Assembly: GCA_014801535.1 (NCBI GenBank)
Contig: JAAVEA010000027.1
Coordinates: 1 to 64,000 of the forward strand
Reading direction: 5' to 3'
Length of the DNA stretch: 64,000 nt
Origin: Bacteroides sp.
Lineage (GTDB): Bacteria; Bacteroidota; Bacteroidia; Bacteroidales; Muribaculaceae
Shown here: positions 1 through 64,000 of the stretch, in pieces
How the letters are laid out: each line of letters begins with the position of its first letter
Numbering within the stretch: the first letter of the stretch is position 1
Notes under the pieces: generated by a model
What the model saw: the letters and a program-made list of their open reading frames with translations, nothing else
What the model was told of the DNA's origin: nothing
Database searches by the model: none
Translations under genes and position numbers: made by a program

Positions 1-82
1 ATAGTATCGTTACACAGGGTAGAATATGATGATTGGTTTTATTATACTTTTTATTTGGTTTCAATTAATTCAGAAAGATATT

Positions 83-174
83 TTTCGATTCTGCATTGAG
101 AAATGCATAAAAATCGAATAATGAAAAGAAATTCTCATAGCTAACGATATAAGGAAGGTCTCGGAGTGAGACCT
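83..174 (+). other. Hairpin-rich leader without ORF, possible small RNA
   Basis: The first 250 bases contain no credible gene. Two stem-loops are visible: TTCGATT/AATCGAA with an inner TGCATT/AATGCA stem around 86-118, and AGGTCTC/GAGACCT at 156-162/168-174. They lie directly ahead of a good terminator, an arrangement that fits the 3' part of a small RNA or of a transcript starting outside the window. No known RNA family was recognised. Confidence 0.25.
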
Positions 175-180
175 GAAGGT

Positions 181-212
181 AAAGGGTGACCGGGAGGCCA
201 CCCTTTATTTTT
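181..212 (+). terminator. Rho-independent terminator
   Basis: Stem AAAGGGTG (181-188) pairs with CACCCTTT (199-206) and is followed by ATTTTT. It closes whatever is transcribed rightward from the start of the window. Confidence 0.7.
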
Positions 213-289
213 AGCACTTTATCATGTCCTGAAACTTTTCCATACTATATAATTTGATTATCTTTGTCACATTATCATCAAGATCGGGA

Positions 290-568
290 ATGAAAGTAAA
301 AGTTTTCTTCAAAAACATATGGAATAAAATCAGGATGTGGCTCTCGTCCCTTTCTTTCCGCACGGGAGTAATAGTTCTGGCAACCTGTATCCCCTTTTAT
401 ATAATCTCATTTGCGCAAATGGCTCTTCCGATTTCGGTCTCACTGAAAAGCGCGCTATGGGTTCTCTTTTTCGGACTGGCAAAGACCGCTCAATATGGCG
501 GACTGACTATTTTGGGAGCCAAAGGTATTAAACGACTAAAAGATTATTGGAAACATAAAAAGGAATAA
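290..568 (+). CDS. Small two-helix membrane protein of unknown function
   Basis: A 92-residue basic protein with a charged N-terminus (KNIWNKIR), two predicted membrane helices at about residues 26-47 and 54-75, and a very basic cytoplasmic tail (KRLKDYWKHKKE). I do not recognise a functional family. The ATG at 290 is preferred over an upstream TTG at 254 because a TATCTTTG -7 promoter box lies at 259-266, so the upstream codon would not be transcribed. Its stop overlaps the galactanase ATG by one base (TAATG), so the two genes are very probably cotranscribed and translationally coupled. Confidence 0.6.
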   Translation: MKVKVFFKNIWNKIRMWLSSLSFRTGVIVLATCIPFYIISFAQMALPISVSLKSALWVLFFGLAKTAQYGGLTILGAKGIKRLKDYWKHKKE

Positions 569-1827
569 TGAATATCAAGTATCTTCTTATCGCTCTGATC
601 GCAGGTTTTTTCGGCATCGCAAACCAGTCTCTTTCCGCTCCTTTCAGATTTGTCGGAGGTGACATATCGTTGCTCCCCGATTATGAAGAGGCCGGTGCAA
701 AATATTATGATGGGGACGGTAAACCTATATCAGATCTCCTTTCTTTTTGCTATGATGAAGGGATGAACTGTATGCGAGTCCGTCTTTTTGTAAACCCGGA
801 TGAATATACCGGGCCCGAAGCTGATCCAAACGCGAAGCAGGATCTCGCTTATATCATACCTCTATGCAAACGTATTCAGGAATCAGGATTCGCTTTGTTG
901 CTCGATTTTCATTATTCCGACACGTGGGCCGACCCCGGCAAACAATGGACACCCAAGGCTTGGGAGGGATTGAGCGATGAAGAACTGTATGTGAAGATAT
1001 ATGAGTATACCAGGGCGACTCTCCAAACCCTTGCTGAAAATGGTGTTGTTCCTGAATTTATCCAGCCGGGCAATGAGATAAGCTATGGTATGCTGTGGGG
1101 TCCGGCCGGCTGCGAGAACCCCAAGAAAGTATATGCAAGCAGCAACGAGAACTGGGATAGATTTTATCATCTGCTGGATTATGCCGTTAAAGCTTGCCGT
1201 GAAGTATGCAAGGATGCCAAAATAATAATCCACACAGAAAGAGTGGCCGAACCTCAATATCTTTATGATTTCTATAGCCGGCTGGACAGTTACGGCCTCC
1301 GCTATGATATAATAGGACTGAGCTACTATCCATATTTTCACGGTTCGCTATCCGTTCTGGAGAAAGCAATGGATACTCTTGAGTCAGGGTTTCCTGATAA
1401 GGATATCATGCTGGTCGAAACAGGCTATCCGTATGCTTGGGAAGTGCCGGGGACAAATCAACCGGTGGATTACCCCTATACCGAAGCCGGGCAATTTGAT
1501 TTTGCACGTGATTTAGTGGCTATGTTACTTAAATATGAGAGATGCACCGGCCTTTTCTGGTGGTGGTTTGAATATAACGCCAAGGACACTTCTCTTTCAG
1601 GATGGTATAACGCCCCGCTTTTTGATAGCCGCACCGGTAAGGTTACCGAGGCTTTTAACGAAATATGCTCCTTCGGCTCAGGGCCGTTTATCTCGGCTGT
1701 GGCGGAAATCTACGATGAAAAAAAAGATGATCCCGGCTATTGGTATGATATTCACGGACGACGGATTCCTAAACCATCTCGACCAGGTATATACATACAC
1801 CAAGGTAAGAAAATATTTGCGCGATGA
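568..1827 (+). CDS. Secreted arabinogalactan endo-beta-1,4-galactanase, GH53
   Basis: A 419-residue glycoside hydrolase family 53 enzyme that should cleave beta-1,4-galactan side chains of pectin. It has an N-terminal signal peptide (about 23 residues, ending LSA), a TIM-barrel with the acid/base Glu in 'PGNEISYG' (E170) and the nucleophile Glu in 'VETGYPY' (E284). After the barrel comes a short C-terminal tail 'YDIHGRRIPKP...GIYIHQGKKIFAR', a type A (TIGR04183-like) sorting-tail pattern also seen in other secreted proteins of this window. It overlaps the HAD gene by ATGA. No susC/susD pair lies next to it, so it is not in a classical polysaccharide utilisation locus here. Confidence 0.9.
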   Translation: MNIKYLLIALIAGFFGIANQSLSAPFRFVGGDISLLPDYEEAGAKYYDGDGKPISDLLSFCYDEGMNCMRVRLFVNPDEYTGPEADPNAKQDLAYIIPLCKRIQESGFALLLDFHYSDTWADPGKQWTPKAWEGLSDEELYVKIYEYTRATLQTLAENGVVPEFIQPGNEISYGMLWGPAGCENPKKVYASSNENWDRFYHLLDYAVKACREVCKDAKIIIHTERVAEPQYLYDFYSRLDSYGLRYDIIGLSYYPYFHGSLSVLEKAMDTLESGFPDKDIMLVETGYPYAWEVPGTNQPVDYPYTEAGQFDFARDLVAMLLKYERCTGLFWWWFEYNAKDTSLSGWYNAPLFDSRTGKVTEAFNEICSFGSGPFISAVAEIYDEKKDDPGYWYDIHGRRIPKPSRPGIYIHQGKKIFAR

Positions 1828-2471
1828 AAAAATATCTCCTTTATCTGTTTGATTTTGACTACACTTTGGCCGATTCCTCAAAAGGGATAGTGCTATGTTT
1901 CCGTGATGTGCTTGAACGTGCCGGCTATCACGACATCAGCGATGACACCATAAAGAGAACCATCGGCCTAACTTTAGAGGAGGCTTTTGCTTCAATGACA
2001 GGCGAGAAGGACGAAGCCACGCTCGCACGCTGGAGAAAGGAGTATGTTGCGGTTGCCGACAGGGTTATGAACGAAGCGACCAAACTCTTTGATGAAGTCA
2101 CCCCACTGTTTGATGCATTGAAGGCACAAGGTGTGAAAACGGGAATAATCTCCACTAAATATCGCTATCGGATAGAAGATTTTTTATTACGTCATTTCGA
2201 TTCATTGCCTGTTGATCTGATAATCGGCGGAGAAGATGTAAAGACACCCAAACCGTCACCGGAAGGGGTGAACGAAGCAATGAAAAAACTTGGAGTGAAA
2301 CCACACGATGTGATATATTGCGGAGACAGCATTGTTGATGGAGCCACGGCTCGGAATGCCGGAGTGGATTTTGCGGGTATACTTCACGGTGTCACTACCC
2401 GTGAGGAATTGGAAAAATATCCCCATATTATTATTACTCACAATCTCTTGGATCTAACCATGATCGAATGA
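1824..2471 (+). CDS. HAD-family hydrolase, phosphoglycolate phosphatase-like
   Basis: A 215-residue haloacid dehalogenase superfamily phosphatase. Motif I 'DFDYTLAD' supplies the nucleophile and acid Asp, motif II is the Ser in 'GIISTK', motif III the Lys in 'KTPKPSP', and motif IV 'YCGDSIVDG' binds magnesium. The helical cap between residues 15 and 85 and the length fit the Gph/PgmB-like subfamilies; either phosphoglycolate or a sugar phosphate could be the substrate. The ATG overlaps the galactanase stop by four bases. The pairing suggests sugar metabolism but does not prove it. Cytoplasmic. Confidence 0.8.
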   Translation: MKKYLLYLFDFDYTLADSSKGIVLCFRDVLERAGYHDISDDTIKRTIGLTLEEAFASMTGEKDEATLARWRKEYVAVADRVMNEATKLFDEVTPLFDALKAQGVKTGIISTKYRYRIEDFLLRHFDSLPVDLIIGGEDVKTPKPSPEGVNEAMKKLGVKPHDVIYCGDSIVDGATARNAGVDFAGILHGVTTREELEKYPHIIITHNLLDLTMIE

Positions 2472-2584
2472 CTGTATCAAGATTCGCACAGTCTGGATAG
2501 TATCAAATTTAATGCGATAAGCCGTTTCGACTGATTCTCTGACTATTATATTAGAATATGAAAAACTTTCGTTAATTTTGCCAT

Positions 2585-3490
2585 ATGAACGGAAATACCC
2601 CTATACCCCTTACGCCATCATCGCAAGACAATGAAATAATACTTTACCAACCGGATTCAACCGTTAAACTTGAAGTCCGTCTGGAGAATGAGACTGTATG
2701 GTTAACACAACAGCAGATAGCTGATTTGTTCGGTACTAAACGTCCGGCCATAACAAAGCATCTTGCCAATATCTATAAATCAGGTGAATTGGAGGAGAAT
2801 AGCACATGTTCCATTTTGGAACATATGGGTAACGATGGCACCCAACGCTACACCACAAAGTATTATAACCTTGATGCCATATTATCTGTAGGATATAGGG
2901 TAAACAGTAGAAATGCAACATTATTCCGTCAGTGGGCTAATAAGGTCTTGAAGGAATATCTACTGAGAGGATACAGTATCAATCAGCGATTGATGCATAT
3001 GGAAAATCGGATTGATCACAGGCTTTCTGAACATGATATTCAGATAAAAGAACTGAGCAATCGAATGGATTTCTTTGTTCGGACATCGCTGCCCCCTAAA
3101 GAAGGAATAATCTATGACGGCCAGATATTCGATGCCTATACCATTATGTGCGACCTCATACGCAGTGCCAAGAACCGTATCATCATTGTGGATAATTATA
3201 TCGATGATTCAGTATTTCGTCAGCTTGACAAGCGAGCCACAGGAGTATCGGCCACTATCTATACTCCTTCCATAAGCAGGACACTGCGTCAGGATTTGGA
3301 GCGTCATAATGCTCAATATCCTCCGATTGAAGTAAAAACTTTCCGTAGGGCGCACGACCGTTTCCTTATCATAGATGATACAGTTTACCATGTAGGAGCA
3401 TCCTTCAAGGATTTAGGTAAGAAGCTTACCGCTTTCTCGAAGATGGAGATAATGACAGCCGATGAATTTATAGCGTATTTGGAGGCGTAA
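2585..3490 (+). CDS. RhuM-like (virulence_RhuM family) protein
   Basis: A 301-residue protein whose first half has the typical RhuM signature 'VRLENETVWLTQQQIADLFGT' region (residues about 30-50, a winged-helix-like DNA-binding part), followed by 'NLDAILSVGYRVNSRNATLFRQWA'-type sequence. The second half, 'DAYTIMCDLIRSAKNRIIIVDNYID', 'KTFRRAHDRFLIID' and 'YHVGASFKDLGKK', resembles PLD-like/DUF nuclease-type domains often fused in Bacteroidales. Function is unknown; the family is widespread on mobile elements and near restriction systems. The only promoter-like box, TAATTTTG at 2573-2580, sits four bases before the ATG, so the transcript may be leaderless. It stands alone next to tRNA-Ser. Confidence 0.7.
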   Translation: MNGNTPIPLTPSSQDNEIILYQPDSTVKLEVRLENETVWLTQQQIADLFGTKRPAITKHLANIYKSGELEENSTCSILEHMGNDGTQRYTTKYYNLDAILSVGYRVNSRNATLFRQWANKVLKEYLLRGYSINQRLMHMENRIDHRLSEHDIQIKELSNRMDFFVRTSLPPKEGIIYDGQIFDAYTIMCDLIRSAKNRIIIVDNYIDDSVFRQLDKRATGVSATIYTPSISRTLRQDLERHNAQYPPIEVKTFRRAHDRFLIIDDTVYHVGASFKDLGKKLTAFSKMEIMTADEFIAYLEA

Positions 3491-3548
3491 AGACGGATTA
3501 AGATTTAAGAAAACACCCAATCTTGTATCCGATTTCAGACACAGATTG

Positions 3549-3583
3549 GGTGTTAAAACAACAAAAGCCTGCTAAACAGGCTT
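3549..3583 (-). terminator. Terminator downstream of tRNA-Ser
   Basis: On the minus strand, AAGCCTG and CAGGCTT (3577-3583 / 3565-3571) form a 7-bp stem with a 5-base loop followed by TTTTGTTGTTTT. It lies just past the 3' end of the tRNA. Confidence 0.8.
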
Positions 3584-3589
3584 CCTTTG

Positions 3590-3674
3590 CGGAGAGGGAG
3601 GGATTCGAACCCCCGGAGGTGTTACCCTCAACGGTTTTCAAGACCGCCGCGATCGACCACTCTGCCACCTCTCC
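3590..3674 (-). tRNA. tRNA-Ser(UGA)
   Basis: An 85-nt class II tRNA. Acceptor stem GGAGAGG pairs with CCTCTCC, the discriminator is G as expected for serine, the anticodon loop is CTTGAAA (anticodon TGA), a long variable arm is present, and the T arm GGTTCGAATCC is intact. CCA is not encoded. A terminator follows directly. Confidence 0.95.
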
Positions 3675-3797
3675 ATGCTCACATACCGTTTCCGGCTCGT
3701 TTGCGTTGCAAAGTTAATTCTTTTTTTTCATTCCACCAAATTAATTTTTATTTTTTTGCGAAAAGAATATAAGACACACTCTAAAAACACCTGTTTT

Positions 3798-4376
3798 TTA
3801 CGATGGCGTGCTGTCTTCTACCCGAACCTCCTTCCCTGCCACAAAAGGACGAAGCATGGACTCAAGATTCTTCACCGCTTCCCTACGAGCACGCTTCACA
3901 TAGCCCCGGCTATAAATGCTATCGCGCCAACTGTCCACAACCTGACGCTTAATCTCATTCTCTTCATCAGTCGTGAAATTGGATCCCGCCAATATCTTAT
4001 CGTTCCAACGGTCAATCACTTTATAAGCTCCCGGTTCTGTAGATTCATATATGTCTACAATCTCAGGGGGAAGTGTAACAATCAGGGTGTCACCCTCCCA
4101 GCGCTGTTCAATCTTTTCAAGATCGAAAGAGATGGTGCCGGTCAATGTCTCACGTGCCACAAGATGACGGGTGCCGATTTTGGCCTTTACAGGAACATCC
4201 TCATATATCTCTACCGAGCACAATTTCACCATAGGCCGTACATCGATTATACGCGCAGGCTCAATCTTAGCCACAGGCACCGGCTCTGATGGTTTCGTGA
4301 ACCATACCACACACCCTATCACTGCAACAACAGCAATCAGCAGTGTGGCCCACTTTAAAATTTTAGCAATTTTCAT
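3798..4376 (-). CDS. DUF4230 family protein, membrane-anchored
   Basis: A 192-residue protein with one N-terminal membrane helix (about residues 8-27, 'WATLLIAVVAVIGCVVWF') and a DUF4230 domain filling the rest ('VEIYEDVPVKAKIGTRHLVARETLTGTISFDLEKI'). The soluble part should face the periplasm. The biochemical role of DUF4230 is not established. It lies 26 bp after another DUF4230 gene in the same direction; they likely form a two-gene operon and may work as a pair. Confidence 0.75.
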   Translation of the reverse strand: MKIAKILKWATLLIAVVAVIGCVVWFTKPSEPVPVAKIEPARIIDVRPMVKLCSVEIYEDVPVKAKIGTRHLVARETLTGTISFDLEKIEQRWEGDTLIVTLPPEIVDIYESTEPGAYKVIDRWNDKILAGSNFTTDEENEIKRQVVDSWRDSIYSRGYVKRARREAVKNLESMLRPFVAGKEVRVEDSTPS

Positions 4377-4402
4377 AATCTTTTAATGTGATATATAAGT
4401 TT

Positions 4403-5059
4403 TCAATCCTTTACTTCCACCTCCGCACGGAAACCGTTATCTTCTGCGAACGCAGTGAAATAAGCTATGGCCTTCCCTTTGGCCGAAACTTTCAGACGAT
4501 CCTTAAAACCGGAGCGTTCTTCCACCTCCCGCTTCAGGGATTCATTCATGGCCTCCTTCACCCGTGCACGTTCCTCGGGTTTGATCTGACTCCGAAGACC
4601 CGTGACACGGTAATGATCTTCACGAAGAGGCACATCGCGGCCTATGAACTCCGTCTTTATCTCAGGGAGGTGTATGCGCATCACCTTCGTTACGGTATCC
4701 ACCTCCACATCACCCGGTTCCAGCTCGTTTAGATCCATATAGGCACGGAGATAGGTGCTATAGGAATAGGCGCCCTTGCGAGTGCCTATCTTAAACCAGT
4801 TAAGCACTGCGTTCAGCTGTTGCCGGCTTCCCTTCGCCTCATCGAATTTAAGGTCTTCGACCGATGCCATTTTATTGATCGTCATCTCAGACAATATCAG
4901 TTTATTGGTGGAACGGATAAGGGCACAATAATCTACCGGCTCCGGAGCCGGAGTCTCATCTTTTTTTTGGCTACACCCTCCGGAAATAATTACTGCTGCA
5001 AGAAGAAGAATCAGGAACTTGCCACGTGCTTTATTGAGTTTCTGTTGAATTCGTATCAT
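4403..5059 (-). CDS. DUF4230 family lipoprotein
   Basis: A 218-residue protein with a lipoprotein signal peptide: basic start, hydrophobic core 'FLILLLAAVIISGG' and lipobox ISGGC with Cys29 as the lipidated residue. The mature part is a diverged DUF4230 domain ('SEMTINKMASVEDLKF', 'VMRIHLPEIKTEFIGRD'). It is the first gene of a two-gene unit with the adjacent DUF4230 protein. Function unknown. Confidence 0.75.
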   Translation of the reverse strand: MIRIQQKLNKARGKFLILLLAAVIISGGCSQKKDETPAPEPVDYCALIRSTNKLILSEMTINKMASVEDLKFDEAKGSRQQLNAVLNWFKIGTRKGAYSYSTYLRAYMDLNELEPGDVEVDTVTKVMRIHLPEIKTEFIGRDVPLREDHYRVTGLRSQIKPEERARVKEAMNESLKREVEERSGFKDRLKVSAKGKAIAYFTAFAEDNGFRAEVEVKD

Positions 5060-5383
5060 AACGATCTGTTTTTATAGTTCTTTATTTCAGATGAAGGATT
5101 ACCTGAGTGTGGAACCCACACACTCCATTCTGACTCGGGCTCTCAACTTTGGTTTAACAATTTTCATTCCATCTTCCTTTCAAGAATTAATATTTAAGAA
5201 TTATTAATAGTGCCATACGTCCAAGCCGACTCCCAAATCGAGGGTGAGGGCACAATAGTTTGCCTATATTCATACATTTTATTAAATTTGCAACCGATTG
5301 CTATCGGAGTCAATTCATTTCGCTTTCGGCCATGCCGATTCAACCGGCCCAGAGCCGCCGACTCCCAAAAGTAAAAGAATATC
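5060..5383. other. Divergent intergenic region
   Basis: 324 bp between the DUF4230 pair (minus) and the acyltransferase (plus). It contains a small hairpin GAGTGTG/CACACACTC near 5104-5124, an AT-rich stretch, and the plus-strand promoter listed separately. No ORF with support was seen. Confidence 0.6.
5259..5290 (+). promoter_or_regulatory. Bacteroidetes sigma-A-type promoter for the acyltransferase gene
   Basis: TTTG at 5259-5262, a 20-bp spacer, then TAAATTTG at 5283-5290, a full match to the TAnnTTTG -7 consensus. Expected start of transcription is near 5297, leaving a leader of about 87 bases before the ATG at 5384. Confidence 0.75.
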
Positions 5384-6313
5384 ATGCAGCCCATAATCGA
5401 AAAAGTTGATCCCAAGCTCATCCTCAAGGAACTGACCCCTGAACGTCTCCTCCGCACCACAAACAAGGGCGACAACGAAATCTACGTTGTCGATGCATTC
5501 AATGCGCCCAACACAATGCGCGAAATCGGACGTCTGCGCGAAATCGCCTTCCGCGACGGCGGAGGAGGCACCGGAAAGGAATGCGACATCGACGAATTCG
5601 ACACCATGGAGCGTCCTTGCCAACAGATGATAGTCTGGAATCCGCAGGCACAGGAAATCATAGGAGGCTACCGTTTCCTGCTCGGAGAAGATATGAAGAT
5701 AATCGACGGTGTCCCCCAGATTGCCGTCTCCCATATGTTCAAGTTTTCAGACAGGTTTATAAAGGAATATCTCCCCAACACCCTGGAACTTGGCCGCTCT
5801 TTCGTAACTCTTGAATATCAAACCACCAAGGCCGGAGCCAAGGCGCTTTATGCCCTCGACAATCTCTGGGACGGGCTCGGCGCCCTCACGGTGAAATATC
5901 CGCAGATAAAATATCTCTTCGGCAAATTCACTATGTATCCTAACTACGGATCTGAATGTCGCGATATGCTTCTCGGGTTTCTGCACAAGCATTTCCCCGA
6001 TCCAGACAAACTCGTGGAGCCTATAGAACCGCTTCACACTCATGCCGACGACCCCGATGTGCAACGGATGTTTACAGGCGACTCCTTTAAGGAAGACCTG
6101 CGCATTCTCAATCATAAGATTCGCGAGGCCGGGAGGAACATTCCTCCTCTCGTGAATGCATATATGGCTCTCTCCCCCACCATGAAATTGTTCGGCACAG
6201 CGATAAACCATGAGTTCGGCGATGTGGAGGAGACCGGAATATTCTTCAAGATTTCTGAAATATTCGAAGAGAAGAAACATCGTCACGTCGACACATACAC
6301 CGCACCCCAATAA
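5384..6313 (+). CDS. GNAT-fold N-acyltransferase, GlsB/OlsB-like
   Basis: A 309-residue protein of the hemolysin-like/OlsB N-acyltransferase group, recognised by 'REIAFRDGGGGTGKECDIDEFD', 'IVWNPQAQEIIGGYRFLLG' and 'LELGRSFVTLEYQ'. In Bacteroides, GlsB of this type makes N-acyl glycine, the first step to glycine lipids; OlsB does the same with ornithine. The assignment to the family is good, the amino acid substrate is inference. The usual GlsA partner (a PlsC-like O-acyltransferase) is not beside it; an ATP-grasp ligase follows 8 bp later instead. Cytoplasmic or peripheral on the inner membrane. Confidence 0.75.
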   Translation: MQPIIEKVDPKLILKELTPERLLRTTNKGDNEIYVVDAFNAPNTMREIGRLREIAFRDGGGGTGKECDIDEFDTMERPCQQMIVWNPQAQEIIGGYRFLLGEDMKIIDGVPQIAVSHMFKFSDRFIKEYLPNTLELGRSFVTLEYQTTKAGAKALYALDNLWDGLGALTVKYPQIKYLFGKFTMYPNYGSECRDMLLGFLHKHFPDPDKLVEPIEPLHTHADDPDVQRMFTGDSFKEDLRILNHKIREAGRNIPPLVNAYMALSPTMKLFGTAINHEFGDVEETGIFFKISEIFEEKKHRHVDTYTAPQ

Positions 6314-6321
6314 TTCTATTT

Positions 6322-7260
6322 ATGAAAACGACCATTCTAATGTTAGGCGGCGCACGCCGCGTATCACTTGCCGATCTCTTCAAAGAGAGCGGCCGCCGCT
6401 TCGGTATCGATGTGGAGATTGTTGCTTACGAACTTAACCGCCACGTTCCCATCGCACTTGCCGGAAAGGTAGTGGAGGGACTCAAATGGTCGGACCCGGA
6501 GGTGGTCGACGACATAGCCCGCGTGGTGAAAGAAAACAAGGTAGACATAATCCTACCCTTTGTCAATGGTGCCGTCGAGATAGCATCTCTATGCAAACAA
6601 CAGATCCCGGGAGTGTTTGTCCCGGTTTCGGATTTTTCGGTCACCTCACGCATATTCGACAAGGTGGAAGCTGCCAAAGTGTTTAAAGACAACGGCTTCC
6701 CTATTCCACGCACATATTCCATCATAAACAATGAGATGCCGGCTATAGTGAAACCACGCAAGGGCGGTTCGTCGCGCGGAATACGCATCTTCTACGATGT
6801 CGAAGATCTGATGCACCTTGAGAATCTCGACTCCTACATCATTCAGGAGTATATCGAGAACGCACGCGAATATACTGTAGACTGCTACATCGACCGTAAC
6901 GGAGAAATACTTGTGACCGTGCCTCGTGAACGCATCGAAGTGATGGGCGGAGAGGTTAACCGCACCAAGACATGCCATATCGACCGCATAATAGAGATGA
7001 GCCGTGAAGTAATAAGCAAACTTAAACTCACAGGAAGCGTGACTCTCCAGTTCCTGCACGATCCCAAAAACGACCGCTATCTGCTCATGGAGCTCAATCC
7101 CCGTCTCGGAGGGGGTGTGGTATGCTCCATCTATGCAGGCGCACCTATCACTGATTATATCCTTGCCGAATCAATGGGTAAGAATCCTGTACCGTGCGAC
7201 GACTGGAAAGAGGGAGTGCTTATGGCTCGGTATATGAAAGAAGCTATTTTTTATGAATAA
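6322..7260 (+). CDS. ATP-grasp ligase, carbamoyl-phosphate-synthase-like
   Basis: A 312-residue ATP-grasp enzyme. A Rossmann-like N-terminus ('TTILMLGGARRVSLADLF') is followed by the nucleotide-binding part ('PAIVKPRKGGSSRGIRIF', residues about 135-152; 'YIIQEYIENAREYTVDCY') and the metal site 'LLMELNPRLGGG' near residue 255. ATP-grasp proteins join a carboxylate to an amine or thiol through an acyl-phosphate. The substrate cannot be read from sequence. Spacing of 8 bp from the N-acyltransferase and 11 bp to the PAP2 phosphatase points to one operon. Confidence 0.75.
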   Translation: MKTTILMLGGARRVSLADLFKESGRRFGIDVEIVAYELNRHVPIALAGKVVEGLKWSDPEVVDDIARVVKENKVDIILPFVNGAVEIASLCKQQIPGVFVPVSDFSVTSRIFDKVEAAKVFKDNGFPIPRTYSIINNEMPAIVKPRKGGSSRGIRIFYDVEDLMHLENLDSYIIQEYIENAREYTVDCYIDRNGEILVTVPRERIEVMGGEVNRTKTCHIDRIIEMSREVISKLKLTGSVTLQFLHDPKNDRYLLMELNPRLGGGVVCSIYAGAPITDYILAESMGKNPVPCDDWKEGVLMARYMKEAIFYE

Positions 7261-7271
7261 TCAGCTATAAC

Positions 7272-8033
7272 ATGAAAAATTCCAATAAATTACGTCATTT
7301 CCTTCTTACCGGTTTATTGTCGGCGACTGCTGTGGCTTTCGCTATAAACGACCATAAAACAGATCCTCAACATTATTTTCTTAATGTTGAGGATGTGCCG
7401 AGTTCGGTAGAGATACTCATGTGTCCGCCCGATACCACTTCAGCTCGTTTCGCCTACGACCGCGAACAATATGAATGGGGAAAAACCATGCGCAATACCC
7501 CACGCGGGAAACAGGCTATAACAGATGCCAATCTCGACTGGTATACCGACTGGGCCGATGACGCTTTCGGAGAGGCTTTCGGCGCACCGATCACAAAAAA
7601 AGAGAATCCCGAATTGCACAAACTAATCTACACAATGGAGAATGATGCCGGGAGTCTCGCCACCTACGAAGCCAAGCAACATTACATGCGCACCCGTCCC
7701 TTTGTGTTCTGGAACGAACACACCTCTACCCCCGATCATGAGGAAGCCTTGGCAAAAAACGGTTCCTACCCTTCGGGACACACAGCAATAGGATGGGCCA
7801 CAGCCCTTGTTCTGGCGGAGATCAACCCTGCAAGAGCAACCGAGATTCTGAAACGCGGATTTGAGTTCGGACAATCACGTGTGATTGTCGGCGCCCACTA
7901 TCAGAGCGATGTCGATGCCGGCCGTGTGATGGGAGCGGCAATTGTCTCAACCCTTCATACCGATAAAGGATTTCAGAAACAACTCGAAAAGGCAAAAAAG
8001 GAATTTGCCAAAAAGAACAGGAAGAAAAAATAA
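7272..8033 (+). CDS. PAP2-family acid phosphatase, secreted
   Basis: A 253-residue class A non-specific acid phosphatase-like protein. It has a signal peptide (about 23 residues) and the complete PAP2 signature in order: 'KQHYMRTRP' (KX6RP), 'SYPSGHT' and 'SRVIVGAHYQSD' (SRX5HX3D), with the two catalytic His present. It should dephosphorylate phosphomonoesters, possibly lipid phosphates, in the periplasm. The C-terminus is strongly basic (KKEFAKKNRKKK). It is the third gene of the acyltransferase/ATP-grasp unit. Confidence 0.85.
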   Translation: MKNSNKLRHFLLTGLLSATAVAFAINDHKTDPQHYFLNVEDVPSSVEILMCPPDTTSARFAYDREQYEWGKTMRNTPRGKQAITDANLDWYTDWADDAFGEAFGAPITKKENPELHKLIYTMENDAGSLATYEAKQHYMRTRPFVFWNEHTSTPDHEEALAKNGSYPSGHTAIGWATALVLAEINPARATEILKRGFEFGQSRVIVGAHYQSDVDAGRVMGAAIVSTLHTDKGFQKQLEKAKKEFAKKNRKKK

Positions 8034-8077
8034 ATTGTCCTTTTCTGAAAGGATAATTCATAATTTGTATTGCATGC

Positions 8078-8125
8078 AATTTGCGCAGTGTGTCACGTAA
8101 AAACACGTAACACACTGCGCAAATT
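8078..8125. repeat. Long inverted repeat (hairpin)
   Basis: Arms of 16 bp, AATTTGCGCAGTGTGT (8078-8093) and its perfect complement (8110-8125), extended inward after one mismatch by ACGT/ACGT. There is no T-run on either side, so it is not a standard terminator. It sits in the 351-bp gap between the PAP2 gene and the giant LRR gene. Confidence 0.8.
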
Positions 8126-8384
8126 GTGATAACTAAGAGTTCAAAATTATTCGATTATTTTTTATACATATTCTTGCATACTTGCTAAATAATGTGTAAT
8201 TTTACGAATATAATTAATCACAAGTGCAAATATATTCCTCTCGCATCATCCGTTTGCGAGAAAATATATTGCATCTTGATGGTGCACTAACCGTTATATT
8301 TTATAATTTTTTTTTGAAACTTAACATCGACATTTTTAGCTTTTTTAATTCATAATATTTTATTTTTTAACTAATTAACCAAGT
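8126..8384 (+). other. AT-rich leader of the giant LRR gene
   Basis: No ORF. The best promoter guess is CTTG at 8173-8176, 20 bp, then TAATTTTA at 8197-8204, one base off the -7 consensus; this would give an unusually long leader of about 170 bases. No clear TAnnTTTG box was found nearer the ATG. Confidence 0.3.
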
Positions 8385-11300
8385 ATGAGAAAGGTTTATT
8401 TAAATCTCACATTTCTCATTGTCGGTTTGATTGCCCTGTTCGGGGGGGGGGTAATTTGTTACCCTATTATTGCTGATACCCGGGCAGACGACATTGGAAT
8501 CGACACGAGCGAGTGTTATGTGATTGAGGTTAACCCTCAGCAGATTCCTACTCTGAGTTACAGCACTAAGACGCAGAGTGGAGTGAAGATGCAGTCGGTG
8601 GATAAATCTGCGACACAACGATACTATTACGTATCGGCGGCCGAATCCCCGACATCGATCTGGATTCCTGCGGGAAGCTCATCGACTGCAAGTTACGCTA
8701 TCAAGTCGATAACCGATGATTCCGGTAAGGAATACACATCGACACCGCGAGGCACCTCATTGAAGACTTCCGATATGACAATCGGCAAGCCTTTGAAGGT
8801 AAACTCGGATAATGTGGATAAAGTCATGACATCCACTCTGACAGTGAATGTTGCCGATGATCCGACAAACATTATCGTTGAGCTATCGACAAGTAATTAT
8901 ACTGTCCAGTATAAGGCGTCGGATTTCACGAGTAACCGTCTCCAGGTTAAATATGATCCAAACAGAGAGACTACCTGGTATGTATATGATGGTAGAATCA
9001 GCACCGGCTATAAGCCGTTTATGGCAAAGCGCGATGGCAATCGTTTGTCAACTTCAATGATTTTCCGCAGATCCACGGACGGTACTAATATGGGTATTTA
9101 TGCATATCCATTGAATCTGACGAAGGGATCAAGCGGTCATACTATCTCAGTATACGCTAATCCTATCCCATGTAATGTTCCCGTACGTTTTGAATTTGAG
9201 AACACCACAGGTAATGAGCAGAACCCGGACTACCTCACCGGAATGGTTGAAGCTATCAGTGTCGATGGAAAGAAACTCACTGACAAATCCTGGCTCAAAT
9301 CCGGTTTTACTGTTCCTAACGGATCATCTGTCAGTCTTTATATAAAGTCTCAGATGAGAGGTGTATGGGAATGGGAAAGCACTACATTCAATGGTACAAA
9401 GCTATCTTCTTCCGGACAGTACTGTGATGTGGAGGCTGAGAGCGCATCGGAGACTCAGGTGTTTAAAATCAGGGGTAAATACAACAGTCCCTGGCGTTAC
9501 ACACTGAAGCTCAACGACCCGACTCACACAAAAGTGATGAACGGATATTCGGAGATTAATATTCCCGAAGGAGCCACCACCTACGAGGGCACAGGTTCCT
9601 ACTCAGCTCCCGCGTTGAAACCGATGGGCAGGAACTCCGAAACGGAGGAGAACCCCGTTGTCGTTACAGAGGTGGAGGTCGATGGCAAGAAGATCGCACT
9701 GGATGCCGACGGCTGCTACACCCCCTCCAAGATGGATGAGGTGATCACCATAAGCACCACGTCTTACAAACGAGAAGTCCCTGTAAGTATCTTCCTGAAC
9801 TCGATGGGTTATGAAGATTACTATATCCTTCTCGATCCGAGAGGACAGACACGTAAGAAAGTAATTCTTAAAGATGGTTGGCAGACAGTCTATGTCAATC
9901 CAAAAGATATGCCGCTCGCATGTCGTACAGGTTCTCCTGCGGTATATCTTAACGGCTCTACTACTGCTTGCGCACTTGATGAGTACGGATATGTGCAGGG
10001 TCTCGAGAAGATCACGGCCAATTCCAAGCTCAAGATCTACCCATATGCGCCCACTTGGCGTACTGTCACCACGAAGATTGAATCCGGGGTGTCGTGTACG
10101 ATCACCGCTGACGATGAAACTGTAACGGCAGGCACAAAGTCATATCCTGAGGGAACGGTGTTGAAATTCACACCCACTCAGAAGACAGGTCTTGTAATTG
10201 AAGATCAGAGCGGAACAGTAATGAGTCAGGCTTCTGATGGTACGTTCACCATTACGGTTGAGAAGGCTAATACCTACACTCTTCACAAGAAGAATGCGGA
10301 GATCACCATCAATGGTGTAACAGGAAATCCTATCCGTATGGAGAATGTAGGTGGTCCGACCAAGACGATGGACTTTACAGCCGCCGGAGGCACATTCACT
10401 TTCCCCTATGTGGAAGGAAGCAACGGATCCTACTCGGCACGATTCAGTGACCCCAAGAATGAGTATAAGGTTTCAGCGATCACAGCCAGTCCTTCCACAG
10501 GATTCTCTTACGATGCCTCCACCTATACCGCTACCGGTATAAAGGACGGCATGACTCTTACTCTGACGGTAGTAAAGGAGGACAAGCCCTACACCTTGAC
10601 CCTGCATATCCCCCCGATTGATGAGGATAATCGCGAGTATGGTTACACGAACCATACGGTCGCGATAAAATATATGTCGGGAGGTAAGGAGACAGTGCAG
10701 ACTCTTCAGCATGATATGGTATTCAAGATGGGGTTGTCTGCGGATAACTTCCCTATTACACTAGGTGGATTTATATTATATAACGGAGAGATCCAAGAAA
10801 CGGAACTCCCGCAATCTTATCTGGTCTATTTAGGAGAAACGTGCAACCAGATAGGAGACTATTATGGAAATGAGGTGACATTCGATACTCCGCAGTCGCT
10901 AACCGGTTGTTTAATTTTTGCCAATAGCCGCAGCGCATACTGTAAAATCTATAACCGTACTAAAGATTTGTGTTATTATAGTATATTGGGTAATTATTCC
11001 TCATATCTATATTCCGGAAATAGTGATGAATGGTCGTTTGAAGTTCGGCCGGGTTCTGTAGTGTCTCTACAGGTTGATAAAACATCAAGGGCGAGATTTT
11101 ACAATAACCAGTATGACAAGTCCGATTGTGTTACGTATTTGCCTGATGAAGATGGCTACATCAATATCAAGATGCCATGGACTGATGAATTCGGTTTTGA
11201 TAGTAAGGTGATAGAAGTTGAGACATTCGAGAAATCGTTATATTTCGAGGAGGAAGACGACTTTTGGTTCCCGAGTGAACAGATTCTGAAAGCCAACGGT

Positions 11301-14300
11301 CAGAGCTATTATCCGGCTATGATGGGTGTGGACCCCATAGCTGTATGTGATACCATCCAGCTTACGTCAATCGTATCTTATCAAGGCGATAGAGTCATAA
11401 CCGGTGTTTATGAGTCAACATCAGGTAAAGTACTTCCTTTCGACCCGGAGACCGGTGTGATCACGGGACTCCGTGAGTTCTACGACTCGGATGATTACGA
11501 TGAAATCGTACTTAAAGTATATAGCGAGCCACTGGACCGTAGCAAAAAACTGAATATTGTCAAAAACGGCACCAACTTCAATGGTCTGGGCTATATACTT
11601 TCCGATAACTCGTTGCTTAGAACTGAAGGGTCCTTTACCGGTGATTTCATAAATTATGGATCAGTCGACGAACCGATCAGACTGTCTGTCCATGCCTGGA
11701 AATATGCTATTGGATCCAACAAGAAAACCTATACTTACGGTAAGGTGTATCTGAACGGTTCTCCGATTACGGAGAAGACCATTACGGGTTATGACTACAA
11801 ACTGTTTGAACTTCCCACCAATATTCCTGACGGATCGGTGGTCCGCTTATTCAGCGCGGCAAGTACAGGCAACGTAACCTATAATGTTTCCGATGGCATC
11901 AATGTCAATATCTATCACGACGCGGAAGCCCAGAGTGATTTCGGCAGCACGTTTACACTTGCCAAAGGAACGGTAATAAAGATAGAACCGGCAGATGGTA
12001 ATGGAGTTGAATATCGTGTGGTTCGCAATGGTGTGCGTATGTCTGCCGAGGAGGCAGCCAAGGGTATCGCAGTGGCAAACGCTACAGAAAGCATCGTCAT
12101 TGAGCCGGCTACCGATGAACTTACATTCAATGCCGGTACAGACACCGACCTGACCAAGCTCAATGTTACCGATAATCTCAATAATCCGTACTCACTTTCC
12201 GGAAATTCGGCGAAAGTTTCATTCAGAGGTGATGTGACTTCGATGAATATTCTCAATACAGATCCCGATTATTATATCTCATCTGTAACAACCGATCCTT
12301 CCAGCATCAAGTATGATGTTGCAACCGGAGAGCTGACCAACCTCACCACGGGTTCACTTACGATCATCAGCAAGCAGCTCGAACGTAAGAATGAGGTTGA
12401 CATCTATGTCGATGGTTCGGAACTTGAGGGTGCTGAGCTCACACTCGGTAACGGCAAGGTGATTGAGACAGGTCAGGCGCTCACTAATGGTTCGCAGACC
12501 ATACAGTTCGCCGAAGAAGATCTTCCGATCATTTTCAAGCTTCCCGATTCCTATTTAGGCGAGGGCGGCACAGTGCCGACTGATCCTTCCAAGATGCCTA
12601 CCGTCATAGTCAACGGGCAGACACTGACCTACTCAGCCGAGCATGGCGGTTACGTCTTCCCCGTAGAGGCATTCTCCGATCCGAGCAATCCTCCCGTGAT
12701 CAAGATTTACCCCGCCGAGCCCGAGCCGACGGAGATAACGTTCATGGTAGAGTCAGGAGTCAACTTCAGCACCGTAGTTGACGGAGACACAGCTAATGCA
12801 TATACCGAGGCCACGACCATCTCGCTGCTTCCCGGCTCCAACGTTGCCATGACCGCCAAATCAAGCAAGAACGGAGAAGAGATCTACCTTGAAAAGGATG
12901 GCGAGACAATTCAGGAAGGCACCGACATCTCTTACAACTTCACCGTAGGCAACGAAGAGCAGACCTTCGCATTCAAGCGCAAGAAGGTGGCCGTTACGGT
13001 CAAAAATGAAGACGCATGGCGCACCATCCACGTGAGCGGAGCAGGTCTTACCTATCCTATGTATGACGCTGCATCCGAACTCGAGTTCCCCGTAGGAACC
13101 ACCGAGCTCTCGCTGCGTTCATCATCCGACACACAGCGTGTGGCCAAGGTAACCAACGCCACCACAGGGGCGGTCATGAACTTCGATCCCGTCACCGGTG
13201 TGGTTACCGGCGTATCCGACCAGATGAAGCTCAACATAGAGATGGGCGACCTCGTGCGCGAGAAGACGCTCACAGTATATTCCGAAGAGGGAGCGGATGC
13301 CATGTCGGCCATCGTCAAGATTGCGTCGGGCAAGGCCGTGGAGAAGAGCATGTATCTCGTCGGCGGCTACCAGACCATGAAATATGACGACAGCGACCTT
13401 CCTGTCGCAGTCAAGAGCGACCAGAAACTCGCCGTGTATATGAACAACGAGCCCGTTGCCTACAACAACGGCGAATACAACTTCTCCGAGCAGCTCCCCG
13501 AGAATCCCGTTCTTAAGGTGTTCTCAGCAGAGCAGCCCACAGTCAACGTCACCTACAAGGTAGACCAGGAAGCGTTCAAAGCCGAGATCACCCACGACCA
13601 TGTCAGCGTGATCGACCATACGCAGGCGCATGAGCTCCTCCCCGGCACCGAGATCGTCTTCACACTCGACTATCTCAACCCCGAGACAGCTAAGCTCGTG
13701 AAGGCACGTCGTGAGGCAGTCCGCGCAGCCGCGGCCGAAGGACGTTCATTCTCCAAGGAGGACACCGAGGTAACCGTCAACGGTGAAGCCCTTGTTCCTC
13801 AGGAAGACGACATCTTCGTATATAAAGTGCTTGCAGAGGATGCGGCAGAAGGACTGAAGTTCGTTGTCAAGCGTCCCGACTATGTTGACGAGTCTACCGG
13901 CATCACCTACTCCGGCGACCGCAAGACAGTGGTATCCGTATCACCCGATGCACCGAGCCCTGTGGTTATCCCCGAAGGTGTAACTACAATCGGCGAAGGC
14001 GCGTTCAAGGGATGCGACAAGATCACATCCGTAGCACTTCCCTCTACCTTGACCACAATCGAGAAGGAGGCGTTCACAGGTTCGGGCCTGACCACAGTCC
14101 AGATCCCCGACAATGTGACCACCATCGGCGAAGGCGCGTTCAAGGATTGCGACGAACTTGAGACAGTAGTTCTCGGCAAGGGCCTCGAAGAGGTTGACCA
14201 GACAGCCTTCGAAGGCTGCGAGAGCCTCGGCAAGTCGATGTATCCCGAGACATTGGGCAAGAGTCCGTTCCCGTCAACAGTTCCCGCCGTACCCTATGAT

Positions 14301-17300
14301 CCGAAGGATGAGCTTACGGTTGACGAAAACGGCTACATCACAGCCGCAGTCAAAGATGAGAAGGGTAATGTTGTGGGCAAGAAACTCGTATCAGTTCCTG
14401 TAACAGCCGGCACAGGCACAGGCGACGGCGACGAGGGTGACGGCACGTTCACACTTCCCACAGATGTGACTGAAATCGGCCCCGGCGCGTTTACAGGTTG
14501 CGACAATATCACCAAGCTGGTGCTTCCTGAAGGCTCCGAGCTCACCGGAATCGGTGAAGGCGCATTCGAGGGTTGCACCAATCTTACGAGCGTTGACCTG
14601 TCAGGAAGCAATACCCTGACCGAGATCGGCGAGAACGCCTTCAAGGGCACCAAGATCACTGAGATCGAACTTCCCGAGAGTCTTGAGAAGATAGGCGGCG
14701 GCGCATTCGAAGGCACCGACCTGACCAGCGTCAAGATCCCCGACAATGTAACCGAGATCGGCGAAGGCGCCTTCAAGGGCTGTACCGAACTTGAGACAGT
14801 AGTACTCGGCACCGGCCTCAAAGAGGTAGGCGAGGATGCGTTCGAGGGCTGCGAGAACCTCGGCAAGTCACTCTATCCCGAGACATTAGGCAAGAGTCCG
14901 TTCCCCGATACGGTTCCCGCCGTTCCTTATGATCCGGAGGATGAACTCGAAATCGATCCCGAGACCGGTATCGTCACCGCACCCGTAAAGGATGAGGAAG
15001 GTAATATAGTGGGCAAGAAACTCGTGCTCGTACCGACCACAGCCGGCAACGGTGAAGGTGAAGGCGAGGAGAAGGGAACATTCACCCTTCCCGAAGGTAT
15101 CACAGAGATAGGTTCCGGCGCGTTCACCGGCTGCGACAACATCGAGAAGGTAATCGTACCCGACGGTGTTGACAAGATCGGCAACGGTGCGTTCGAAGGC
15201 CTCGAGAACCTCAAGGAGGTTGACCTGAGCGAGAACAAGTCGCTCACTGAGATCGGCGAGAACGCCTTCAAGGGCACCTCGATCACCGACATCGAGCTTC
15301 CTGAGACACTTGAGAAGATCGGCGGCGGCGCATTCGAAGGCACCGACCTCAAGACCGTGGTAGTACCCGACAATGTCAAGGAGATCGGCAACGGCGCGTT
15401 CAAGGATATCGACGAACTCGAGAACGTAGTCTTGGGTAACGGCCTCGATCCCGAGAAGACAGGCGAAAACCTCTTCGAAGGAAGCGAGAACATCAAGAAA
15501 GCCGTATATCCCGACACCCTTGAAGAGAAGGTGAAAGGCGGTAGCGGCAATGGCGACGGTGAAGGCACTGGTGACGGCGACGGCAGCGAAAGCAACGGAA
15601 TGTTCCCGCCGACAACAAGCACCGTTAAATATGACCACAACGAGGAGCTCGAGATTGACGAGAACGGCGTGATCACCTCGACCCGCACGGATGAGGAAGG
15701 CAACACCGTCAAGAAACTCGTCTCCGTACCGACCACAACCGGCGAAGGTGAAGGTGAGGATAACACATTCACCGTACCCGACGACATCGACGAGATCGGC
15801 GAAGGCGCGTTCAAGGGTTGCGAGAACATCGAGAAGGTAGTCGTGCCCGACGGTGTAGACAAGATCGGCAACGGCGCGTTCGAAGGCCTTGATAACCTCA
15901 AGGAGGTAGACCTGAGCGGGAACACTACTCTGACCGAGATCGGTGAGAACGCCTTCAAGGGAACCTCGATCACCGAGATCGATCTTCCCGACGGACTTAC
16001 GACAATCGGTTCAGGCGCGTTCGAGGGTTGCGACGAGCTTGAGGAGATCGACATCCCCGAGACCGTTACCGAGATCGGCGAAGGCGCACTCGAAGGCTGC
16101 ACCAGCCTGACATCAGTCACCCTCCCCGACGGCATCACCGAGATCGGCGAGGGCGAGTTCAGCGGCTGCGAGAACCTGACCAACGTCAAGATCCCCGAGA
16201 CCGTAACCGAGATCGGTAACGGCGCCTTCGAGGGATGTACGAACCTTGAGAACGTAGAGATCCCCGAGGGAGTAGACAAGATCGGCGAGAATGCCTTCAA
16301 GGGTTGCGAGAACCTGACCAACGTAACACTACCCGAGAACCTGACAGAGATCGGCAACGGTGCTTTCGAAGGATGTAAGAGTCTTACCGAAGTAGAAGTT
16401 CCCGAGAATGTGGAGAAGGTAGGTGAGAACGCCTTCAAGGGTTGCGAGAACCTGACCAACGTGACACTTCCCGAAAACCTTACAGAGATCGGCGGCAGCG
16501 CCTTCGAGGACTGCAAGAGCCTGACCGAAGTAGAGGTTCCCGAGAATGTGGACAAGGTAGGTGAGAACGCCTTCAAGGGCTGTGAGAACCTGACCAACGT
16601 AACGCTTCCCGATAACCTGACAGAGATCGGCAACGGCGCGTTCGAGGGCTGTACGAACCTTAAGAACGTCGATATACCCGACGGTGTGGAGAAGATCGGC
16701 GAGAACACCTTCAAGGGCTGCGAGAACCTGACCAACGTAACACTTCCCGATAACCTGACAGAGATCGGCGAAGGCGCGTTCGAAGGCTGTAAGAACCTCA
16801 CCGAGGTTGATATCCCCGAGAATGTCACCGAAATAGGTAACGGCGCGTTCAAGGGTTGCGAGAGCCTGACCTCAATCGCTCTGCCCCCGACAATCGACAC
16901 AGTAGGCGAAGACGCGTTCGAGGGATGCAACAACCTCACCAAGTGTGTATATCCCGACACCCTTGACGAACCCTTCGGAGAAGGCGTCGGCGTGAGCTAC
17001 CCGGCTGACGAGGCCATCGTCAGCGAGCAGGGTGTGATCTACACATCGGAGACTGTATATTACGCACCTTCGGATGTGACCGAGTTCAAGGTGCCCGACA
17101 CTGCGACATCGATCATCGGCAACGCCTTCAGCGGCTGTACAGAGCTTAAGGAGGTTGAGCTGCCCCAGACCCTCACCGAACTCGGCGAGAATGCGTTTGC
17201 GGGATGTAGCTCACTGACCGAGATCACTGTCCCCAACCGTGTGACCACTATAGAGAACGGCACATTCAGCGGCTGTAGCTCACTTATCGAAGTGAACCTC

Positions 17301-18122
17301 GGAAGCGCTGTCAACGAGATTGAAGAAGGCGCCTTCGAGGGATGTAGCTCACTCAATGTGATCGACCTCCACTCCGGCGTCCACAGCATCGGCACCGGTG
17401 CATTCCGCAACTGCGGCCTCACTGACATCCACCTCGGCTGCGGCATCGAGCGTATCGCTGACAATGCCTTCGACGGTAACAACATCAGCGAGATAGCCAT
17501 CAGTGCCCAGAGCGCACCGTCGCTCGGAGAGAACGCCTTCGGCGGCAACACCACAGCCCGTCTTCTCGTTCAGGGTAACGCGGCTGCCAATGAATACCGT
17601 CAGGCAGAGGGCTGGAACGTGTTCACACCGGCCCAGATGGTGGTTGCTACAAGCCTCGACAGCTATGATGATGCGGAGATCGACATCAACGAAAACGACG
17701 GTATCCAGCTCCACGTTGTCATGAACCCGGCCAATGCGACCATGGGCAAGATCTTCTGGGAATCTACACATCCGGATCATGTCACGGTTGACAACAAGGG
17801 CTACGTGACGCTCAACGGATCTTCGTCGGCACATGCGCGCAGTCTTGAGCCGCGTGAGATGACAACCATCACCATCACCGCCAAGACGATGTATGCCAAC
17901 GGACCCGTACGCGAGTATGTGCTCCACCGCGACATATCGACAGGTGTATGGGAGATTGACCTTGGCGAGACCATTGATGCCGATGAGCTGGCACGCCTGC
18001 TGAAGGAAGGCGCTGTCTACACTCTCGGCGGTCTCAAAGTGGCTCCCGGAACCCGCAGCCTTGATCCGGGCGTATATATCGTACGCACCTCGGGCAAGAG
18101 CCGCAAGGTGGTTGTGAAATAA
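8385..18122 (+). CDS. Giant secreted BspA-like leucine-rich-repeat protein
   Basis: A 3,245-residue surface or secreted protein. Residues 1-30 form a signal peptide whose codons contain a run of ten G (8442-8451). Residues about 35-1,840 hold several related beta-rich modules (starting near 465, 1,051, 1,337 and 1,626, each with 'K.Y..G.QT..' and 'V..NG.......' segments). Residues about 1,845-3,060 are BspA/TpLRR-type LRR_5 repeats ('IGEGAFKGCENLTNVTLP'), interrupted three times by acidic Gly-rich linkers ('GTGTGDGDEGDG', 'GEGEGEEKG') and 'DENGVIT...GNTVKKLVSVP' segments. A Big2-like domain ('NPANATMGKIFWESTHPDHVTV') follows, then a sorting-type tail 'PGVYIVRTSGKSRKVVVK'. BspA relatives act in adhesion to host proteins, mucin or other bacteria; that role here is inference. 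A strong terminator follows. Confidence 0.9.
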   Translation: MRKVYLNLTFLIVGLIALFGGGVICYPIIADTRADDIGIDTSECYVIEVNPQQIPTLSYSTKTQSGVKMQSVDKSATQRYYYVSAAESPTSIWIPAGSSSTASYAIKSITDDSGKEYTSTPRGTSLKTSDMTIGKPLKVNSDNVDKVMTSTLTVNVADDPTNIIVELSTSNYTVQYKASDFTSNRLQVKYDPNRETTWYVYDGRISTGYKPFMAKRDGNRLSTSMIFRRSTDGTNMGIYAYPLNLTKGSSGHTISVYANPIPCNVPVRFEFENTTGNEQNPDYLTGMVEAISVDGKKLTDKSWLKSGFTVPNGSSVSLYIKSQMRGVWEWESTTFNGTKLSSSGQYCDVEAESASETQVFKIRGKYNSPWRYTLKLNDPTHTKVMNGYSEINIPEGATTYEGTGSYSAPALKPMGRNSETEENPVVVTEVEVDGKKIALDADGCYTPSKMDEVITISTTSYKREVPVSIFLNSMGYEDYYILLDPRGQTRKKVILKDGWQTVYVNPKDMPLACRTGSPAVYLNGSTTACALDEYGYVQGLEKITANSKLKIYPYAPTWRTVTTKIESGVSCTITADDETVTAGTKSYPEGTVLKFTPTQKTGLVIEDQSGTVMSQASDGTFTITVEKANTYTLHKKNAEITINGVTGNPIRMENVGGPTKTMDFTAAGGTFTFPYVEGSNGSYSARFSDPKNEYKVSAITASPSTGFSYDASTYTATGIKDGMTLTLTVVKEDKPYTLTLHIPPIDEDNREYGYTNHTVAIKYMSGGKETVQTLQHDMVFKMGLSADNFPITLGGFILYNGEIQETELPQSYLVYLGETCNQIGDYYGNEVTFDTPQSLTGCLIFANSRSAYCKIYNRTKDLCYYSILGNYSSYLYSGNSDEWSFEVRPGSVVSLQVDKTSRARFYNNQYDKSDCVTYLPDEDGYINIKMPWTDEFGFDSKVIEVETFEKSLYFEEEDDFWFPSEQILKANGQSYYPAMMGVDPIAVCDTIQLTSIVSYQGDRVITGVYESTSGKVLPFDPETGVITGLREFYDSDDYDEIVLKVYSEPLDRSKKLNIVKNGTNFNGLGYILSDNSLLRTEGSFTGDFINYGSVDEPIRLSVHAWKYAIGSNKKTYTYGKVYLNGSPITEKTITGYDYKLFELPTNIPDGSVVRLFSAASTGNVTYNVSDGINVNIYHDAEAQSDFGSTFTLAKGTVIKIEPADGNGVEYRVVRNGVRMSAEEAAKGIAVANATESIVIEPATDELTFNAGTDTDLTKLNVTDNLNNPYSLSGNSAKVSFRGDVTSMNILNTDPDYYISSVTTDPSSIKYDVATGELTNLTTGSLTIISKQLERKNEVDIYVDGSELEGAELTLGNGKVIETGQALTNGSQTIQFAEEDLPIIFKLPDSYLGEGGTVPTDPSKMPTVIVNGQTLTYSAEHGGYVFPVEAFSDPSNPPVIKIYPAEPEPTEITFMVESGVNFSTVVDGDTANAYTEATTISLLPGSNVAMTAKSSKNGEEIYLEKDGETIQEGTDISYNFTVGNEEQTFAFKRKKVAVTVKNEDAWRTIHVSGAGLTYPMYDAASELEFPVGTTELSLRSSSDTQRVAKVTNATTGAVMNFDPVTGVVTGVSDQMKLNIEMGDLVREKTLTVYSEEGADAMSAIVKIASGKAVEKSMYLVGGYQTMKYDDSDLPVAVKSDQKLAVYMNNEPVAYNNGEYNFSEQLPENPVLKVFSAEQPTVNVTYKVDQEAFKAEITHDHVSVIDHTQAHELLPGTEIVFTLDYLNPETAKLVKARREAVRAAAAEGRSFSKEDTEVTVNGEALVPQEDDIFVYKVLAEDAAEGLKFVVKRPDYVDESTGITYSGDRKTVVSVSPDAPSPVVIPEGVTTIGEGAFKGCDKITSVALPSTLTTIEKEAFTGSGLTTVQIPDNVTTIGEGAFKDCDELETVVLGKGLEEVDQTAFEGCESLGKSMYPETLGKSPFPSTVPAVPYDPKDELTVDENGYITAAVKDEKGNVVGKKLVSVPVTAGTGTGDGDEGDGTFTLPTDVTEIGPGAFTGCDNITKLVLPEGSELTGIGEGAFEGCTNLTSVDLSGSNTLTEIGENAFKGTKITEIELPESLEKIGGGAFEGTDLTSVKIPDNVTEIGEGAFKGCTELETVVLGTGLKEVGEDAFEGCENLGKSLYPETLGKSPFPDTVPAVPYDPEDELEIDPETGIVTAPVKDEEGNIVGKKLVLVPTTAGNGEGEGEEKGTFTLPEGITEIGSGAFTGCDNIEKVIVPDGVDKIGNGAFEGLENLKEVDLSENKSLTEIGENAFKGTSITDIELPETLEKIGGGAFEGTDLKTVVVPDNVKEIGNGAFKDIDELENVVLGNGLDPEKTGENLFEGSENIKKAVYPDTLEEKVKGGSGNGDGEGTGDGDGSESNGMFPPTTSTVKYDHNEELEIDENGVITSTRTDEEGNTVKKLVSVPTTTGEGEGEDNTFTVPDDIDEIGEGAFKGCENIEKVVVPDGVDKIGNGAFEGLDNLKEVDLSGNTTLTEIGENAFKGTSITEIDLPDGLTTIGSGAFEGCDELEEIDIPETVTEIGEGALEGCTSLTSVTLPDGITEIGEGEFSGCENLTNVKIPETVTEIGNGAFEGCTNLENVEIPEGVDKIGENAFKGCENLTNVTLPENLTEIGNGAFEGCKSLTEVEVPENVEKVGENAFKGCENLTNVTLPENLTEIGGSAFEDCKSLTEVEVPENVDKVGENAFKGCENLTNVTLPDNLTEIGNGAFEGCTNLKNVDIPDGVEKIGENTFKGCENLTNVTLPDNLTEIGEGAFEGCKNLTEVDIPENVTEIGNGAFKGCESLTSIALPPTIDTVGEDAFEGCNNLTKCVYPDTLDEPFGEGVGVSYPADEAIVSEQGVIYTSETVYYAPSDVTEFKVPDTATSIIGNAFSGCTELKEVELPQTLTELGENAFAGCSSLTEITVPNRVTTIENGTFSGCSSLIEVNLGSAVNEIEEGAFEGCSSLNVIDLHSGVHSIGTGAFRNCGLTDIHLGCGIERIADNAFDGNNISEIAISAQSAPSLGENAFGGNTTARLLVQGNAAANEYRQAEGWNVFTPAQMVVATSLDSYDDAEIDINENDGIQLHVVMNPANATMGKIFWESTHPDHVTVDNKGYVTLNGSSSAHARSLEPREMTTITITAKTMYANGPVREYVLHRDISTGVWEIDLGETIDADELARLLKEGAVYTLGGLKVAPGTRSLDPGVYIVRTSGKSRKVVVK
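8442..8451 (+). repeat. Homopolymeric G10 tract inside the signal-peptide codons
   Basis: Ten consecutive G encode the GGG of 'LFGGGVICY'. Gain or loss of one or two bases would shift the frame near codon 22 and stop production of the whole 3,245-residue protein. Such tracts are classic sites of slipped-strand phase variation. Confidence 0.85.
16281..16832 (+). repeat. Four tandem 138-bp units inside the LRR region
   Basis: Units start at 16281, 16419, 16557 and 16695, exactly 138 bp (46 residues, two LRRs) apart. Each reads approximately 'xGENAFKGCENLTNVTLPxN' and then 'LTEIGxGAFEGCxxLxxVxx'. DNA identity between neighbours is very high, which favours recombination and copy-number change. 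Confidence 0.85.
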
Positions 18123-18175
18123 AACTTACAACTGGTTAATAAAAGAGAGCTCCGGGAAAACCGGAGTAAGATGAT

Positions 18176-18213
18176 AAAGAAGGCGCGCCGCGACGGCGGG
18201 CCTTCTTTTTTTC
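18176..18213 (+). terminator. Strong terminator of the giant LRR gene
   Basis: AAAGAAGGC (18176-18184) pairs with GCCTTCTTT (18200-18208), with an inner CGCCG/CGGCG stem, followed by a T-run. A smaller hairpin CTCCGG/CCGGAG lies just before it at 18150-18166. Confidence 0.9.
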
Positions 18214-18300
18214 ATGTCGGGCAGAATAAGCCGGCACAAGGAGAGCGTGTGGATTCACCGGAAGAAGCAATCAGGCAAATGGTATATGCAACCGCTCCTC

Positions 18301-18390
18301 GGTAATAGGAAGGGTAACTGTTCTGAGGTAATAGTAAGTGTAACTGTTCTGAGGTAATAGCAAGTGTAACTGTTTTGTAGTAATAGTACT
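18301..18390. repeat. 26-bp tandem repeats (about 3.4 copies)
   Basis: Copies begin at 18301, 18327 and 18353 with core GGTAATAGNAAGNGTAACTG, and a partial fourth begins at 18379. They are directly abutting, so they are not a CRISPR array. No ORF covers them. Confidence 0.9.
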
Positions 18391-18412
18391 ATGCGTGTTT
18401 CCCATTTATGTG

Positions 18413-18580
18413 GCGGAAGCCTCTATGGGGCGGGAGCCTCCGAGCTTCCGCAAACTTCAATCCGGCTCGAAGCCGGGTTGAAGTTTAATTTTTCACCGTC
18501 TGTTTTTAACCTAAAAAGAGCATCGAGCTCTTCTTAGGTTAGCGGAAGCTCGGAGGCTCCCGCCCCATAGAGGCTTCCGC
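18413..18580. repeat. Palindromic element with perfect 39-bp terminal inverted repeats
   Basis: Left arm 18413-18451 and right arm 18542-18580 are exact reverse complements over 39 bp; each arm itself begins GCGGAAGC and ends GCTTCCGC. The 90-bp centre holds two further stem-loops: ACTTCAA-CCGGCT pairing with AGCCGG-TTGAAGT (about 18452-18486), and AACCTAA/TTAGGTT with an inner AAGAGC/GCTCTT (about 18508-18541). It carries no coding sequence and looks like a MITE or other non-autonomous element. Confidence 0.85.
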
Positions 18581-18597
18581 AAGAGGCTTTGTCAAAA

Positions 18598-18645
18598 TGA
18601 ACTGCACCCCAAAAGTTTTGTGTTCAACTTTTGGGGTGCAGTTCA
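18598..18645. repeat. 48-bp palindrome resembling two abutted IS3-family ends
   Basis: Arms TGAACTGCACCCCAAAAGTT (18598-18617) and its exact complement (18626-18645) with an 8-base loop. The arm sequence, with outer TG...CA, resembles terminal inverted repeats of IS3/IS150-group elements, so this may be a collapsed element. On the minus strand it is followed by TTTTG and could also end the tyrA transcript. Confidence 0.7.
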
Positions 18646-18674
18646 ATTACGACATAGTCTCATGATGCTGAAAT

Positions 18675-19451
18675 CTATTTCAGATTTCCTCTCACCCTCT
18701 CAAGATAAGCTTTCATGCGGTCGGAATCGCGATGATCAACTATATCACGGAGCTCGGCAAGCTGTGTGCGTATCTTCTCAAGCTGTTCGGAAGTGTTGGG
18801 ATTGAAAAGAATTTCTGATAAGAGATAGTCATCCTCACCCATCAATCCTCGGGCTATCGACATATGACGCTTGAAGGTGGTTCCGGGAGCATCCTGATGT
18901 TTCATCACTCCCGCAAAAACCAATGTAGAGGCAAATGGAATTGAGAGGGAATAAGCTATGGTGGTGTCGTGTTCCTCAAAAGTGTATTCCTCAATGTGAA
19001 GATGAAGACGGCTGTAAAGATCACGGAAAAACACTTTTCCCAAATAGTCTCCTTCCTTTATGATAATGGCGTTCTCCTCGCTCAGATTTGACAGACTGGC
19101 GAATGTCGGGCCAAACATAGGATGTGTCGATACAAAAGGGTGTCCGGCATTAGCATAAAACTCCGGTAAACCGGTTTTGACCGATGCTATGTCGCTGAGT
19201 ATCGTTGTGGGAGGGAGATAAGGAAGAACAGCCTTGAACGCCTGCAACGTATATTTCACCGTCGCAGCATTTATCACCAATTCAGGCGCGAAGTCCCGCA
19301 CCTCCTCACCGAGTTCTGTGAAACGGCGGGCATTATATGTGAAACGCAGACGTTTTGGGTCGTAGTCATATATGGCCACATCATGATCAAAAGAAAGGAG
19401 ATCGCAGAAGAACGACCCCATCTTTCCGGCACCCAATATAAGTATTCTCAT
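18675..19451 (-). CDS. tyrA: Prephenate dehydrogenase
   Basis: A 258-residue NAD(P)-dependent enzyme converting prephenate to 4-hydroxyphenylpyruvate for tyrosine. The Rossmann motif 'ILGAGKMGSFFCDLL' is at the N-terminus; 'STHPMFGPTF' (residues about 105-115) is a typical prephenate-binding segment. It is short for the family and lacks an ACT domain, as is common in Bacteroidetes. It starts 10 bp after the DAHP synthase-chorismate mutase gene, which makes its substrate, so both are one operon. Confidence 0.9.
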   Translation of the reverse strand: MRILILGAGKMGSFFCDLLSFDHDVAIYDYDPKRLRFTYNARRFTELGEEVRDFAPELVINAATVKYTLQAFKAVLPYLPPTTILSDIASVKTGLPEFYANAGHPFVSTHPMFGPTFASLSNLSEENAIIIKEGDYLGKVFFRDLYSRLHLHIEEYTFEEHDTTIAYSLSIPFASTLVFAGVMKHQDAPGTTFKRHMSIARGLMGEDDYLLSEILFNPNTSEQLEKIRTQLAELRDIVDHRDSDRMKAYLERVRGNLK

Positions 19452-19461
19452 ACCTTATCTG

Positions 19462-20550
19462 TTACTTCTTAAAGACTTCTATCTGCTGACGCACCGATTC
19501 CTCGTGAATTGCGGCATAGACACGGCGAATAAATTCATCGCTCATCTCCATCTCCCGCGCAAGATCCTCGCGGCTTTTCATCATGTCGCTATAGCGTGCG
19601 CCCTGCACAACTTTCATTCCATGTTCTTTCTTGTACAGACCGATCTCACGGCAGATTCTCATTCTCTTTCCGAGCATATCCACAAGATCATTGTCGATAC
19701 GGTCGATCTCCTGACGAAGCAATGTCAGCGACTCAGTGCTATCGGGCTTGGCTCCATTGCGCGGAACCAGAGAATTTACGATCAGGTTAAGCACCTCGGG
19801 AGTGATCTGCTGAGACGCGTCGCTCCAAGCCTCGTCCGGATTGCAATGGCTCTCGATGATGAGTCCGTCAAAACCCATGTCATAAGCCTGCTGCGACAGG
19901 GGCGCGATAAGCTCACGCTTTCCTCCGATATGGCTCGGGTCGCAGATAATAGGTATCTCAGGCATACGACGTCCCAATTCTATAGGGATATGCCACTGAG
20001 GCATGTTGCGGTAAAGATGCTTTCCGTATGCTGAAAAGCCACGGTGAATGGCACCCACCCGCGTCACACCCGCGTTCCGGATGCGCTGAATGGCACCGAT
20101 CCATAGTTCGAGATCCGGATTGACCGGATTCTTCACAAGCACAGGCACATCTTTTCCGCTCTCTGCGAGAGTATCGGCTATCTCCTGCATCGCAAACGGG
20201 TTGGCGGCAGTGCGCGCTCCTATCCAGAGAAGGTCAACCCCCGCATCAAGGGCAGCCTTGACATGAGCTTTGGTCGCGACTTCGGTGGAGACATACATTC
20301 CCGTCTCCTCTTTAACTCTCTTCAGCCAGGGGAGGCCTTTTTCCCCCACACCCTCGAAGCCTCCGGGTTTGGTGCGTGGTTTCCAGATTCCGGCACGGAA
20401 CACCTTGGCTCCGAAAGAAGCAAGCTGACGAGCCGTGTCGAGCACCTGCTCCTCAGTCTCGGCACTGCACGGGCCGCATATTATAAGTGGTTTCTTAGGG
20501 TCGAGGCCCGGTAAGAATTCTGTAGTAAACTTGTTATTGGTACTAACCAT
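19462..20550 (-). CDS. Bifunctional DAHP synthase / chorismate mutase
   Basis: A 362-residue fusion. Residues about 1-265 are a type I-beta DAHP synthase (KDO8P-synthase-like): 'IICGPCSAE', 'FRAGIWKPRTKPGGFEG', 'ICDPSHIGGKR' carry phosphoenolpyruvate, erythrose-4-phosphate and metal-binding residues. Residues about 277-362 are an AroQ chorismate mutase ('LRQEIDRIDNDLVDMLGKRMRI'). It catalyses the first step of the shikimate pathway and the chorismate to prephenate step. In related I-beta fusions the mutase domain also mediates feedback control. A dedicated promoter lies just upstream, separating it from the aminotransferase/pheA unit. Confidence 0.93.
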   Translation of the reverse strand: MVSTNNKFTTEFLPGLDPKKPLIICGPCSAETEEQVLDTARQLASFGAKVFRAGIWKPRTKPGGFEGVGEKGLPWLKRVKEETGMYVSTEVATKAHVKAALDAGVDLLWIGARTAANPFAMQEIADTLAESGKDVPVLVKNPVNPDLELWIGAIQRIRNAGVTRVGAIHRGFSAYGKHLYRNMPQWHIPIELGRRMPEIPIICDPSHIGGKRELIAPLSQQAYDMGFDGLIIESHCNPDEAWSDASQQITPEVLNLIVNSLVPRNGAKPDSTESLTLLRQEIDRIDNDLVDMLGKRMRICREIGLYKKEHGMKVVQGARYSDMMKSREDLAREMEMSDEFIRRVYAAIHEESVRQQIEVFKK

Positions 20551-20573
20551 ATATTGAACTCTTTATTTAATCT

Positions 20574-20682
20574 TAAGTAAGTGTTCAAAATTAATTTATA
20601 CTCTATGCGCCTCAAAGAAACCGCAGATGGTATAAAAGATGAAAATAACACTTACTATCGTTTAATTTTGAATACTTACTTA
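20574..20682. repeat. Inverted repeat carrying promoter -7 boxes
   Basis: Arms of 21 bp, TAAGTAAGTGTTCAAAATTAA at 20574-20594 and its complement with one mismatch at 20662-20682. Each arm contains TAATTTTG, a -7 consensus match, pointing outward from the other arm on opposite strands: the left one serves aroF-type transcription, the right one would read toward the aminotransferase 3' end. Confidence 0.7.
20586..20616 (-). promoter_or_regulatory. Promoter of the DAHP synthase-tyrA operon
   Basis: On the minus strand TTTG (20616-20613), 19 bp, TAATTTTG (20593-20586). Start of transcription is expected near 20579, about 29 bases before the ATG. Confidence 0.75.
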
Positions 20683-21891
20683 GAGTGTGTTTTTTATTCT
20701 CTCGAGGGCACGGCGGAGATTATGTTCTGTAGCACACAACGAGATGCGTATGTAGCGCTCACCTCCGCTGCCGAAAATGAAACCGGGAGTCACGAAGACT
20801 CTGCAATCGTAAAGAAGCCTGTCGGCAAGTGATTCAGAAGATTTTTCTTCATCCGGGATGCGTCCCCAGAGGAAAAGTCCACGTTGCGACTTGTCGAAAC
20901 TGCATCCCAACGTATCCATTATCTCTTCGGCAACCGCCCTGCGCTCAGCATATACGGCATTGAGCCGCGTATACCATTCTTCACCCATTGAGAGAGCCTT
21001 CGACGCCGCCAGCATCACAGGCCTGAACTGTCCGGAATCTATGTTTGACTTCACCCTCAGAATCCAGCTTACGAACTCCGCATTCGACGCAAGCATCGCA
21101 ACTCGCCATCCGGCCATATTATGGCTCTTGGAGAGGGAATTCATTTCGATACACACTTCCCGCGCACCCTCCACACTGAGAATGCTCAGTGGGTTTGTGC
21201 CCTCCGGTTTGAGTATGAATGAATAGGGATTGTCGTTAACTATCACTATACCGTGGCGACGTCCGAATTCCACAGCACGCTCGAATAGCTCGCGTGTGGC
21301 CGGTGCCCCCGTAGGCATATTGGGATAGTTAAGCCACATAATCTTCACTCTCCCAGCCTTCACTTCGGGCAACTGCTCCAAAGCATCGAAATCCGGCTGC
21401 CATCCTCTATCGGGAAGGAGATCGTAAGAAATAAGATTTGCACCGGCAAGACGGCTCACGGAACTGTAAGTCGGATAGCCCGGATTGGGCACCAACACAC
21501 TGTCACCCGGATTTACAAAAGCCATCGTGGCATGCATTATCCCCTCTTTCGATCCTATCAGCGGAAGAATCTCCCGTGAAGGGTCGAGGGCGACACCATA
21601 ATATCGCTTATACCAACCGGCGAAAGCCTCGCGAAGCTCCGGAATTCCGGTATACGACTGGTAGCTGTGGTTCTTCGGATCACGCGCTGCATGACATAAT
21701 TCCTCTATCACTTCTTCGGCCGGAGGCAGATCGGGGCCTCCGATTCCAAGAGAAATTACGTCGAGACCACGCGCATTCATCTCTGCCACTTCCCTAAGCT
21801 TACGTGAGAAATAATATTCCTCCACGCTCTTCACCCTGTCGGCAGGGGATATTGAGCGACACTCAATGTTTGAAGTCTTTACATTCGACAT
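20680..21891 (-). CDS. Class I/II PLP-dependent aminotransferase
   Basis: A 403-residue aminotransferase of fold type I. Visible are 'NPGYPTYSSVSRLAGA', 'NYPNMPTGAPAT', 'VNDNPYSF' (Asp/Tyr that contact PLP) and the PLP lysine in 'NSLSKSHNMAGWRVAM'. Placed between pheA and DAHP synthase, it very likely transaminates phenylpyruvate and hydroxyphenylpyruvate or prephenate; LL-diaminopimelate-type or aspartate specificity cannot be excluded. The ATG at 21891 is chosen over upstream TTG/GTG codons. It overlaps the end of pheA by 29 bp, implying translational coupling. Confidence 0.85.
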   Translation of the reverse strand: MSNVKTSNIECRSISPADRVKSVEEYYFSRKLREVAEMNARGLDVISLGIGGPDLPPAEEVIEELCHAARDPKNHSYQSYTGIPELREAFAGWYKRYYGVALDPSREILPLIGSKEGIMHATMAFVNPGDSVLVPNPGYPTYSSVSRLAGANLISYDLLPDRGWQPDFDALEQLPEVKAGRVKIMWLNYPNMPTGAPATRELFERAVEFGRRHGIVIVNDNPYSFILKPEGTNPLSILSVEGAREVCIEMNSLSKSHNMAGWRVAMLASNAEFVSWILRVKSNIDSGQFRPVMLAASKALSMGEEWYTRLNAVYAERRAVAEEIMDTLGCSFDKSQRGLFLWGRIPDEEKSSESLADRLLYDCRVFVTPGFIFGSGGERYIRISLCATEHNLRRALERIKNTL

Positions 21892-22729
21892 ATTCACCAA
21901 GTATTTTAAGATCGTTTAGAAGAGGTCTTACAGCATCTATACCCTGACGGTAACGCACATATGAGTCGAACGTCAGATCAACATAGAAACGGTATTCCCA
22001 TTCTCTCCCGATTATCGGTAACGACTGTATTTTGGAAAGGTTAAGGTCGTAGAAAGAAAAGATAGTGAGCACCTTCGAGAGCGCTCCCTGCGTGTGAGGG
22101 AGGGTGAAAACAATAGAGGCCTTGTCGAGCTGCTCTTCCCGCGGCTTGAGATCGGAGGCGGTAAGAGCGTCGGCCACGATCAGGAAACGCGTGAAATTCC
22201 GTTTGTTGGTCTCAATCCCCTTCTCGAGAATCTCAAGACCGTAAAGACCGGCGGCATATTCACCGCACACAGCTGCATGACCTTTCATCCCGGTGGCCGC
22301 GATGTCGCGTGCAGCGCCTGCCGTGTCGAATTTCTCCACCATTCTCAGGTTAGGGTGACGACGGAGGTATTGCTCACATTGCATCAGAGCCATCGGATGC
22401 GAATTAACCTCGGTCAATTCCTCCAGTTTCTCTCCGGGGAGGGCGCAAAGCACATGCGAGATACGCATCTTCTCCTCACCCACAACCTGCAGATTGCTCT
22501 GGCGGAGCAACTCATGGTTCTGGAGCAGAGATCCGGCGATAGTGTTCTCGATCGCCACTATCCCCAAGAGAGAGGCATCGGTTTCCATGCGCTCGAAAAG
22601 CTCATGGAAGGTGTCGCATTCCACGGTCTCAACCTCCAATCCTGCCTTGCTGAAATAGGAGTTGGCCGCCGCATCATGAAAACAGCCGCGAATCCCCTGT
22701 ATAATCACACGTAATGGTAATTGACTCAT
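21863..22729 (-). CDS. pheA: Prephenate dehydratase
   Basis: A 288-residue enzyme converting prephenate to phenylpyruvate. The dehydratase domain (residues about 7-185) includes 'IVAIENTIAGSLLQNHELL' and the catalytic 'KRNFTRFLIV' (TRF motif). The C-terminal ACT domain (about 205-280, 'IVFTLPHTQGALSKVLTIFSFYDLNLSKIQSLP') should bind phenylalanine for feedback inhibition. It heads a two-gene unit with the aminotransferase. Confidence 0.93.
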   Translation of the reverse strand: MSQLPLRVIIQGIRGCFHDAAANSYFSKAGLEVETVECDTFHELFERMETDASLLGIVAIENTIAGSLLQNHELLRQSNLQVVGEEKMRISHVLCALPGEKLEELTEVNSHPMALMQCEQYLRRHPNLRMVEKFDTAGAARDIAATGMKGHAAVCGEYAAGLYGLEILEKGIETNKRNFTRFLIVADALTASDLKPREEQLDKASIVFTLPHTQGALSKVLTIFSFYDLNLSKIQSLPIIGREWEYRFYVDLTFDSYVRYRQGIDAVRPLLNDLKILGEYVECKDFKH

Positions 22730-22735
22730 CTCTTT

Positions 22736-22765
22736 CTTACCTTATCTAATCTTACCTTATCTAAT
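22736..22765. repeat. 15-bp tandem duplication upstream of pheA
   Basis: CTTACCTTATCTAAT occurs twice without a gap (22736-22750, 22751-22765), between ychF and pheA in the presumed pheA leader. A related CATACCTTATCTG lies at the tyrA start. Confidence 0.7.
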
Positions 22766-22785
22766 CATGACCTGTCTGAGTTTTC

Positions 22786-23889
22786 TCAGACATTGAAACG
22801 GAAATGCATAATGTCACCATCCTGCACCACATATTCCTTACCTTCTACACCCATCTTGCCGGCTTCCTTAACAGCCGACTCTGAACCCAAGGCAACGTAA
22901 TCATCATATTTTATCACCTCCGCACGTATGAATCCTTTCTCGAAATCGGTGTGAATAATACCGGCTGCCTGAGGAGCCTTTGTGCCGCGAAGGAAAGTCC
23001 AGGCCCTCACCTCATCGGGGCCGGCAGTGAAGTAGGTCTGAAGATCGAGAAGCGAATACGCTGCACGGATAAGGCGGTTCACACCCGACTCCTGAAGGCC
23101 TATCTCCTCAAGGAACTCCTGACGTTCCTCATAGGTGTCAAGTTCGGCTATCTCGCTTTCGGTTTTTGCAGCTACTATAAGAAGATCGGCATTCTCTTTT
23201 TCAATCGCCTTTCTCACCGCCTCCACATATCTGTTTCCGTCGACGGCCGAGGCATCATCCACATTGCATACATAGAGCACCGGCTTATTGGTGAGCAGGA
23301 AAAGTTCACGTGCGAACTTCTCCTCTTCCTTACCCTCGATCTTCACCGAGCGTGCAGCCTCTCCTCTTTCCAGAGCCTCCTTATATGCCTTGAGCACCTC
23401 AAGCTGCATCTTCGCGCTCTTGTCGCCTCCGGCCTTGGCGGCTTTCTCTGTCTTTGCCAGACGCGCCTCCACGGTTTCAAGATCCTTGAGCTGTAGCTCA
23501 TAGTTTATCACCTCCATATCGCGCACCGGATCTACCGTAGTGTCGACATGCGTGATATTGTCGTCGTCGAAACAGCGCAACACATGAAGAATCGCATCTG
23601 TCTCCCTGATGTTGGCAAGGAATTTATTACCGAGTCCCTCACCCTTGGAGGCCCCTTTCACCAGACCGGCGATATCCACAATCTCAACCGTGGCGGGCAC
23701 CGTGGATTTGGGGTTGCACATCTCCACGAGTTTCGTGAGCCTGTCGTCGGGCACTGAAATCACCCCCACATTGGGCTCTATTGTGCAGAACGGAAAATTC
23801 GCACTCTGTGCCTTTGCGTTGCTCAGACAATTGAAAAGTGTGGACTTCCCGACATTAGGCAAGCCCACTATACCACATTTTAATGACAT
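22786..23889 (-). CDS. ychF: Redox-regulated ATPase/GTPase YchF (Obg-like)
   Basis: A 367-residue Obg-family P-loop NTPase, the full family length. '[15 protein letters not shown]' is the P loop, '[20 protein letters not shown]' switch II with the family hallmark, and residues about 285-365 form the TGS domain ('[28 protein letters not shown]'). YchF associates with ribosomes and prefers ATP. The ATG at 23889 is used rather than an upstream codon 25 residues earlier because homology begins with 'MSLKCGIVG' and the promoter lies close upstream. Confidence 0.95.
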
Positions 23890-23961
23890 ATCTGTTTCCT
23901 TTTTTGTATTCCCGTGGGCATGACCCGCAATATTGCACATTGCCACAACCAACCGGGTTTG

Positions 23962-23993
23962 CAAAATTAAGTATAAATTCTATAATATCCAAA
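23962..23993 (-). promoter_or_regulatory. ychF promoter
   Basis: On the minus strand TTTG (23993-23990), a 20-bp spacer, TAATTTTG (23969-23962): a full consensus match. Leader of about 65 bases to the ATG at 23889. Confidence 0.8.
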
Positions 23994-24020
23994 GAGATTC
24001 TTTAATATATATAAATAAGG

Positions 24021-24064
24021 TATAAAAATAGAGGAAGAATTATTATCCTTCCTCTATTTTTATA
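24021..24064 (-). terminator. Terminator of the small lipoprotein gene
   Basis: A 17-bp stem TATAAAAATAGAGGAAG (24021-24037) with its complement (24048-24064). U-rich on both strands; it lies about 30 bp past the lipoprotein stop and also shields the ychF promoter. Confidence 0.85.
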
Positions 24065-24093
24065 CATTTATTATACAATATCCTATTCTATGC

Positions 24094-24561
24094 CTACATC
24101 CACGGAGCACCGTTGATACGGTCGTAAACATAAGTGACAACCCGTCCGTTCTCCCGCCATTGCAGCCACAGGGTGTTGGCTCCATGTGTAAACCAATAGT
24201 TCATCGTAGTGGGACGGCCGTTGCCATACTGGAGGTTTATCTGATAATCGCTTGTGCCGCTGTTGGAATACTGGCAGTCATAGTATGTATCCTCTATATA
24301 ACGCCGTCCGTTATCCCAGAAATAATACAGTCCGCGGCCACGTCCGTTAAAATATAGATAATTCTTATCGTAGCCCACTACATCCACACTGTTGGCCTGC
24401 ACAAGCTCCCAATAGCCGTTAAGATCGCCGTCATAGAACCCGTCGTTCCAGCCCGGACCGTCATACCAATAATCATCTGTATCGCAAGATGTGAAGAGAA
24501 CCGACATTCCGAGAACCATCGTCAGCCCCATCAATACTCTAAGTAATTTCTTTCTTTTCAT
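24094..24561 (-). CDS. Small Tyr/Gly-rich lipoprotein of unknown function
   Basis: A 155-residue protein with signal peptide and lipobox LFTSC (Cys26). The mature part is rich in Tyr, Gly, Asp and Trp ('YWYDGPGWNDGFYDGDLNGYW') and ends in beta-strand-like segments ('NTLWLQWRENGRVVTYVYDR'), reminiscent of lipocalin-like small lipoproteins. No function is assigned. It is a single-gene unit bounded by a strong terminator. Confidence 0.65.
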   Translation of the reverse strand: MKRKKLLRVLMGLTMVLGMSVLFTSCDTDDYWYDGPGWNDGFYDGDLNGYWELVQANSVDVVGYDKNYLYFNGRGRGLYYFWDNGRRYIEDTYYDCQYSNSGTSDYQINLQYGNGRPTTMNYWFTHGANTLWLQWRENGRVVTYVYDRINGAPWM

Positions 24562-24632
24562 AATCCTTCTTTTAAATTTCCCGTAATCATGGCCGACTAT
24601 ACGTCCACCAATCCTATGTCTGTTGTCTGTCC

Positions 24633-25133
24633 TTAGAAATCAGTGAAACAATAAGGAAGCAGCGAAGCGATGGAGGGGAAAATATAACAACGCTTGCGTC
24701 CGTAAAGAATCACCTCCACCGGTGTCTTGCCGATAGTCTCATACTCAAGAAGAGCCTGCCGGCATGCACCGCATGGCGAGATCGGCGAATCCTGAAAATA
24801 TTCCTCATAGTCGAGACCCTGGGGCTTGTGCAATTCTGTCCATGCAGCTATTGCGATTTTTCTGAATGCCACTCCGGGAGCAATCGATCCGGCCTGATAG
24901 CACGCACTTCTCTCAGCACACATGCTCGAAGGGGAAGCGGCGTTCTCCTGATTGGCTCCAGATACCACCCTTCCATCGGCCAATAGGATAGCGGCCCCGA
25001 CATGAAAACGGGAATATGGTGCCAGGGAATTTCGGGTCATCTCCTTCGCACGTTCTACCAACTCTCTATCGGAAGGGGCAAGCTCTTCAAAGCTGCATTC
25101 CCTTATAATTGTCGTGACGGTCAACTCTTTCAT
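24633..25133 (-). CDS. cdd: Cytidine deaminase
   Basis: A 166-residue homotetrameric-type cytidine deaminase for pyrimidine salvage. 'VSGANQENAASPSSMCAERSA' carries the zinc Cys and catalytic Glu (MCAE), and 'SPCGACRQAL' the other two zinc cysteines. The first 25 residues extend beyond the usual start, but the ATG at 25133 lies well downstream of a clear promoter. Its promoter overlaps the divergent one of the LysM glucosaminidase. Confidence 0.93.
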   Translation of the reverse strand: MKELTVTTIIRECSFEELAPSDRELVERAKEMTRNSLAPYSRFHVGAAILLADGRVVSGANQENAASPSSMCAERSACYQAGSIAPGVAFRKIAIAAWTELHKPQGLDYEEYFQDSPISPCGACRQALLEYETIGKTPVEVILYGRKRCYIFPSIASLLPYCFTDF

Positions 25134-25182
25134 ATCTTTTAAAACATTTTTCCAAGCTTTTGTTCATCAAACCACCCTGAAT

Positions 25183-25213
25183 TTTGACAACAAATTTAAT
25201 TGTATTATCTTTG
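25183..25213 (+). promoter_or_regulatory. Promoter of the glucosaminidase gene
   Basis: TTTG (25183-25186), 19 bp, TATCTTTG (25206-25213). Transcription should begin near 25220, which fixes the ATG at 25241. Confidence 0.8.
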
Positions 25214-25221
25214 CCGTCAAA
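25191..25221 (-). promoter_or_regulatory. cdd promoter, interlocked with the divergent promoter
   Basis: On the minus strand TTTG (25221-25218), 19 bp, TAAATTTG (25198-25191). Nearly the whole element overlaps the plus-strand promoter at 25183-25213. Confidence 0.75.
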
Positions 25222-25240
25222 ATCTATTTTTAGAACGAAT

Positions 25241-26161
25241 ATGAATTTTACTTTCAGATATCATTCATACACTCGGCGCATCATACTCATACTAACCTTA
25301 CTTGCAACCTCAGCCGGCACAATCATATATGCCGCAACCGACCATTACCAGGCATATATCGACCGATATGCCGAGATTGCCGTAGCCGAACAGCGCGCCC
25401 ACGGCATCCCGGCCTCCATCACGCTTGCCCAGGGACTTCTTGAAAGCGCCGCCGGACGGTCTTCACTCGCCACAAAAGGGAACAACCATTTCGGCATAAA
25501 ATGTCATTCCACATGGAGAGGCGACACATTGCTACGCAACGATGACGCGGCCAACGAATGTTTTCGCGTATACTCATCGGCTGCCGAAAGCTATGCCGAT
25601 CACTCACGCTTTCTGCTTGGCAAACGCTATCGGCCGCTTTTCGATTTCGACATAACCGACTATACATCATGGGCACACGGACTGAAGAGATGCGGCTATG
25701 CCACCGACCCCAATTATGCCAGCCGTCTTATAGCCATCATCGAGCGCTATAACCTCTATCTTTACGATTCTGCCGAGGGAAGACGGCACACCGAAGACAT
25801 TGCCGACATGATACACAATGTGTTGCGATCCTCCCATAAAGTAAAGAAGAGCCGCGGACTGCATTATGTAGTGGCTTTCCCGGGCGATACATACGCCACA
25901 ATCGCAAAAGAATTCGGGCTCAACGTGAAAAAACTTTTAGCGATCAACGACGTGACCAAAGATTCGGAAATAAAGGCATGGCAGGAGGTTTACCTTGTCG
26001 AGAAGCTCGATGTGCCGCCGGAGGGGATAAAATCGGCAACCATCGGCGACGACGAATCGATCCACTCAATAGCACAGCGATTCGGAATGAGACTGAAGAC
26101 GATTCTCGAACTCAATCCCAAAGCCAAGGACCGTCCCGGCACACGCCTGAAGCTGCAATAG
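25241..26161 (+). CDS. N-acetylglucosaminidase (GH73/FlgJ-like) with two LysM domains
   Basis: A 306-residue secreted peptidoglycan hydrolase. N-terminal signal/anchor (about residues 9-30), a glucosaminidase domain at about 35-175 with 'IPASITLAQGLLESAAGRS' (catalytic Glu in LESA), 'NNHFGIKCH' and 'YADHSRFL', then two C-terminal LysM modules at about 203-250 and 260-306. It should cut glycan strands between GlcNAc and MurNAc during wall remodelling. The start at 25241 follows from the promoter position. Monocistronic. Confidence 0.9.
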   Translation: MNFTFRYHSYTRRIILILTLLATSAGTIIYAATDHYQAYIDRYAEIAVAEQRAHGIPASITLAQGLLESAAGRSSLATKGNNHFGIKCHSTWRGDTLLRNDDAANECFRVYSSAAESYADHSRFLLGKRYRPLFDFDITDYTSWAHGLKRCGYATDPNYASRLIAIIERYNLYLYDSAEGRRHTEDIADMIHNVLRSSHKVKKSRGLHYVVAFPGDTYATIAKEFGLNVKKLLAINDVTKDSEIKAWQEVYLVEKLDVPPEGIKSATIGDDESIHSIAQRFGMRLKTILELNPKAKDRPGTRLKLQ

Positions 26162-26210
26162 GAAGCCTTACGGCTCCATATCTCCGGAGCAATTTAATTT
26201 CAAATAATAT

Positions 26211-26241
26211 TTTGCTATTTCCCTGAAAATAGCTAACTTTG
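26211..26241 (+). promoter_or_regulatory. Promoter upstream of tRNA-Arg
   Basis: TTTG (26211-26214), 19 bp, TAACTTTG (26234-26241). A second -7-like box, TATCTTTG, lies at 26277-26284, so two starts are possible. Confidence 0.65.
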
Positions 26242-26334
26242 CGGTTGCAAAACACGTATTCCGGCGGAGATTTAATTATCTTTGCCCTTTTACTAACGCT
26301 AATCAATTGGATTTCAATTCAGTAGATAAAGCGC

Positions 26335-26406
26335 GCCTCTGTAGTTCAACGGATAGAATAGAAGTTTCCTAAACTTTAGATAGGGGTTCGATTCCCCTCG
26401 GAGGTA
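26335..26406 (+). tRNA. tRNA-Arg(CCU)
   Basis: A 72-nt tRNA. Acceptor GCCTCTG pairs with CGGAGGT including two wobble pairs, D arm TAGTTCAACGGATAGAATA, anticodon loop TTCCTAA (anticodon CCT, reads AGG), T arm GGGGTTCGATTCCCC. No encoded CCA. Confidence 0.95.
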
Positions 26407-26438
26407 CCGATTCTTAATGGAATTTTTTACTATTCAAG

Positions 26439-26466
26439 GAAAAATCCTCACAGATTTTTCTATTTT
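26439..26466 (+). terminator. Terminator after tRNA-Arg
   Basis: GAAAAATC (26439-26446) and GATTTTTC (26453-26460) form the stem, followed by TATTTT. Confidence 0.7.
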
Positions 26467-26500
26467 ATGAGTTTTTAGGAGTAGAAAAAATTTTTTAACA

Positions 26501-27025
26501 GTGGGAAAGTTCACGGCATATAAAGTTCAGCTTGCTTCCTTGCCCGACGGGCACCATGAGCAAGACTTCGAGATAGGAACAGAGTTCTTCAGAAACATGG
26601 AGAACCGCGACATCATCTCGTCTGATATTTTCGTTCATCTCGATCTGGTAAAGAAAAACGACCTTTACGACTGCACTTTCACAGTCAAGGGCACCCTCCA
26701 GATCCCATGCGACCGCTGCCTCGATCCTCTTGACCATGAGGTAGACACGGAATATCATGTTGTGGTGAAATATGGAGACAATTATGATGACGGAGCCGAT
26801 AACCTTCTCACCATCCCATACAGCAATAGCTATCTCAATGTTGCATATATCCTCAACGATACCATCCTCCTCACTATTCCTATGAGGCATGTGCATCCGT
26901 TAGGCAAATGCAACCGCGCAATGGCCGCAGCCCTCAACAAGCACCGCACCGCCGGAGGAGATGAGGACATGGAGGTGGCTCTCGATGAGGTTGACGCTGA
27001 AATAGCCGAAGACCCACAGGATTGA
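26501..27025 (+). CDS. yceD: YceD family (DUF177) protein
   Basis: A 174-residue cytoplasmic protein with the DUF177 hallmark 'CTFTVKGTLQIPCDRCLDPLDHEVDTEY' (two Cys of CxxC) and an acidic C-terminus. YceD relatives are linked to 23S rRNA/ribosome assembly and sit before rpmF in most bacteria, as here (35 bp upstream). The start is GTG at 26501; no in-frame ATG precedes the conserved region. The C-terminal tail (DEDMEVALDEVDAEIAED) is strongly acidic. Confidence 0.85.
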   Translation: MGKFTAYKVQLASLPDGHHEQDFEIGTEFFRNMENRDIISSDIFVHLDLVKKNDLYDCTFTVKGTLQIPCDRCLDPLDHEVDTEYHVVVKYGDNYDDGADNLLTIPYSNSYLNVAYILNDTILLTIPMRHVHPLGKCNRAMAAALNKHRTAGGDEDMEVALDEVDAEIAEDPQD

Positions 27026-27060
27026 TAATCAAATAAAAAACAAATTAAAAGAATAGAGAA

Positions 27061-27243
27061 ATGGCACATCCTAAACGCAGACAATCTCACACCCGTACCG
27101 CCAAACGCCGTACGCACGACAAGGCTCTCATCCCAACACTCGCTATCTGCCCCAACTGCGGAGCATGGCATGTGTTCCACAAGATTTGCCCTGAATGCGG
27201 TTACTACCGTGGCAAGCTTGTTATCGAGAAAGCCGAAGTCTAA
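27061..27243 (+). CDS. rpmF: 50S ribosomal protein L32
   Basis: A 60-residue protein starting 'MAHPKRRQSHTRTAKRRTHD', with a four-Cys zinc ribbon ('ICPNCG', 'ICPECGYYRG'). It is the usual L32 length and follows yceD in the standard order. Confidence 0.97.
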   Translation: MAHPKRRQSHTRTAKRRTHDKALIPTLAICPNCGAWHVFHKICPECGYYRGKLVIEKAEV

Positions 27244-27272
27244 GACAAAGTCTGTAGATACCTTGTGTTTCT

Positions 27273-27309
27273 CCGGAATATCACCGAATATTCCGGTGAA
27301 ACCTTTTTT
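27273..27309 (+). terminator. Possible attenuator between rpmF and fabH
   Basis: CCGGAATA (27273-27280) pairs with TATTCCGG (27289-27296); a T7 run follows eight bases later. The gap weakens it as a terminator, so partial read-through to fabH is likely. Confidence 0.5.
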
Positions 27310-27377
27310 TAACTCCAGACAAGCGACCATTCATAAAAGCCGCTTGCTATCGGTTTAATCTGAAAACCCACTTAGAA

Positions 27378-28370
27378 ATGCCAAACGCTAAAATAAGCGG
27401 TATCGCTTCTTTCGTCCCCGATGACATCCTCGACAATGATATGCTGTCGAAGATGGTCGACACAAACGACGAATGGATCACTACGCGCGTCGGTATCAAG
27501 GAACGAAGAATACTCAAAGACCCTACGAAGGGTTCCAGTTTCCTCGGTATTCAGGCGGTGAACCGTCTGCTTGATGAATATGGCGTAGCGAAGGAGGATA
27601 TTGATCTGGTGATATGCGCCACCTCCAACCCTGATTACCGCTTCCCTTCAACAGCTTCTGTAATAGCCCACAATTGTGAGCTTAAAAATGCTTATGCATA
27701 CGACATCCAGGCTGCTTGCGCCGGATTTATCGTGACAATGCAGGCGGCCAGAGCTTACATTGAAGCGGGGCTGTATAAGAAAATTATCGTTGTCGCTGCA
27801 GAGAAGATGTCGAGCATGACAGATTATCAGGACAGGGCCACTTGTCCTCTGTTCGGAGATGCGGCCGCCGCTGTGCTCGTTGAGCCCACTGATGAGAATC
27901 TCGGTGTCATAGACGGTGAATTTCATGTTGACGGATCCGGCCTGAATAACCTTCTCATGAAAGCCGGCGGCTCTGCCCTTCCGGCATCGCATGAGACTGT
28001 TGATGCCCGCGAGCATTACATCTATCAGGAAGGACGTGTGGTCTATAAGAACGCTGTGTTTGACATGCTTTCTTCATCAAAGTCGATCATGGAGAAGAAT
28101 GGGCTTGATGCCGATTCAATCGATTGGTTCGTGCCTCATCAGGCAAACCTACGCATTATAGAGGCCGTGGGCGGACGCATCAAGATACCCGATGAGAAAG
28201 TGCTTGTGAATATACAGCATTACGGCAACACTTCCGCCGCTTCAATCCCCTTGTGTCTTGACGAATACAAGAACCGTCTCAAGAAAGGCGATAAGATTGT
28301 GATGACCGCCTTCGGAGCCGGCTTCACATGGGGTGCCATGTACCTCATCTGGGCCATCGACCCCAAGTAA
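27378..28370 (+). CDS. fabH: Beta-ketoacyl-ACP synthase III
   Basis: A 330-residue condensing enzyme that starts fatty acid synthesis by joining acetyl- or branched acyl-CoA with malonyl-ACP. The catalytic triad is complete: Cys114 in 'QAACAGFI', His in 'WFVPHQANLRII' (about residue 255) and Asn in 'YGNTSAAS' (about 285). It follows yceD-rpmF, a grouping seen across bacteria. A 52-bp palindrome lies just downstream. Confidence 0.95.
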   Translation: MPNAKISGIASFVPDDILDNDMLSKMVDTNDEWITTRVGIKERRILKDPTKGSSFLGIQAVNRLLDEYGVAKEDIDLVICATSNPDYRFPSTASVIAHNCELKNAYAYDIQAACAGFIVTMQAARAYIEAGLYKKIIVVAAEKMSSMTDYQDRATCPLFGDAAAAVLVEPTDENLGVIDGEFHVDGSGLNNLLMKAGGSALPASHETVDAREHYIYQEGRVVYKNAVFDMLSSSKSIMEKNGLDADSIDWFVPHQANLRIIEAVGGRIKIPDEKVLVNIQHYGNTSAASIPLCLDEYKNRLKKGDKIVMTAFGAGFTWGAMYLIWAIDPK

Positions 28371-28384
28371 ACACCGAATACTCT

Positions 28385-28436
28385 GATAAATCATAGAGGG
28401 TGTATCAAAATTTTGATACACCCTCTATGATTTATC
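28385..28436. repeat. 52-bp perfect palindrome after fabH
   Basis: 26-bp arms meet with no loop; each arm begins GATAAATCATAGAGGGTGTA and the centre is CAAAATTTTG. It may end fabH transcription, but there is no outside T-run, and the 'GGGTGTATCAAAA' arms resemble insertion-sequence ends joined tip to tip. Confidence 0.85.
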
Positions 28437-28646
28437 GGCCCGATATTGGGATTCATCCAAGATGTGTCCATCCATTACCAAATACATTAACTATTTTATT
28501 TGTGCTGTTTATCTAAGTTAAGTTACCGGTTTTAATGACAAGAATAAATCAACATTGAGGCATAACCATCCCCATGGATTTGAACCTTGCCCCATCTTCT
28601 GCGTTCTTATTTATGAGAGACATTTATCCTGTCTCTGATCAAAATT

Positions 28647-29570
28647 ATGGAAGATATAAAAGTTACTGATGTAGAAAAAACAGAAAACGGGCATCGCGCC
28701 GGTTTTGTAAATATTGTTGGAAACCCGAATGTAGGTAAATCTACCCTTATGAATGACCTCGTTGGCGAAAGGATTTCGATTATCACTTCGAAGGCCCAGA
28801 CCACTCGACACCGCATAATGGGTATAGTTAATACTCCCGACTACCAGATCGTATATTCGGACACCCCGGGTGTGCTGAAACCTAAATACAAGCTTCAGGA
28901 GTCGATGCTTGAATTCTCTGAGGGTGCTCTCACCGATGCCGACATACTTCTTTATGTGACCGATGTGGTAGAAGACCCGGAAAAGAATAAAGATTTCCTC
29001 GACCGTGTGGCAAAGGAAACCATCCCCGTGCTTCTTGTGATCAATAAGGTGGATCTTCTTAAAGATAACGCACAGCTTAACGAGCTTGTGGATGCATGGC
29101 ACAAACGTCTGCCTAATGCGGAGATTTTCCCGACAAGCGCAACAGAGAATTTCAATGTGCAGAACCTGAAGGACCGCATCGTGGAGCTCCTTCCCCCTTC
29201 TCCCCCATTCTTCGGAAAGGATGCATTGACCGACAAGCCGGCCCGCTTCTTCGTCACTGAGATCATACGAGAGAAACTTCTCCTTAATTATGATAAGGAG
29301 ATACCTTACAGCACTGAAGTTCTTGTGGAAAAATTCGAGGAGAAAGAAAATTCAATCCACATTATGACCGTTATATATGTGGAGAGAGATTCTCAGAAAG
29401 GAATTATCATCGGCAAGGGAGGCGAGAAAATCAAGAAAGTAGGAATTGAGTCTCGTCTTGACATAGAGAAATTCTTTGGCAAGAAGGTACATCTCGAGAT
29501 TTTCGTAAAAGTTGAAAAAGACTGGAGGAACCGTGAAAACAAGCTCCGCCAGTTCGGATATATCGAATAA
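28647..29570 (+). CDS. era: GTPase Era
   Basis: A 307-residue Era GTPase needed for 16S rRNA maturation and 30S assembly. G1 '[13 protein letters not shown]', G2 around 'QTTRHR', G3 'YSDTPGV', G4 'VINKVD', and a C-terminal KH domain ('IIIGKGGEKIKKVG', about residues 250-265) that binds the 16S 3' end. The first 17 residues extend before the G domain. A small hairpin AGAGACA/TGTCTCT lies right before the ATG. Confidence 0.95.
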   Translation: MEDIKVTDVEKTENGHRAGFVNIVGNPNVGKSTLMNDLVGERISIITSKAQTTRHRIMGIVNTPDYQIVYSDTPGVLKPKYKLQESMLEFSEGALTDADILLYVTDVVEDPEKNKDFLDRVAKETIPVLLVINKVDLLKDNAQLNELVDAWHKRLPNAEIFPTSATENFNVQNLKDRIVELLPPSPPFFGKDALTDKPARFFVTEIIREKLLLNYDKEIPYSTEVLVEKFEEKENSIHIMTVIYVERDSQKGIIIGKGGEKIKKVGIESRLDIEKFFGKKVHLEIFVKVEKDWRNRENKLRQFGYIE

Positions 29571-29592
29571 CAGACTGAAAATATTATTGTAG

Positions 29593-29613
29593 GGACGCAC
29601 CCCGTGTGCGTCC
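29593..29613. repeat. REP-like palindrome between era and der
   Basis: GGACGCAC/GTGCGTCC with a 5-base loop, inside 'TAGGGACGCACCCCGTGTGC', a form of short intergenic palindrome that recurs in many bacterial genomes. Only this copy is seen in the window. Confidence 0.45.
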
Positions 29614-29683
29614 GCTTATATATAACCCAAGGCTCTCGTTCGGTGACTGTCACCGATTCGGGGGGTACCTAAAAATCATAGAT

Positions 29684-31000
29684 ATGAGCAAATTAATTGC
29701 AATCGTTGGCCGGCCTAACGTCGGAAAGTCAACCTTATTCAACCGTCTTACCCAAAGCCGTAAGGCCATTGTGGACGATACAGCCGGCACCACCCGCGAC
29801 CGTCAGTATGGCAAAGTGGACTGGTGCGGACAAGAATTCTCAATTGTCGATACCGGCGGATGGGTAGTAAATTCAGATGATATCTTTGAAGAGGAGATAA
29901 ACAAACAGGTGGAGATAGCCATCCAGGAGGCTGATGTGATTCTTTTTGTTGTGGACGCATCGACCGGTCCGACCGACCTTGACGACAAGGTGGCAGCTAT
30001 CTTGCGTCGTTCAAAGAAGCCCGTGATCGTGGTGGCGAACAAGGAAGACCGCGGCGATGCACGTTTCAATATCCCCGAATTTTATAAGTTCGGTCTCGGA
30101 GATCCCATCGGAGTCTCTTCAGCCAACGGTTCAGGCACCGGAGAGCTTCTCGATGAGATAGTGAAAGATATGCCTGAAAAAGATAACGACGACGACACCG
30201 AGGAGAATGTGGCCAAGTTTGCCATTGTAGGTAGGCCGAACGCCGGAAAATCATCATTGATAAACGCCTTCATCGGTGAGGAACGTCACATTGTGACCGA
30301 CATTGCGGGCACAACACGTGACTCAATCTATCACCGTTACAATAAATTCGGATTCGACTTTTATCTTGTCGATACTGCCGGAATACGTAAAAAGCAGAAA
30401 GTGAACGAAGACATAGAATACTATTCAGTGATTCGTTCAATACGTGCCATCGAGGCCTCTGACGTTTGTATCCTTATGATTGACGCCACACGAGGCATCG
30501 AGGGACAGGATGCGAATATATTCTCCCTCATACAGAAAAATAAGAAAGGACTTGTGGTGTGTGTGAACAAATGGGATATAGTGGAAGACAAAAGCCTGAA
30601 TGCCCAGAAAAGGTTTGAGACGGCTATACGCAATAAATTTGCACCTTTCACCGATTTTCCCATCATTTTCACATCCGCTCTTACAAAACAGCGTATCCAC
30701 AAGGTGCTTGAGACAGCGACACAGGTTTATGAAAACCGCCGCAGGGTGATTCCTACCTCACAGCTGAATTCATATATGCTGGAACAGATCGCCATCACAC
30801 CTCCGCCAAGCAACAAAGGCAAATTTGTGAAGATAAAATATATCACGATGCTAAAGGATTCGGTGATTCCGACATTCATCTTCTTCTGTAATCTTCCACA
30901 ATGGGTTAAAGAGCCTTACCGCCGCTTCCTTGAAAACAAGATTCGTGAAAAATGGGATTTCCACGGAACCCCTATCTCCATCTTCATGAGAGATAAATAA
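29684..31000 (+). CDS. der: Ribosome biogenesis GTPase Der (EngA)
   Basis: A 438-residue protein with two tandem G domains: the first starts '[18 protein letters not shown]' (residue 4), the second '[18 protein letters not shown]' (about 178), each with DTAG/DTGG and NKxD (VANKED, VNKWD) motifs, then a C-terminal KH-like domain. Acts in 50S assembly. The ATG at 29684 matches the family start; an upstream in-frame codon would add 26 unrelated residues. Forms a neighbour pair with era. Confidence 0.95.
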
Positions 31001-31022
31001 TGAAGTTGTTTAAACAACTTCA
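31001..31022. repeat. 22-bp perfect palindrome
   Basis: TGAAGTTGTTTAAACAACTT plus CA is self-complementary and lies directly after the der stop. A related TAAACAACTTCATTGAATAGAC occurs before the terminator at 40732. Confidence 0.7.
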
Positions 31023-31037
31023 ATGAAATAGACAAGG

Positions 31038-31087
31038 ATATGAAAAATAGCAGTGCAGCCATTTGGCTGCACTGCTATTTTTCATAT
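31038..31087. terminator. Bidirectional terminator between der and the FKBP cluster
   Basis: Perfect 23-bp arms with loop ATTT; A-run before and T-run after (GAAAAATAGCAG.../...CTGCTATTTTTC). Serves the convergent der (+) and FKBP-like lipoprotein (-) genes. Confidence 0.95.
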
Positions 31088-31101
31088 TGCCTCATCATGA
31101 T

Positions 31102-31977
31102 TTATATCGCTACAAACTCACGCTTTCCGATAGTATCGGGATTCACCACATTATTAATCTCGACCGACATAAGTATAACCTCGTCGGGCAGTAGACCCAG
31201 TTGCTGGGCCCGATTTCCGAAGAGTGCTCCGGCGGTGGTGGCATACTGAGCCGACCCTCCTTTCCGCATACGCGTGTATGCACGGATCATTACCTCCGAC
31301 ATCGTCGGGCCTCCCACCGTGAGTTGCTGCGACGAAGGCATCTCAAGATTACGACCGCTCTCAAGAATATAATTCAAAGTTGCGAAAACTATATCGCCCC
31401 GGCTAATTAGATTTCCACTCCCGATATTGGCATCGTTGACATAAAGATTGTCGCTGATTTTCTTCATTCCAAGTCGCTTCGCTTCGGCTGACAAGGAAAG
31501 ATGCATATCTTTCACCATCTGTTCACGTTTCTTGAAATCAAGCCGGTCGACCACCTGATGGAACCTACTCAACACTTCAGCCTCATTGATTTTCGTATCT
31601 CCGTCGAGAGCGTAAGCGATGCTCTGATAAAGAAGATCGCGGTTAAGATCTATACCATATATCCCGTTATAATGATATAGTGCAAGGGCAAGCTCCACAC
31701 CATTCTGCAAACCGCGGTTATATGTATCGTTCACTTCAGCCACGGAATTAAGACCATCCTTGAGTCCCTTCAGATAACGCTCCCTCTCACGCGTAGTGGT
31801 AAGCACCGTGTCTTCCTGAGCAATTTTAAGATACTGGGCTCCTTCCAGAAGTCCGTAATAATATATCAACGAGTCGGAGAGAGAGGGCTGACCGAGATTT
31901 CCCAAAGGAGAAGGCTTCTCCTTTCCGCATCCCGTCAACAGTAGGGCCGACAATAATATTCCGCATATCTTCTTCAT
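31102..31977 (-). CDS. FKBP-like lipoprotein, probably inactive isomerase
   Basis: A 291-residue lipoprotein (lipobox LLTGC, Cys17). Residues about 35-190 match the FKBP-type N-terminal dimerisation region ('YLKGLKDGLNSV', 'YNRGLQNGVELALAL'), and the C-terminal part ends 'RAQQLGLLPDEVILMSVEINNV', a faint trace of an FKBP domain. The usual 'VxVHYTGxLxDGxxFDSS' and 'GWxEGLQLM' motifs are absent, so isomerase activity is doubtful; a chaperone-like role is inference. Last gene of the four-gene cluster. Confidence 0.6.
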   Translation of the reverse strand: MKKICGILLSALLLTGCGKEKPSPLGNLGQPSLSDSLIYYYGLLEGAQYLKIAQEDTVLTTTRERERYLKGLKDGLNSVAEVNDTYNRGLQNGVELALALYHYNGIYGIDLNRDLLYQSIAYALDGDTKINEAEVLSRFHQVVDRLDFKKREQMVKDMHLSLSAEAKRLGMKKISDNLYVNDANIGSGNLISRGDIVFATLNYILESGRNLEMPSSQQLTVGGPTMSEVMIRAYTRMRKGGSAQYATTAGALFGNRAQQLGLLPDEVILMSVEINNVVNPDTIGKREFVAI

Positions 31978-32001
31978 ATTCCTGTCAGATTAGCGTGTAG
32001 A

Positions 32002-32214
32002 TTATCGAATAAGGGAATCTTTCAGAGCGATAGGGTCTGTTATTATACCGTCGGGCATCGTGACTGCGTTTACCTCTTCTACGGCCACTTCCACGGTTTC
32101 TCCGACAGGTTCCATATTCTCCATAGTGCGACCTTTGCACGATCCCATACTCATAAGCACAGCGGCCGCTGTGACATAAGTCGCGGCGGCCGCCTTTTTC
32201 TGATATCTTTTCAT
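32002..32214 (-). CDS. Short lipoprotein of unknown function
   Basis: A 70-residue protein with a signal peptide and lipobox-like MGSC (Cys26). The mature part is only 44 residues, acidic ('VGETVEVAVEEVNAV'). It lies 10 bp after the FKBP lipoprotein gene and 24 bp before the next, so it is probably translated as part of that operon. No relative recognised. Confidence 0.5.
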   Translation of the reverse strand: MKRYQKKAAAATYVTAAAVLMSMGSCKGRTMENMEPVGETVEVAVEEVNAVTMPDGIITDPIALKDSLIR

Positions 32215-32224
32215 TAAATCTATA

Positions 32225-32779
32225 TTATTCAGGATTTACTTCGATAAGTTCCACTTCAAATACAAGATCCTGGTTAGGACCGATCTGGGGTCCGGCACCA
32301 TTAGGACCGTAGGCCAGCGCACTCGGAATATAGAACACTGTCTTACCTCCCTCCTGCATAAGCTGGAGCCCTTCTGTCCAGCCGGGTATCACACCGTTAA
32401 GAGGGAACGTGATCGGTTCGCCTCTCTCTACCGAACTGTCGAATACAGTTCCATCGGGAAGAGTACCGGTGTAATGTACTTTCACAGCATCAGTTTTCAA
32501 TGGTTTTTTCCCTTCTCCTTTCTTGACAATCATATATCTTAAACCTGAATCGGTGGTATAGATAGAGTCATCGGCCAGTGTCGTTTTGGCTTTCAAGGCT
32601 TTGAACACAGAGTCGGATGTGGCCTGCTGACGGGCTGTCAGCACAGGAGCCGAAGGATATTCTTCATCTACGGCCACAATGCTGTCGCTGTCACTTTCGT
32701 TTGCCTTGCTGCTGTTGCAGCTTGCAATCCCGATCATGCCGAGAGCAAATGCACCGAGAATAAATTTATTCATCTTCAT
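32225..32779 (-). CDS. FKBP-type peptidyl-prolyl isomerase, lipoprotein
   Basis: A 184-residue lipoprotein (lipobox GIASC, Cys21) with a short acidic linker and a complete C-terminal FKBP domain from about residue 75: '[24 protein letters not shown]', '[11 protein letters not shown]', 'YIPSALAYG'. It should catalyse prolyl cis-trans isomerisation on envelope proteins. Only 8 bp separate it from the next FKBP gene, its likely duplicate without a signal peptide. Confidence 0.92.
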
Positions 32780-32787
32780 ATGAGAAT

Positions 32788-33378
32788 TTATTTCTTGTTT
32801 ACCTTTATAAGCTCAACCTCGAAAATAAGAGTTGAATGAGGAGGAATAACCTGAGGAACACCCTGTGCGCCATACGCGAGGTCACTCGGGATAAAGAATG
32901 TATATTTCGCACCCTCTTTCATGAGCTGAACACCCTCTGTCCAACCGGGGATAACACGGTTAAGAGGGAATGTGGCAGGCTCTCCGCGGTTAACTGAGCT
33001 ATCGAAGACTGTGCCGTCGAGAAGTTTACCGGTGTAATGAACGGTCACCTCATCTTCTGCAGTAGGCTGAGCGCCTTCGCCCTCCTTCTCAACAACATAC
33101 TGGAGGCCGCTTGCTGTTTCCTTCACCTCTGCGTTCTTCTTGTTCTCTTCAAGGAATTTCACACCTGCTTCGCGTGCGGCAGCCTCGGCTTTCTTTGCGA
33201 GGTCTTCAAGATATTCGTTGATAAGTTTCTGAGCTTCTTCAACAGGCATCTCGGGTGTACCGCCGTCGAAAGCAACCTTAACACCATCCTTGAAACTTTC
33301 TGAATTCAATTCTTTCACTCCCATTGCCTGCAACTGCTTGCCCATGGCAAGACCCCAGGCATAACTTAATTTATCCAT
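32788..33378 (-). CDS. FKBP-type peptidyl-prolyl isomerase, FkpA/Mip-like
   Basis: A 196-residue protein with an alpha-helical N-terminal dimerisation domain (residues about 1-75, '[15 protein letters not shown]', long '[22 protein letters not shown]' helix) and a full FKBP domain ('[22 protein letters not shown]', '[11 protein letters not shown]', '[10 protein letters not shown]'). No signal peptide is visible, so it is probably cytoplasmic, unlike classical FkpA. It heads the cluster; a -7 box TAATTTTG lies at 33477-33470 on its strand. Confidence 0.92.
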
Positions 33379-33615
33379 TGTCTTTAATTTTTAGTAATTT
33401 CTATTTTTTATTTCTATTATTATAACACCTTTCCTCCCCTTTCTCCCTTAAATTTTCCCTATTCCACTACAAAATTAAACATTATTGACAAAATCAATAT
33501 ATATTTTTCCACTTTCACTTAATTTTTAAACTCAATTATATATCTTTGCATACATATTTCAAAATATCATATTCTGAAATATCATAATAAATGTTAAAAA
33601 TAAATCTTGATTATC

Positions 33616-35022
33616 ATGGAATTTATCGACCGTAAGAAAGAAATTAAAAGACTAAAAAGAGCGTTAGAATCTAATAAACAACGATTTATTGTAGTTTATG
33701 GGCGCCGGAGACTCGGGAAATCGACATTAATAAAAAGGGTACTTGGTGATAAAGATGTATATTTTGAAGCGGCACTTAATGAACCTCGCGTGGAAATGCA
33801 ACTTCTGGTTAACACTATCAGGATGATTTACCCTGCCTTTGCTGATGCGAGATATGAGTCTTGGGAAGCAATATTCAACCATTTCAATTCTATATGCGAT
33901 GAAAACGCCACAATATGCCTTGACGAATTTCCTTATCTCGTAAAAAAGAATCCTGCTTTGCCATCTACGCTCCAAAGGTTGCTCGATTCCGATCAATTAC
34001 GGTTCAATCTTATCATATGCGGTTCGTCGCAAAGAATGATGGAAAAAATAATATTGGATGCTTCCGAACCTTTATATGGCCGCGCGGATGAGAAAATATG
34101 CCTTGGGCCGATCGGAATTCAATATTGGAAGGAGGCTTTCTCACTTACGGCCCGTGAGACCTTTGAGGAATTTTCCATTTGGGGCGGCGTGCCTCGTTAT
34201 TGGAAACTGCGTGAAGATTATGATAACCTCTGGAGCGCTGTGGAAGACCTTATTCTTGATGAACATGGAATATTATCTGACGAACCAAATTCTCTCTTTC
34301 TTGACGACACAACTGAAATAGCCCCATACTCATCCATAATGACAGCGCTCGGGAGCGGACATACTAAATTCTCCGCACTTGCCCTTGCAATAGGGAAGAA
34401 AACGAGCGATCTAAGTCTTCCTCTCAAAAATCTCAGGGAGATGGCTTATATCACCAAGGAAGTACCCTTTGGCGAAAGTGACCAGAAGAGCAGAAAAACA
34501 CTCTATCGGTTCGCAGACCAATTTATGGGATTCTATTATAAGTATGTAGCTCCTAACAAGTCGTATCTTGCCTTGGGTCGTTATGAAAAAATAATGAAAA
34601 GAATCAGAGATGACTTCAACAGTCATGTCGGAAATCTATGGGAATCAACCTGCGCTAAAGCCATATCATTTAACGACCTGTTCGGTCATGAGTGGGGAAT
34701 GGCCTCCCGTTGGTGGGGAAGTGTGCCTGTAATAGATAGCAACGGGAAAATAAACGGACACGAGGATATTGAACTTGATGTTGTGGCGGAGAGCCTCGAC
34801 CGGAAAAAAATTCTTATAGGTGAATGCAAATGGAATGCACCCGACTATGCCGAAAGATTGTTCAGAGTATTGAAAGCGAAAGTATCAAAAATCCCTTTAT
34901 TTTCCAACAGAGAGGTAACATTTGTTTTGTTTCTTAGAGAACATCCTATCGATGAATCGGTTATCACCAATGACAGCAACGTTCACATAATGTATCCGGA
35001 AGATATAATAGAATTATTCTGA
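33616..35022 (+). CDS. AAA+ ATPase with C-terminal DUF234 (archaeal-type)
   Basis: A 468-residue protein: 'VVYGRRRLGKSTLIKR' is the P loop (about residue 30), 'TICLDEFPYLV' the Walker B Asp-Glu, and the C-terminal third has a DUF234/nuclease-like part ending 'ILIGECKWNAPDYAERLFRVL'. These ATPases are common in archaea and Bacteroidetes and have no settled role; links to mobile elements are often suggested. ATG at 33616; a TATCTTTG -7 box is at 33541-33548. It stands alone and is AT-richer than its neighbours, fitting recent acquisition. Confidence 0.8.
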   Translation: MEFIDRKKEIKRLKRALESNKQRFIVVYGRRRLGKSTLIKRVLGDKDVYFEAALNEPRVEMQLLVNTIRMIYPAFADARYESWEAIFNHFNSICDENATICLDEFPYLVKKNPALPSTLQRLLDSDQLRFNLIICGSSQRMMEKIILDASEPLYGRADEKICLGPIGIQYWKEAFSLTARETFEEFSIWGGVPRYWKLREDYDNLWSAVEDLILDEHGILSDEPNSLFLDDTTEIAPYSSIMTALGSGHTKFSALALAIGKKTSDLSLPLKNLREMAYITKEVPFGESDQKSRKTLYRFADQFMGFYYKYVAPNKSYLALGRYEKIMKRIRDDFNSHVGNLWESTCAKAISFNDLFGHEWGMASRWWGSVPVIDSNGKINGHEDIELDVVAESLDRKKILIGECKWNAPDYAERLFRVLKAKVSKIPLFSNREVTFVLFLREHPIDESVITNDSNVHIMYPEDIIELF

Positions 35023-35052
35023 AGTGCCGATATCAGAATCCATGATTTATGA

Positions 35053-35085
35053 ATTGCGGATATTGAAAAATTTTTCTTATATTTG
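35053..35085 (+). promoter_or_regulatory. Promoter of the C1B peptidase gene
   Basis: ATTG (35053-35056), 21 bp, TATATTTG (35078-35085). It excludes the in-frame codon at 35083 and supports the ATG at 35110. Confidence 0.7.
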
Positions 35086-35109
35086 CCTTCAAATAAAAAT
35101 CTAACCGAC

Positions 35110-36342
35110 ATGAAAAAATATTCATTCGCTTTGGCTGCACTCTTAGCGTGCTCCCCTTTCGCCGGCGCAACCTATTTTGAGGCTCCGGCCTGCGACGAAC
35201 CCGGAGTCGAGAATCCTGATTCCACAGGTTTCAAATTCACCGAAGTCATCACCATTCCGACAACTTCCGTAAAAGACCAGAATAAATCAGGCACATGCTG
35301 GGCATTCTCCGGTCTCTCCACTCTTGAAGACAATGTGCTTAAAAACACAGGGAAGGAAATAGACCTCTCTGAAATGTTTGTGGTGAGAAACGCTTATATC
35401 GACAAGGCCAAGAAATATATGCGTATGAATGGCAAACTAAACTTCGCTCAGGGCGGTTCTTTCGCTGATGTGCTTGAAATGACACGTCTTTATGGTGCTG
35501 TACCCGAAGAAGCCTACTCAGGTCTTAATTATGGCGAAAGCAAACACTCCCATTACGAAATGGCCGAGGCTCTGGAAGCATACCTGAATGCAGTGCTCGC
35601 CCGCGGAATGAAAAATAGCAAACTTTCTTCGGCATGGCTCCCCGGTTTCATCGGCATTCTCGATGCATATCTGGGAAAAGCTCCTGAAAATTTCACATAT
35701 AACGGCAAAAACTACACTCCTCAGTCTTTCGCTAAAGAGATGGGGATAGTGCCTGAGAATTTCCAGGTCTACACGAGCTACACCCATCATCCTTTCTACG
35801 AGGATTTCGTTCTTGAAATTCCCGATAACTGGCTTTGGAGCACATGCCGCAACGTTCCTATGAACGAACTTCAGGCCATCTGCGACAATGCTCTTGAAAA
35901 CGGATATTCCGTGATGTGGGCTGCCGACGTATCGGAAGGTGGCTTCAAATGGAGAAAAGGGTATGCCGTGCTTCCCGATGACAAGGATCAGAAAGATATG
36001 ACCGATACTGAGCTCTCGAGATGGGTGAAGCTCTCCGATAAAGATAGAGAAAACGCCAAGTTTGAGATCAAAGGCCCGGTTAAGGAGAAAACTGTGACTC
36101 AGGAATCACGTCAGCAGACTTTCGACAACTATGAAACAACCGACGACCACGGTATGGTGATTGTCGGAACAGCCACCGATCAGGAAGGTAACAAATATTA
36201 TAAAGTGAAGAACTCTTGGGATACGAATCAGATCTACGATGGTTTCTTCTATGTTTCCGTGCCCTATTTCCTTGAAAAAACACTAAATATCGGTGTGCAT
36301 AAGGATGCAGTGCCCAAGGATATTGCAAAGAAATTCAAGTAA
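35110..36342 (+). CDS. Secreted C1B family cysteine peptidase (bleomycin hydrolase/PepC-like)
   Basis: A 410-residue papain-fold peptidase with a signal peptide ending 'SPFAGA' (about residue 20). The oxyanion Gln and nucleophile are in 'VKDQNKSGTCWAFSGLS', His in 'DDHGMVIVGTA' and Asn in 'YKVKNSWDTN'. Cytoplasmic PepC-type enzymes are hexameric aminopeptidases; a signal peptide places this one in the periplasm or outside, common in Bacteroidales. Monocistronic, with two possible terminators downstream. Confidence 0.9.
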   Translation: MKKYSFALAALLACSPFAGATYFEAPACDEPGVENPDSTGFKFTEVITIPTTSVKDQNKSGTCWAFSGLSTLEDNVLKNTGKEIDLSEMFVVRNAYIDKAKKYMRMNGKLNFAQGGSFADVLEMTRLYGAVPEEAYSGLNYGESKHSHYEMAEALEAYLNAVLARGMKNSKLSSAWLPGFIGILDAYLGKAPENFTYNGKNYTPQSFAKEMGIVPENFQVYTSYTHHPFYEDFVLEIPDNWLWSTCRNVPMNELQAICDNALENGYSVMWAADVSEGGFKWRKGYAVLPDDKDQKDMTDTELSRWVKLSDKDRENAKFEIKGPVKEKTVTQESRQQTFDNYETTDDHGMVIVGTATDQEGNKYYKVKNSWDTNQIYDGFFYVSVPYFLEKTLNIGVHKDAVPKDIAKKFK

Positions 36343-36346
36343 ATTA

Positions 36347-36368
36347 CACTGTTTTCAGTGATTTTTTT
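36347..36368 (+). terminator. Weak terminator of the C1B peptidase gene
   Basis: CACTG/CAGTG stem with TTTT loop followed by ATTTTTTT. Confidence 0.6.
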
Positions 36369-36372
36369 AACT

Positions 36373-36418
36373 TCCGCTCCCTATTTCGTGTTAAAGATAT
36401 GGGGAGCGGATTTATTAT
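36373..36418 (+). terminator. Second hairpin before rsmA
   Basis: TCCGCTCCC (36373-36381) pairs with GGGAGCGGA (36402-36410), followed by TTTATTATT. Either a backup terminator or a leader hairpin 23 bp before the rsmA ATG. Confidence 0.5.
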
Positions 36419-36432
36419 TAAATATACGCAAT

Positions 36433-37224
36433 ATGCAAGTAAAAGCAAAAAAACAACTCGGCCAGCACTTCCTTAAGGATGAAGATATAGCCCGGAGAAT
36501 AGCCGAAACAATATCAGGCGCCCAACTTCCGGAGAATGCACGGAAATGGGCAGAAATCCCGATTCTGGAGATCGGGCCCGGTATGGGCGTGCTAACTAAA
36601 TATCTCATGGATAGCGGCCGCACGCTGAAAGCCGTGGAACTTGATTCGGAATCCGTGGTATTCCTCTCGAAAGTATATCCGAAACTGGATGTTATAGAAG
36701 GCGATTTCCTGAAGATGAACCTTGACGAGATATATGATACAGATTTTGCACTTATCGGCAACTATCCATATAATATCTCCTCCCAGATATTTTTCAAGGT
36801 GCTTGACTATAAAGAGAAAATTCCCGTTGTGGCAGGAATGTTGCAGAAAGAAGTGGCGGAGAGAATATGCAGCGGTCCGGGATCGAAGGTTTACGGAATA
36901 CTTTCCGTTCTTCTCCAGGCATGGTATGACTGCCAGTATCTCTTCGATGTGGAACCATTCGTTTTCGCACCCCCACCAAAAGTGAAGAGCGGAGTGCTGC
37001 TCCTTACCCGAAATTCACGCACGGAACTCGGATGCGATCCGGTGATGTTCAAGAAGATTGTAAAGACATCTTTCGGAATGCGACGCAAAACATTGCGCAA
37101 TTCCTTGGCTTCATTTATCCAACCCGGATCGGAGGCTTCAAAGTTGGAGATTCTATCCCTTCGTCCCGAGAGATTGTCGGTGGAACAATTCATCGAACTT
37201 ACAAACGCTATAAAACCCCTTTGA
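36433..37224 (+). CDS. rsmA: 16S rRNA (adenine1518/1519-N6)-dimethyltransferase
   Basis: A 263-residue KsgA/RsmA methyltransferase. 'KKQLGQHFLKDEDIARRI' is the N-terminal signature, 'ILEIGPGMGVLTKYL' binds SAM, and 'IGNYPYNISSQIFF' is the NxPY catalytic motif. The C-terminal helical domain ('FGMRRKTLRNSLASF') is complete. The ATG at 36433 matches the family start; the in-frame upstream stretch contains the hairpin just described and is not coding. Confidence 0.95.
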   Translation: MQVKAKKQLGQHFLKDEDIARRIAETISGAQLPENARKWAEIPILEIGPGMGVLTKYLMDSGRTLKAVELDSESVVFLSKVYPKLDVIEGDFLKMNLDEIYDTDFALIGNYPYNISSQIFFKVLDYKEKIPVVAGMLQKEVAERICSGPGSKVYGILSVLLQAWYDCQYLFDVEPFVFAPPPKVKSGVLLLTRNSRTELGCDPVMFKKIVKTSFGMRRKTLRNSLASFIQPGSEASKLEILSLRPERLSVEQFIELTNAIKPL

Positions 37225-37235
37225 CAGTAAATAAA

Positions 37236-37267
37236 GTTGACCGTAGAAATGATTAAAAATATATTTG
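37236..37267 (+). promoter_or_regulatory. Promoter of the XRE-S24 regulator
   Basis: GTTG (37236-37239), 20 bp, TATATTTG (37260-37267). Confidence 0.7.
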
Positions 37268-37283
37268 CATAAATTAATATTTA

Positions 37284-37319
37284 TTGCTAACTTGCAAAAT
37301 ATTTATTTAGCAATGCTAA
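37284..37319 (+). promoter_or_regulatory. Likely autoregulatory operator
   Basis: Half-site TTGCTAA (37284-37290) and palindrome TTAGCAATGCTAA (37307-37319), 10-50 bases past the expected transcription start and before the regulator gene. The palindromic layout fits a dimeric HTH repressor binding its own leader. Confidence 0.5.
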
Positions 37320-37362
37320 GTAGTTTTAAAAATTAAGTAAACTTAAGCAATTAGCCGATATT

Positions 37363-38046
37363 ATGCCTGATATATCTTTAATTCAATCTGAAAAAATGAA
37401 CACTGTCAAATCCCGCCTCATTCATCTTCTCAAGGAGAAAAGGATGAGCCAGACTGAATTTTCACGTCTGATGGGGGTATCACCCACCTACATAGGTGCC
37501 ATGCGCCGCTCCATTTCAGAAGAGCGTCTGAAAAGACTGCTTGAGATTTTTCCCGATCTCAACCGCGATTGGATTCTCTTCGGTGAGGGAGAGATGTTTA
37601 TGGATGAAGATGACGGACCCGATCTCTCCGATGGATATGTCGTGCCTCTGATTCCTGTGAAGGCATTTGCAGGAAATCTCCAGATGTGGGCTACCGGCGT
37701 GGAACTCCGCGACTGCGAGAAGGTTGTTTCTCCCGTAAAAGGGGTTGACTTCGCGATACGCATCGCCGGCAACAGCATGGAACCCGAATTTCAGAACGGA
37801 TCGATGCTTTTTATCAAGCGTATCAACGAACGTGCCTTTATCCCTTGGGGTAACCCGATGGTGATCGATACTGAAAACGGCGTTCTGGTGAAGGCTGTCT
37901 ACCCTTACGATTCCGGTTCACCGGAGGAGCAGTTTATCGAAGCACGCAGTTACAACCCAAACTATCCCCCTTTGAAAATCCCCGTAGAGAGCATTTACAA
38001 CCTCTATCGCATCGTTTCGGCCACAAAGCAGTATTCTACTATGTAA
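37363..38046 (+). CDS. XRE-type HTH regulator with S24 (LexA-like) peptidase domain
   Basis: A 227-residue protein (or 216 if the ATG at 37396 is used). N-terminal helix-turn-helix ('MSQTEFSRLMGVSPTYIGAMRR'), then an S24 domain with the catalytic Ser in 'IAGNSMEPEFQNGSMLFIK' and a Lys in 'GVLVKAVYPY'. No clear Ala-Gly autocleavage site was identified; 'KAFAGNLQMW' is the best candidate. It may respond to DNA damage or other stress like phage-type repressors, but no phage genes are nearby. Followed 32 bp later by a phosphatase gene. Confidence 0.85.
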   Translation: MPDISLIQSEKMNTVKSRLIHLLKEKRMSQTEFSRLMGVSPTYIGAMRRSISEERLKRLLEIFPDLNRDWILFGEGEMFMDEDDGPDLSDGYVVPLIPVKAFAGNLQMWATGVELRDCEKVVSPVKGVDFAIRIAGNSMEPEFQNGSMLFIKRINERAFIPWGNPMVIDTENGVLVKAVYPYDSGSPEEQFIEARSYNPNYPPLKIPVESIYNLYRIVSATKQYSTM

Positions 38047-38078
38047 TCGAAAAAATCATGGCTTAAATCGAATGAATT

Positions 38079-38639
38079 ATGAGTAAAGCAAGACTTAATC
38101 CCGTAATTGCGGATAAAATAAAGAGAGCGGTTGAGAAAGCTCATGACGAGAATCGGCCTCTTGCCCTGCTTTTCGTATGTCTGGGCAATATATGCCGCTC
38201 ACCGGCAGCTCACGGCATATTTGAAAAAATGGCGATCGAAGCGGGGATCGAAGACAGAATCACTGTCGACTCCTGCGGTTTCTATGGAGGCCATGCCGGC
38301 GATCTTCCCGATCTGCGTATGCGCAAAGCAGCTATTCAGCGTGGATACACGCTCGACCACAGAAGCCGGAAGATACGTCCGTCTGACTTTGACAATTTCG
38401 ATCTTATCTTCGGCATGGACGCCGCTAATCTTGAAGACCTGCACGATGCGGCGCCCGACATTGAAGTCGAGGAAAAGATTATCCCGATGGCTGCGCTGGC
38501 AGTCAATCATCCGGAGGCGGATGCCGTGCCCGATCCCTATTGGTCAGGAGCTGATGGTTTCTATCATGTGCTCGATATACTTGAAGACGCATGCTCCGAA
38601 CTTGTCGATGAAATTAAGAGAGTGTTTGAATTTAAATGA
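38079..38639 (+). CDS. Low-molecular-weight protein tyrosine phosphatase
   Basis: A 186-residue phosphatase. The P-loop 'VCLGNICRSPAA' (CX5R) follows a 30-residue N-terminal extension, and the general acid Asp is in 'AVPDPYW'. Bacterial relatives dephosphorylate tyrosine kinases of polysaccharide export or phospho-arginine; here no kinase is adjacent. Its last codons are part of a 20-bp inverted repeat whose other arm is 150 bp downstream. Confidence 0.9.
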   Translation: MSKARLNPVIADKIKRAVEKAHDENRPLALLFVCLGNICRSPAAHGIFEKMAIEAGIEDRITVDSCGFYGGHAGDLPDLRMRKAAIQRGYTLDHRSRKIRPSDFDNFDLIFGMDAANLEDLHDAAPDIEVEEKIIPMAALAVNHPEADAVPDPYWSGADGFYHVLDILEDACSELVDEIKRVFEFK

Positions 38640-38811
38640 TTTTAGCACAAAGAGAGATTTTGGGATGATTTTCCAAAGTTGAAGAGGGAGCGATGCGGGC
38701 ATCGCGACCGATGAAATCTTTGGGAAAGCGCCCAAAAGATCCTTTGTGATGAAATCAAAAAATTCTTAAACTCTATAAATATTTAATTTGGTTTAAATTC
38801 AAACACTCTCT
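38617..38811. repeat. 195-bp imperfect palindrome with 20-bp terminal inverted repeats
   Basis: AGAGAGTGTTTGAATTTAAA (38617-38636) and its exact complement (38792-38811). Inside, CACAAAG...TTTTGGG matches CCCAAAA...CTTTGTG, TTTCCAAAG matches CTTTGGGAAA, and GCGATG/CATCGC (38690-38705) is near the centre. Non-coding and MITE-like; its left end supplies the last codons of the phosphatase gene. Confidence 0.75.
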
Positions 38812-38851
38812 AAGAGTATACACACTCTATGAATTGTAATATTTAAAAACA

Positions 38852-40153
38852 ATGCCTATGAAAACCGGTATCCGACTTTTGGGCCTCATAACCGCCCTCT
38901 TTCTCTCTTCAGCATCTCTTTCGGGTCTCGCCCAAGGGGCGGGAAGTCTTCCTGCCGAGCTCGACGGCTCTATGATGCCCTACGATTTCTCCGCAGTGGA
39001 CTCGTTGCCTGTGATTCCGGCCGGATATGAACCGGTTTACGTAAGCTACATAGCCCGTCACGGAGCCCGCTATCTTTCTTCCCCCAAAAAAATCGAGAAA
39101 ATAAGCAAGGCTCTTAAAGAAGCGGAAGGGAGTGGAAATCTCACTAAAGAAGGGATGGATTTCCTCGCCTATATTTCCGAGATCGAGAAGCGCACAGGAG
39201 ATAAATGGGGACTGCTTTCTTCCGTTGGTATCGAGGAGGAGAAACGTCTCGGAGATGAAATGAGCCGTATGCTGCCCGAGCTATTCAGGAAAGGACGTAT
39301 AAAGACCATCTCCACTTTCGTGCCTCGTGTCATAATGACCATGTATGAATTCAACCATTCTCTGGAACGCAATCATCAGGATCTGGAGATCTACACTGCA
39401 TCAGGCAAGCAGAACGATTCGCTCCTATATTTCTTTGACGCTTTCAAGCAGTATGATGCATTCCGTTCGCAAGGGGATTGGCATAAGGTATACGATGCCT
39501 TTCTGGAAGCACGGGTCTCCCCGGCTCCTGCACAAAGGCTTTTCACCGGTGTGAAAAAATCGGGTCATGAATGGAGAAAACTTACAATGGAAATGTATGG
39601 AATCGTTCAGGGGGACAGAGCCGCCGGTTTTGATGCCTCGGGCACACAATGGTTTTCCGAAGAGGAATATCGGCAATGCTATCGAGCATCCAATCTTGTG
39701 CATTATCTCCGAAATACGCCTAACCCTCTTGATCCCTGGTGCGCACCGGCCACTGCAATGCTGATCCGGAGGATAACAGATGATGCAGATGCGGCTGTCG
39801 GCGGAGGCGCCACAACCGGAAATAACAATATTCTTTCCGGTTATTTCGGCCATGCGGAGACCCTGCTTCCACTTCTGGCCGTTATGAATATTCCGGGATG
39901 TTATTACCCGGTCAGCGACCACGATAATCTTGATTTGAAATGGCAGTTACAGAATATAACGCCATTGGGGGCAAATCTCGCATTTATTTTTCTACGCGAT
40001 CCGGAGGGTGAGATTTACGTTTCTGTCCGTCATAACGGGCGCAACGTACCGGCCTATCCGGGAGCTCCGGAAGTGATCCGCTGGGATGAGCTGAAATCAT
40101 ATTGGGCTCAAAGAATTTCCTCTTTCTCACGCCCCAAGGCCCGGCTCCTTTAA
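38852..40153 (+). CDS. Histidine phosphatase, MINPP/phytase-like, secreted
   Basis: A 433-residue clade-2 histidine phosphatase with signal peptide (about 26 residues, ending LAQ). 'YIARHGARYLSS' carries the phosphohistidine, and 'YFGHAETLLPL' has the HAE motif typical of multiple inositol polyphosphate phosphatases instead of HD. It probably removes phosphate from inositol phosphates in the envelope; BtMinpp of Bacteroides is the known model. Start is ATG 38852 or ATG 38858. Preceded by the MITE-like palindrome. Confidence 0.85.
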   Translation: MPMKTGIRLLGLITALFLSSASLSGLAQGAGSLPAELDGSMMPYDFSAVDSLPVIPAGYEPVYVSYIARHGARYLSSPKKIEKISKALKEAEGSGNLTKEGMDFLAYISEIEKRTGDKWGLLSSVGIEEEKRLGDEMSRMLPELFRKGRIKTISTFVPRVIMTMYEFNHSLERNHQDLEIYTASGKQNDSLLYFFDAFKQYDAFRSQGDWHKVYDAFLEARVSPAPAQRLFTGVKKSGHEWRKLTMEMYGIVQGDRAAGFDASGTQWFSEEEYRQCYRASNLVHYLRNTPNPLDPWCAPATAMLIRRITDDADAAVGGGATTGNNNILSGYFGHAETLLPLLAVMNIPGCYYPVSDHDNLDLKWQLQNITPLGANLAFIFLRDPEGEIYVSVRHNGRNVPAYPGAPEVIRWDELKSYWAQRISSFSRPKARLL

Positions 40154-40254
40154 CTTTTATCCCCGGATGTGCGTTAGAACTATAAGAGTGAATTTCTTAG
40201 AGAGTCCATTCAAACACACTCTAAGATTTGAAAAATAACTTTAATCGATATATT

Positions 40255-40677
40255 ATGGGAAACAACACATCAGATTCAAAAAGACTGTTCAATCAGGCGA
40301 TTGAGCGTCTGCGCGATGATATGCAGAGCCGCGAGATAGGCGCTATTCTTTGGGACAATTCCACCGCCGGTTTTCATTATATTCCTGAAACCACCATCAC
40401 CGACAAGGACGGTAAACAGAGTGTGATCCGCATTATGGGTCTTTACATTTATGATAACACTCTTTACCTCGTAGAGGAAGGGATGGCTCCGGTAGAGCTT
40501 ACAGAGTTTTATACCGATGGTGTTGAGGTGCCTCCAGTTGTAGTGACCCTCACTGAAGACTCCGCGATGCGTCACCTCGGTGATCCGCGAAAGGAAAAGG
40601 GATACACCACCATAGCTTCCGATGAAGAATGGCTCGTCATAGCCGACTGCTATTTCGAAGCGCTTGCTGAGGAATAA
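40255..40677 (+). CDS. Conserved protein of unknown function
   Basis: A 140-residue, mostly acidic cytoplasmic protein ('NTSDSKRLFNQAIERLRDDMQSREIGAILWDNSTAGFHYI'). It alternates helix and short strands and ends acidic. No family with known function recognised. The ATG at 40255 is preferred over the TTG at 40228. A bidirectional terminator follows, so it is a single-gene unit. Confidence 0.65.
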   Translation: MGNNTSDSKRLFNQAIERLRDDMQSREIGAILWDNSTAGFHYIPETTITDKDGKQSVIRIMGLYIYDNTLYLVEEGMAPVELTEFYTDGVEVPPVVVTLTEDSAMRHLGDPRKEKGYTTIASDEEWLVIADCYFEALAEE

Positions 40678-40731
40678 CAATACTCAATAAGAAAGAGCTG
40701 TATAAACAACTTCATTGAATAGACTCTGAAT

Positions 40732-40766
40732 AAAAAACCAGGAAACCTCGCGTATCCTGGTTTTTT
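40732..40766. terminator. Bidirectional terminator
   Basis: AAAAAACCAGGA (40732-40743) pairs with TCCTGGTTTTTT (40755-40766) between convergent genes. Confidence 0.95.
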
Positions 40767-40769
40767 ATT

Positions 40770-42272
40770 TTACTTCACTGCTTTTCTCCTGTGAGGCTTC
40801 TCATTCATTATCACTGCTCCACCATATATTGCCAGAAGCAATGTCTTGACCACATATGCTAAACCGGTGGTGAAGAAACTGTCGGCAAGCAGCCCGGCGC
40901 CGTAGAGAAGGGCGGCAAAGAGGAAATATGCTCCCATTCTCTTCAGATGATAGTTGATAGGATAATATTTGCGTCCAAGGAAATAAGACACCACCATAAC
41001 CGTAAAATAGCTTATCAGTGCGGCCCACGCCGAACCCATATATCCTCCCGGAATGCCAATTGCCTTCACGAGCCAGATGTTGAACACAAGCATCAGTACG
41101 AAGCAAAGCAGAGACATATACATTCCCCACTCGGTGCGATCAGTGAGCTTATACCATAACGAAAGATTAAAGAAGACTCCGAAGCACAATTCCGCAAGCA
41201 TGAGCACAGGTACCACCTGCAGTCCCTCCCAATAACCGGGAGAGATGAAATGTTTAAGCAAGGGGAGATAATACATCACACCCAGATAGATGAAAAACCC
41301 GAATATCACGAAGAATTTCATCGCATCGCTGTAGGCCTGTTTCTTGCTTTCTCCCTCCCCTTTCGCCTGAGAGAAAATAAAAGGTTCGTATGCATAACGG
41401 AAAGCTTGCGTGAACATCACCATAACTATCGCTATTTTCATATTGGCTGCATATATACCTACCATTGTGTCGGCAGCCTCTTTTTCGCCCGTGAATATAT
41501 AGGGAATGACCATCTGACCCATATTCTGACTTAACACGCCCGCAATTCCCAAAATAAGTAACGGCCAGCTATACCTCAGCATCTGTTTCAACAGATCTTT
41601 GTCAAACTTATAGTCTCGTCCTATCAATTCCGGGAGCAATGCAAGAAGCACACATATCGTGGAAAGTATATTGGCTACAAAGATCCAGCCTATTCCGAAA
41701 CCGGCGCCTCCCATCGGCTCATAAAACCAACTTATCAATCCCGGACAATGCTTCATCAATGCCGGACAACCGAGAAGGAAAAACAGGTTGAGCCCGATAT
41801 TCAGCCCCACGTTCATAAGCTTTATTCCTGCGAAACGCAATGCCTTTTTCTTATATCGTAGGTAAGCGAACGGAAGATTTGTAAAGGCATCAATGGCGAC
41901 TGTAGTGCCGAGTATCCACACATACGACGGATGCAACGACATCTGCAGAGCCCCTGAGATCGGTGACAGGAACACACTCAGAAGAAAAATGAAAAACATC
42001 GATGTCGTTCCGACTGAAATAAGAGATGTGGTGTATACCTTCTCAGGATCTTTCTCCTTATTGGCATATCGGAAAAAACCGGTCTCCATGCCATAATTGA
42101 GTATCACCAGCATCACAGCCGTGAAGCTATATAGGAAGCTTACTATTCCATATTCATCTGCCGCGAACAGATATGTATATAATGGCACCAGACACCAATT
42201 CAGGAAACGACCCACAATACTGCTCAGACCATACACCGCAGTCTCTTTCGCTAAAGATTTTATTCCTGCCAT
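40770..42272 (-). CDS. Polysaccharide/lipid flippase, MOP superfamily (Wzx/MurJ-like)
   Basis: A 500-residue integral membrane protein with about 14 hydrophobic segments, starting 'MAGIKSLAKETAVYGLSSIVGRFLNW', typical of oligosaccharide flippases of the MOP/MATE fold. It likely moves an undecaprenyl-linked or lipid-linked sugar across the inner membrane; the substrate is not visible and no glycosyltransferase is near. ATG 42272 is chosen; an in-frame TTG at 42467 would add 65 residues encoded by a minisatellite and is judged non-genuine. A terminator lies directly past the stop. Confidence 0.85.
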   Translation of the reverse strand: MAGIKSLAKETAVYGLSSIVGRFLNWCLVPLYTYLFAADEYGIVSFLYSFTAVMLVILNYGMETGFFRYANKEKDPEKVYTTSLISVGTTSMFFIFLLSVFLSPISGALQMSLHPSYVWILGTTVAIDAFTNLPFAYLRYKKKALRFAGIKLMNVGLNIGLNLFFLLGCPALMKHCPGLISWFYEPMGGAGFGIGWIFVANILSTICVLLALLPELIGRDYKFDKDLLKQMLRYSWPLLILGIAGVLSQNMGQMVIPYIFTGEKEAADTMVGIYAANMKIAIVMVMFTQAFRYAYEPFIFSQAKGEGESKKQAYSDAMKFFVIFGFFIYLGVMYYLPLLKHFISPGYWEGLQVVPVLMLAELCFGVFFNLSLWYKLTDRTEWGMYMSLLCFVLMLVFNIWLVKAIGIPGGYMGSAWAALISYFTVMVVSYFLGRKYYPINYHLKRMGAYFLFAALLYGAGLLADSFFTTGLAYVVKTLLLAIYGGAVIMNEKPHRRKAVK

Positions 42273-42303
42273 TGAATTAATTAAATTGGAAATTGTTTTT
42301 TGG

Positions 42304-42464
42304 GTTATTGGAGCTATTGGAATTATTAGAGTTATTGGAATTATTCTGATGCTCCGATTATTCCGATTCCTCCGATTCCTCTGATTCTTCCGATTACTCC
42401 GATTATTCTGATTCCTCCGATTATTCTGATTCCTCTGATTATTCTGATTCCTCCGATTATTCTT
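42304..42464. repeat. 9-bp minisatellite between flippase and ruvB
   Basis: Eighteen head-to-tail units, mostly ATTATTCTG or ATTCCTCCG on the plus strand; one unit (42349-42356) is 8 bp. The first units on the flippase side read GTTATTGGA. The ruvB stop codon (42457-42459) lies in the last unit, so the array starts inside ruvB's final codons and fills the flippase leader. Confidence 0.9.
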
Positions 42465-43497
42465 CAAATAGCGATGCTTGCTGAGGCCCCTGTATACGTC
42501 CGAGATGTCTGTAGGCCAACTCCGTCACCTCACGCCCCCGGGGCGTGCGCTTCAGGAAACCCTCCTTGATAAGGAAGGGTTCATACACCTCCTCTATAGT
42601 GCCGGCATCTTCCCCTATAGCTGTCGCGATAGTAGAGAGACCAACCGGCCCCCCTTTGAATTTATCGATTATAGTCAGCAGAATACGGTTGTCGATCTCA
42701 TCAAGACCATAACGGTCTATATTAAGCGCCTCAAGCGCATGTCGGGCTATCTTCAAGTCTATTTTACCACTCCCCCTCACCATCGCGAAATCTCTTACAC
42801 GTCGAAGCAACGCATTCGCAACACGTGGAGTGCCTCGGCTTCTCAGAGCCACTTCAAGGGCGGCTTCCTCATCGATGCCGACACGCAGCAATCCGGCCGA
42901 ACGCTTCACTATACCTTTGAGTGTGGTGTGATCGTAATATTCAAGATGACAGTTTATGCCGAAACGGGCCCTTAAAGGGGCCGTCAGCGCACCGCTGCGC
43001 GTGGTGGCGCCAATAAGCGTAAATGGAGCCAGCGTGAGCTGCACACTCTTGGCTCCGGGCCCCTTATCGAGAAGAATATCTATCCTGAAATCTTCCATAG
43101 CGGAATAAAGATACTCTTCCACCACCGGATGAAGGCGGTGAATCTCATCTATGAAAAGCACATCATGATCCTCAAGACTCATCAGTATACCGGCAAGATC
43201 ACCCGGTTTGTCGAGTACCGGACCCGATGTCACCTTGAATCCTACACCGAGTTCGTTGGCTACTATATTGGAGAGGGTTGTCTTCCCGAGTCCGGGAGGG
43301 CCATGCAGAAGCGTGTGGTCGAGAGCCTCTCCACGGAGACGGGCCGCTTCAACAAACACACGAAGGTTTTCGATGATTTTTTCCTGTCCGCTAAAATCAT
43401 CGAAAGCCAACGGACGCAGTGCTTTCTCCACATCCTTCTCATATCCTCGGGGGCGTTCCTGACCTTCCCTTATATCGAAATCTTCGTCCATCTGCAA
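42457..43497 (-). CDS. ruvB: Holliday junction branch migration ATPase RuvB
   Basis: A 346-residue AAA+ motor. Walker A '[15 protein letters not shown]', Walker B '[10 protein letters not shown]', sensor 1 'LIGATTRSG', and the winged-helix C-terminus '[21 protein letters not shown]' are all present. The last codons GAAGAATAA merge into the minisatellite. A -7 box TAACTTTG is at 43525-43518 on its strand. Confidence 0.96.
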
Positions 43498-43525
43498 TTC
43501 TATCCTGTTTTGAAATGCAAAGTTA

Positions 43526-43993
43526 ACGATTTCAATTCAGAATCTGAAATAATGGACTCAAGAGTGTATAGATTTTTATGACAGAATGCAAACGGGGGAC
43601 ACGGTCATTACGACCGGCCCCCGCAACATCAAGGTTACGAAAAGGTGATTGTCTTCAATCTATGCCCGCTTTCACCCGGGCACTCTCCCCCCTTTTCTCT
43701 CCTTATGCTATTATAACCAACTTACCCCTCTATCTGTTCATTATGAATGACCGATAATTCCGGAAGATTATTATGAAGCATATTTTACCTGTTAAAAACA
43801 AAACGGCCTACGGAAACATCCGCCGGCCGTTTTTAACGAATCCGCGACATCACATCGCTCATTTCGTTCAGATAAACAAAATACCAAACATTACCCATTA
43901 TGACTTTCCTAAACTAAAGGAAAGTTCAAAATTACTAACTTCAAAATACTATTTCTCTTGTCAATTAATTTCTTAGGTAAACGGCAGACATCA
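43526..43993. other. Gene-free stretch between ruvB and the oxidoreductase operon
   Basis: No supported ORF. A GC-rich hairpin GGGGG...ACCGGTC-like lies near 43593-43624, and the terminator at 43792-43838 ends leftward transcription of the oxidoreductase operon. The rest is low-complexity AT-rich DNA. Confidence 0.6.
43792..43838 (-). terminator. Terminator of the 2-oxoacid oxidoreductase operon
   Basis: AAAACGGCC (43801-43809) pairs with GGCCGTTTT (43826-43834); on the minus strand TTTTGTTTTT follows. Confidence 0.8.
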
Positions 43994-44530
43994 TCAGATA
44001 AGGGCACGACCCTTCTCTATAGCCTGCTGATTGAGCGGGATAAGCTTGTGGTGACGTTCGGGAAGTGACTTTTTAAGTCCCTTGATCACATTTTCCATCG
44101 GCAACTTATATTCCATTGCCTCAAGAAGCGCACCCATCACAACCATGTTATAAGCCTTGGAGTTTCCAAGTTCAAGTGTTGCTTCCATCGCGTCAATAGG
44201 ATATACCTTGATATCCTTGCGTTCAGGATGCTTGTGAATGCCGTTGGTGTCGTAGATAAGCATACCGCCTTCTTTCACCTTCGGTGCGAATTTATCAAGA
44301 CTCTGCTGATTGAGAGCGATAACTACATCATAACGGTCGAGCACCGGACTGGAAATTCTTTCATCAGAGAGAATCACTGTCACATTGGCTGTACCACCAC
44401 GCTGTTCAGGACCGTAAGAAGGCATCCACGTAACCTCTTTGTCATCCATCAGACCGGAATAAGCAAGTATCTTGCCCATCGACAACACTCCCTGACCACC
44501 GAATCCGGCTATGATTATTTCTTCTTTCAT
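43994..44530 (-). CDS. korC: 2-oxoacid:ferredoxin oxidoreductase, gamma subunit
   Basis: A 178-residue gamma subunit with 'EEIIIAGFGGQGVLSMGKIL' at the start and 'SYGPEQRGGTANVTVILSD', both family signatures. It completes the KorABC enzyme that oxidises 2-oxoglutarate (or a related 2-oxoacid) to the acyl-CoA with reduced ferredoxin, or runs in reverse. The ATG at 44530 is used; upstream in-frame codons overlap korB. Spacing to korB is 20 bp. Confidence 0.9.
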   Translation of the reverse strand: MKEEIIIAGFGGQGVLSMGKILAYSGLMDDKEVTWMPSYGPEQRGGTANVTVILSDERISSPVLDRYDVVIALNQQSLDKFAPKVKEGGMLIYDTNGIHKHPERKDIKVYPIDAMEATLELGNSKAYNMVVMGALLEAMEYKLPMENVIKGLKKSLPERHHKLIPLNQQAIEKGRALI

Positions 44531-44550
44531 TTCTGTTCCTTTTTGACGGG

Positions 44551-45312
44551 TTAGACATTCTTTAAATCTCCGAGAGGATATTTGGGGAACATATTCTCCT
44601 CCATCCACTTGTTTGATTTCGCAGGGCTGAGTTTCCAACCTGAGTTGCAGGTGGCAACCACTTCCACAACAGAAGTGCCCTTCTTTGCAATCGCATTCTC
44701 GAATGCCTTTTTCAGACATGCCTTTGTCTTTCTCACTGCCGCAGGAGTGTGAACTGCCTGACGAGTTACATAGCATGTACCGTCGAGGAGTGCCATCAGG
44801 TTGGTGATCTCAAGGGGATGACCGTTGAGATCCACGCGACGGCCATAAGGGGTTGTGGCTGTCTTCTGACCAACGAGTGTGGTCGGTGCCATCTGACCAC
44901 CGGTCATGCCATAAATTGCATTATTCACAAATATCATAACGATATTCTCTCCACGGTTGGCGGCATGGATTGTCTCTGCCGTACCGATAGCCGACATATC
45001 ACCGTCGCCCTGATAGGTGAAGACAACATTTTCCGGCCAAAGACGTGTGAGCGCCGTGGCCACTGCCGGAGCACGACCATGGGCAGCCTCTACCCAATCC
45101 ACGTCAATATAATTATAGGCAAACACCGCACAGCCTACCGGCGAAACGCCGACCGTCTTATCAGTGATACCCATCTCTGCTATTACTTCAGATACAAGTT
45201 TATGAACCACACCGTGGCTGCAGCCCGGGCAATAATGCATGTGAACCTCGTCGAGAAGTTCCGGCTTCGAATAAACCTTGTTTTCTTCGCGTATGATTTC
45301 GTTGATTTCCAT
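44551..45312 (-). CDS. korB: 2-oxoacid:ferredoxin oxidoreductase, beta (TPP-binding) subunit
   Basis: A 253-residue thiamine diphosphate subunit. 'MHYCPGCSHGVVHKL' is the conserved Cys region, 'TYQGDGDMSAIGTAETIHAANRGENI' and 'VNNAIYGMTGGQ' form the TPP/Mg site. Cytoplasmic. Lies 11 bp after korA. Confidence 0.93.
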   Translation of the reverse strand: MEINEIIREENKVYSKPELLDEVHMHYCPGCSHGVVHKLVSEVIAEMGITDKTVGVSPVGCAVFAYNYIDVDWVEAAHGRAPAVATALTRLWPENVVFTYQGDGDMSAIGTAETIHAANRGENIVMIFVNNAIYGMTGGQMAPTTLVGQKTATTPYGRRVDLNGHPLEITNLMALLDGTCYVTRQAVHTPAAVRKTKACLKKAFENAIAKKGTSVVEVVATCNSGWKLSPAKSNKWMEENMFPKYPLGDLKNV

Positions 45313-45323
45313 CTCTTGAGGTT

Positions 45324-46409
45324 TTATTTGTTTATGATTTTCTGTTCAAGGGCTTCCAGAACCTCATCGGGGCTCGGGATTATACCGCCCATTCTTCCGA
45401 AATGCTCCACAGGGAGTGAATCGTGCACTGCGAGACGCACGTCTTCAATCATCTGTCCGGCATTCAGCTCAACCACAAGAATACCCTTCTTCCCCTCGGC
45501 AGCCTTGCATATCGCGTCTGTCGGGAAAGGCCAGAGCGTGATGGGGCGCACAATACCTACCTTTATACCCTTTTCGGCCGCCATTTCCTGAGCTTTCGCA
45601 CATATACGGGCAATCGAACCGAAGGCAATAAGCAGATAATCAGCTCCTTCAACATCAATTTCTTCCCAACGGGTCTCGTTTTTCTCTATCTCGCGATAAC
45701 GGGCCTGAAGTTCATGATTGATAACTTCCATGCGGGAAGATTCAAGCTCGAGAGAAGTGATCACATTGCGCTTGCGGCCATCCTTCCGGCCGTTTGCAGC
45801 CCAGGGACACTGTTTGCGCACCTCCTCATCGGTGCGGCGCGGACGCTGCTCGGGAAGAACCACTTTCTCCATCATCTGGCCTACTATACCGTCGGCCAGA
45901 ATCATTGACGGATTGCGATATTTAAACGCAAGGTCAAAACCTAATCCTACAAAATCTACCATTTCCTGCACTGTCGAAGGTGCAAGGACTATCAGATGAT
46001 AGTCGCCGTGGCCACCGCCCTTGACGGCCTGGAAATAGTCTGCCTGCGATGGCTGGATGGTGCCCAGACCCGGGCCTCCGCGCATCACATTCAATATCAG
46101 CGCCGGCAGTGACGCTGCTGCTATATAGGAGATTCCCTCCTGTTTGAGGCTCACTCCGGGGGAGGATGAAGAGGTCATCACAGCCTTTCCGCTGGCTGCC
46201 CCTCCATATACCATATTGATTGCCGCAACTTCCGATTCTGCCTGGAGAACTACCATCCCTGTCGTTTCCCAGGGCATCAGTTCCTCGAGTGTCTCCAGAA
46301 CTTCCGACTGCGGCGTAATCGGATAACCGAAATAGCCGTCACAGCCATAGCGGACCGCGGCGTGCGCTATCGCCTCGTTCCCCTTCATTAATCTCACTTC
46401 CTCTTTCAT
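45324..46409 (-). CDS. korA: 2-oxoacid:ferredoxin oxidoreductase, alpha subunit
   Basis: A 361-residue alpha subunit: 'MKGNEAIAHAAVRYGCDGYFGYPITPQSEVLE' region at the N-terminus, 'SSSPGVSLKQEGISY' (the fold's CoA/TPP interface) and a C-terminal transketolase-like domain 'ADYLLIAFGSIARICAKA'. Start may be ATG 46409 or the internal ATG seven codons on. Central to anaerobic carbon metabolism; 2-oxoglutarate is the likeliest substrate given the separate small ferredoxin subunit. Confidence 0.92.
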   Translation of the reverse strand: MKEEVRLMKGNEAIAHAAVRYGCDGYFGYPITPQSEVLETLEELMPWETTGMVVLQAESEVAAINMVYGGAASGKAVMTSSSSPGVSLKQEGISYIAAASLPALILNVMRGGPGLGTIQPSQADYFQAVKGGGHGDYHLIVLAPSTVQEMVDFVGLGFDLAFKYRNPSMILADGIVGQMMEKVVLPEQRPRRTDEEVRKQCPWAANGRKDGRKRNVITSLELESSRMEVINHELQARYREIEKNETRWEEIDVEGADYLLIAFGSIARICAKAQEMAAEKGIKVGIVRPITLWPFPTDAICKAAEGKKGILVVELNAGQMIEDVRLAVHDSLPVEHFGRMGGIIPSPDEVLEALEQKIINK

Positions 46410-46456
46410 CTTTCTTTGTGTTTTCTTGGTGGTGATAGGTCAGATGATTAGCTCGC

Positions 46457-46687
46457 TCAGTCTACCTTTACGCGGTAGACTTCTATACACGCGTCAGGAC
46501 ATACCCACGCGCACGAACAGCAGCCGGTGCAGTTCTCCGGATTTGCCATATAGGCATAATGATACCCTCGATCGTTCACCTCGTTAGGCTGCAGCGACAA
46601 TGTGTTGGTCGGACATGCCACAACACATAGGTCGCAGCCCTTGCAACGCTCTACATTGACAGTAATCGCTCCTCTTACTTTTGCCAT
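46457..46687 (-). CDS. korD: 2x[4Fe-4S] ferredoxin subunit of the oxidoreductase
   Basis: A 76-residue ferredoxin with two cluster motifs, 'CKGCDLCVVACP' and 'CTGCCSCAWVCPDAC'. First gene of the four-gene operon, 47 bp before korA. A -7 box TATATTTG lies at 46810-46803 on its strand, giving a leader of about 110 bases. Confidence 0.93.
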   Translation of the reverse strand: MAKVRGAITVNVERCKGCDLCVVACPTNTLSLQPNEVNDRGYHYAYMANPENCTGCCSCAWVCPDACIEVYRVKVD

Positions 46688-46901
46688 CGTTTATTAGATT
46701 TTCAGTTCGTACATCCCTCTCCTTTTTATGAAGCTCGTCGCATAATGTTCAGGTATAGATCTGTTTTTTCCGACCTTCATATCTGTGGTAGAAGTTATAG
46801 CGCAAATATAGTAGTTTTTTTACGCTATTTTTATTTTTTTTTAATGTTTAAAAACATGTTAATCGTTTATATTTCCCTTTTAGACTCTTCTGTCTCCATC
46901 C

Positions 46902-47606
46902 TTACCTCTTTTTAAGGATTTCTTTCAGTTCCTTCAATCCCTGAGAGGCGGTTTTCCTTATGACTGTCACGTCCGGTATGCCGGCTGTTGAGGCCGGATT
47001 GGGGTCGATATAATAGATCGGCGTGCCGGGCCGGACACATCGGAGCAGACCGGCCGCCGGATAAACCACAAGCGACGTGCCGATAACCACGAAAACATCA
47101 GCCGTGGAGACTATGCGGGCGGCTTCCTCAATATTTGGAACCGGTTCCTGAAAGAATACTATATGCGGACGCATGAGGTCTCCTCGTTTTCCACGTGTGG
47201 CGGGGGTGGTTTCGAGATGTTCTATGTCGAGACTTTCGATGTAGTCGGGATCACTGACCGAGCGAATCTTCATCAGCTCTCCGTGAAGATGCAGAACCTT
47301 CGTCGATCCTGCTCGCTCATGAAGATCGTCGACATTCTGTGTTATCACGTATACATCATAATCCTTTTCCAGTTCCGCAAGAATCCTGTGGGCATCGTTA
47401 GGCTGAGCCTTTATGAGCTGACGGCGACGTTCATTATAGAAACGGTGCACAAGTTCCGGATCTCTTCTGAAGCCGTCGGCAGAAGCGACATCCATGACAG
47501 GATAGTTTTCCCAAAGGCCGTCGGCATCACGGAAAGTCTTTATTCCGCTTTCGGCGCTTATGCCGGCACCGCTTGAAATCACCAATATCGGTTTGTCTGT
47601 TTTCAT
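46902..47606 (-). CDS. cobB: Sirtuin-type NAD-dependent protein deacylase lacking zinc cysteines
   Basis: A 234-residue sirtuin. NAD-site motifs 'SSGAGISAESGIKTFRDADGLW', 'ITQNVDDLHERAG' and catalytic His in 'LHLHGEL' are intact, as are 'IGTSLVVYPAAGL' and 'PHIVFFQEPVP'. The four zinc-binding Cys usually found in the small domain (between about 115 and 155) are missing; the only Cys is in 'LLRCVRP'. Close relatives in Bacteroides share this loss. Removal of acetyl or succinyl groups from lysines is expected. ATG 47606 is used; a -7 box TAATTTTG is at 47632-47625. Confidence 0.85.
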   Translation of the reverse strand: MKTDKPILVISSGAGISAESGIKTFRDADGLWENYPVMDVASADGFRRDPELVHRFYNERRRQLIKAQPNDAHRILAELEKDYDVYVITQNVDDLHERAGSTKVLHLHGELMKIRSVSDPDYIESLDIEHLETTPATRGKRGDLMRPHIVFFQEPVPNIEEAARIVSTADVFVVIGTSLVVYPAAGLLRCVRPGTPIYYIDPNPASTAGIPDVTVIRKTASQGLKELKEILKKR

Positions 47607-47675
47607 GTTTTTCAATTTTTACTACAAAATTAAGAAAATATTTCACTTATCCATCATATAGACGCGGAAAAAGGA

Positions 47676-47705
47676 ACGGCCCGGAAGAGAAATCTTCCGA
47701 GCCGT
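47676..47705 (-). terminator. gapA terminator
   Basis: ACGGCTCGGAAGA pairs with TCTTCCGGGCCGT on the minus strand (47705-47676), loop TTTC, then TCCTTTTTCC. Confidence 0.85.
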
Positions 47706-47732
47706 CTTAGCTTTTCGTATGAAAGACGCTTA

Positions 47733-48767
<1,035 letters not shown>

Positions 48768-48892
48768 TTATATATTGGGTTATGATTTTGCTGTGCTTTC
48801 ATGTTTTTCAACTGCAAATTTAGCAATTTTTTCTGACATTTACTCTATACATAACAAAAAATCACCTGCTTTTTAATTTTGTTTTAACTAAT

Positions 48893-48926
48893 TTTGAACA
48901 TTTTGCCCTGATTCGGTTTATATTTG
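48893..48926 (+). promoter_or_regulatory. mscL promoter
   Basis: TTTG (48893-48896), 22 bp, TATATTTG (48919-48926). Leader of about 115 bases to the ATG at 49049. Confidence 0.6.
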
Positions 48927-49048
48927 TAGAGTTTTTACATCATTTTGGAGTTATTCGCGATGTCGTGAGGCTGCTCAAACCGCTTCCTTCAAGGATGTAA
49001 TCTCCACTCTGACTATATCTTATTATAAATTATTATCTACAATTCTAT

Positions 49049-49486
49049 ATGGGAAAATTCATTCAGGATTTTAAAGAGTTCGCCCTTAAGGGGAACGTGG
49101 TTGACATGGCTATCGGTGTTATCATAGGCGGTGCTTTCGGCAAGATTGTAACTTCTCTTGTCAATGACATCATAATGCCTGTTATTTCGGTTTGCACCGG
49201 AGGCGCAAGCTATGCCGACCTGAAATATGTTATCACCGAGGGTAAACCTGAGGATGTGGCCAACGGTGTGGCTGCTGTTGAGGAAGTGGCTATCAATTAC
49301 GGCACGTTCATCATGAACATCGTTGACTTCTTCATCATCGCCCTCTCAATCTTCGTGGCAATCCGCTACACCACCAAGTTTATGAAGAAAGAGAAAGCCG
49401 CCGAGGAAGCGGCTCCGGCTCCTGAGCCCACTAAAGAGGAAGTGCTCCTCACTGAAATCCGCGACCTCCTCGCAAAGAAGAACTAA
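49049..49486 (+). CDS. mscL: Large-conductance mechanosensitive channel MscL
   Basis: A 145-residue inner-membrane channel that opens under osmotic downshock. 'FALKGNVVDMAIGVIIGGAFGKIV' is TM1, 'FIMNIVDFFIIALSIFVAI' TM2, and the C-terminal helix is charged and Ala/Pro-rich ('EEAAPAPEPTKEE'). Usual family length. Confidence 0.96.
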   Translation: MGKFIQDFKEFALKGNVVDMAIGVIIGGAFGKIVTSLVNDIIMPVISVCTGGASYADLKYVITEGKPEDVANGVAAVEEVAINYGTFIMNIVDFFIIALSIFVAIRYTTKFMKKEKAAEEAAPAPEPTKEEVLLTEIRDLLAKKN

Positions 49487-49523
49487 AGGCGGCAAACAAA
49501 CCGCACAAGCAGGTATCAAAATA

Positions 49524-49558
49524 GGGTATGTCAGTTCAATCCGGCATACCCTCTTTTA
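49524..49558 (+). terminator. mscL terminator
   Basis: GGGTATG (49524-49530) pairs with CATACCC (49545-49551), followed by TCTTTTATT. Confidence 0.85.
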
Positions 49559-49573
49559 TTATGTTATACGTTT

Positions 49574-49599
49574 TATATCGCTTCGGTTGCTTCTATTCC
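49574..49599. repeat. Partial copy of the mfd 3' end (direct repeat)
   Basis: 24 of 26 bases match 50435-50460, which encodes the end of Mfd ('GIESTEAI'). In the matching frame this copy would read 'GIEATEAI' and stop. The two copies flank about 860 bp. Confidence 0.7.
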
Positions 49600-50180
49600 T
49601 CAAGGGGAGTTAATATTACTTTTTCTTTTTCTCTTGCATCGAAATAGAATGCCGGAGCGCATGATTCAAAGTCGCCTGTTTCATACAGACGGTTTGCAAT
49701 GTCGATTACAGATTCGCCGCTCTCGAAATCTATGAGCAACTCATACCATTGAGGCATAAACGAATTTCGTTCAATGATCTGCAAACCTAATTCGGCTGCC
49801 CTCTTTTCAAGCAATTCATGATCTCCGGGTGCTTTAAGTTTGAGATTTATATATCCCGTAGGAGTAAGTTCAAATCCCTGAGGATCCTTATAGCACTGTT
49901 CGATATGGACAGGAATCGACAGACTTTTAACGGTCTTCAACGACGCGGCGTTTAGATCAGAGAGCACATTAATGATTAATCTTTTATCCCCAATTTCCTT
50001 TTTCTCCTTATCTCCAAATATTTTGGCAACCTGAGAAGTGACCGTCGGAATAATCACAACCTCTTTCCCCTTGACCTCTTGCAAAGGAATCTTCTTACCT
50101 CTGGAATAATAAAATTTATCTTCCCCAAACAAATTTAAGGAAACAGAAAGAAGCAGAATTAAGAGTGAAACCTTTTTCAT
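49593..50180 (-). CDS. Protein resembling an isolated secreted-protease prodomain
   Basis: A 195-residue protein with a signal peptide ('MKKVSLLILLLSVSLNLFG'). The mature part ('SRGKKIPLQEVKGKEVVIIP', 'GYINLKLKAPGDHELLEKRAAELGLQII', 'LYETGDFESCAPAFYFDA') looks like the N-terminal propeptide/inhibitor region of Bacteroidales S8 peptidases, but no protease domain follows. It may be a free inhibitor or a truncated gene. It lies 11 bp after the remnant of a sorting-tail coding sequence, and the 26 bp around its stop match the end of mfd. AT-rich relative to neighbours. Confidence 0.55.
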   Translation of the reverse strand: MKKVSLLILLLSVSLNLFGEDKFYYSRGKKIPLQEVKGKEVVIIPTVTSQVAKIFGDKEKKEIGDKRLIINVLSDLNAASLKTVKSLSIPVHIEQCYKDPQGFELTPTGYINLKLKAPGDHELLEKRAAELGLQIIERNSFMPQWYELLIDFESGESVIDIANRLYETGDFESCAPAFYFDAREKEKVILTPLEE

Positions 50181-50191
50181 ATCTTGATTTA

Positions 50192-50340
50192 CTATAATAT
50201 TAGTTTAACGTTCTTCTTAACTGATTTTCCATCAACCACAGAGCCAATATACAATCCCTTTTCTTTAATACGAAAACGCATCAAATTTTCACTTGCTATT
50301 TCAGAAACCATCAACTGTCCGTAAAGATAATAATTTTCCC
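50192..50340 (-). pseudogene. Remnant of a secreted-protein C-terminal sorting tail
   Basis: The minus strand has an open stretch of about 49 codons: 'ENYYLYGQLMVSEIASENLM', then 'GLYIGSVVDGKSVKKNVKLI', ending in TAG at 50192. This matches the terminal part of T9SS type A-like secreted proteins, but no N-terminal part or start exists; the mfd terminator lies directly upstream. It is probably what remains of a protease-like gene upstream of the prodomain gene. Confidence 0.55.
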
Positions 50341-50352
50341 TTTTAAAAGGGA

Positions 50353-50400
50353 TAAAAACACGGAATTTTCCCTTTTGAAAGGGAAAATTCCGTGTTTTTA
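50353..50400 (-). terminator. mfd terminator
   Basis: Perfect 23-bp arms (50353-50375 and 50378-50400) with a two-base loop; A- and T-runs flank a CACGGAATTTTCCC core. It is 34 bp past the mfd stop. Confidence 0.9.
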
Positions 50401-50433
50401 TCTTATAACATCTTTTTTATTATGGCCTATTTC

Positions 50434-53400
50434 CTATATCGCTTCAGTTGATTCTATTCCGGTTAAGACGGCGAGGGCTTCGCTGACGGTCGAGACTTTA
50501 TCAACCAAAATGAGGCGTCGGCCATTAACTTCTTTCAGGTTGCAACGGAGCATATTTTTCTGCATCCATCCCAACACACGGCCGAAGGCTTTGCTACCAT
50601 AGTAGGCTTTGTTATCGTCTCCCACGAAATAGGCACGCATCTTGCCTCCCTTCAATACCAGTCTCTCTATACCCAATCTCTTGGCCGATAAACGCAAAGG
50701 AACCACCTTTATCAGTTCTTCGGTGGTTTCCGGAATCGCTCCGAAACGGTCGCGGAGCTGACTGCGGAATTCCTCCGTCTGCTCCGCACGCTCCATATTG
50801 TCGAGCTGACGGTAGAGCGAGATACGCTCATGCTCCTGAGGAACATATTCGGCGGGTAACCGCAATTCAAGATCGCTCTCTATGGTGCAGTCGGTGGTGT
50901 ATTCATCTTCCTGTCCGGCACTAAGATCGGTGAACGTGTCGCCGAACTCCTCGGTTTTCAATTCCATCACCGATTCCTTAAGTATCTTTTGATAGGCTTC
51001 ATATCCCAAATCGGCTATGAAACCGCTCTGTTCGGCTCCAAGCAGGTTGCCGGCTCCGCGGATGTCGAGATCCTGCATGGCTATATGTATTCCGGCACCC
51101 AAATCGCTGAAGCTCTCTATGGCCTGCAACCTGCGGCGCGCAACGGGCGTCAGAGGCTGTCCAGGCGGAACAAGCAGATAACAGAAAGCCTTCCGGTTGC
51201 TACGGCCCACGCGTCCACGCAGCTGATGAAGCTCACTCAAACCGAAGTTCTGCGCGTTATTGACAATGATGGTATTCACATTAGGCATATCGATGCCGTT
51301 CTCCACAATTGTGGTGGATAGCAACACATCATAATCATGATTGGAGAAATCCATTATGGCCTGTTCCACTTTCTCGGGAGGCATCTGCCCGTGTGCCGTG
51401 ACTATACGGATATCTGGAATCAACCTACGGAGCGTGCTTTCTATATGAGCAAGATTCTCTATACGGTTGGAGATGAAGAATACCTGACCGTTACGGCTCA
51501 GTTCGAAATTCACAGCCTCGCTGATCACATCATCGTCAAAGGTGCTCACATTCGTCACTATCGGATGACGGTTGGCAGGCGGAGTATTGAGCGAACTCAG
51601 GTCGCGTGCGCCCATCAGAGAGAACTGCAGGGTACGGGGAATCGGGGTAGCGCTCATAGTGAGTGTATCCACGTTAACCTTCATCTGCTTAAGTTTCTCC
51701 TTGACGGCTACTCCGAACTTCTGTTCCTCATCTATTATGAGAAGGCCGAGATCTTTAAACTTCACCCCTTTCCCGATAATCTTGTGTGTGCCGATCAGAA
51801 TATCTATCTTTCCCTCGGCAAGATCAGCCAATATCTGTTTCACTTCTTTCGGCTTACGGGCACGCGAGATGAAATCTACCCTCACGGGAAGATCTTTCAG
51901 ACGATCCGCGAAGGTGTGATAGTGTTGCATTGCCAGCACCGTGGTAGGCACAAGCACAGCTGTCTGTTTGGAATCGCACGCTGCCTTGAAAGCCGCACGC
52001 ACGGCAAGTTCCGTCTTTCCGAAGCCCACATCTCCGCATATAAGCCTATCCATAGGTTTGGCAGATTCCATATCAGCCTTTATCGCCTGAGTGGCTTTCA
52101 TCTGATCCGGTGTATCTTCATAAATGAAGCTTGCCTCAAGTTCCTGCTGAAGATAACTGTCGGGCTGGAAAGCATGACCTTTCTCCTCACGTCGGGCTGC
52201 ATAAAGCTTGATGAGATCGCGTGCGATATCCTTGAGTCTGGTCTTTGTTTTCTCTTTCAGACGATTCCAGGCTCCCGTTCCCAATTTATTGATCTTGGGA
52301 GCGATCCCTTCCTTTCCTCTATACTTGGAAAGCTTATGGAGAGCATGTATGCTTACAAGAATCAGATCATCGTTCTGATAGAGCAACTTTATCATCTCTT
52401 GCGGCCTACCGTTGACATCGGTGCGCACCAGGCCGCCAAAACGACCTATACCGTGGTCTATATGAACGATATAGTCACCTACCTCTATCTGATTGAGCTC
52501 GCGCAGAGACAATGCGAGTTTTCCGCTCCGTGCCCTGTCGCTCTTAAGATTATATTTATGGAAACGGTCGAATATCTGATGATCGGTGAAGAAACAGTTC
52601 TTACCCTCGTTATCCACAAAACCCTCGTGGATTGTACGGTCAACTGCCGTAAATTTTATATCATCTCCACGGTCTTCAAATATGGCTTTCAGGCGATCGG
52701 CTTGATAAGCGGAGTCGCTGAGAATGAAAATACGGTAACCCTTGGATATGAAATCTCTGAAACTATCGGCTATCAGAGTGAAGTTCTTATGATACAATGC
52801 CTGAGGAGTGCAACCGAAATCTATCGACATATTCGGTTGAAAATCTCCCGGAGTGTTACCGGGTCCAAACTCCACGGCCTTCATCTGCAAAAAACGCTCT
52901 TCGAACAAGGAATAATCAACCACTTTTTTCATCGACTCCGCATCCCCTTCATCGGCAATGAGCGCCGACCGGGAAAAGCTCTCCTCCCCGATTGCCTTCA
53001 CTCTTGAAAGCATATATGAGGCCGAACGGCAATAAATCACCGTCGACGCATCCATATATTCAAGCAAGGATATTCCATTCCCTCCGCTTTCCGAAGCGCC
53101 CGGAGCAACTATGCTCACCTCTTCATGACGCGTCCGGCTGAGCTGTGTCTCCACTTCAAAACTTCTCATGGAATCAACCTCATCATCGAAAAAGTCTATT
53201 CGATAAGGCAATTCGTGAGAGTAGGAATATACATCTACAATCGATCCGCGTCGTGCGAACTGACCCGGTTCATACACATATTCGGTTTCATTGAATCCGA
53301 GCATGCGCAGTTTCTCCACAAGCTCGGAGAGAAGTAATTTCTGCCCTCGCCTCACTGTCAGACTCGCTACCTCGAAATCTTTCCTATCGGCAACCTTCTC

Positions 53401-53835
53401 CGCAAGTGCTTCCGGATAGCTCACCACATATCGCAGTCCTGACCCGGATTCTTCTTCCTTGGATTTTCTTTTCTTCTTTCCCGCTGCATCTGCAGCCCTT
53501 AAAGCGTCGAGGGTTTCGGTGCGCAGGATCTGCTGAGGGGGATCGGGTTGTCCATATTTAATGTCGCGTTTATATCCGCTTGGGAAAATAGCCACGCTTT
53601 CCTCCCCCAATATCTGGCAGAGGTCGTGATACATATACCCTGCCGAATCCATATCATCGGCAACAATAAGCCCCGGCACGCCCGACTTACGCAGCGCACC
53701 AAAAAGCATTGCCGGAGAACTCCCCGGCAAGCCCCCGAGGAAAATCCTCCGGCAATCGTTATCTTTAAGTCCTTTCTCCAAAGCCCCGAGGCGCCCCGGG
53801 GTGGCAAACAGAAGATCTGCTTCCTTTAATTCCAT
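50434..53835 (-). CDS. mfd: Transcription-repair coupling factor
   Basis: A 1,133-residue Mfd translocase that removes stalled RNA polymerase and recruits UvrA. It has a UvrB-like N-terminal module, the RNA-polymerase-interacting domain ('IEVGDYIVHIDHGIGRFGGLV', about residue 455), SF2 helicase motifs 'CGDVGFGKTELAVRAAFKA' (Walker A), 'LLIIDEEQKFGV' and 'SATPIPRTLQFSLMG', and the C-terminal TRCF domain. A Lys-rich insertion 'AAGKKKRKSKEEESG' occurs near residue 115. The ATG at 53835 is used. Confidence 0.96.
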   Translation of the reverse strand: MELKEADLLFATPGRLGALEKGLKDNDCRRIFLGGLPGSSPAMLFGALRKSGVPGLIVADDMDSAGYMYHDLCQILGEESVAIFPSGYKRDIKYGQPDPPQQILRTETLDALRAADAAGKKKRKSKEEESGSGLRYVVSYPEALAEKVADRKDFEVASLTVRRGQKLLLSELVEKLRMLGFNETEYVYEPGQFARRGSIVDVYSYSHELPYRIDFFDDEVDSMRSFEVETQLSRTRHEEVSIVAPGASESGGNGISLLEYMDASTVIYCRSASYMLSRVKAIGEESFSRSALIADEGDAESMKKVVDYSLFEERFLQMKAVEFGPGNTPGDFQPNMSIDFGCTPQALYHKNFTLIADSFRDFISKGYRIFILSDSAYQADRLKAIFEDRGDDIKFTAVDRTIHEGFVDNEGKNCFFTDHQIFDRFHKYNLKSDRARSGKLALSLRELNQIEVGDYIVHIDHGIGRFGGLVRTDVNGRPQEMIKLLYQNDDLILVSIHALHKLSKYRGKEGIAPKINKLGTGAWNRLKEKTKTRLKDIARDLIKLYAARREEKGHAFQPDSYLQQELEASFIYEDTPDQMKATQAIKADMESAKPMDRLICGDVGFGKTELAVRAAFKAACDSKQTAVLVPTTVLAMQHYHTFADRLKDLPVRVDFISRARKPKEVKQILADLAEGKIDILIGTHKIIGKGVKFKDLGLLIIDEEQKFGVAVKEKLKQMKVNVDTLTMSATPIPRTLQFSLMGARDLSSLNTPPANRHPIVTNVSTFDDDVISEAVNFELSRNGQVFFISNRIENLAHIESTLRRLIPDIRIVTAHGQMPPEKVEQAIMDFSNHDYDVLLSTTIVENGIDMPNVNTIIVNNAQNFGLSELHQLRGRVGRSNRKAFCYLLVPPGQPLTPVARRRLQAIESFSDLGAGIHIAMQDLDIRGAGNLLGAEQSGFIADLGYEAYQKILKESVMELKTEEFGDTFTDLSAGQEDEYTTDCTIESDLELRLPAEYVPQEHERISLYRQLDNMERAEQTEEFRSQLRDRFGAIPETTEELIKVVPLRLSAKRLGIERLVLKGGKMRAYFVGDDNKAYYGSKAFGRVLGWMQKNMLRCNLKEVNGRRLILVDKVSTVSEALAVLTGIESTEAI

Positions 53836-53876
53836 CAATACTTCGGGTTTATGAGGTTGTTGGGGTTATGAAAGAC

Positions 53877-55562
53877 CTATTTCTTTTTTTTACCGGATGT
53901 AGGACCGGCAAGAATCCTATTGTAGAGAGACTTATCGTTGAGAATCTCCACAGCCTTGTCGAATCCCTTATCGCGATTCAATTCATATCCTATCTTCCCA
54001 CGGTCGTAATAGTAACGGCTCGCAATCTCCGAACCCAGATATTCCTCAATCTCCTTTCTATGGGTATCGAGATCATGGTCAAGATTATGGGTGAGAAGTT
54101 TCGAGAGGGTATCGATCTGAGCCTTAGTCTCATCGGTCATATACCCTTCGGCTTCGGCAGTTTCACGGAGTGTCTTCATCATCTCCTCACACACCTTGTC
54201 ATATTTGAATTTTTCAGGATCGATACTTTTCTTGAAGTCGGCATAGAGTTCGTCACTGATCTCGAACTCTTCGGGAGCGACAAGCTGCGGATGTTCGGCC
54301 GCATACTTTGTGGCGAAATCAAAAACCCAGTTATCGGCTACTGCGTTGTAGACGAGTCTGTTCACATTTCCCCAGTTCACCGTAGAGTCGGGGCGAAGAC
54401 CTCCCCCGTCTCTCACTTCCCTGCCATTGGAGGTGTGATACACGTTGGTCAGGCTGTCGGGCACCCTGGCTGCCGAGCCGTCTGGATTACGGTGTGACCA
54501 GTCGAGAGCCTGCACCAGACGCCCTGACGGTATATAATATTTCGCTACCGTTATCTTCAGCACACCCGAATATGGTAACGGACGGGTGCTCTGCACCAAT
54601 CCTTTGCCAAAACTCCGACTCCCCACCAACACTGCACGATCCAGATCCTGCAACGCTCCGGCAGTGATCTCTGAGGCCGATGCAGTGGCTCCGTCGATAA
54701 GAACAGCCATAGGGATGTCGGGGAAAAGCGGATTACGGGTAGTCTTGTAAATCTTCTCCTGGGATGGATCCTTATATCTCATACGGAACACCTCAGTGCC
54801 CTTAGGCACGAAATTGCTCACCACCTCCACAGCACTCTCCACAAGCCCGCCTCCGTTTCCTCTGAGGTCGAGAACGATATTCTTCACTTCAGGATTCTCT
54901 TTAAACCCTTCGAGCACGCTTCTCACCTCCTGCGGTGTTTTGTCGATAAAACTTGTGATGCGGATATATCCTGTGTTCCCCTTTACAGCTGAATAAGGCA
55001 CACTCTGTTCCTGAATTTTGGCTCGTTCGATGCTTACTTTCACAATGCTGTCGGCCACATAAGGACGATCTACCGTCACGTTCACTGTAGTTCCGGCCTG
55101 TCCGCGCAGAAGTTTTGTCACCTCATTGCTACCCATAGCCGAGACATCGGTGGTATCTATGCGTATTATGTGGTCGCCCGCTTTCAATCCGGCACGTGCT
55201 GCCGGAGATCCCTCCATAGGCGCCGATATATAGCTTTTGCCATCGCGTTGCATTATATAGCTTCCGATACCGCCGAACTCTCCGGTGGTGAGATGCTGAA
55301 GCTGTTCCTGATCGTCGGTGTTGTAATATTCAGTATAGGGATCGATTGTAGTCAGAAGTGCATTGATAGCCTTACGCATGCTCTCGTCGGGTTTGAGAGA
55401 GTCTACATAATTCATATCAAGCTCCTTTACGATTGCATTGAATGTGTTCAGATTCCGGCTCAAGGCTGCTTCATGACTCTGCCTGGCCTCTCCGGCAAAA
55501 CTTCCTACGGCAAGTGAAGCTATAAGAGCGATACCCGTTATTCTTTTGACTTTCTTTATCAT
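53877..55562 (-). CDS. Carboxyl-terminal processing protease, S41 family
   Basis: A 561-residue periplasmic protease: signal peptide (about 23 residues), an N-terminal helical part, a PDZ domain ('GIGSYIMQRDGKSYISAPMEGSPAARAGLKAGDHI', about 95-180) and the S41 core with catalytic Ser in 'DGATASASEITAGAL' and Lys in 'GSRSFGKGLVQ'. CtpA/Prc relatives cut C-termini of envelope proteins. The ATG overlaps the nadB stop by four bases, so the two are cotranscribed although not linked in function. Confidence 0.93.
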   Translation of the reverse strand: MIKKVKRITGIALIASLAVGSFAGEARQSHEAALSRNLNTFNAIVKELDMNYVDSLKPDESMRKAINALLTTIDPYTEYYNTDDQEQLQHLTTGEFGGIGSYIMQRDGKSYISAPMEGSPAARAGLKAGDHIIRIDTTDVSAMGSNEVTKLLRGQAGTTVNVTVDRPYVADSIVKVSIERAKIQEQSVPYSAVKGNTGYIRITSFIDKTPQEVRSVLEGFKENPEVKNIVLDLRGNGGGLVESAVEVVSNFVPKGTEVFRMRYKDPSQEKIYKTTRNPLFPDIPMAVLIDGATASASEITAGALQDLDRAVLVGSRSFGKGLVQSTRPLPYSGVLKITVAKYYIPSGRLVQALDWSHRNPDGSAARVPDSLTNVYHTSNGREVRDGGGLRPDSTVNWGNVNRLVYNAVADNWVFDFATKYAAEHPQLVAPEEFEISDELYADFKKSIDPEKFKYDKVCEEMMKTLRETAEAEGYMTDETKAQIDTLSKLLTHNLDHDLDTHRKEIEEYLGSEIASRYYYDRGKIGYELNRDKGFDKAVEILNDKSLYNRILAGPTSGKKKK

Positions 55563-57139
55563 TTCTCGTTTTTTGGATGGGGGTAATCAACTGTGAAATG
55601 CAAACCTCGGCTCTCCTTTCGTTCCATGGCCTGTCGCATCACAAGATAACCTACGTTGATTATATTGCGGAGCTCGCAGAGCTGGCGTGTGGGTTTGCTC
55701 TGCTTGAACAGATTCTCCGTCTCCTGATATAATATGTCCAGACGGTTCCACGCACGTTTCAGACGAAGGTCGCTCCTTACGATACCAACGTAATAACTCA
55801 TTATCTGGTTCACCTCTTTTTCCGACTGGGTGATAAGCACCATCTCTTCGGGATGCGCGGTGCCTTCATCGTTCCATTCCGGCACATCTTCGCGCAGGTC
55901 AATCCCCTTTACACGTTCGATTGCATCGCGCGCTGCAGCGTCGGCATAAACCACTGCCTCAATCAGTGAATTGCTTGCAAGACGGTTGCCTCCATGAAGC
56001 CCGGTGCAGCTGCATTCGCCCACGGCATATAGTCTGTCGATACTGCTTCTGCCGTCAAGGTCTACCTCTATTCCTCCGCAAAGATAGTGAGCCGCCGGAG
56101 CAACCGGAATCATATCTTTGGTTATATCTATTCCGAGCGACAGACACTTCTCATATATATTGGGGAAATGTTTCTTTGTCTCCTCGGCATCTTTGTGTGT
56201 CACATCAAGATAAACATGATCGTGACCATGAAGCTTCATTTCCGAATCAATGGCACGGGCCACTATATCGCGCGGTGCGAGCGAGAGACGCGGATCATAT
56301 TTCTGCATGAATTCCTCGCCGTCGAGATTCTTCAACACCGCGCCATATCCACGCATGGCCTCGGTGATAAGGAATGAAGGACGGTCACCGGGATGATACA
56401 ACGCCGTGGGATGAAACTGAATGAATTCCATATCCCTTACATTCCCTTTGGCACGATACACCATCGCTATGCCGTCGCCGGTTGAGATAAGCGGATTGGT
56501 GGTGGTGGTATATACTGCTCCCACACCGCCTGTGGCCATAACGGTCACTTTGGCAAGGAAGGTATCGACACGCTCGTTCTCTTCATTGAGCACATATGCA
56601 CCGTAACATGTGATGTCGGGGGTGCGTCGGGTTACAATCTTCCCCAAATGATGTTGGGTGATTATCTCAACGGCGAAATGATGTTCGAAAACATCGATAT
56701 TCGGATTCCGTTTCACAGCCTCCACAAGACTCTGCTGAATCTCAGCACCCGTATTGTCGGCATGATGGAGGATACGGAACTCACAGTGGCCGCCTTCACG
56801 ATGAAGATCGAATTCCCCTTTATCATTCTTATCAAACTCCACACCCCAGTCGATAAGCTCGCGAATCTGAGCCGGTGCGTTCCTCACCACTTTTTCCACC
56901 GCCTTGCGATCGCTCAGCCAGTCGCCTGCAATCATCGTGTCATTGATATGTTTGTCGAAATCATCTACCTCGAGATTTGTGACAGAAGCCACACCCCCTT
57001 GGGCGAAATAGGTATTGGCTTCCTCAAGGGTGGTCTTGCATATCATGGCCACCTTTCCTCCTGCACGGGCCACCTTGAGCGCAAAGCTCATTCCGGCTAT
57101 TCCTGACCCTATCACCAGATAATCGTAGTTGTAATACAT
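55559..57139 (-). CDS. nadB: L-aspartate oxidase
   Basis: A 526-residue flavoenzyme making iminoaspartate for NAD synthesis. FAD motif 'YLVIGSGIAGMSFALKVA', the active region 'HREGGHCEFRILHHADNTG' and 'QFHPTALYHPGDRPSFLITEAMRG', and 'GLHGGNRLASNSLIEAVVY' are typical. Fumarate may serve as electron acceptor under anaerobic conditions. nadA and nadC are not adjacent. A -7 box TAATTTTG is at 57205-57198. Confidence 0.94.
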   Translation of the reverse strand: MYYNYDYLVIGSGIAGMSFALKVARAGGKVAMICKTTLEEANTYFAQGGVASVTNLEVDDFDKHINDTMIAGDWLSDRKAVEKVVRNAPAQIRELIDWGVEFDKNDKGEFDLHREGGHCEFRILHHADNTGAEIQQSLVEAVKRNPNIDVFEHHFAVEIITQHHLGKIVTRRTPDITCYGAYVLNEENERVDTFLAKVTVMATGGVGAVYTTTTNPLISTGDGIAMVYRAKGNVRDMEFIQFHPTALYHPGDRPSFLITEAMRGYGAVLKNLDGEEFMQKYDPRLSLAPRDIVARAIDSEMKLHGHDHVYLDVTHKDAEETKKHFPNIYEKCLSLGIDITKDMIPVAPAAHYLCGGIEVDLDGRSSIDRLYAVGECSCTGLHGGNRLASNSLIEAVVYADAAARDAIERVKGIDLREDVPEWNDEGTAHPEEMVLITQSEKEVNQIMSYYVGIVRSDLRLKRAWNRLDILYQETENLFKQSKPTRQLCELRNIINVGYLVMRQAMERKESRGLHFTVDYPHPKNEK

Positions 57140-57270
57140 CTTCCTTGACTTTTACACGATAAGCAGCTGTTTAAATTAAACAACTACTTATTTCTGTCAA
57201 AATTACAAATTCTTTTCCTCTTTCATAACCTGTCGGAGCGAATTTTTATATCTTTTTCCATTATTTTTTA

Positions 57271-57316
57271 TAAAAAAGGCCGGAACCCTGTATATTATTA
57301 CAAAGTTCCGGCTTTT
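57271..57316 (-). terminator. Terminator after the small acidic protein gene
   Basis: GCCGGAAC (57279-57286) pairs with GTTCCGGC (57305-57312); on the minus strand CTTTTTT follows. Confidence 0.8.
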
Positions 57317-57343
57317 CCTCCTCCTATTCCCGAGACCGGGAGA

Positions 57344-57661
57344 TCAGATCGCATTCTTGTCCACATCAGAGAAAGGTGCGTCTGAATCAAGCTCTTTATC
57401 TTCGTTGCGAACTTCAATCTGGCGTTTGAGATCGCTTTTGATTTTTTCAAATTCCACATGAGTGAGCTCAGGATAATCTGTCTTGCCATCTGATTCTTCC
57501 ACTTTAACCGCGTCATAATACGAGATAGCCTCACCGGCAAACTGCGTGGAAAGATATTTCTTGAGTTCCTCGCTATATTTTTTCAATACAGATCCTTTTG
57601 CAAGATATTTCTGAGAATCGCCTAAGCTGACGATATAAGTCTTAGTGTCTTCCATAACCAT
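57344..57661 (-). CDS. Small acidic protein of unknown function
   Basis: A 105-residue cytoplasmic protein ('EDTKTYIVSLGDSQKYLAKG', 'LKKYLSTQFAGEAISYYDAVKVEE', acidic tail 'NEDKELDSDAPFSDVDKNAI'). It shows alpha/beta periodicity and no known motif. The ATG at 57661 is chosen (57655 also possible) because a TATTTTTG -7 box lies at 57693-57686, which rules out the codon at 57688. Own promoter and terminator, so it is separate from the nuclease operon. Confidence 0.6.
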   Translation of the reverse strand: MVMEDTKTYIVSLGDSQKYLAKGSVLKKYSEELKKYLSTQFAGEAISYYDAVKVEESDGKTDYPELTHVEFEKIKSDLKRQIEVRNEDKELDSDAPFSDVDKNAI

Positions 57662-57753
57662 AATGTTTATAATTTCTATCGTTTCCAAAAATAAATAACA
57701 GCAAGGGAAGCAATCCCTTGCTGTTGTATTAACATCTGATGTTCAAAAATAGT

Positions 57754-59466
57754 TTATTTCACCATTACCTTTACAGGACGCATGCCGGGAGCCGTGACAA
57801 CGTATGCACCTGACGGCAACATAATCACCTCCCCGTCTTCCACGCTTTCAGGGGCAGCTACTGTGCAACCGCTGAAATCGGCTATCTGCAAACCTCTTCG
57901 CTCCCCTTCGCATCGTACCATGAAACCACCTTCAAGCAGGAGTATCCTCAACGGTCTCTCCTGAGGAATATCATTAATGCCGCTGCCCGGAGCTATGTAG
58001 ATGCTGTTGCTCGTCTCCGACATTATCCCCAGACGCGAGTAGCTTACATAATAGGTTTCTGCCACAGCCGGATCGCGATCAGTGAATGTATAATAGGTCT
58101 CCCCTGTCTCATAACTGTCGCTCTCTTCATTGCCATCGATTGTCCTTACACGTGTAATCAGATAATAGTCGGCTATCCCCGGTGCCTCGCTCCAATGAGC
58201 AGTATAACCGTTATCGGTGAGATCGGTCGGTTCGAAAGCCGTCAGCACACCCATTTCAGGACGCTCCAAAGCCTCCCCTTTCAGCGTTACGGCGATGCTG
58301 GCATCTATCCCTCCGTCGTATAGCGTAACTTTCGCCTCGTGTGTCCCTATCGCCTCGGGATGATAGGTTATGTTGAGAAGATAACCCTGATTCTGGTTCA
58401 TCGTTGCCGCCGGGATAGATGTGGTCTCGGCCGTGAAAACCCCACGGTTAGACCCGGAGGCCACTATGCGCACGGAAAGGGGTTCGGTGAGGTTGTTACC
58501 CACAATCTGCAACACCCGCGTAATTGTTCCTCCAACGGCTATCTGCCCGAAATCAAGGCTCTCGCCATTCACAGGCTGAGTAATCTCAGGGTCTCCCGTT
58601 ATCGGAGGGGTTGGATCGCTCCCCTCCTGCTCCGAGAGATAGAAAGTCTCTGAAGTGCGTGTGCCCCAGATATACTCCGCCAATTCGGGGAAATCGACAA
58701 AAGGATTTCGGTTCCCCTGATACTGTTCCACAACATTATTGCGGTCAATCTCTTTCTGGCTCACCGGATCCTGACGCGCCCAATCGAGTAGCATATTGAA
58801 AGCCCAGTCGCGGAGCGTGGGGTAATCATTTTTCTGGAACATATAGTTGATCACCCAATTGATGTCGTCGTAGACCGTAGCCATGTAGAAAAAAGCTCTT
58901 GCAAAGTCTCCTTTATACTCATCTCCGGGTTCGAACACATAGGCGCTACCTCCTCCGAAACCGCTTCTCGTGGTTCCTACTTTCGTGACACCGTTGTTAT
59001 AGCTTGCGCTCTGCACAGGCCCGAGCGGATAATTCAGCTTAGCCTGATTGGCCGCGCCGTCGGAGGGATAGAGGTTCCACATGTCGGAATAGGCAGGTGT
59101 ATATTCCACACTTCCCGCCTGTTTCCACCATGATTTGGGAACACTATGCTCGCGTTGCATCTTATTGGCCGAGAAGCTGCTTTTGCCCGACTGTCCGGCG
59201 CGTATCAGATAGATCGCATCTGAATACATATCCCACCATCTTTTGGAACCGCTGTAAAGCTCGGGATAAACATCGGAATACTGCCAGTAGTTGGGAAGCT
59301 CATAATACTCAAGCATGGTGTGTTTCTGCACACATTGCTTCGCGGCCGCCTTCAGTTCGCGTTCGCGTTTGCCATCCATCGCCTTATAGTAGCTCTGGTT
59401 ATAACCGGCCGAGACCGCCATAGCAGGGAGAAGGAGCAGAAGTAGCAGGTATGTCTGTTTTTTCAT
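57754..59466 (-). CDS. Secreted endonuclease I (EndA/NucM-like) with Ig-like and FN3-like domains
   Basis: A 570-residue secreted nuclease. After a signal peptide (about 20 residues) comes an endonuclease I domain at about 25-275, with the His-metal motif 'NKMQREHSVPKSWW' (His107), 'SDMWNLYPSDGAANQAKLNY' and 'YKGDFARAFFYMA'. Then an Ig-like/choice-of-anchor segment ('DPEITQPVNGESLDFGQIAVGGT', about 290-390), an FN3-like domain ('PTDLTDNGYTAHWSEAPGIADYYL') and a C-terminal tail 'PSGAYVVTAPGMRPVKVMVK' of the sorting type. It should cut DNA or RNA outside the cell or on its surface. Last gene of the receptor/lipoprotein operon. Confidence 0.9.
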   Translation of the reverse strand: MKKQTYLLLLLLLPAMAVSAGYNQSYYKAMDGKRERELKAAAKQCVQKHTMLEYYELPNYWQYSDVYPELYSGSKRWWDMYSDAIYLIRAGQSGKSSFSANKMQREHSVPKSWWKQAGSVEYTPAYSDMWNLYPSDGAANQAKLNYPLGPVQSASYNNGVTKVGTTRSGFGGGSAYVFEPGDEYKGDFARAFFYMATVYDDINWVINYMFQKNDYPTLRDWAFNMLLDWARQDPVSQKEIDRNNVVEQYQGNRNPFVDFPELAEYIWGTRTSETFYLSEQEGSDPTPPITGDPEITQPVNGESLDFGQIAVGGTITRVLQIVGNNLTEPLSVRIVASGSNRGVFTAETTSIPAATMNQNQGYLLNITYHPEAIGTHEAKVTLYDGGIDASIAVTLKGEALERPEMGVLTAFEPTDLTDNGYTAHWSEAPGIADYYLITRVRTIDGNEESDSYETGETYYTFTDRDPAVAETYYVSYSRLGIMSETSNSIYIAPGSGINDIPQERPLRILLLEGGFMVRCEGERRGLQIADFSGCTVAAPESVEDGEVIMLPSGAYVVTAPGMRPVKVMVK

Positions 59467-59533
59467 AGGCAGATTTTAAAACAAGGGGCGAAGCATCAAC
59501 CTCGCCCCTGTGATGAAACATAAATCGGATTTA

Positions 59534-61687
59534 TCAATCCAGAATCTTATATTCTGAAACCTCCTTAAAGGCTTGCTGACCGAAATATCTCGTTATTTTC
59601 CCCTTCAGCATGACTTTCTTTCCAAAGATATCAGGATTCTTCCCTACGCCCAACACAGAGCGGAGATCGCCTGCCGGAATGGCAACCGGAATAGAGTTGT
59701 CGAGCGTAGCTCCTGATACGGGTGAAGAAGAGAGCACACAGTTCGTACCGTTTAAGTAATTGGTCGAGTCTGTGGTGTCATCCTTCCCGAACACTGCTTC
59801 ACTCCAGGTCATACCCGGAACAAAACCCACGATATAACCCGTCACCCAGACATCGTTAACATCCCCGGTGCTGTTCTTGACATATGAAATGTCAAAAGGA
59901 TTCGCCTCTGTGCCGTCACCCTCGCCTGCCGTGGGAGGTGTGGGGGTGGGAGTATCGCCGGAACCGCCGTCGAGAATTTCATATTCGCTTACAGATTTTA
60001 TGCCGCGCATTCCGAAATATTTCTCAAGACTACCCTTTACTCTCACTTTCGCTCCATATATAGACGGATTCTTGGAGATAGCCAGTTTGTCTCTGACAGA
60101 TGTGGAGAGTCCCACAGGTATCGCATTGTCGGCTGAAGCCGAGCCTACAGGTTGAGAAGACAGCACGAAGTTTGTTCCATTGGTATAGTTTGTTGAGCTT
60201 GTGTCGGGAGTATTGCCGAACACAGCCTCCGACCAAGTCATGGCCGGAACATATCCTACCACATAACCCTCAACCCACACATCGGCTGCATCGGCGGTGG
60301 AAGAGAGTATCTGTTCCACGCTATAGGGACTCTCTTTGGTTCCGTCGCCGCCCGCAGGAGGAGTGACAGGTGTGTCACCGCCGATCTCAACGCCATCGAT
60401 TTCGAAGGAGTCAGTTGTACCTGTGCCCTGAACTCCGGGAAGACCAAGATAAGTGTCGAGAGATCCGCTCACGAGGATTGATTTCTTGTATACTACAGGA
60501 TTATCGGCAAGGTTGCCATATTCGCGGAGAGCACTACCCTGCGGAAGAGCTACAGCCATGCACTGACTCCAGTCTGTCACATCGGCCGAAGCGGCTATTA
60601 CAAGATTATTGTCCATCTCGGCTTCTGCACCGAAGATGATATCGGCGTTGGAAGTCACCGTGGTCACACCGGCCTTCACCGATCCGACGATATAACCTTT
60701 CACCCACCCGTTACGGCTCTGGTTCTGAATATCCATTGCCTCGGCAATAGTGAACGGATCATCTTTCTGTCCCTTCTGATTGAAATCAACATCTTCAAGC
60801 GAACGGATAAGAAGCTGCCAGCCATTCACCGAACCATCGGTTGTGGCATAGCTCGGATCAGAGGCATAGTATGACAGGATACCTCTTATTGTTCCGGTGC
60901 CTTCGGGCAGGATGTCACTGTAGAATGTGGCATAACCGGAAGTGCGCACGGTAAGTTTGGAGCTGTTACCTTCCTGAGTGATGAATCGGTTCACCGATTC
61001 CTGATAAGGAGCGTAAGGAAGCTCGCCGCCACCTTCGAATTTCACGTTGCGGAACTCCACGAGCTGACCCTGAAGATTATAGAAATCCTCTCCCGGGCTT
61101 GAGGGGAGCTGGTCGATATTCTCGACGATGCAATACATGTTGTCGGCAGGCTTGGTGTCCTGAGGGGTCACATAGCCTACCTTTGTTTCGGGAACTCCGT
61201 TAAGTTCTATGTGCTGACTGAACACATTGAAGTCAACTCTTCCCATTGAAGGATCGCCATAGTTATCCTCGTTCAGCCATCCGATCTGGAGAAGATAATT
61301 ATACTTACCTACCCAAAGACCTGTGGCGTCAACCACCACTTCCTGACCCACGTGATAATAGTCATAGAGACCGGCACGGCGGATTGCGAAAGTCATTGCC
61401 GAGGTCTCATCCTGAATGCACAGGGTCTGATAGATGTTACCTGTCGCATCGGAAGAGATGACACGACCCTTTATTATATACGGAGTCTTGCTCTCCTCAT
61501 CCTTGTAAGGACAGAGCTGCATGTTCTCTTCAGCGAACTTATCCTTAAATTCGGCTATGGTGGTGTTGGCCTGCTTCTGAGCCACCGGCACCACAAGACC
61601 GGGATCATCAAAACTGTTCTGGCACGATGTCATCGCTCCCATCGGAAGAAGAGCGAGAAGTGCCTGGAATATATATTTGATTTTCAT
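59534..61687 (-). CDS. Lipoprotein with DUF5689 and three DUF6359 (OB-fold-like) domains
   Basis: A 717-residue surface-type lipoprotein (lipobox MTSC, Cys22). Residues about 40-300 match DUF5689 ('YIIKGRVISSDATGNIYQTL', 'CIQDETSAMTFAI'), an OB-fold-like module. Three DUF6359-type repeats follow ('DPFTIAEAMDIQNQSRNGWV', 'SPYSVEQILSSTADAADVWV', 'NPFDISYVKNSTGDVNDVWV'), each with 'GYIVG.V' and a 'VKGSLEKYFG'-like strand, separated by Thr/Pro/Gly linkers. The repeats likely bind ligand, perhaps nucleic acid given the nuclease downstream; that is inference. Confidence 0.75.
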   Translation of the reverse strand: MKIKYIFQALLALLPMGAMTSCQNSFDDPGLVVPVAQKQANTTIAEFKDKFAEENMQLCPYKDEESKTPYIIKGRVISSDATGNIYQTLCIQDETSAMTFAIRRAGLYDYYHVGQEVVVDATGLWVGKYNYLLQIGWLNEDNYGDPSMGRVDFNVFSQHIELNGVPETKVGYVTPQDTKPADNMYCIVENIDQLPSSPGEDFYNLQGQLVEFRNVKFEGGGELPYAPYQESVNRFITQEGNSSKLTVRTSGYATFYSDILPEGTGTIRGILSYYASDPSYATTDGSVNGWQLLIRSLEDVDFNQKGQKDDPFTIAEAMDIQNQSRNGWVKGYIVGSVKAGVTTVTSNADIIFGAEAEMDNNLVIAASADVTDWSQCMAVALPQGSALREYGNLADNPVVYKKSILVSGSLDTYLGLPGVQGTGTTDSFEIDGVEIGGDTPVTPPAGGDGTKESPYSVEQILSSTADAADVWVEGYVVGYVPAMTWSEAVFGNTPDTSSTNYTNGTNFVLSSQPVGSASADNAIPVGLSTSVRDKLAISKNPSIYGAKVRVKGSLEKYFGMRGIKSVSEYEILDGGSGDTPTPTPPTAGEGDGTEANPFDISYVKNSTGDVNDVWVTGYIVGFVPGMTWSEAVFGKDDTTDSTNYLNGTNCVLSSSPVSGATLDNSIPVAIPAGDLRSVLGVGKNPDIFGKKVMLKGKITRYFGQQAFKEVSEYKILD

Positions 61688-61730
61688 TTTATTTTACTGA
61701 ATTAATTGTTTTTCCTTTCCTGTATACTCT

Positions 61731-62780
61731 TTATCTTGAATATACACCTGCCACTGTCACCTTGTCAATTTCCCAGGTTCCGGAAAGTGAACTTGTAGAG
61801 GTGTATCGGAAACCGATCTCTACTTTCTTCCCTGCGTAATCATCGAGAATGATATAGCCTGAGTTACTGAATGTCCATGAGTTTCCGGCCGGTGGATAAG
61901 GCACCTCGAGCTGCTCCCATTCGGTGGAGCCGGCCTCGCGGATCAGAGTCGAGGTCATCTGCTGGAAATTCTCGGCGTTATTAAAGTAGTTTCCGGCCTG
62001 ATGCACCATCATGCGTATCTGGGTATAGTCTGTAAGGTCGATAACGGGTGAGATAGCCATAGCGTCTGTAACGACAGCGGGAGTCTTTCCTCCTGTTGCC
62101 ACAAGACCATACTGGCTGCTATATTTCCAGGTCTCGAAGCCGTTCTGGGAAGGAGAACCCTGATCGAATGTGAAGCCTTCCATACCCTTCGTGAGATCAA
62201 CGCTATAGAATTCGCGTGCGCCGGCGGGAAGAACCATATTGGGATCCGGTTCCTTACCTTCGTCGCCCCATACATAGTCGCTTACACTTCTCACACCATA
62301 CTGGCCGCAATATTTGATTCCTACAGTTCCGTATACGGTTACAAGCTCACCCAAATTCTCGGGATGGTCCTGGAGATTAAGCGCCTTGCGCACATCGCCG
62401 CTCGGGAGCTGCACGGTGGCGATATTGGCCGGATCCTTCTCATCAGGATCAGAAGCTATCATTATATTTGTATTCACCTGCGCGGGCACGGTGAAATCGG
62501 CGGCGAGCGCAAGATTGGAATTGCTTATGTCTACGTTGACCCAGCCCACAATGTAACCGGTGACCCATGCCTCGGTCTTGTCGTAGCCGTAATCATCGTG
62601 CGGAACAGTTCCCAATGCGGCCTGATAGGCAGCCATCGGCGTGTTCCAGTCGCCGTTACCCAGATTGCCATCTCCAAGAGCCTCCGGCTTGTTGATGGGC
62701 GGCAATGCCTGATCTCCTGTGCAGGCAGTGAAGCTCAGCATCGCCAGCGCACCCATTAATATGCTTTTTATATATTTCAT
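61731..62780 (-). CDS. Lipoprotein with DUF6359-like and jelly-roll domains
   Basis: A 349-residue lipoprotein (lipobox FTAC, Cys20). Residues about 50-165 hold one DUF6359-type OB-fold-like module ('EAWVTGYIVGWVNVDISNSN', 'VTVYGTVGIKYCGQYGVRSV'). Residues about 185-349 form a beta-sandwich like choice-of-anchor/jelly-roll domains ('GFETWKYSSQYGLVATGG', 'SGTWEIDKVTVAGVY'). It follows the TonB receptor by 42 bp, the place where SusD-like partners usually sit, but it is not SusD-like. Confidence 0.7.
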   Translation of the reverse strand: MKYIKSILMGALAMLSFTACTGDQALPPINKPEALGDGNLGNGDWNTPMAAYQAALGTVPHDDYGYDKTEAWVTGYIVGWVNVDISNSNLALAADFTVPAQVNTNIMIASDPDEKDPANIATVQLPSGDVRKALNLQDHPENLGELVTVYGTVGIKYCGQYGVRSVSDYVWGDEGKEPDPNMVLPAGAREFYSVDLTKGMEGFTFDQGSPSQNGFETWKYSSQYGLVATGGKTPAVVTDAMAISPVIDLTDYTQIRMMVHQAGNYFNNAENFQQMTSTLIREAGSTEWEQLEVPYPPAGNSWTFSNSGYIILDDYAGKKVEIGFRYTSTSSLSGTWEIDKVTVAGVYSR

Positions 62781-62822
62781 TTATTTCTCTTTTTTATTGT
62801 TTTGAGTTTTGAGGTATACCTT

Positions 62823-64000
62823 TTAGAATCTCACACCGACATTGAAGAATACACGGATTCCCTGTGCGTAGGCAACTTTGTTGGGGAATTTTGTTGTGGT
62901 GTAGTTGGTGAAGTCGAACTTACCGTCCTGCCAGCCACGCATCTGGATGTTGCGGTTGTTGAGAAGGTTGTTTACAGAAAGGTTGAAGTTGAGGGAACCC
63001 CACTTCATATAGAGCACCTTACCGATCGATAGATTCATGACGAATGCATTCTTCAGCTTATCCTGAGCAATAATCTCGCGACGGCGCTGGTCATATTCTT
63101 CCTCGCTCTGGCATATCTTCCAAAGCCCCGGCATCTCTTCATGACGGGCAAACGAGAGATCATAATAGTTATCGGCGAGATAGTTGGCGTTAACCTCGAA
63201 GAACCACTGCTTGATGTTGTAGTTGACGGCGAGACTATAAGCCTGCTGAGGGGCGCATCCGATGAAGTAGTTTTTGAGATATACCTGACGGTAAACATCC
63301 TCTTCAGAACCGTTGTCGTAGTTGCGTACGCCCATCGGATTGTTCTTATACTGATAGCGTGAGAAGTTGGCTGCCGCGCGAACGCTCAGACCGGTGATGA
63401 TCTTATATTCCATACCGATCTCGACACCCTTGTATTCTGTCTCCACATCAGAGATGTTATAGTTCATGAAGCTCTTCAGGTCATAGTCATAGAAACCGGT
63501 GTGTTTCATCGCATCCCAGATATGTGTATAGAAACCGGTTACAGAACCGCGGAAGTTCTTATAATTCCATACATATGCGATGTCTCCGCTGAGGAAACGT
63601 TCCGATTTCAGACCGGGAACGGCATCGTCTTTAGTGCGTGGAGAAACGTAGGCATCGTATGGACGCGGTGCGCGTGTGCCGTAGGTGGCATGAGCCACGA
63701 AATAGTTGCGGCCGTCAAGCTTATAGGTTGCGCCGGCCTTGATGGAGGCGTTGTCGAATGTGTGACGCTCACCGGCTCCATATGAGTTTTCCGGAGCACG
63801 TCCGTTCTGCATATTACCGTGGCGCATGAAGTTTACATAATTTACTTCTCCACCATAATTCACATTCCAGTGAGTGGTCACGATCTGGTTCTGCAGCCAT
63901 GCACGCACCATGAGGTGACGTATGTTATAGTCGTAACCGAATACATCGCCATCCTTTACAAGACGGTTGGGGTTACGCATATCGTTCTGAAGTTTATCGG
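62823..64000 (-). CDS. TonB-dependent outer-membrane receptor, C-terminal part
   Basis: The reading frame is open to the window edge, so this is a partial gene; the visible 392 residues are the beta-barrel half. Alternating strands rich in aromatic residues ('YFVAHATYGTRAPRPYDAYV', 'NIKQWFFEVNANYLADNYYD', 'NLSVNNLLNNRNIQMRGW') and the end 'GIRVFFNVGVRF' with terminal Phe are typical of TonB-dependent receptors. The plug and any N-terminal extension lie beyond 64,000. It likely imports a ligand bound or generated by the two lipoproteins and nuclease downstream. Confidence 0.9.
   Translation of the reverse strand, partial: DKLQNDMRNPNRLVKDGDVFGYDYNIRHLMVRAWLQNQIVTTHWNVNYGGEVNYVNFMRHGNMQNGRAPENSYGAGERHTFDNASIKAGATYKLDGRNYFVAHATYGTRAPRPYDAYVSPRTKDDAVPGLKSERFLSGDIAYVWNYKNFRGSVTGFYTHIWDAMKHTGFYDYDLKSFMNYNISDVETEYKGVEIGMEYKIITGLSVRAAANFSRYQYKNNPMGVRNYDNGSEEDVYRQVYLKNYFIGCAPQQAYSLAVNYNIKQWFFEVNANYLADNYYDLSFARHEEMPGLWKICQSEEEYDQRRREIIAQDKLKNAFVMNLSIGKVLYMKWGSLNFNLSVNNLLNNRNIQMRGWQDGKFDFTNYTTTKFPNKVAYAQGIRVFFNVGVRF

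What the first reader, a model, noticed from the sequence alone, without database searches (positions are those of the whole stretch)
8442..8451. G10 tract could switch a 3,245-residue surface protein on and off
Ten G in a row lie in the codons of the signal peptide, near codon 20. Any change not divisible by three frameshifts the whole protein. Slipped-strand phase variation at poly-G is well known for surface proteins of other bacteria (for example Campylobacter and Neisseria); in Bacteroidales, phase variation is mostly known from DNA inversions. In the present sequence the tract is in the ON frame.
Basis: partly seen in the sequence, partly recalled or inferred. Interest (0 to 1): 0.78.

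Follow-up and report, generated by a model that had tools for sequence, protein, structure and literature searches.

The report
Poly-G switch in surface-protein signal peptide
A run of ten G's in the export signal of a giant gut-bacterial surface protein is very probably a slippage switch, because three of four relatives in other species keep a G-run at the same spot, at lengths that shift the protein out of frame.

Summary
G10 lies at 8442-8451, from codon 20 of a 3,245-codon ORF (8385-18122), in frame, and is the only G/C run of 7 or more in the window. Comparison across species supports phase variation. Four homologues spanning the N-terminal 1,400 residues were found. Three carry a homopolymer at the same place (G8, G9, G7); their ATG frames close after 22, 22 and 33 codons while body frames of 2,734, 2,736+ and 1,874 codons stay open. 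The fourth codes Gly-Gly-Gly as GGAGGCGGG and is in frame. GGG is only 1.9-4.3% of glycine codons in the five bodies. Similar signal-peptide G8-G10 tracts open other exported-looking proteins of the family, some in frame and some not. In the genus, poly-G also sits near promoter -7 boxes at a preferred distance. No reads or same-species strains were available, so slippage itself is inferred. Best reading: a contingency locus working like Campylobacter/Neisseria poly-G switches, in an order known for DNA inversions. The searches made listed no earlier report.

The parts
8442..8451 (+). G10 homopolymer, codons 20-23 (GGG GGG GGG G..), present state in frame (ON)
8385..8486 (+). Signal-peptide-like N-terminus MRKVYLNLTFLIVGLIALFGGGVICYPIIADTRA; cleavage after TRA judged by eye
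   Evidence: no signal-peptide program was available
8385..18122 (+). ORF of 3,245 codons: N-terminal part (620 residues after the tract predicted nearly all beta), BspA-type LRRs, C-terminal sorting-like tail
8452..8454 (+). TAA directly after the tract: immediate stop in one shifted frame; TAATTT also follows the tract in two homologues (G025, G018)
14505..16664 (+). BspA-type leucine-rich repeats (LRR_5 PF13306, LRR_8, LRR_4; span of the best stretches listed, residues 2041-2760; further LRR_5 stretches are not located)
   Evidence: PDB relatives by sequence
18054..18119 (+). C-terminal tail resembling the T9SS type A sorting domain, below cut-off (13 of 23 bits)
8077..8126 (.). 22-nt-arm inverted repeat between the upstream gene and this one, likely terminator; no invertible-promoter arms seen in 7800-8700, the only stretch scanned

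Best explanation
The tract is a contingency (phase-variation) locus. Replication slippage in the G-run changes its length. At lengths in the ON class the ribosome reads through the signal peptide into the 3.2-kilo-residue LRR surface protein. At other lengths it stops at or soon after the tract and no exported protein is made. The assembled cell type is ON. Shown here: tract, frame, conserved position, out-of-frame lengths with open bodies in three other species, and rarity of GGG elsewhere in the genes. Inferred: slippage in living cells, its rate, surface location, and selection (phage, antibody or adhesion trade-offs).
For: Four homologues (28-41% identity to the window over 620 aa). Tract states: window G10 in frame; G025 = L071 G8, ATG frame closed at 22 codons, body 2,734 codons; G018 = L070 G9, closed at 22 codons, body 2,736 to the contig edge; L072 G7, closed at 33 codons, body 1,874 (a shorter protein); G071 mixed glycine codons, in frame, 2,413 codons to the contig edge. 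The three closed ones have no ATG, GTG or TTG in the body frame between the preceding stop and the tract. GGG is 1.9-4.3% of Gly codons in the five bodies. Same design in other proteins: an M-K/R-K start then G8+ within 25-55 nt gives 43 matches, 35 distinct tracts, in 32 of 397 family genomes, against 10 matches of the reversed control. I examined 33 of the 35; 11 open an ORF over 100 aa, 8 in frame and 3 not; one of the in-frame ones, an unrelated lipoprotein-like gene, stands on a 3.3-Mb contig. Of the genome's five tracts of 8 or more, one lies in a type I R-M specificity ORF (in frame) and one near the N-terminus of a CHASE2 ORF (not in frame).
Against: All homologues are single assemblies, at least three labelled MAG; homopolymer lengths could be wrong by one. 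No read-level or same-species length variation was seen. One homologue (G071) does without the homopolymer. The homologue set is small: a match in 10 of 111 genus genomes at E 1e-10, the window's own included, and over the whole profile in only 4 of them. 22 of the 33 family tracts examined do not open a clear signal-peptide ORF. In nine of the other signal-peptide genes GGG is less rare (7.7% of Gly codons overall). An order-2 Markov model produces such a run in 3% of windows.
Confidence: 0.85

Rival explanations
1. Assembly or sequencing error: the true tract is one in-frame length everywhere, and the out-of-frame relatives are miscounted homopolymers.
For: The named homologues are metagenome assemblies (record titles); the bank-vole project, to which two probably belong, used paired-end reads (passages of PMC7511399).
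Against: The homopolymer itself is conserved in 4 of 5 genes despite rare GGG usage, and error would not create it. Even G7 (L072) is out of frame, a length that short reads handle well (recalled). A G10 tract in an unrelated signal-peptide gene stands on a 3.3-Mb contig (G222).
Confidence: 0.08
2. The tract acts at the RNA level: transcriptional slippage or ribosomal frameshifting on the G-run gives a fixed mixture of full-length and truncated product, whatever the DNA length.
For: A tract with an early stop in the shifted frame is conserved, which would also suit leaky expression from out-of-frame lengths.
Against: Does not by itself explain differing tract lengths between relatives; nothing here tests RNA. 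May coexist with DNA slippage.
Confidence: 0.1
3. Decay: the out-of-frame relatives are pseudogenes and the G-run is only a weak spot.
For: 3 of 4 relatives are out of frame at the tract.
Against: Their bodies run 1,874 to 2,736 codons without a stop, which decaying genes would hardly keep; the ATG frame is broken at the tract in all three.
Confidence: 0.04
4. Chance: three GGG codons met in a Gly-Gly-Gly stretch needed by the signal peptide.
For: The peptide GGG(V) is kept in the homologue without the homopolymer; Markov chance is 3% per window.
Against: GGG is about 2% of glycine codons in the gene; about 1e-5 at the site, and a homopolymer recurs there in three relatives.
Confidence: 0.03

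Closest known systems
Poly-G/C contingency loci of Campylobacter (and Helicobacter, Neisseria)
   Same: Homopolymeric G tract of 7-11 inside or just before a surface-structure gene; lengths put the gene in or out of frame; several loci per genome, here including an R-M specificity ORF (Campylobacter background from starts of abstracts in the listings).
   Different: Bacteroidales host; tract in signal peptides of LRR and T9SS-like proteins; few tracts (5 of 8 or more in a 66%-complete assembly); switching not observed.
Neisseria opa genes (recalled, no call)
   Same: Repeat within signal-peptide codons gives translational ON/OFF.
   Different: Pentameric repeats and beta-barrel adhesins there; mononucleotide repeat and giant LRR protein here.
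Invertible promoters and invertible genes of Bacteroides (passages of PMC11868660)
   Same: Phase variation of surface components in gut Bacteroidales.
   Different: Site-specific inversion by a recombinase; no such arms seen in 7800-8700.
BspA-type LRR surface proteins
   Same: LRR_5 repeats at E 9.9e-294; PDB LRR relatives 4fs7, 4gt6 by sequence.
   Different: 3,245 residues, with an N-terminal part (first 1,372 residues tested) that has no Pfam family above its gathering score; poly-G in the signal peptide.
Replication-slippage pilus switch of Bifidobacterium breve (PMC9187656, listing and start of abstract)
   Same: Slippage ON/OFF of a surface structure in a gut commensal.
   Different: Bifidobacterial sortase-dependent pili; studied by deep sequencing there (title).

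Membership tests
Homopolymer (slipped-strand) phase-variable locus | Unusually long homopolymer in coding or promoter region | tested here: met
   G10, only G/C run of 7 or more in the window
Homopolymer (slipped-strand) phase-variable locus | Length change shifts the frame to an early stop | tested here: met
   Other frames close 0 and 7 codons after the tract
Homopolymer (slipped-strand) phase-variable locus | Tract kept at the same place in homologues with differing length and frame | tested here: met
   3 of 4 homologues: G8, G9, G7, all out of frame with open bodies; 1 of 4 lacks the homopolymer
Homopolymer (slipped-strand) phase-variable locus | Length variation within a strain or species | not testable with these tools
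   One genome per species and no reads; two viral-contig scans gave no copy
Homopolymer (slipped-strand) phase-variable locus | Expression follows tract length | not testable with these tools
   Needs bench work
BspA-type LRR surface protein | LRR_5 repeats above Pfam gathering score | tested here: met
   956.8 bits against 27.7
T9SS type A cargo | C-terminal sorting domain TIGR04183 over cut-off | tested here: not met
   13 bits against 23; similar tail by eye only
T9SS type A cargo | Secretion machinery in the genome | tested here: inconclusive
   One PorV-family protein over cut-off (over cut-off in 0 of 14 control genomes) and 21 tail matches at E up to 0.1, 9 over cut-off (control matches in 6 of 14, over cut-off in 1); no other component was searched
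Invertible-DNA phase variation | Inverted repeats flanking a promoter upstream of the gene | tested here: not met
   Three inverted-repeat pairs in 7800-8700: a close 22-nt hairpin and two A/T-rich pairs; none looks like recombinase arms; a wider stretch was not scanned

The most novel reading that the evidence does not exclude
This lineage of gut Bacteroidales runs a genus-wide poly-G phase-variation programme for its surface in two modes: G-runs inside signal peptides (translation), and G-runs 21-23 nt upstream of the TTTGC of the -7 box, behind two TTAAC motifs exactly 10 bp apart (transcription). One homologue of this protein (G071) may have exchanged the first mode for the second: its signal-peptide homopolymer is broken by synonymous codons, while a G9 with a TAnnTTTGC (TTTGC 29 nt downstream) lies 359 nt upstream of its ATG.
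Probability: 0.5. Interest if true: 0.8.

Novelty: new member of a known kind. Interest (0 to 1): 0.64.

Why it matters
The passages I saw of a 2025 review name invertase-mediated switching for Bacteroides (PMC11868660), and the usual finder for it looks for inverted repeats (recalled). A slippage system would be missed that way, and in an assembly it would look like a merely frameshifted gene. If real, surface LRR proteins, lipoproteins and an R-M specificity gene of gut Bacteroidales flip independently, so bulk genomes misreport which surface proteins are expressed. It is directly testable on existing read sets.

Tried and rejected
Tried without result: same-species copies in viral contigs (0 matches; 27 stretches matched a pattern but none encodes a relative). 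Profile search of the N-terminal part in the PDB gave only 8 marginal matches, all one potassium-channel-interacting protein (E 0.023-0.046). A predicted fold of 620 residues after the tract (mean pLDDT 85.1, pTM 0.56, 5-row alignment) is nearly all beta. Foldseek lists multi-domain pilins and adhesins first (best E 4e-9) but with TM-scores of 0.1-0.2, so I take it only as 'tandem beta-domain stalk-like'.

Rejected: a mobile-element target or hairpin explanation of the recurring G-run + TAA. The short GGGTAA-TTTG-TTACCC repeat beside the tract (by eye) is shared by G025 but not clearly by the rest. Rejected: invertible promoter (7800-8700 only). Rejected: that G8+TAA is purely a coding signature, since the promoter class shows it too. 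The reversed control is not fully neutral, because -7 boxes and stop codons are themselves direction-specific.

Names: the family of the window genome is my inference (probably Muribaculaceae); no tool named it. The relatives' record titles read 'uncultured Porphyromonadaceae bacterium' and 'Bacteroides sp. isolate Mgla_MAG'. Linking Mgla to the bank-vole project (PMC7511399) is inferred; the record prefix JAAVCU was not found in its text. Literature: searches (listings and starts of abstracts only, apart from passages of PMC11868660 and PMC7511399) listed no report of homopolymer phase variation in Bacteroidales; the library lacks most subscription journals and all bioRxiv preprints.

Full report
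Observation. The sequence at 8442-8451 is exactly ten G. The ORF from ATG 8385 to 18122 has 3,245 codons and is in frame through the tract. The tract begins at codon 20 in MRKVYLNLTFLIVGLIALFGGGVICYPIIADTRA, which by eye is a signal peptide with the three glycines at the end of its hydrophobic core. It is the only G/C run of 7 or more among the 64,000 bases. One shifted frame stops at the TAA directly after the tract and the other 7 codons later.

Chance. Base composition alone does not make it impossible: 6 of 200 order-2 Markov windows hold a G/C run of 10 or more, 59 of 200 one of 8 or more. The actual spectrum is steeper: 191, 36 and 4 runs of length 4, 5 and 6, none of 7-9, then one of 10. 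The gene uses GGG for 6 of 313 glycines outside its first 40 codons; recoding the site with that usage gives G>=10 about once in 100,000. With window-wide usage the first 40 codons reach it at 0.0023, and the whole gene holds some G/C run of 10 or more at 0.009. The assembly has five runs of 8 or more, against 78 of length 6 and 5 of length 7 in the first 100 of 212 G6 matches listed (counted by hand).

Homologues. The first search with the 640-residue N-terminus matched 3 of 61 genomes: the own genome, G025 and G018. In G025 the start of the protein matched in a different frame from the rest, which first revealed the shift. A profile of three (A1) matched 10 of 111 genus genomes at E 1e-10; matches over the whole profile are G025, G018 and G071 besides the window. 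A named collection gave 3 loci: L072, new, and L070 and L071, the contigs of G018 and G025. Identities to the window over 620 aa are 28-41%.

Frames in the homologues. G025 has G8 and its ATG frame ends after 22 codons; the body frame is 2,734 codons to a stop. G018 has G9, ends after 22 codons, and the body frame is 2,736 codons to the contig edge. L072 has G7, ends after 33 codons, and the body frame is 1,874 codons to a stop, so this protein is shorter. None of the three has an ATG, GTG or TTG in the body frame between the preceding stop and the tract. G071 codes the glycines with mixed codons (GGA GGC GGG) and is in frame for 2,413 codons to the contig edge. GGG makes up 1.9 (window), 2.6 (G025), 4.3 (G018), 2.2 (L072) and 3.0% (G071) of glycine codons in the bodies. 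So the homopolymer was kept, or remade, at one point of one signal peptide in four of five species, while lengths and frames differ and bodies stay open.

What the protein is. Pfam gives BspA-type LRRs (LRR_5, E 9.9e-294). The first 1,372 residues have no Pfam family above its gathering score. A predicted fold of 620 residues after the tract is almost wholly beta (pLDDT 85.1), with weak, multi-domain similarity to Gram-positive pilins and adhesins (TM 0.1-0.2). The last residues resemble the type A sorting tail but score 13 of the 23 bits needed. The genome has one PorV-family protein over cut-off and 21 tail matches at E up to 0.1, 9 over cut-off; the same tail model also matches 6 of 14 control genomes, 1 over cut-off, so the weak ones may be chance. 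A large LRR adhesin-like surface protein is the likely reading; its ligand is unknown. Neighbours are ordinary: PAP2, ATP-grasp and GNAT proteins upstream, aromatic-amino-acid genes downstream.

How general. In 397 genomes of the family, M-K/R-K starts followed within 25-55 nt by G8 or more give 43 matches, which I count as 35 distinct tracts in 32 genomes; the pattern read backwards gives 10 matches. I examined 33 of the 35 (30, 3 more; G337:C76 and G151 were not looked at). Eleven open an ORF over 100 aa through a signal-peptide-like start: 8 in frame (window, G158, G179 twice, G222, G287, G176 twice) and 3 not (G018, G231, G258). I left out G143 as doubtful, and G344, whose ATG frame ends before the tract although 113 codons are open after it. 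Two of the eleven (window, G018) are the homologues above. Of the other nine, one has a type A tail over cut-off (G179:C56), two near or below it (G179:C3, G258), one BACON domains (G222) and one LRR_5 (G287, cut by the contig edge); G158 has no Pfam or NCBIfam match. GGG is 7.7% of glycine codons in these nine bodies, less extreme than in the LRR family. The other 22 examined tracts open no such ORF; several are promoter-like.

Other tracts of the same genome. C24: G8 at residue 176 of a 352-residue open frame of a type I R-M specificity gene, in frame. C5: ten C near the N-terminus of a CHASE2 ORF, where the ATG frame ends some 80 codons in and the domain lies in another frame. C2: G9 upstream of a C10 peptidase with LRR_5. 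C4: G8 upstream of a 714-residue protein without a Pfam match at 0.001.

A promoter class. G8-TAA occurs in 80 of 101 genus genomes; 186 matches against 52 of the reversed control (sums of the table, checked). G8-TAA-N12-28-TTTGC gives 37 matches in 31 of 111 genomes, control 0; two of the 37 are one tract and some, such as the CHASE2 tract of the own genome, are coding. The gap from tract to TTTGC is 21-23 nt in 19 of 37, and 24 of 37 end in TAnnTTTGC. In 30 loci read, 15 have two TTAAC motifs just before the G-run, in all 15 exactly 10 bp apart and ending 2-5 nt before it; 2 have one and 13 none. By eye at least 14 of the 30 lead into a protein with a signal-peptide-like start. TTAAC-N0-6-G8 gives 77 matches against 8 in 111 genus genomes but 32 against 24 in 119 genomes across the order. 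This looks like transcriptional phase variation special to this lineage; it is described here as a side result. The control is imperfect, since promoters are directional.

Mechanism and limits. The simplest account is replication slippage in the G-run with translation as read-out. Transcriptional slippage could add leakiness. Assembly error cannot explain the conserved homopolymer but could misstate single lengths. No within-species data were reachable (one genome per species).

Known or new. Homopolymer contingency loci are classical in Campylobacter, Helicobacter and Neisseria. For Bacteroides the passages I saw of a 2025 review name inversion systems. My searches listed no paper on homopolymer phase variation in Bacteroidales. 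I therefore call it a new member of a known kind, in a lineage where it was not expected.

Noticed in passing
Genus-wide, e.g. L114-L143; own genome G000:C2:11086-11094 (L020:2087-2095): Poly-G at a preferred distance (21-23 nt in 19 of 37) upstream of TTTGC, often of a TAnnTTTGC -7 box (24 of 37), and in 15 of 30 loci read preceded by two TTAAC motifs exactly 10 bp apart; 37 matches against 0 for the reversed pattern. Possible transcriptional phase variation.
   Followed up: partly
L057:1049-1057 (G071:C25): The homologue whose signal-peptide homopolymer is broken has a G9 359 nt upstream of its ATG, with TTTGC of a TAnnTTTGC 29 nt further on: possible exchange of translational for transcriptional switching.
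   Followed up: partly
L023 (G000:C24:19015-19022): G8 in the middle of a type I R-M specificity ORF next to an N6 methylase gene, in frame: candidate phase-variable methylation.
   Followed up: partly
L022:2411-2420 (G000:C5): C10 near the N-terminus of a CHASE2-domain ORF, with the ATG frame closing shortly after: candidate OFF-state gene.
   Followed up: partly
window 8449-8464: GGGTAA-TTTG-TTACCC inverted repeat overlapping the end of the tract; G025 has a similar GGGGTAA-TTTA-TTACCCC (by eye). Meaning unknown.
   Followed up: no
window 8077-8126: Near-perfect 22-nt-arm hairpin CAATTTGCGCAGTGTGTCACGT, likely the terminator of the upstream gene.
   Followed up: no
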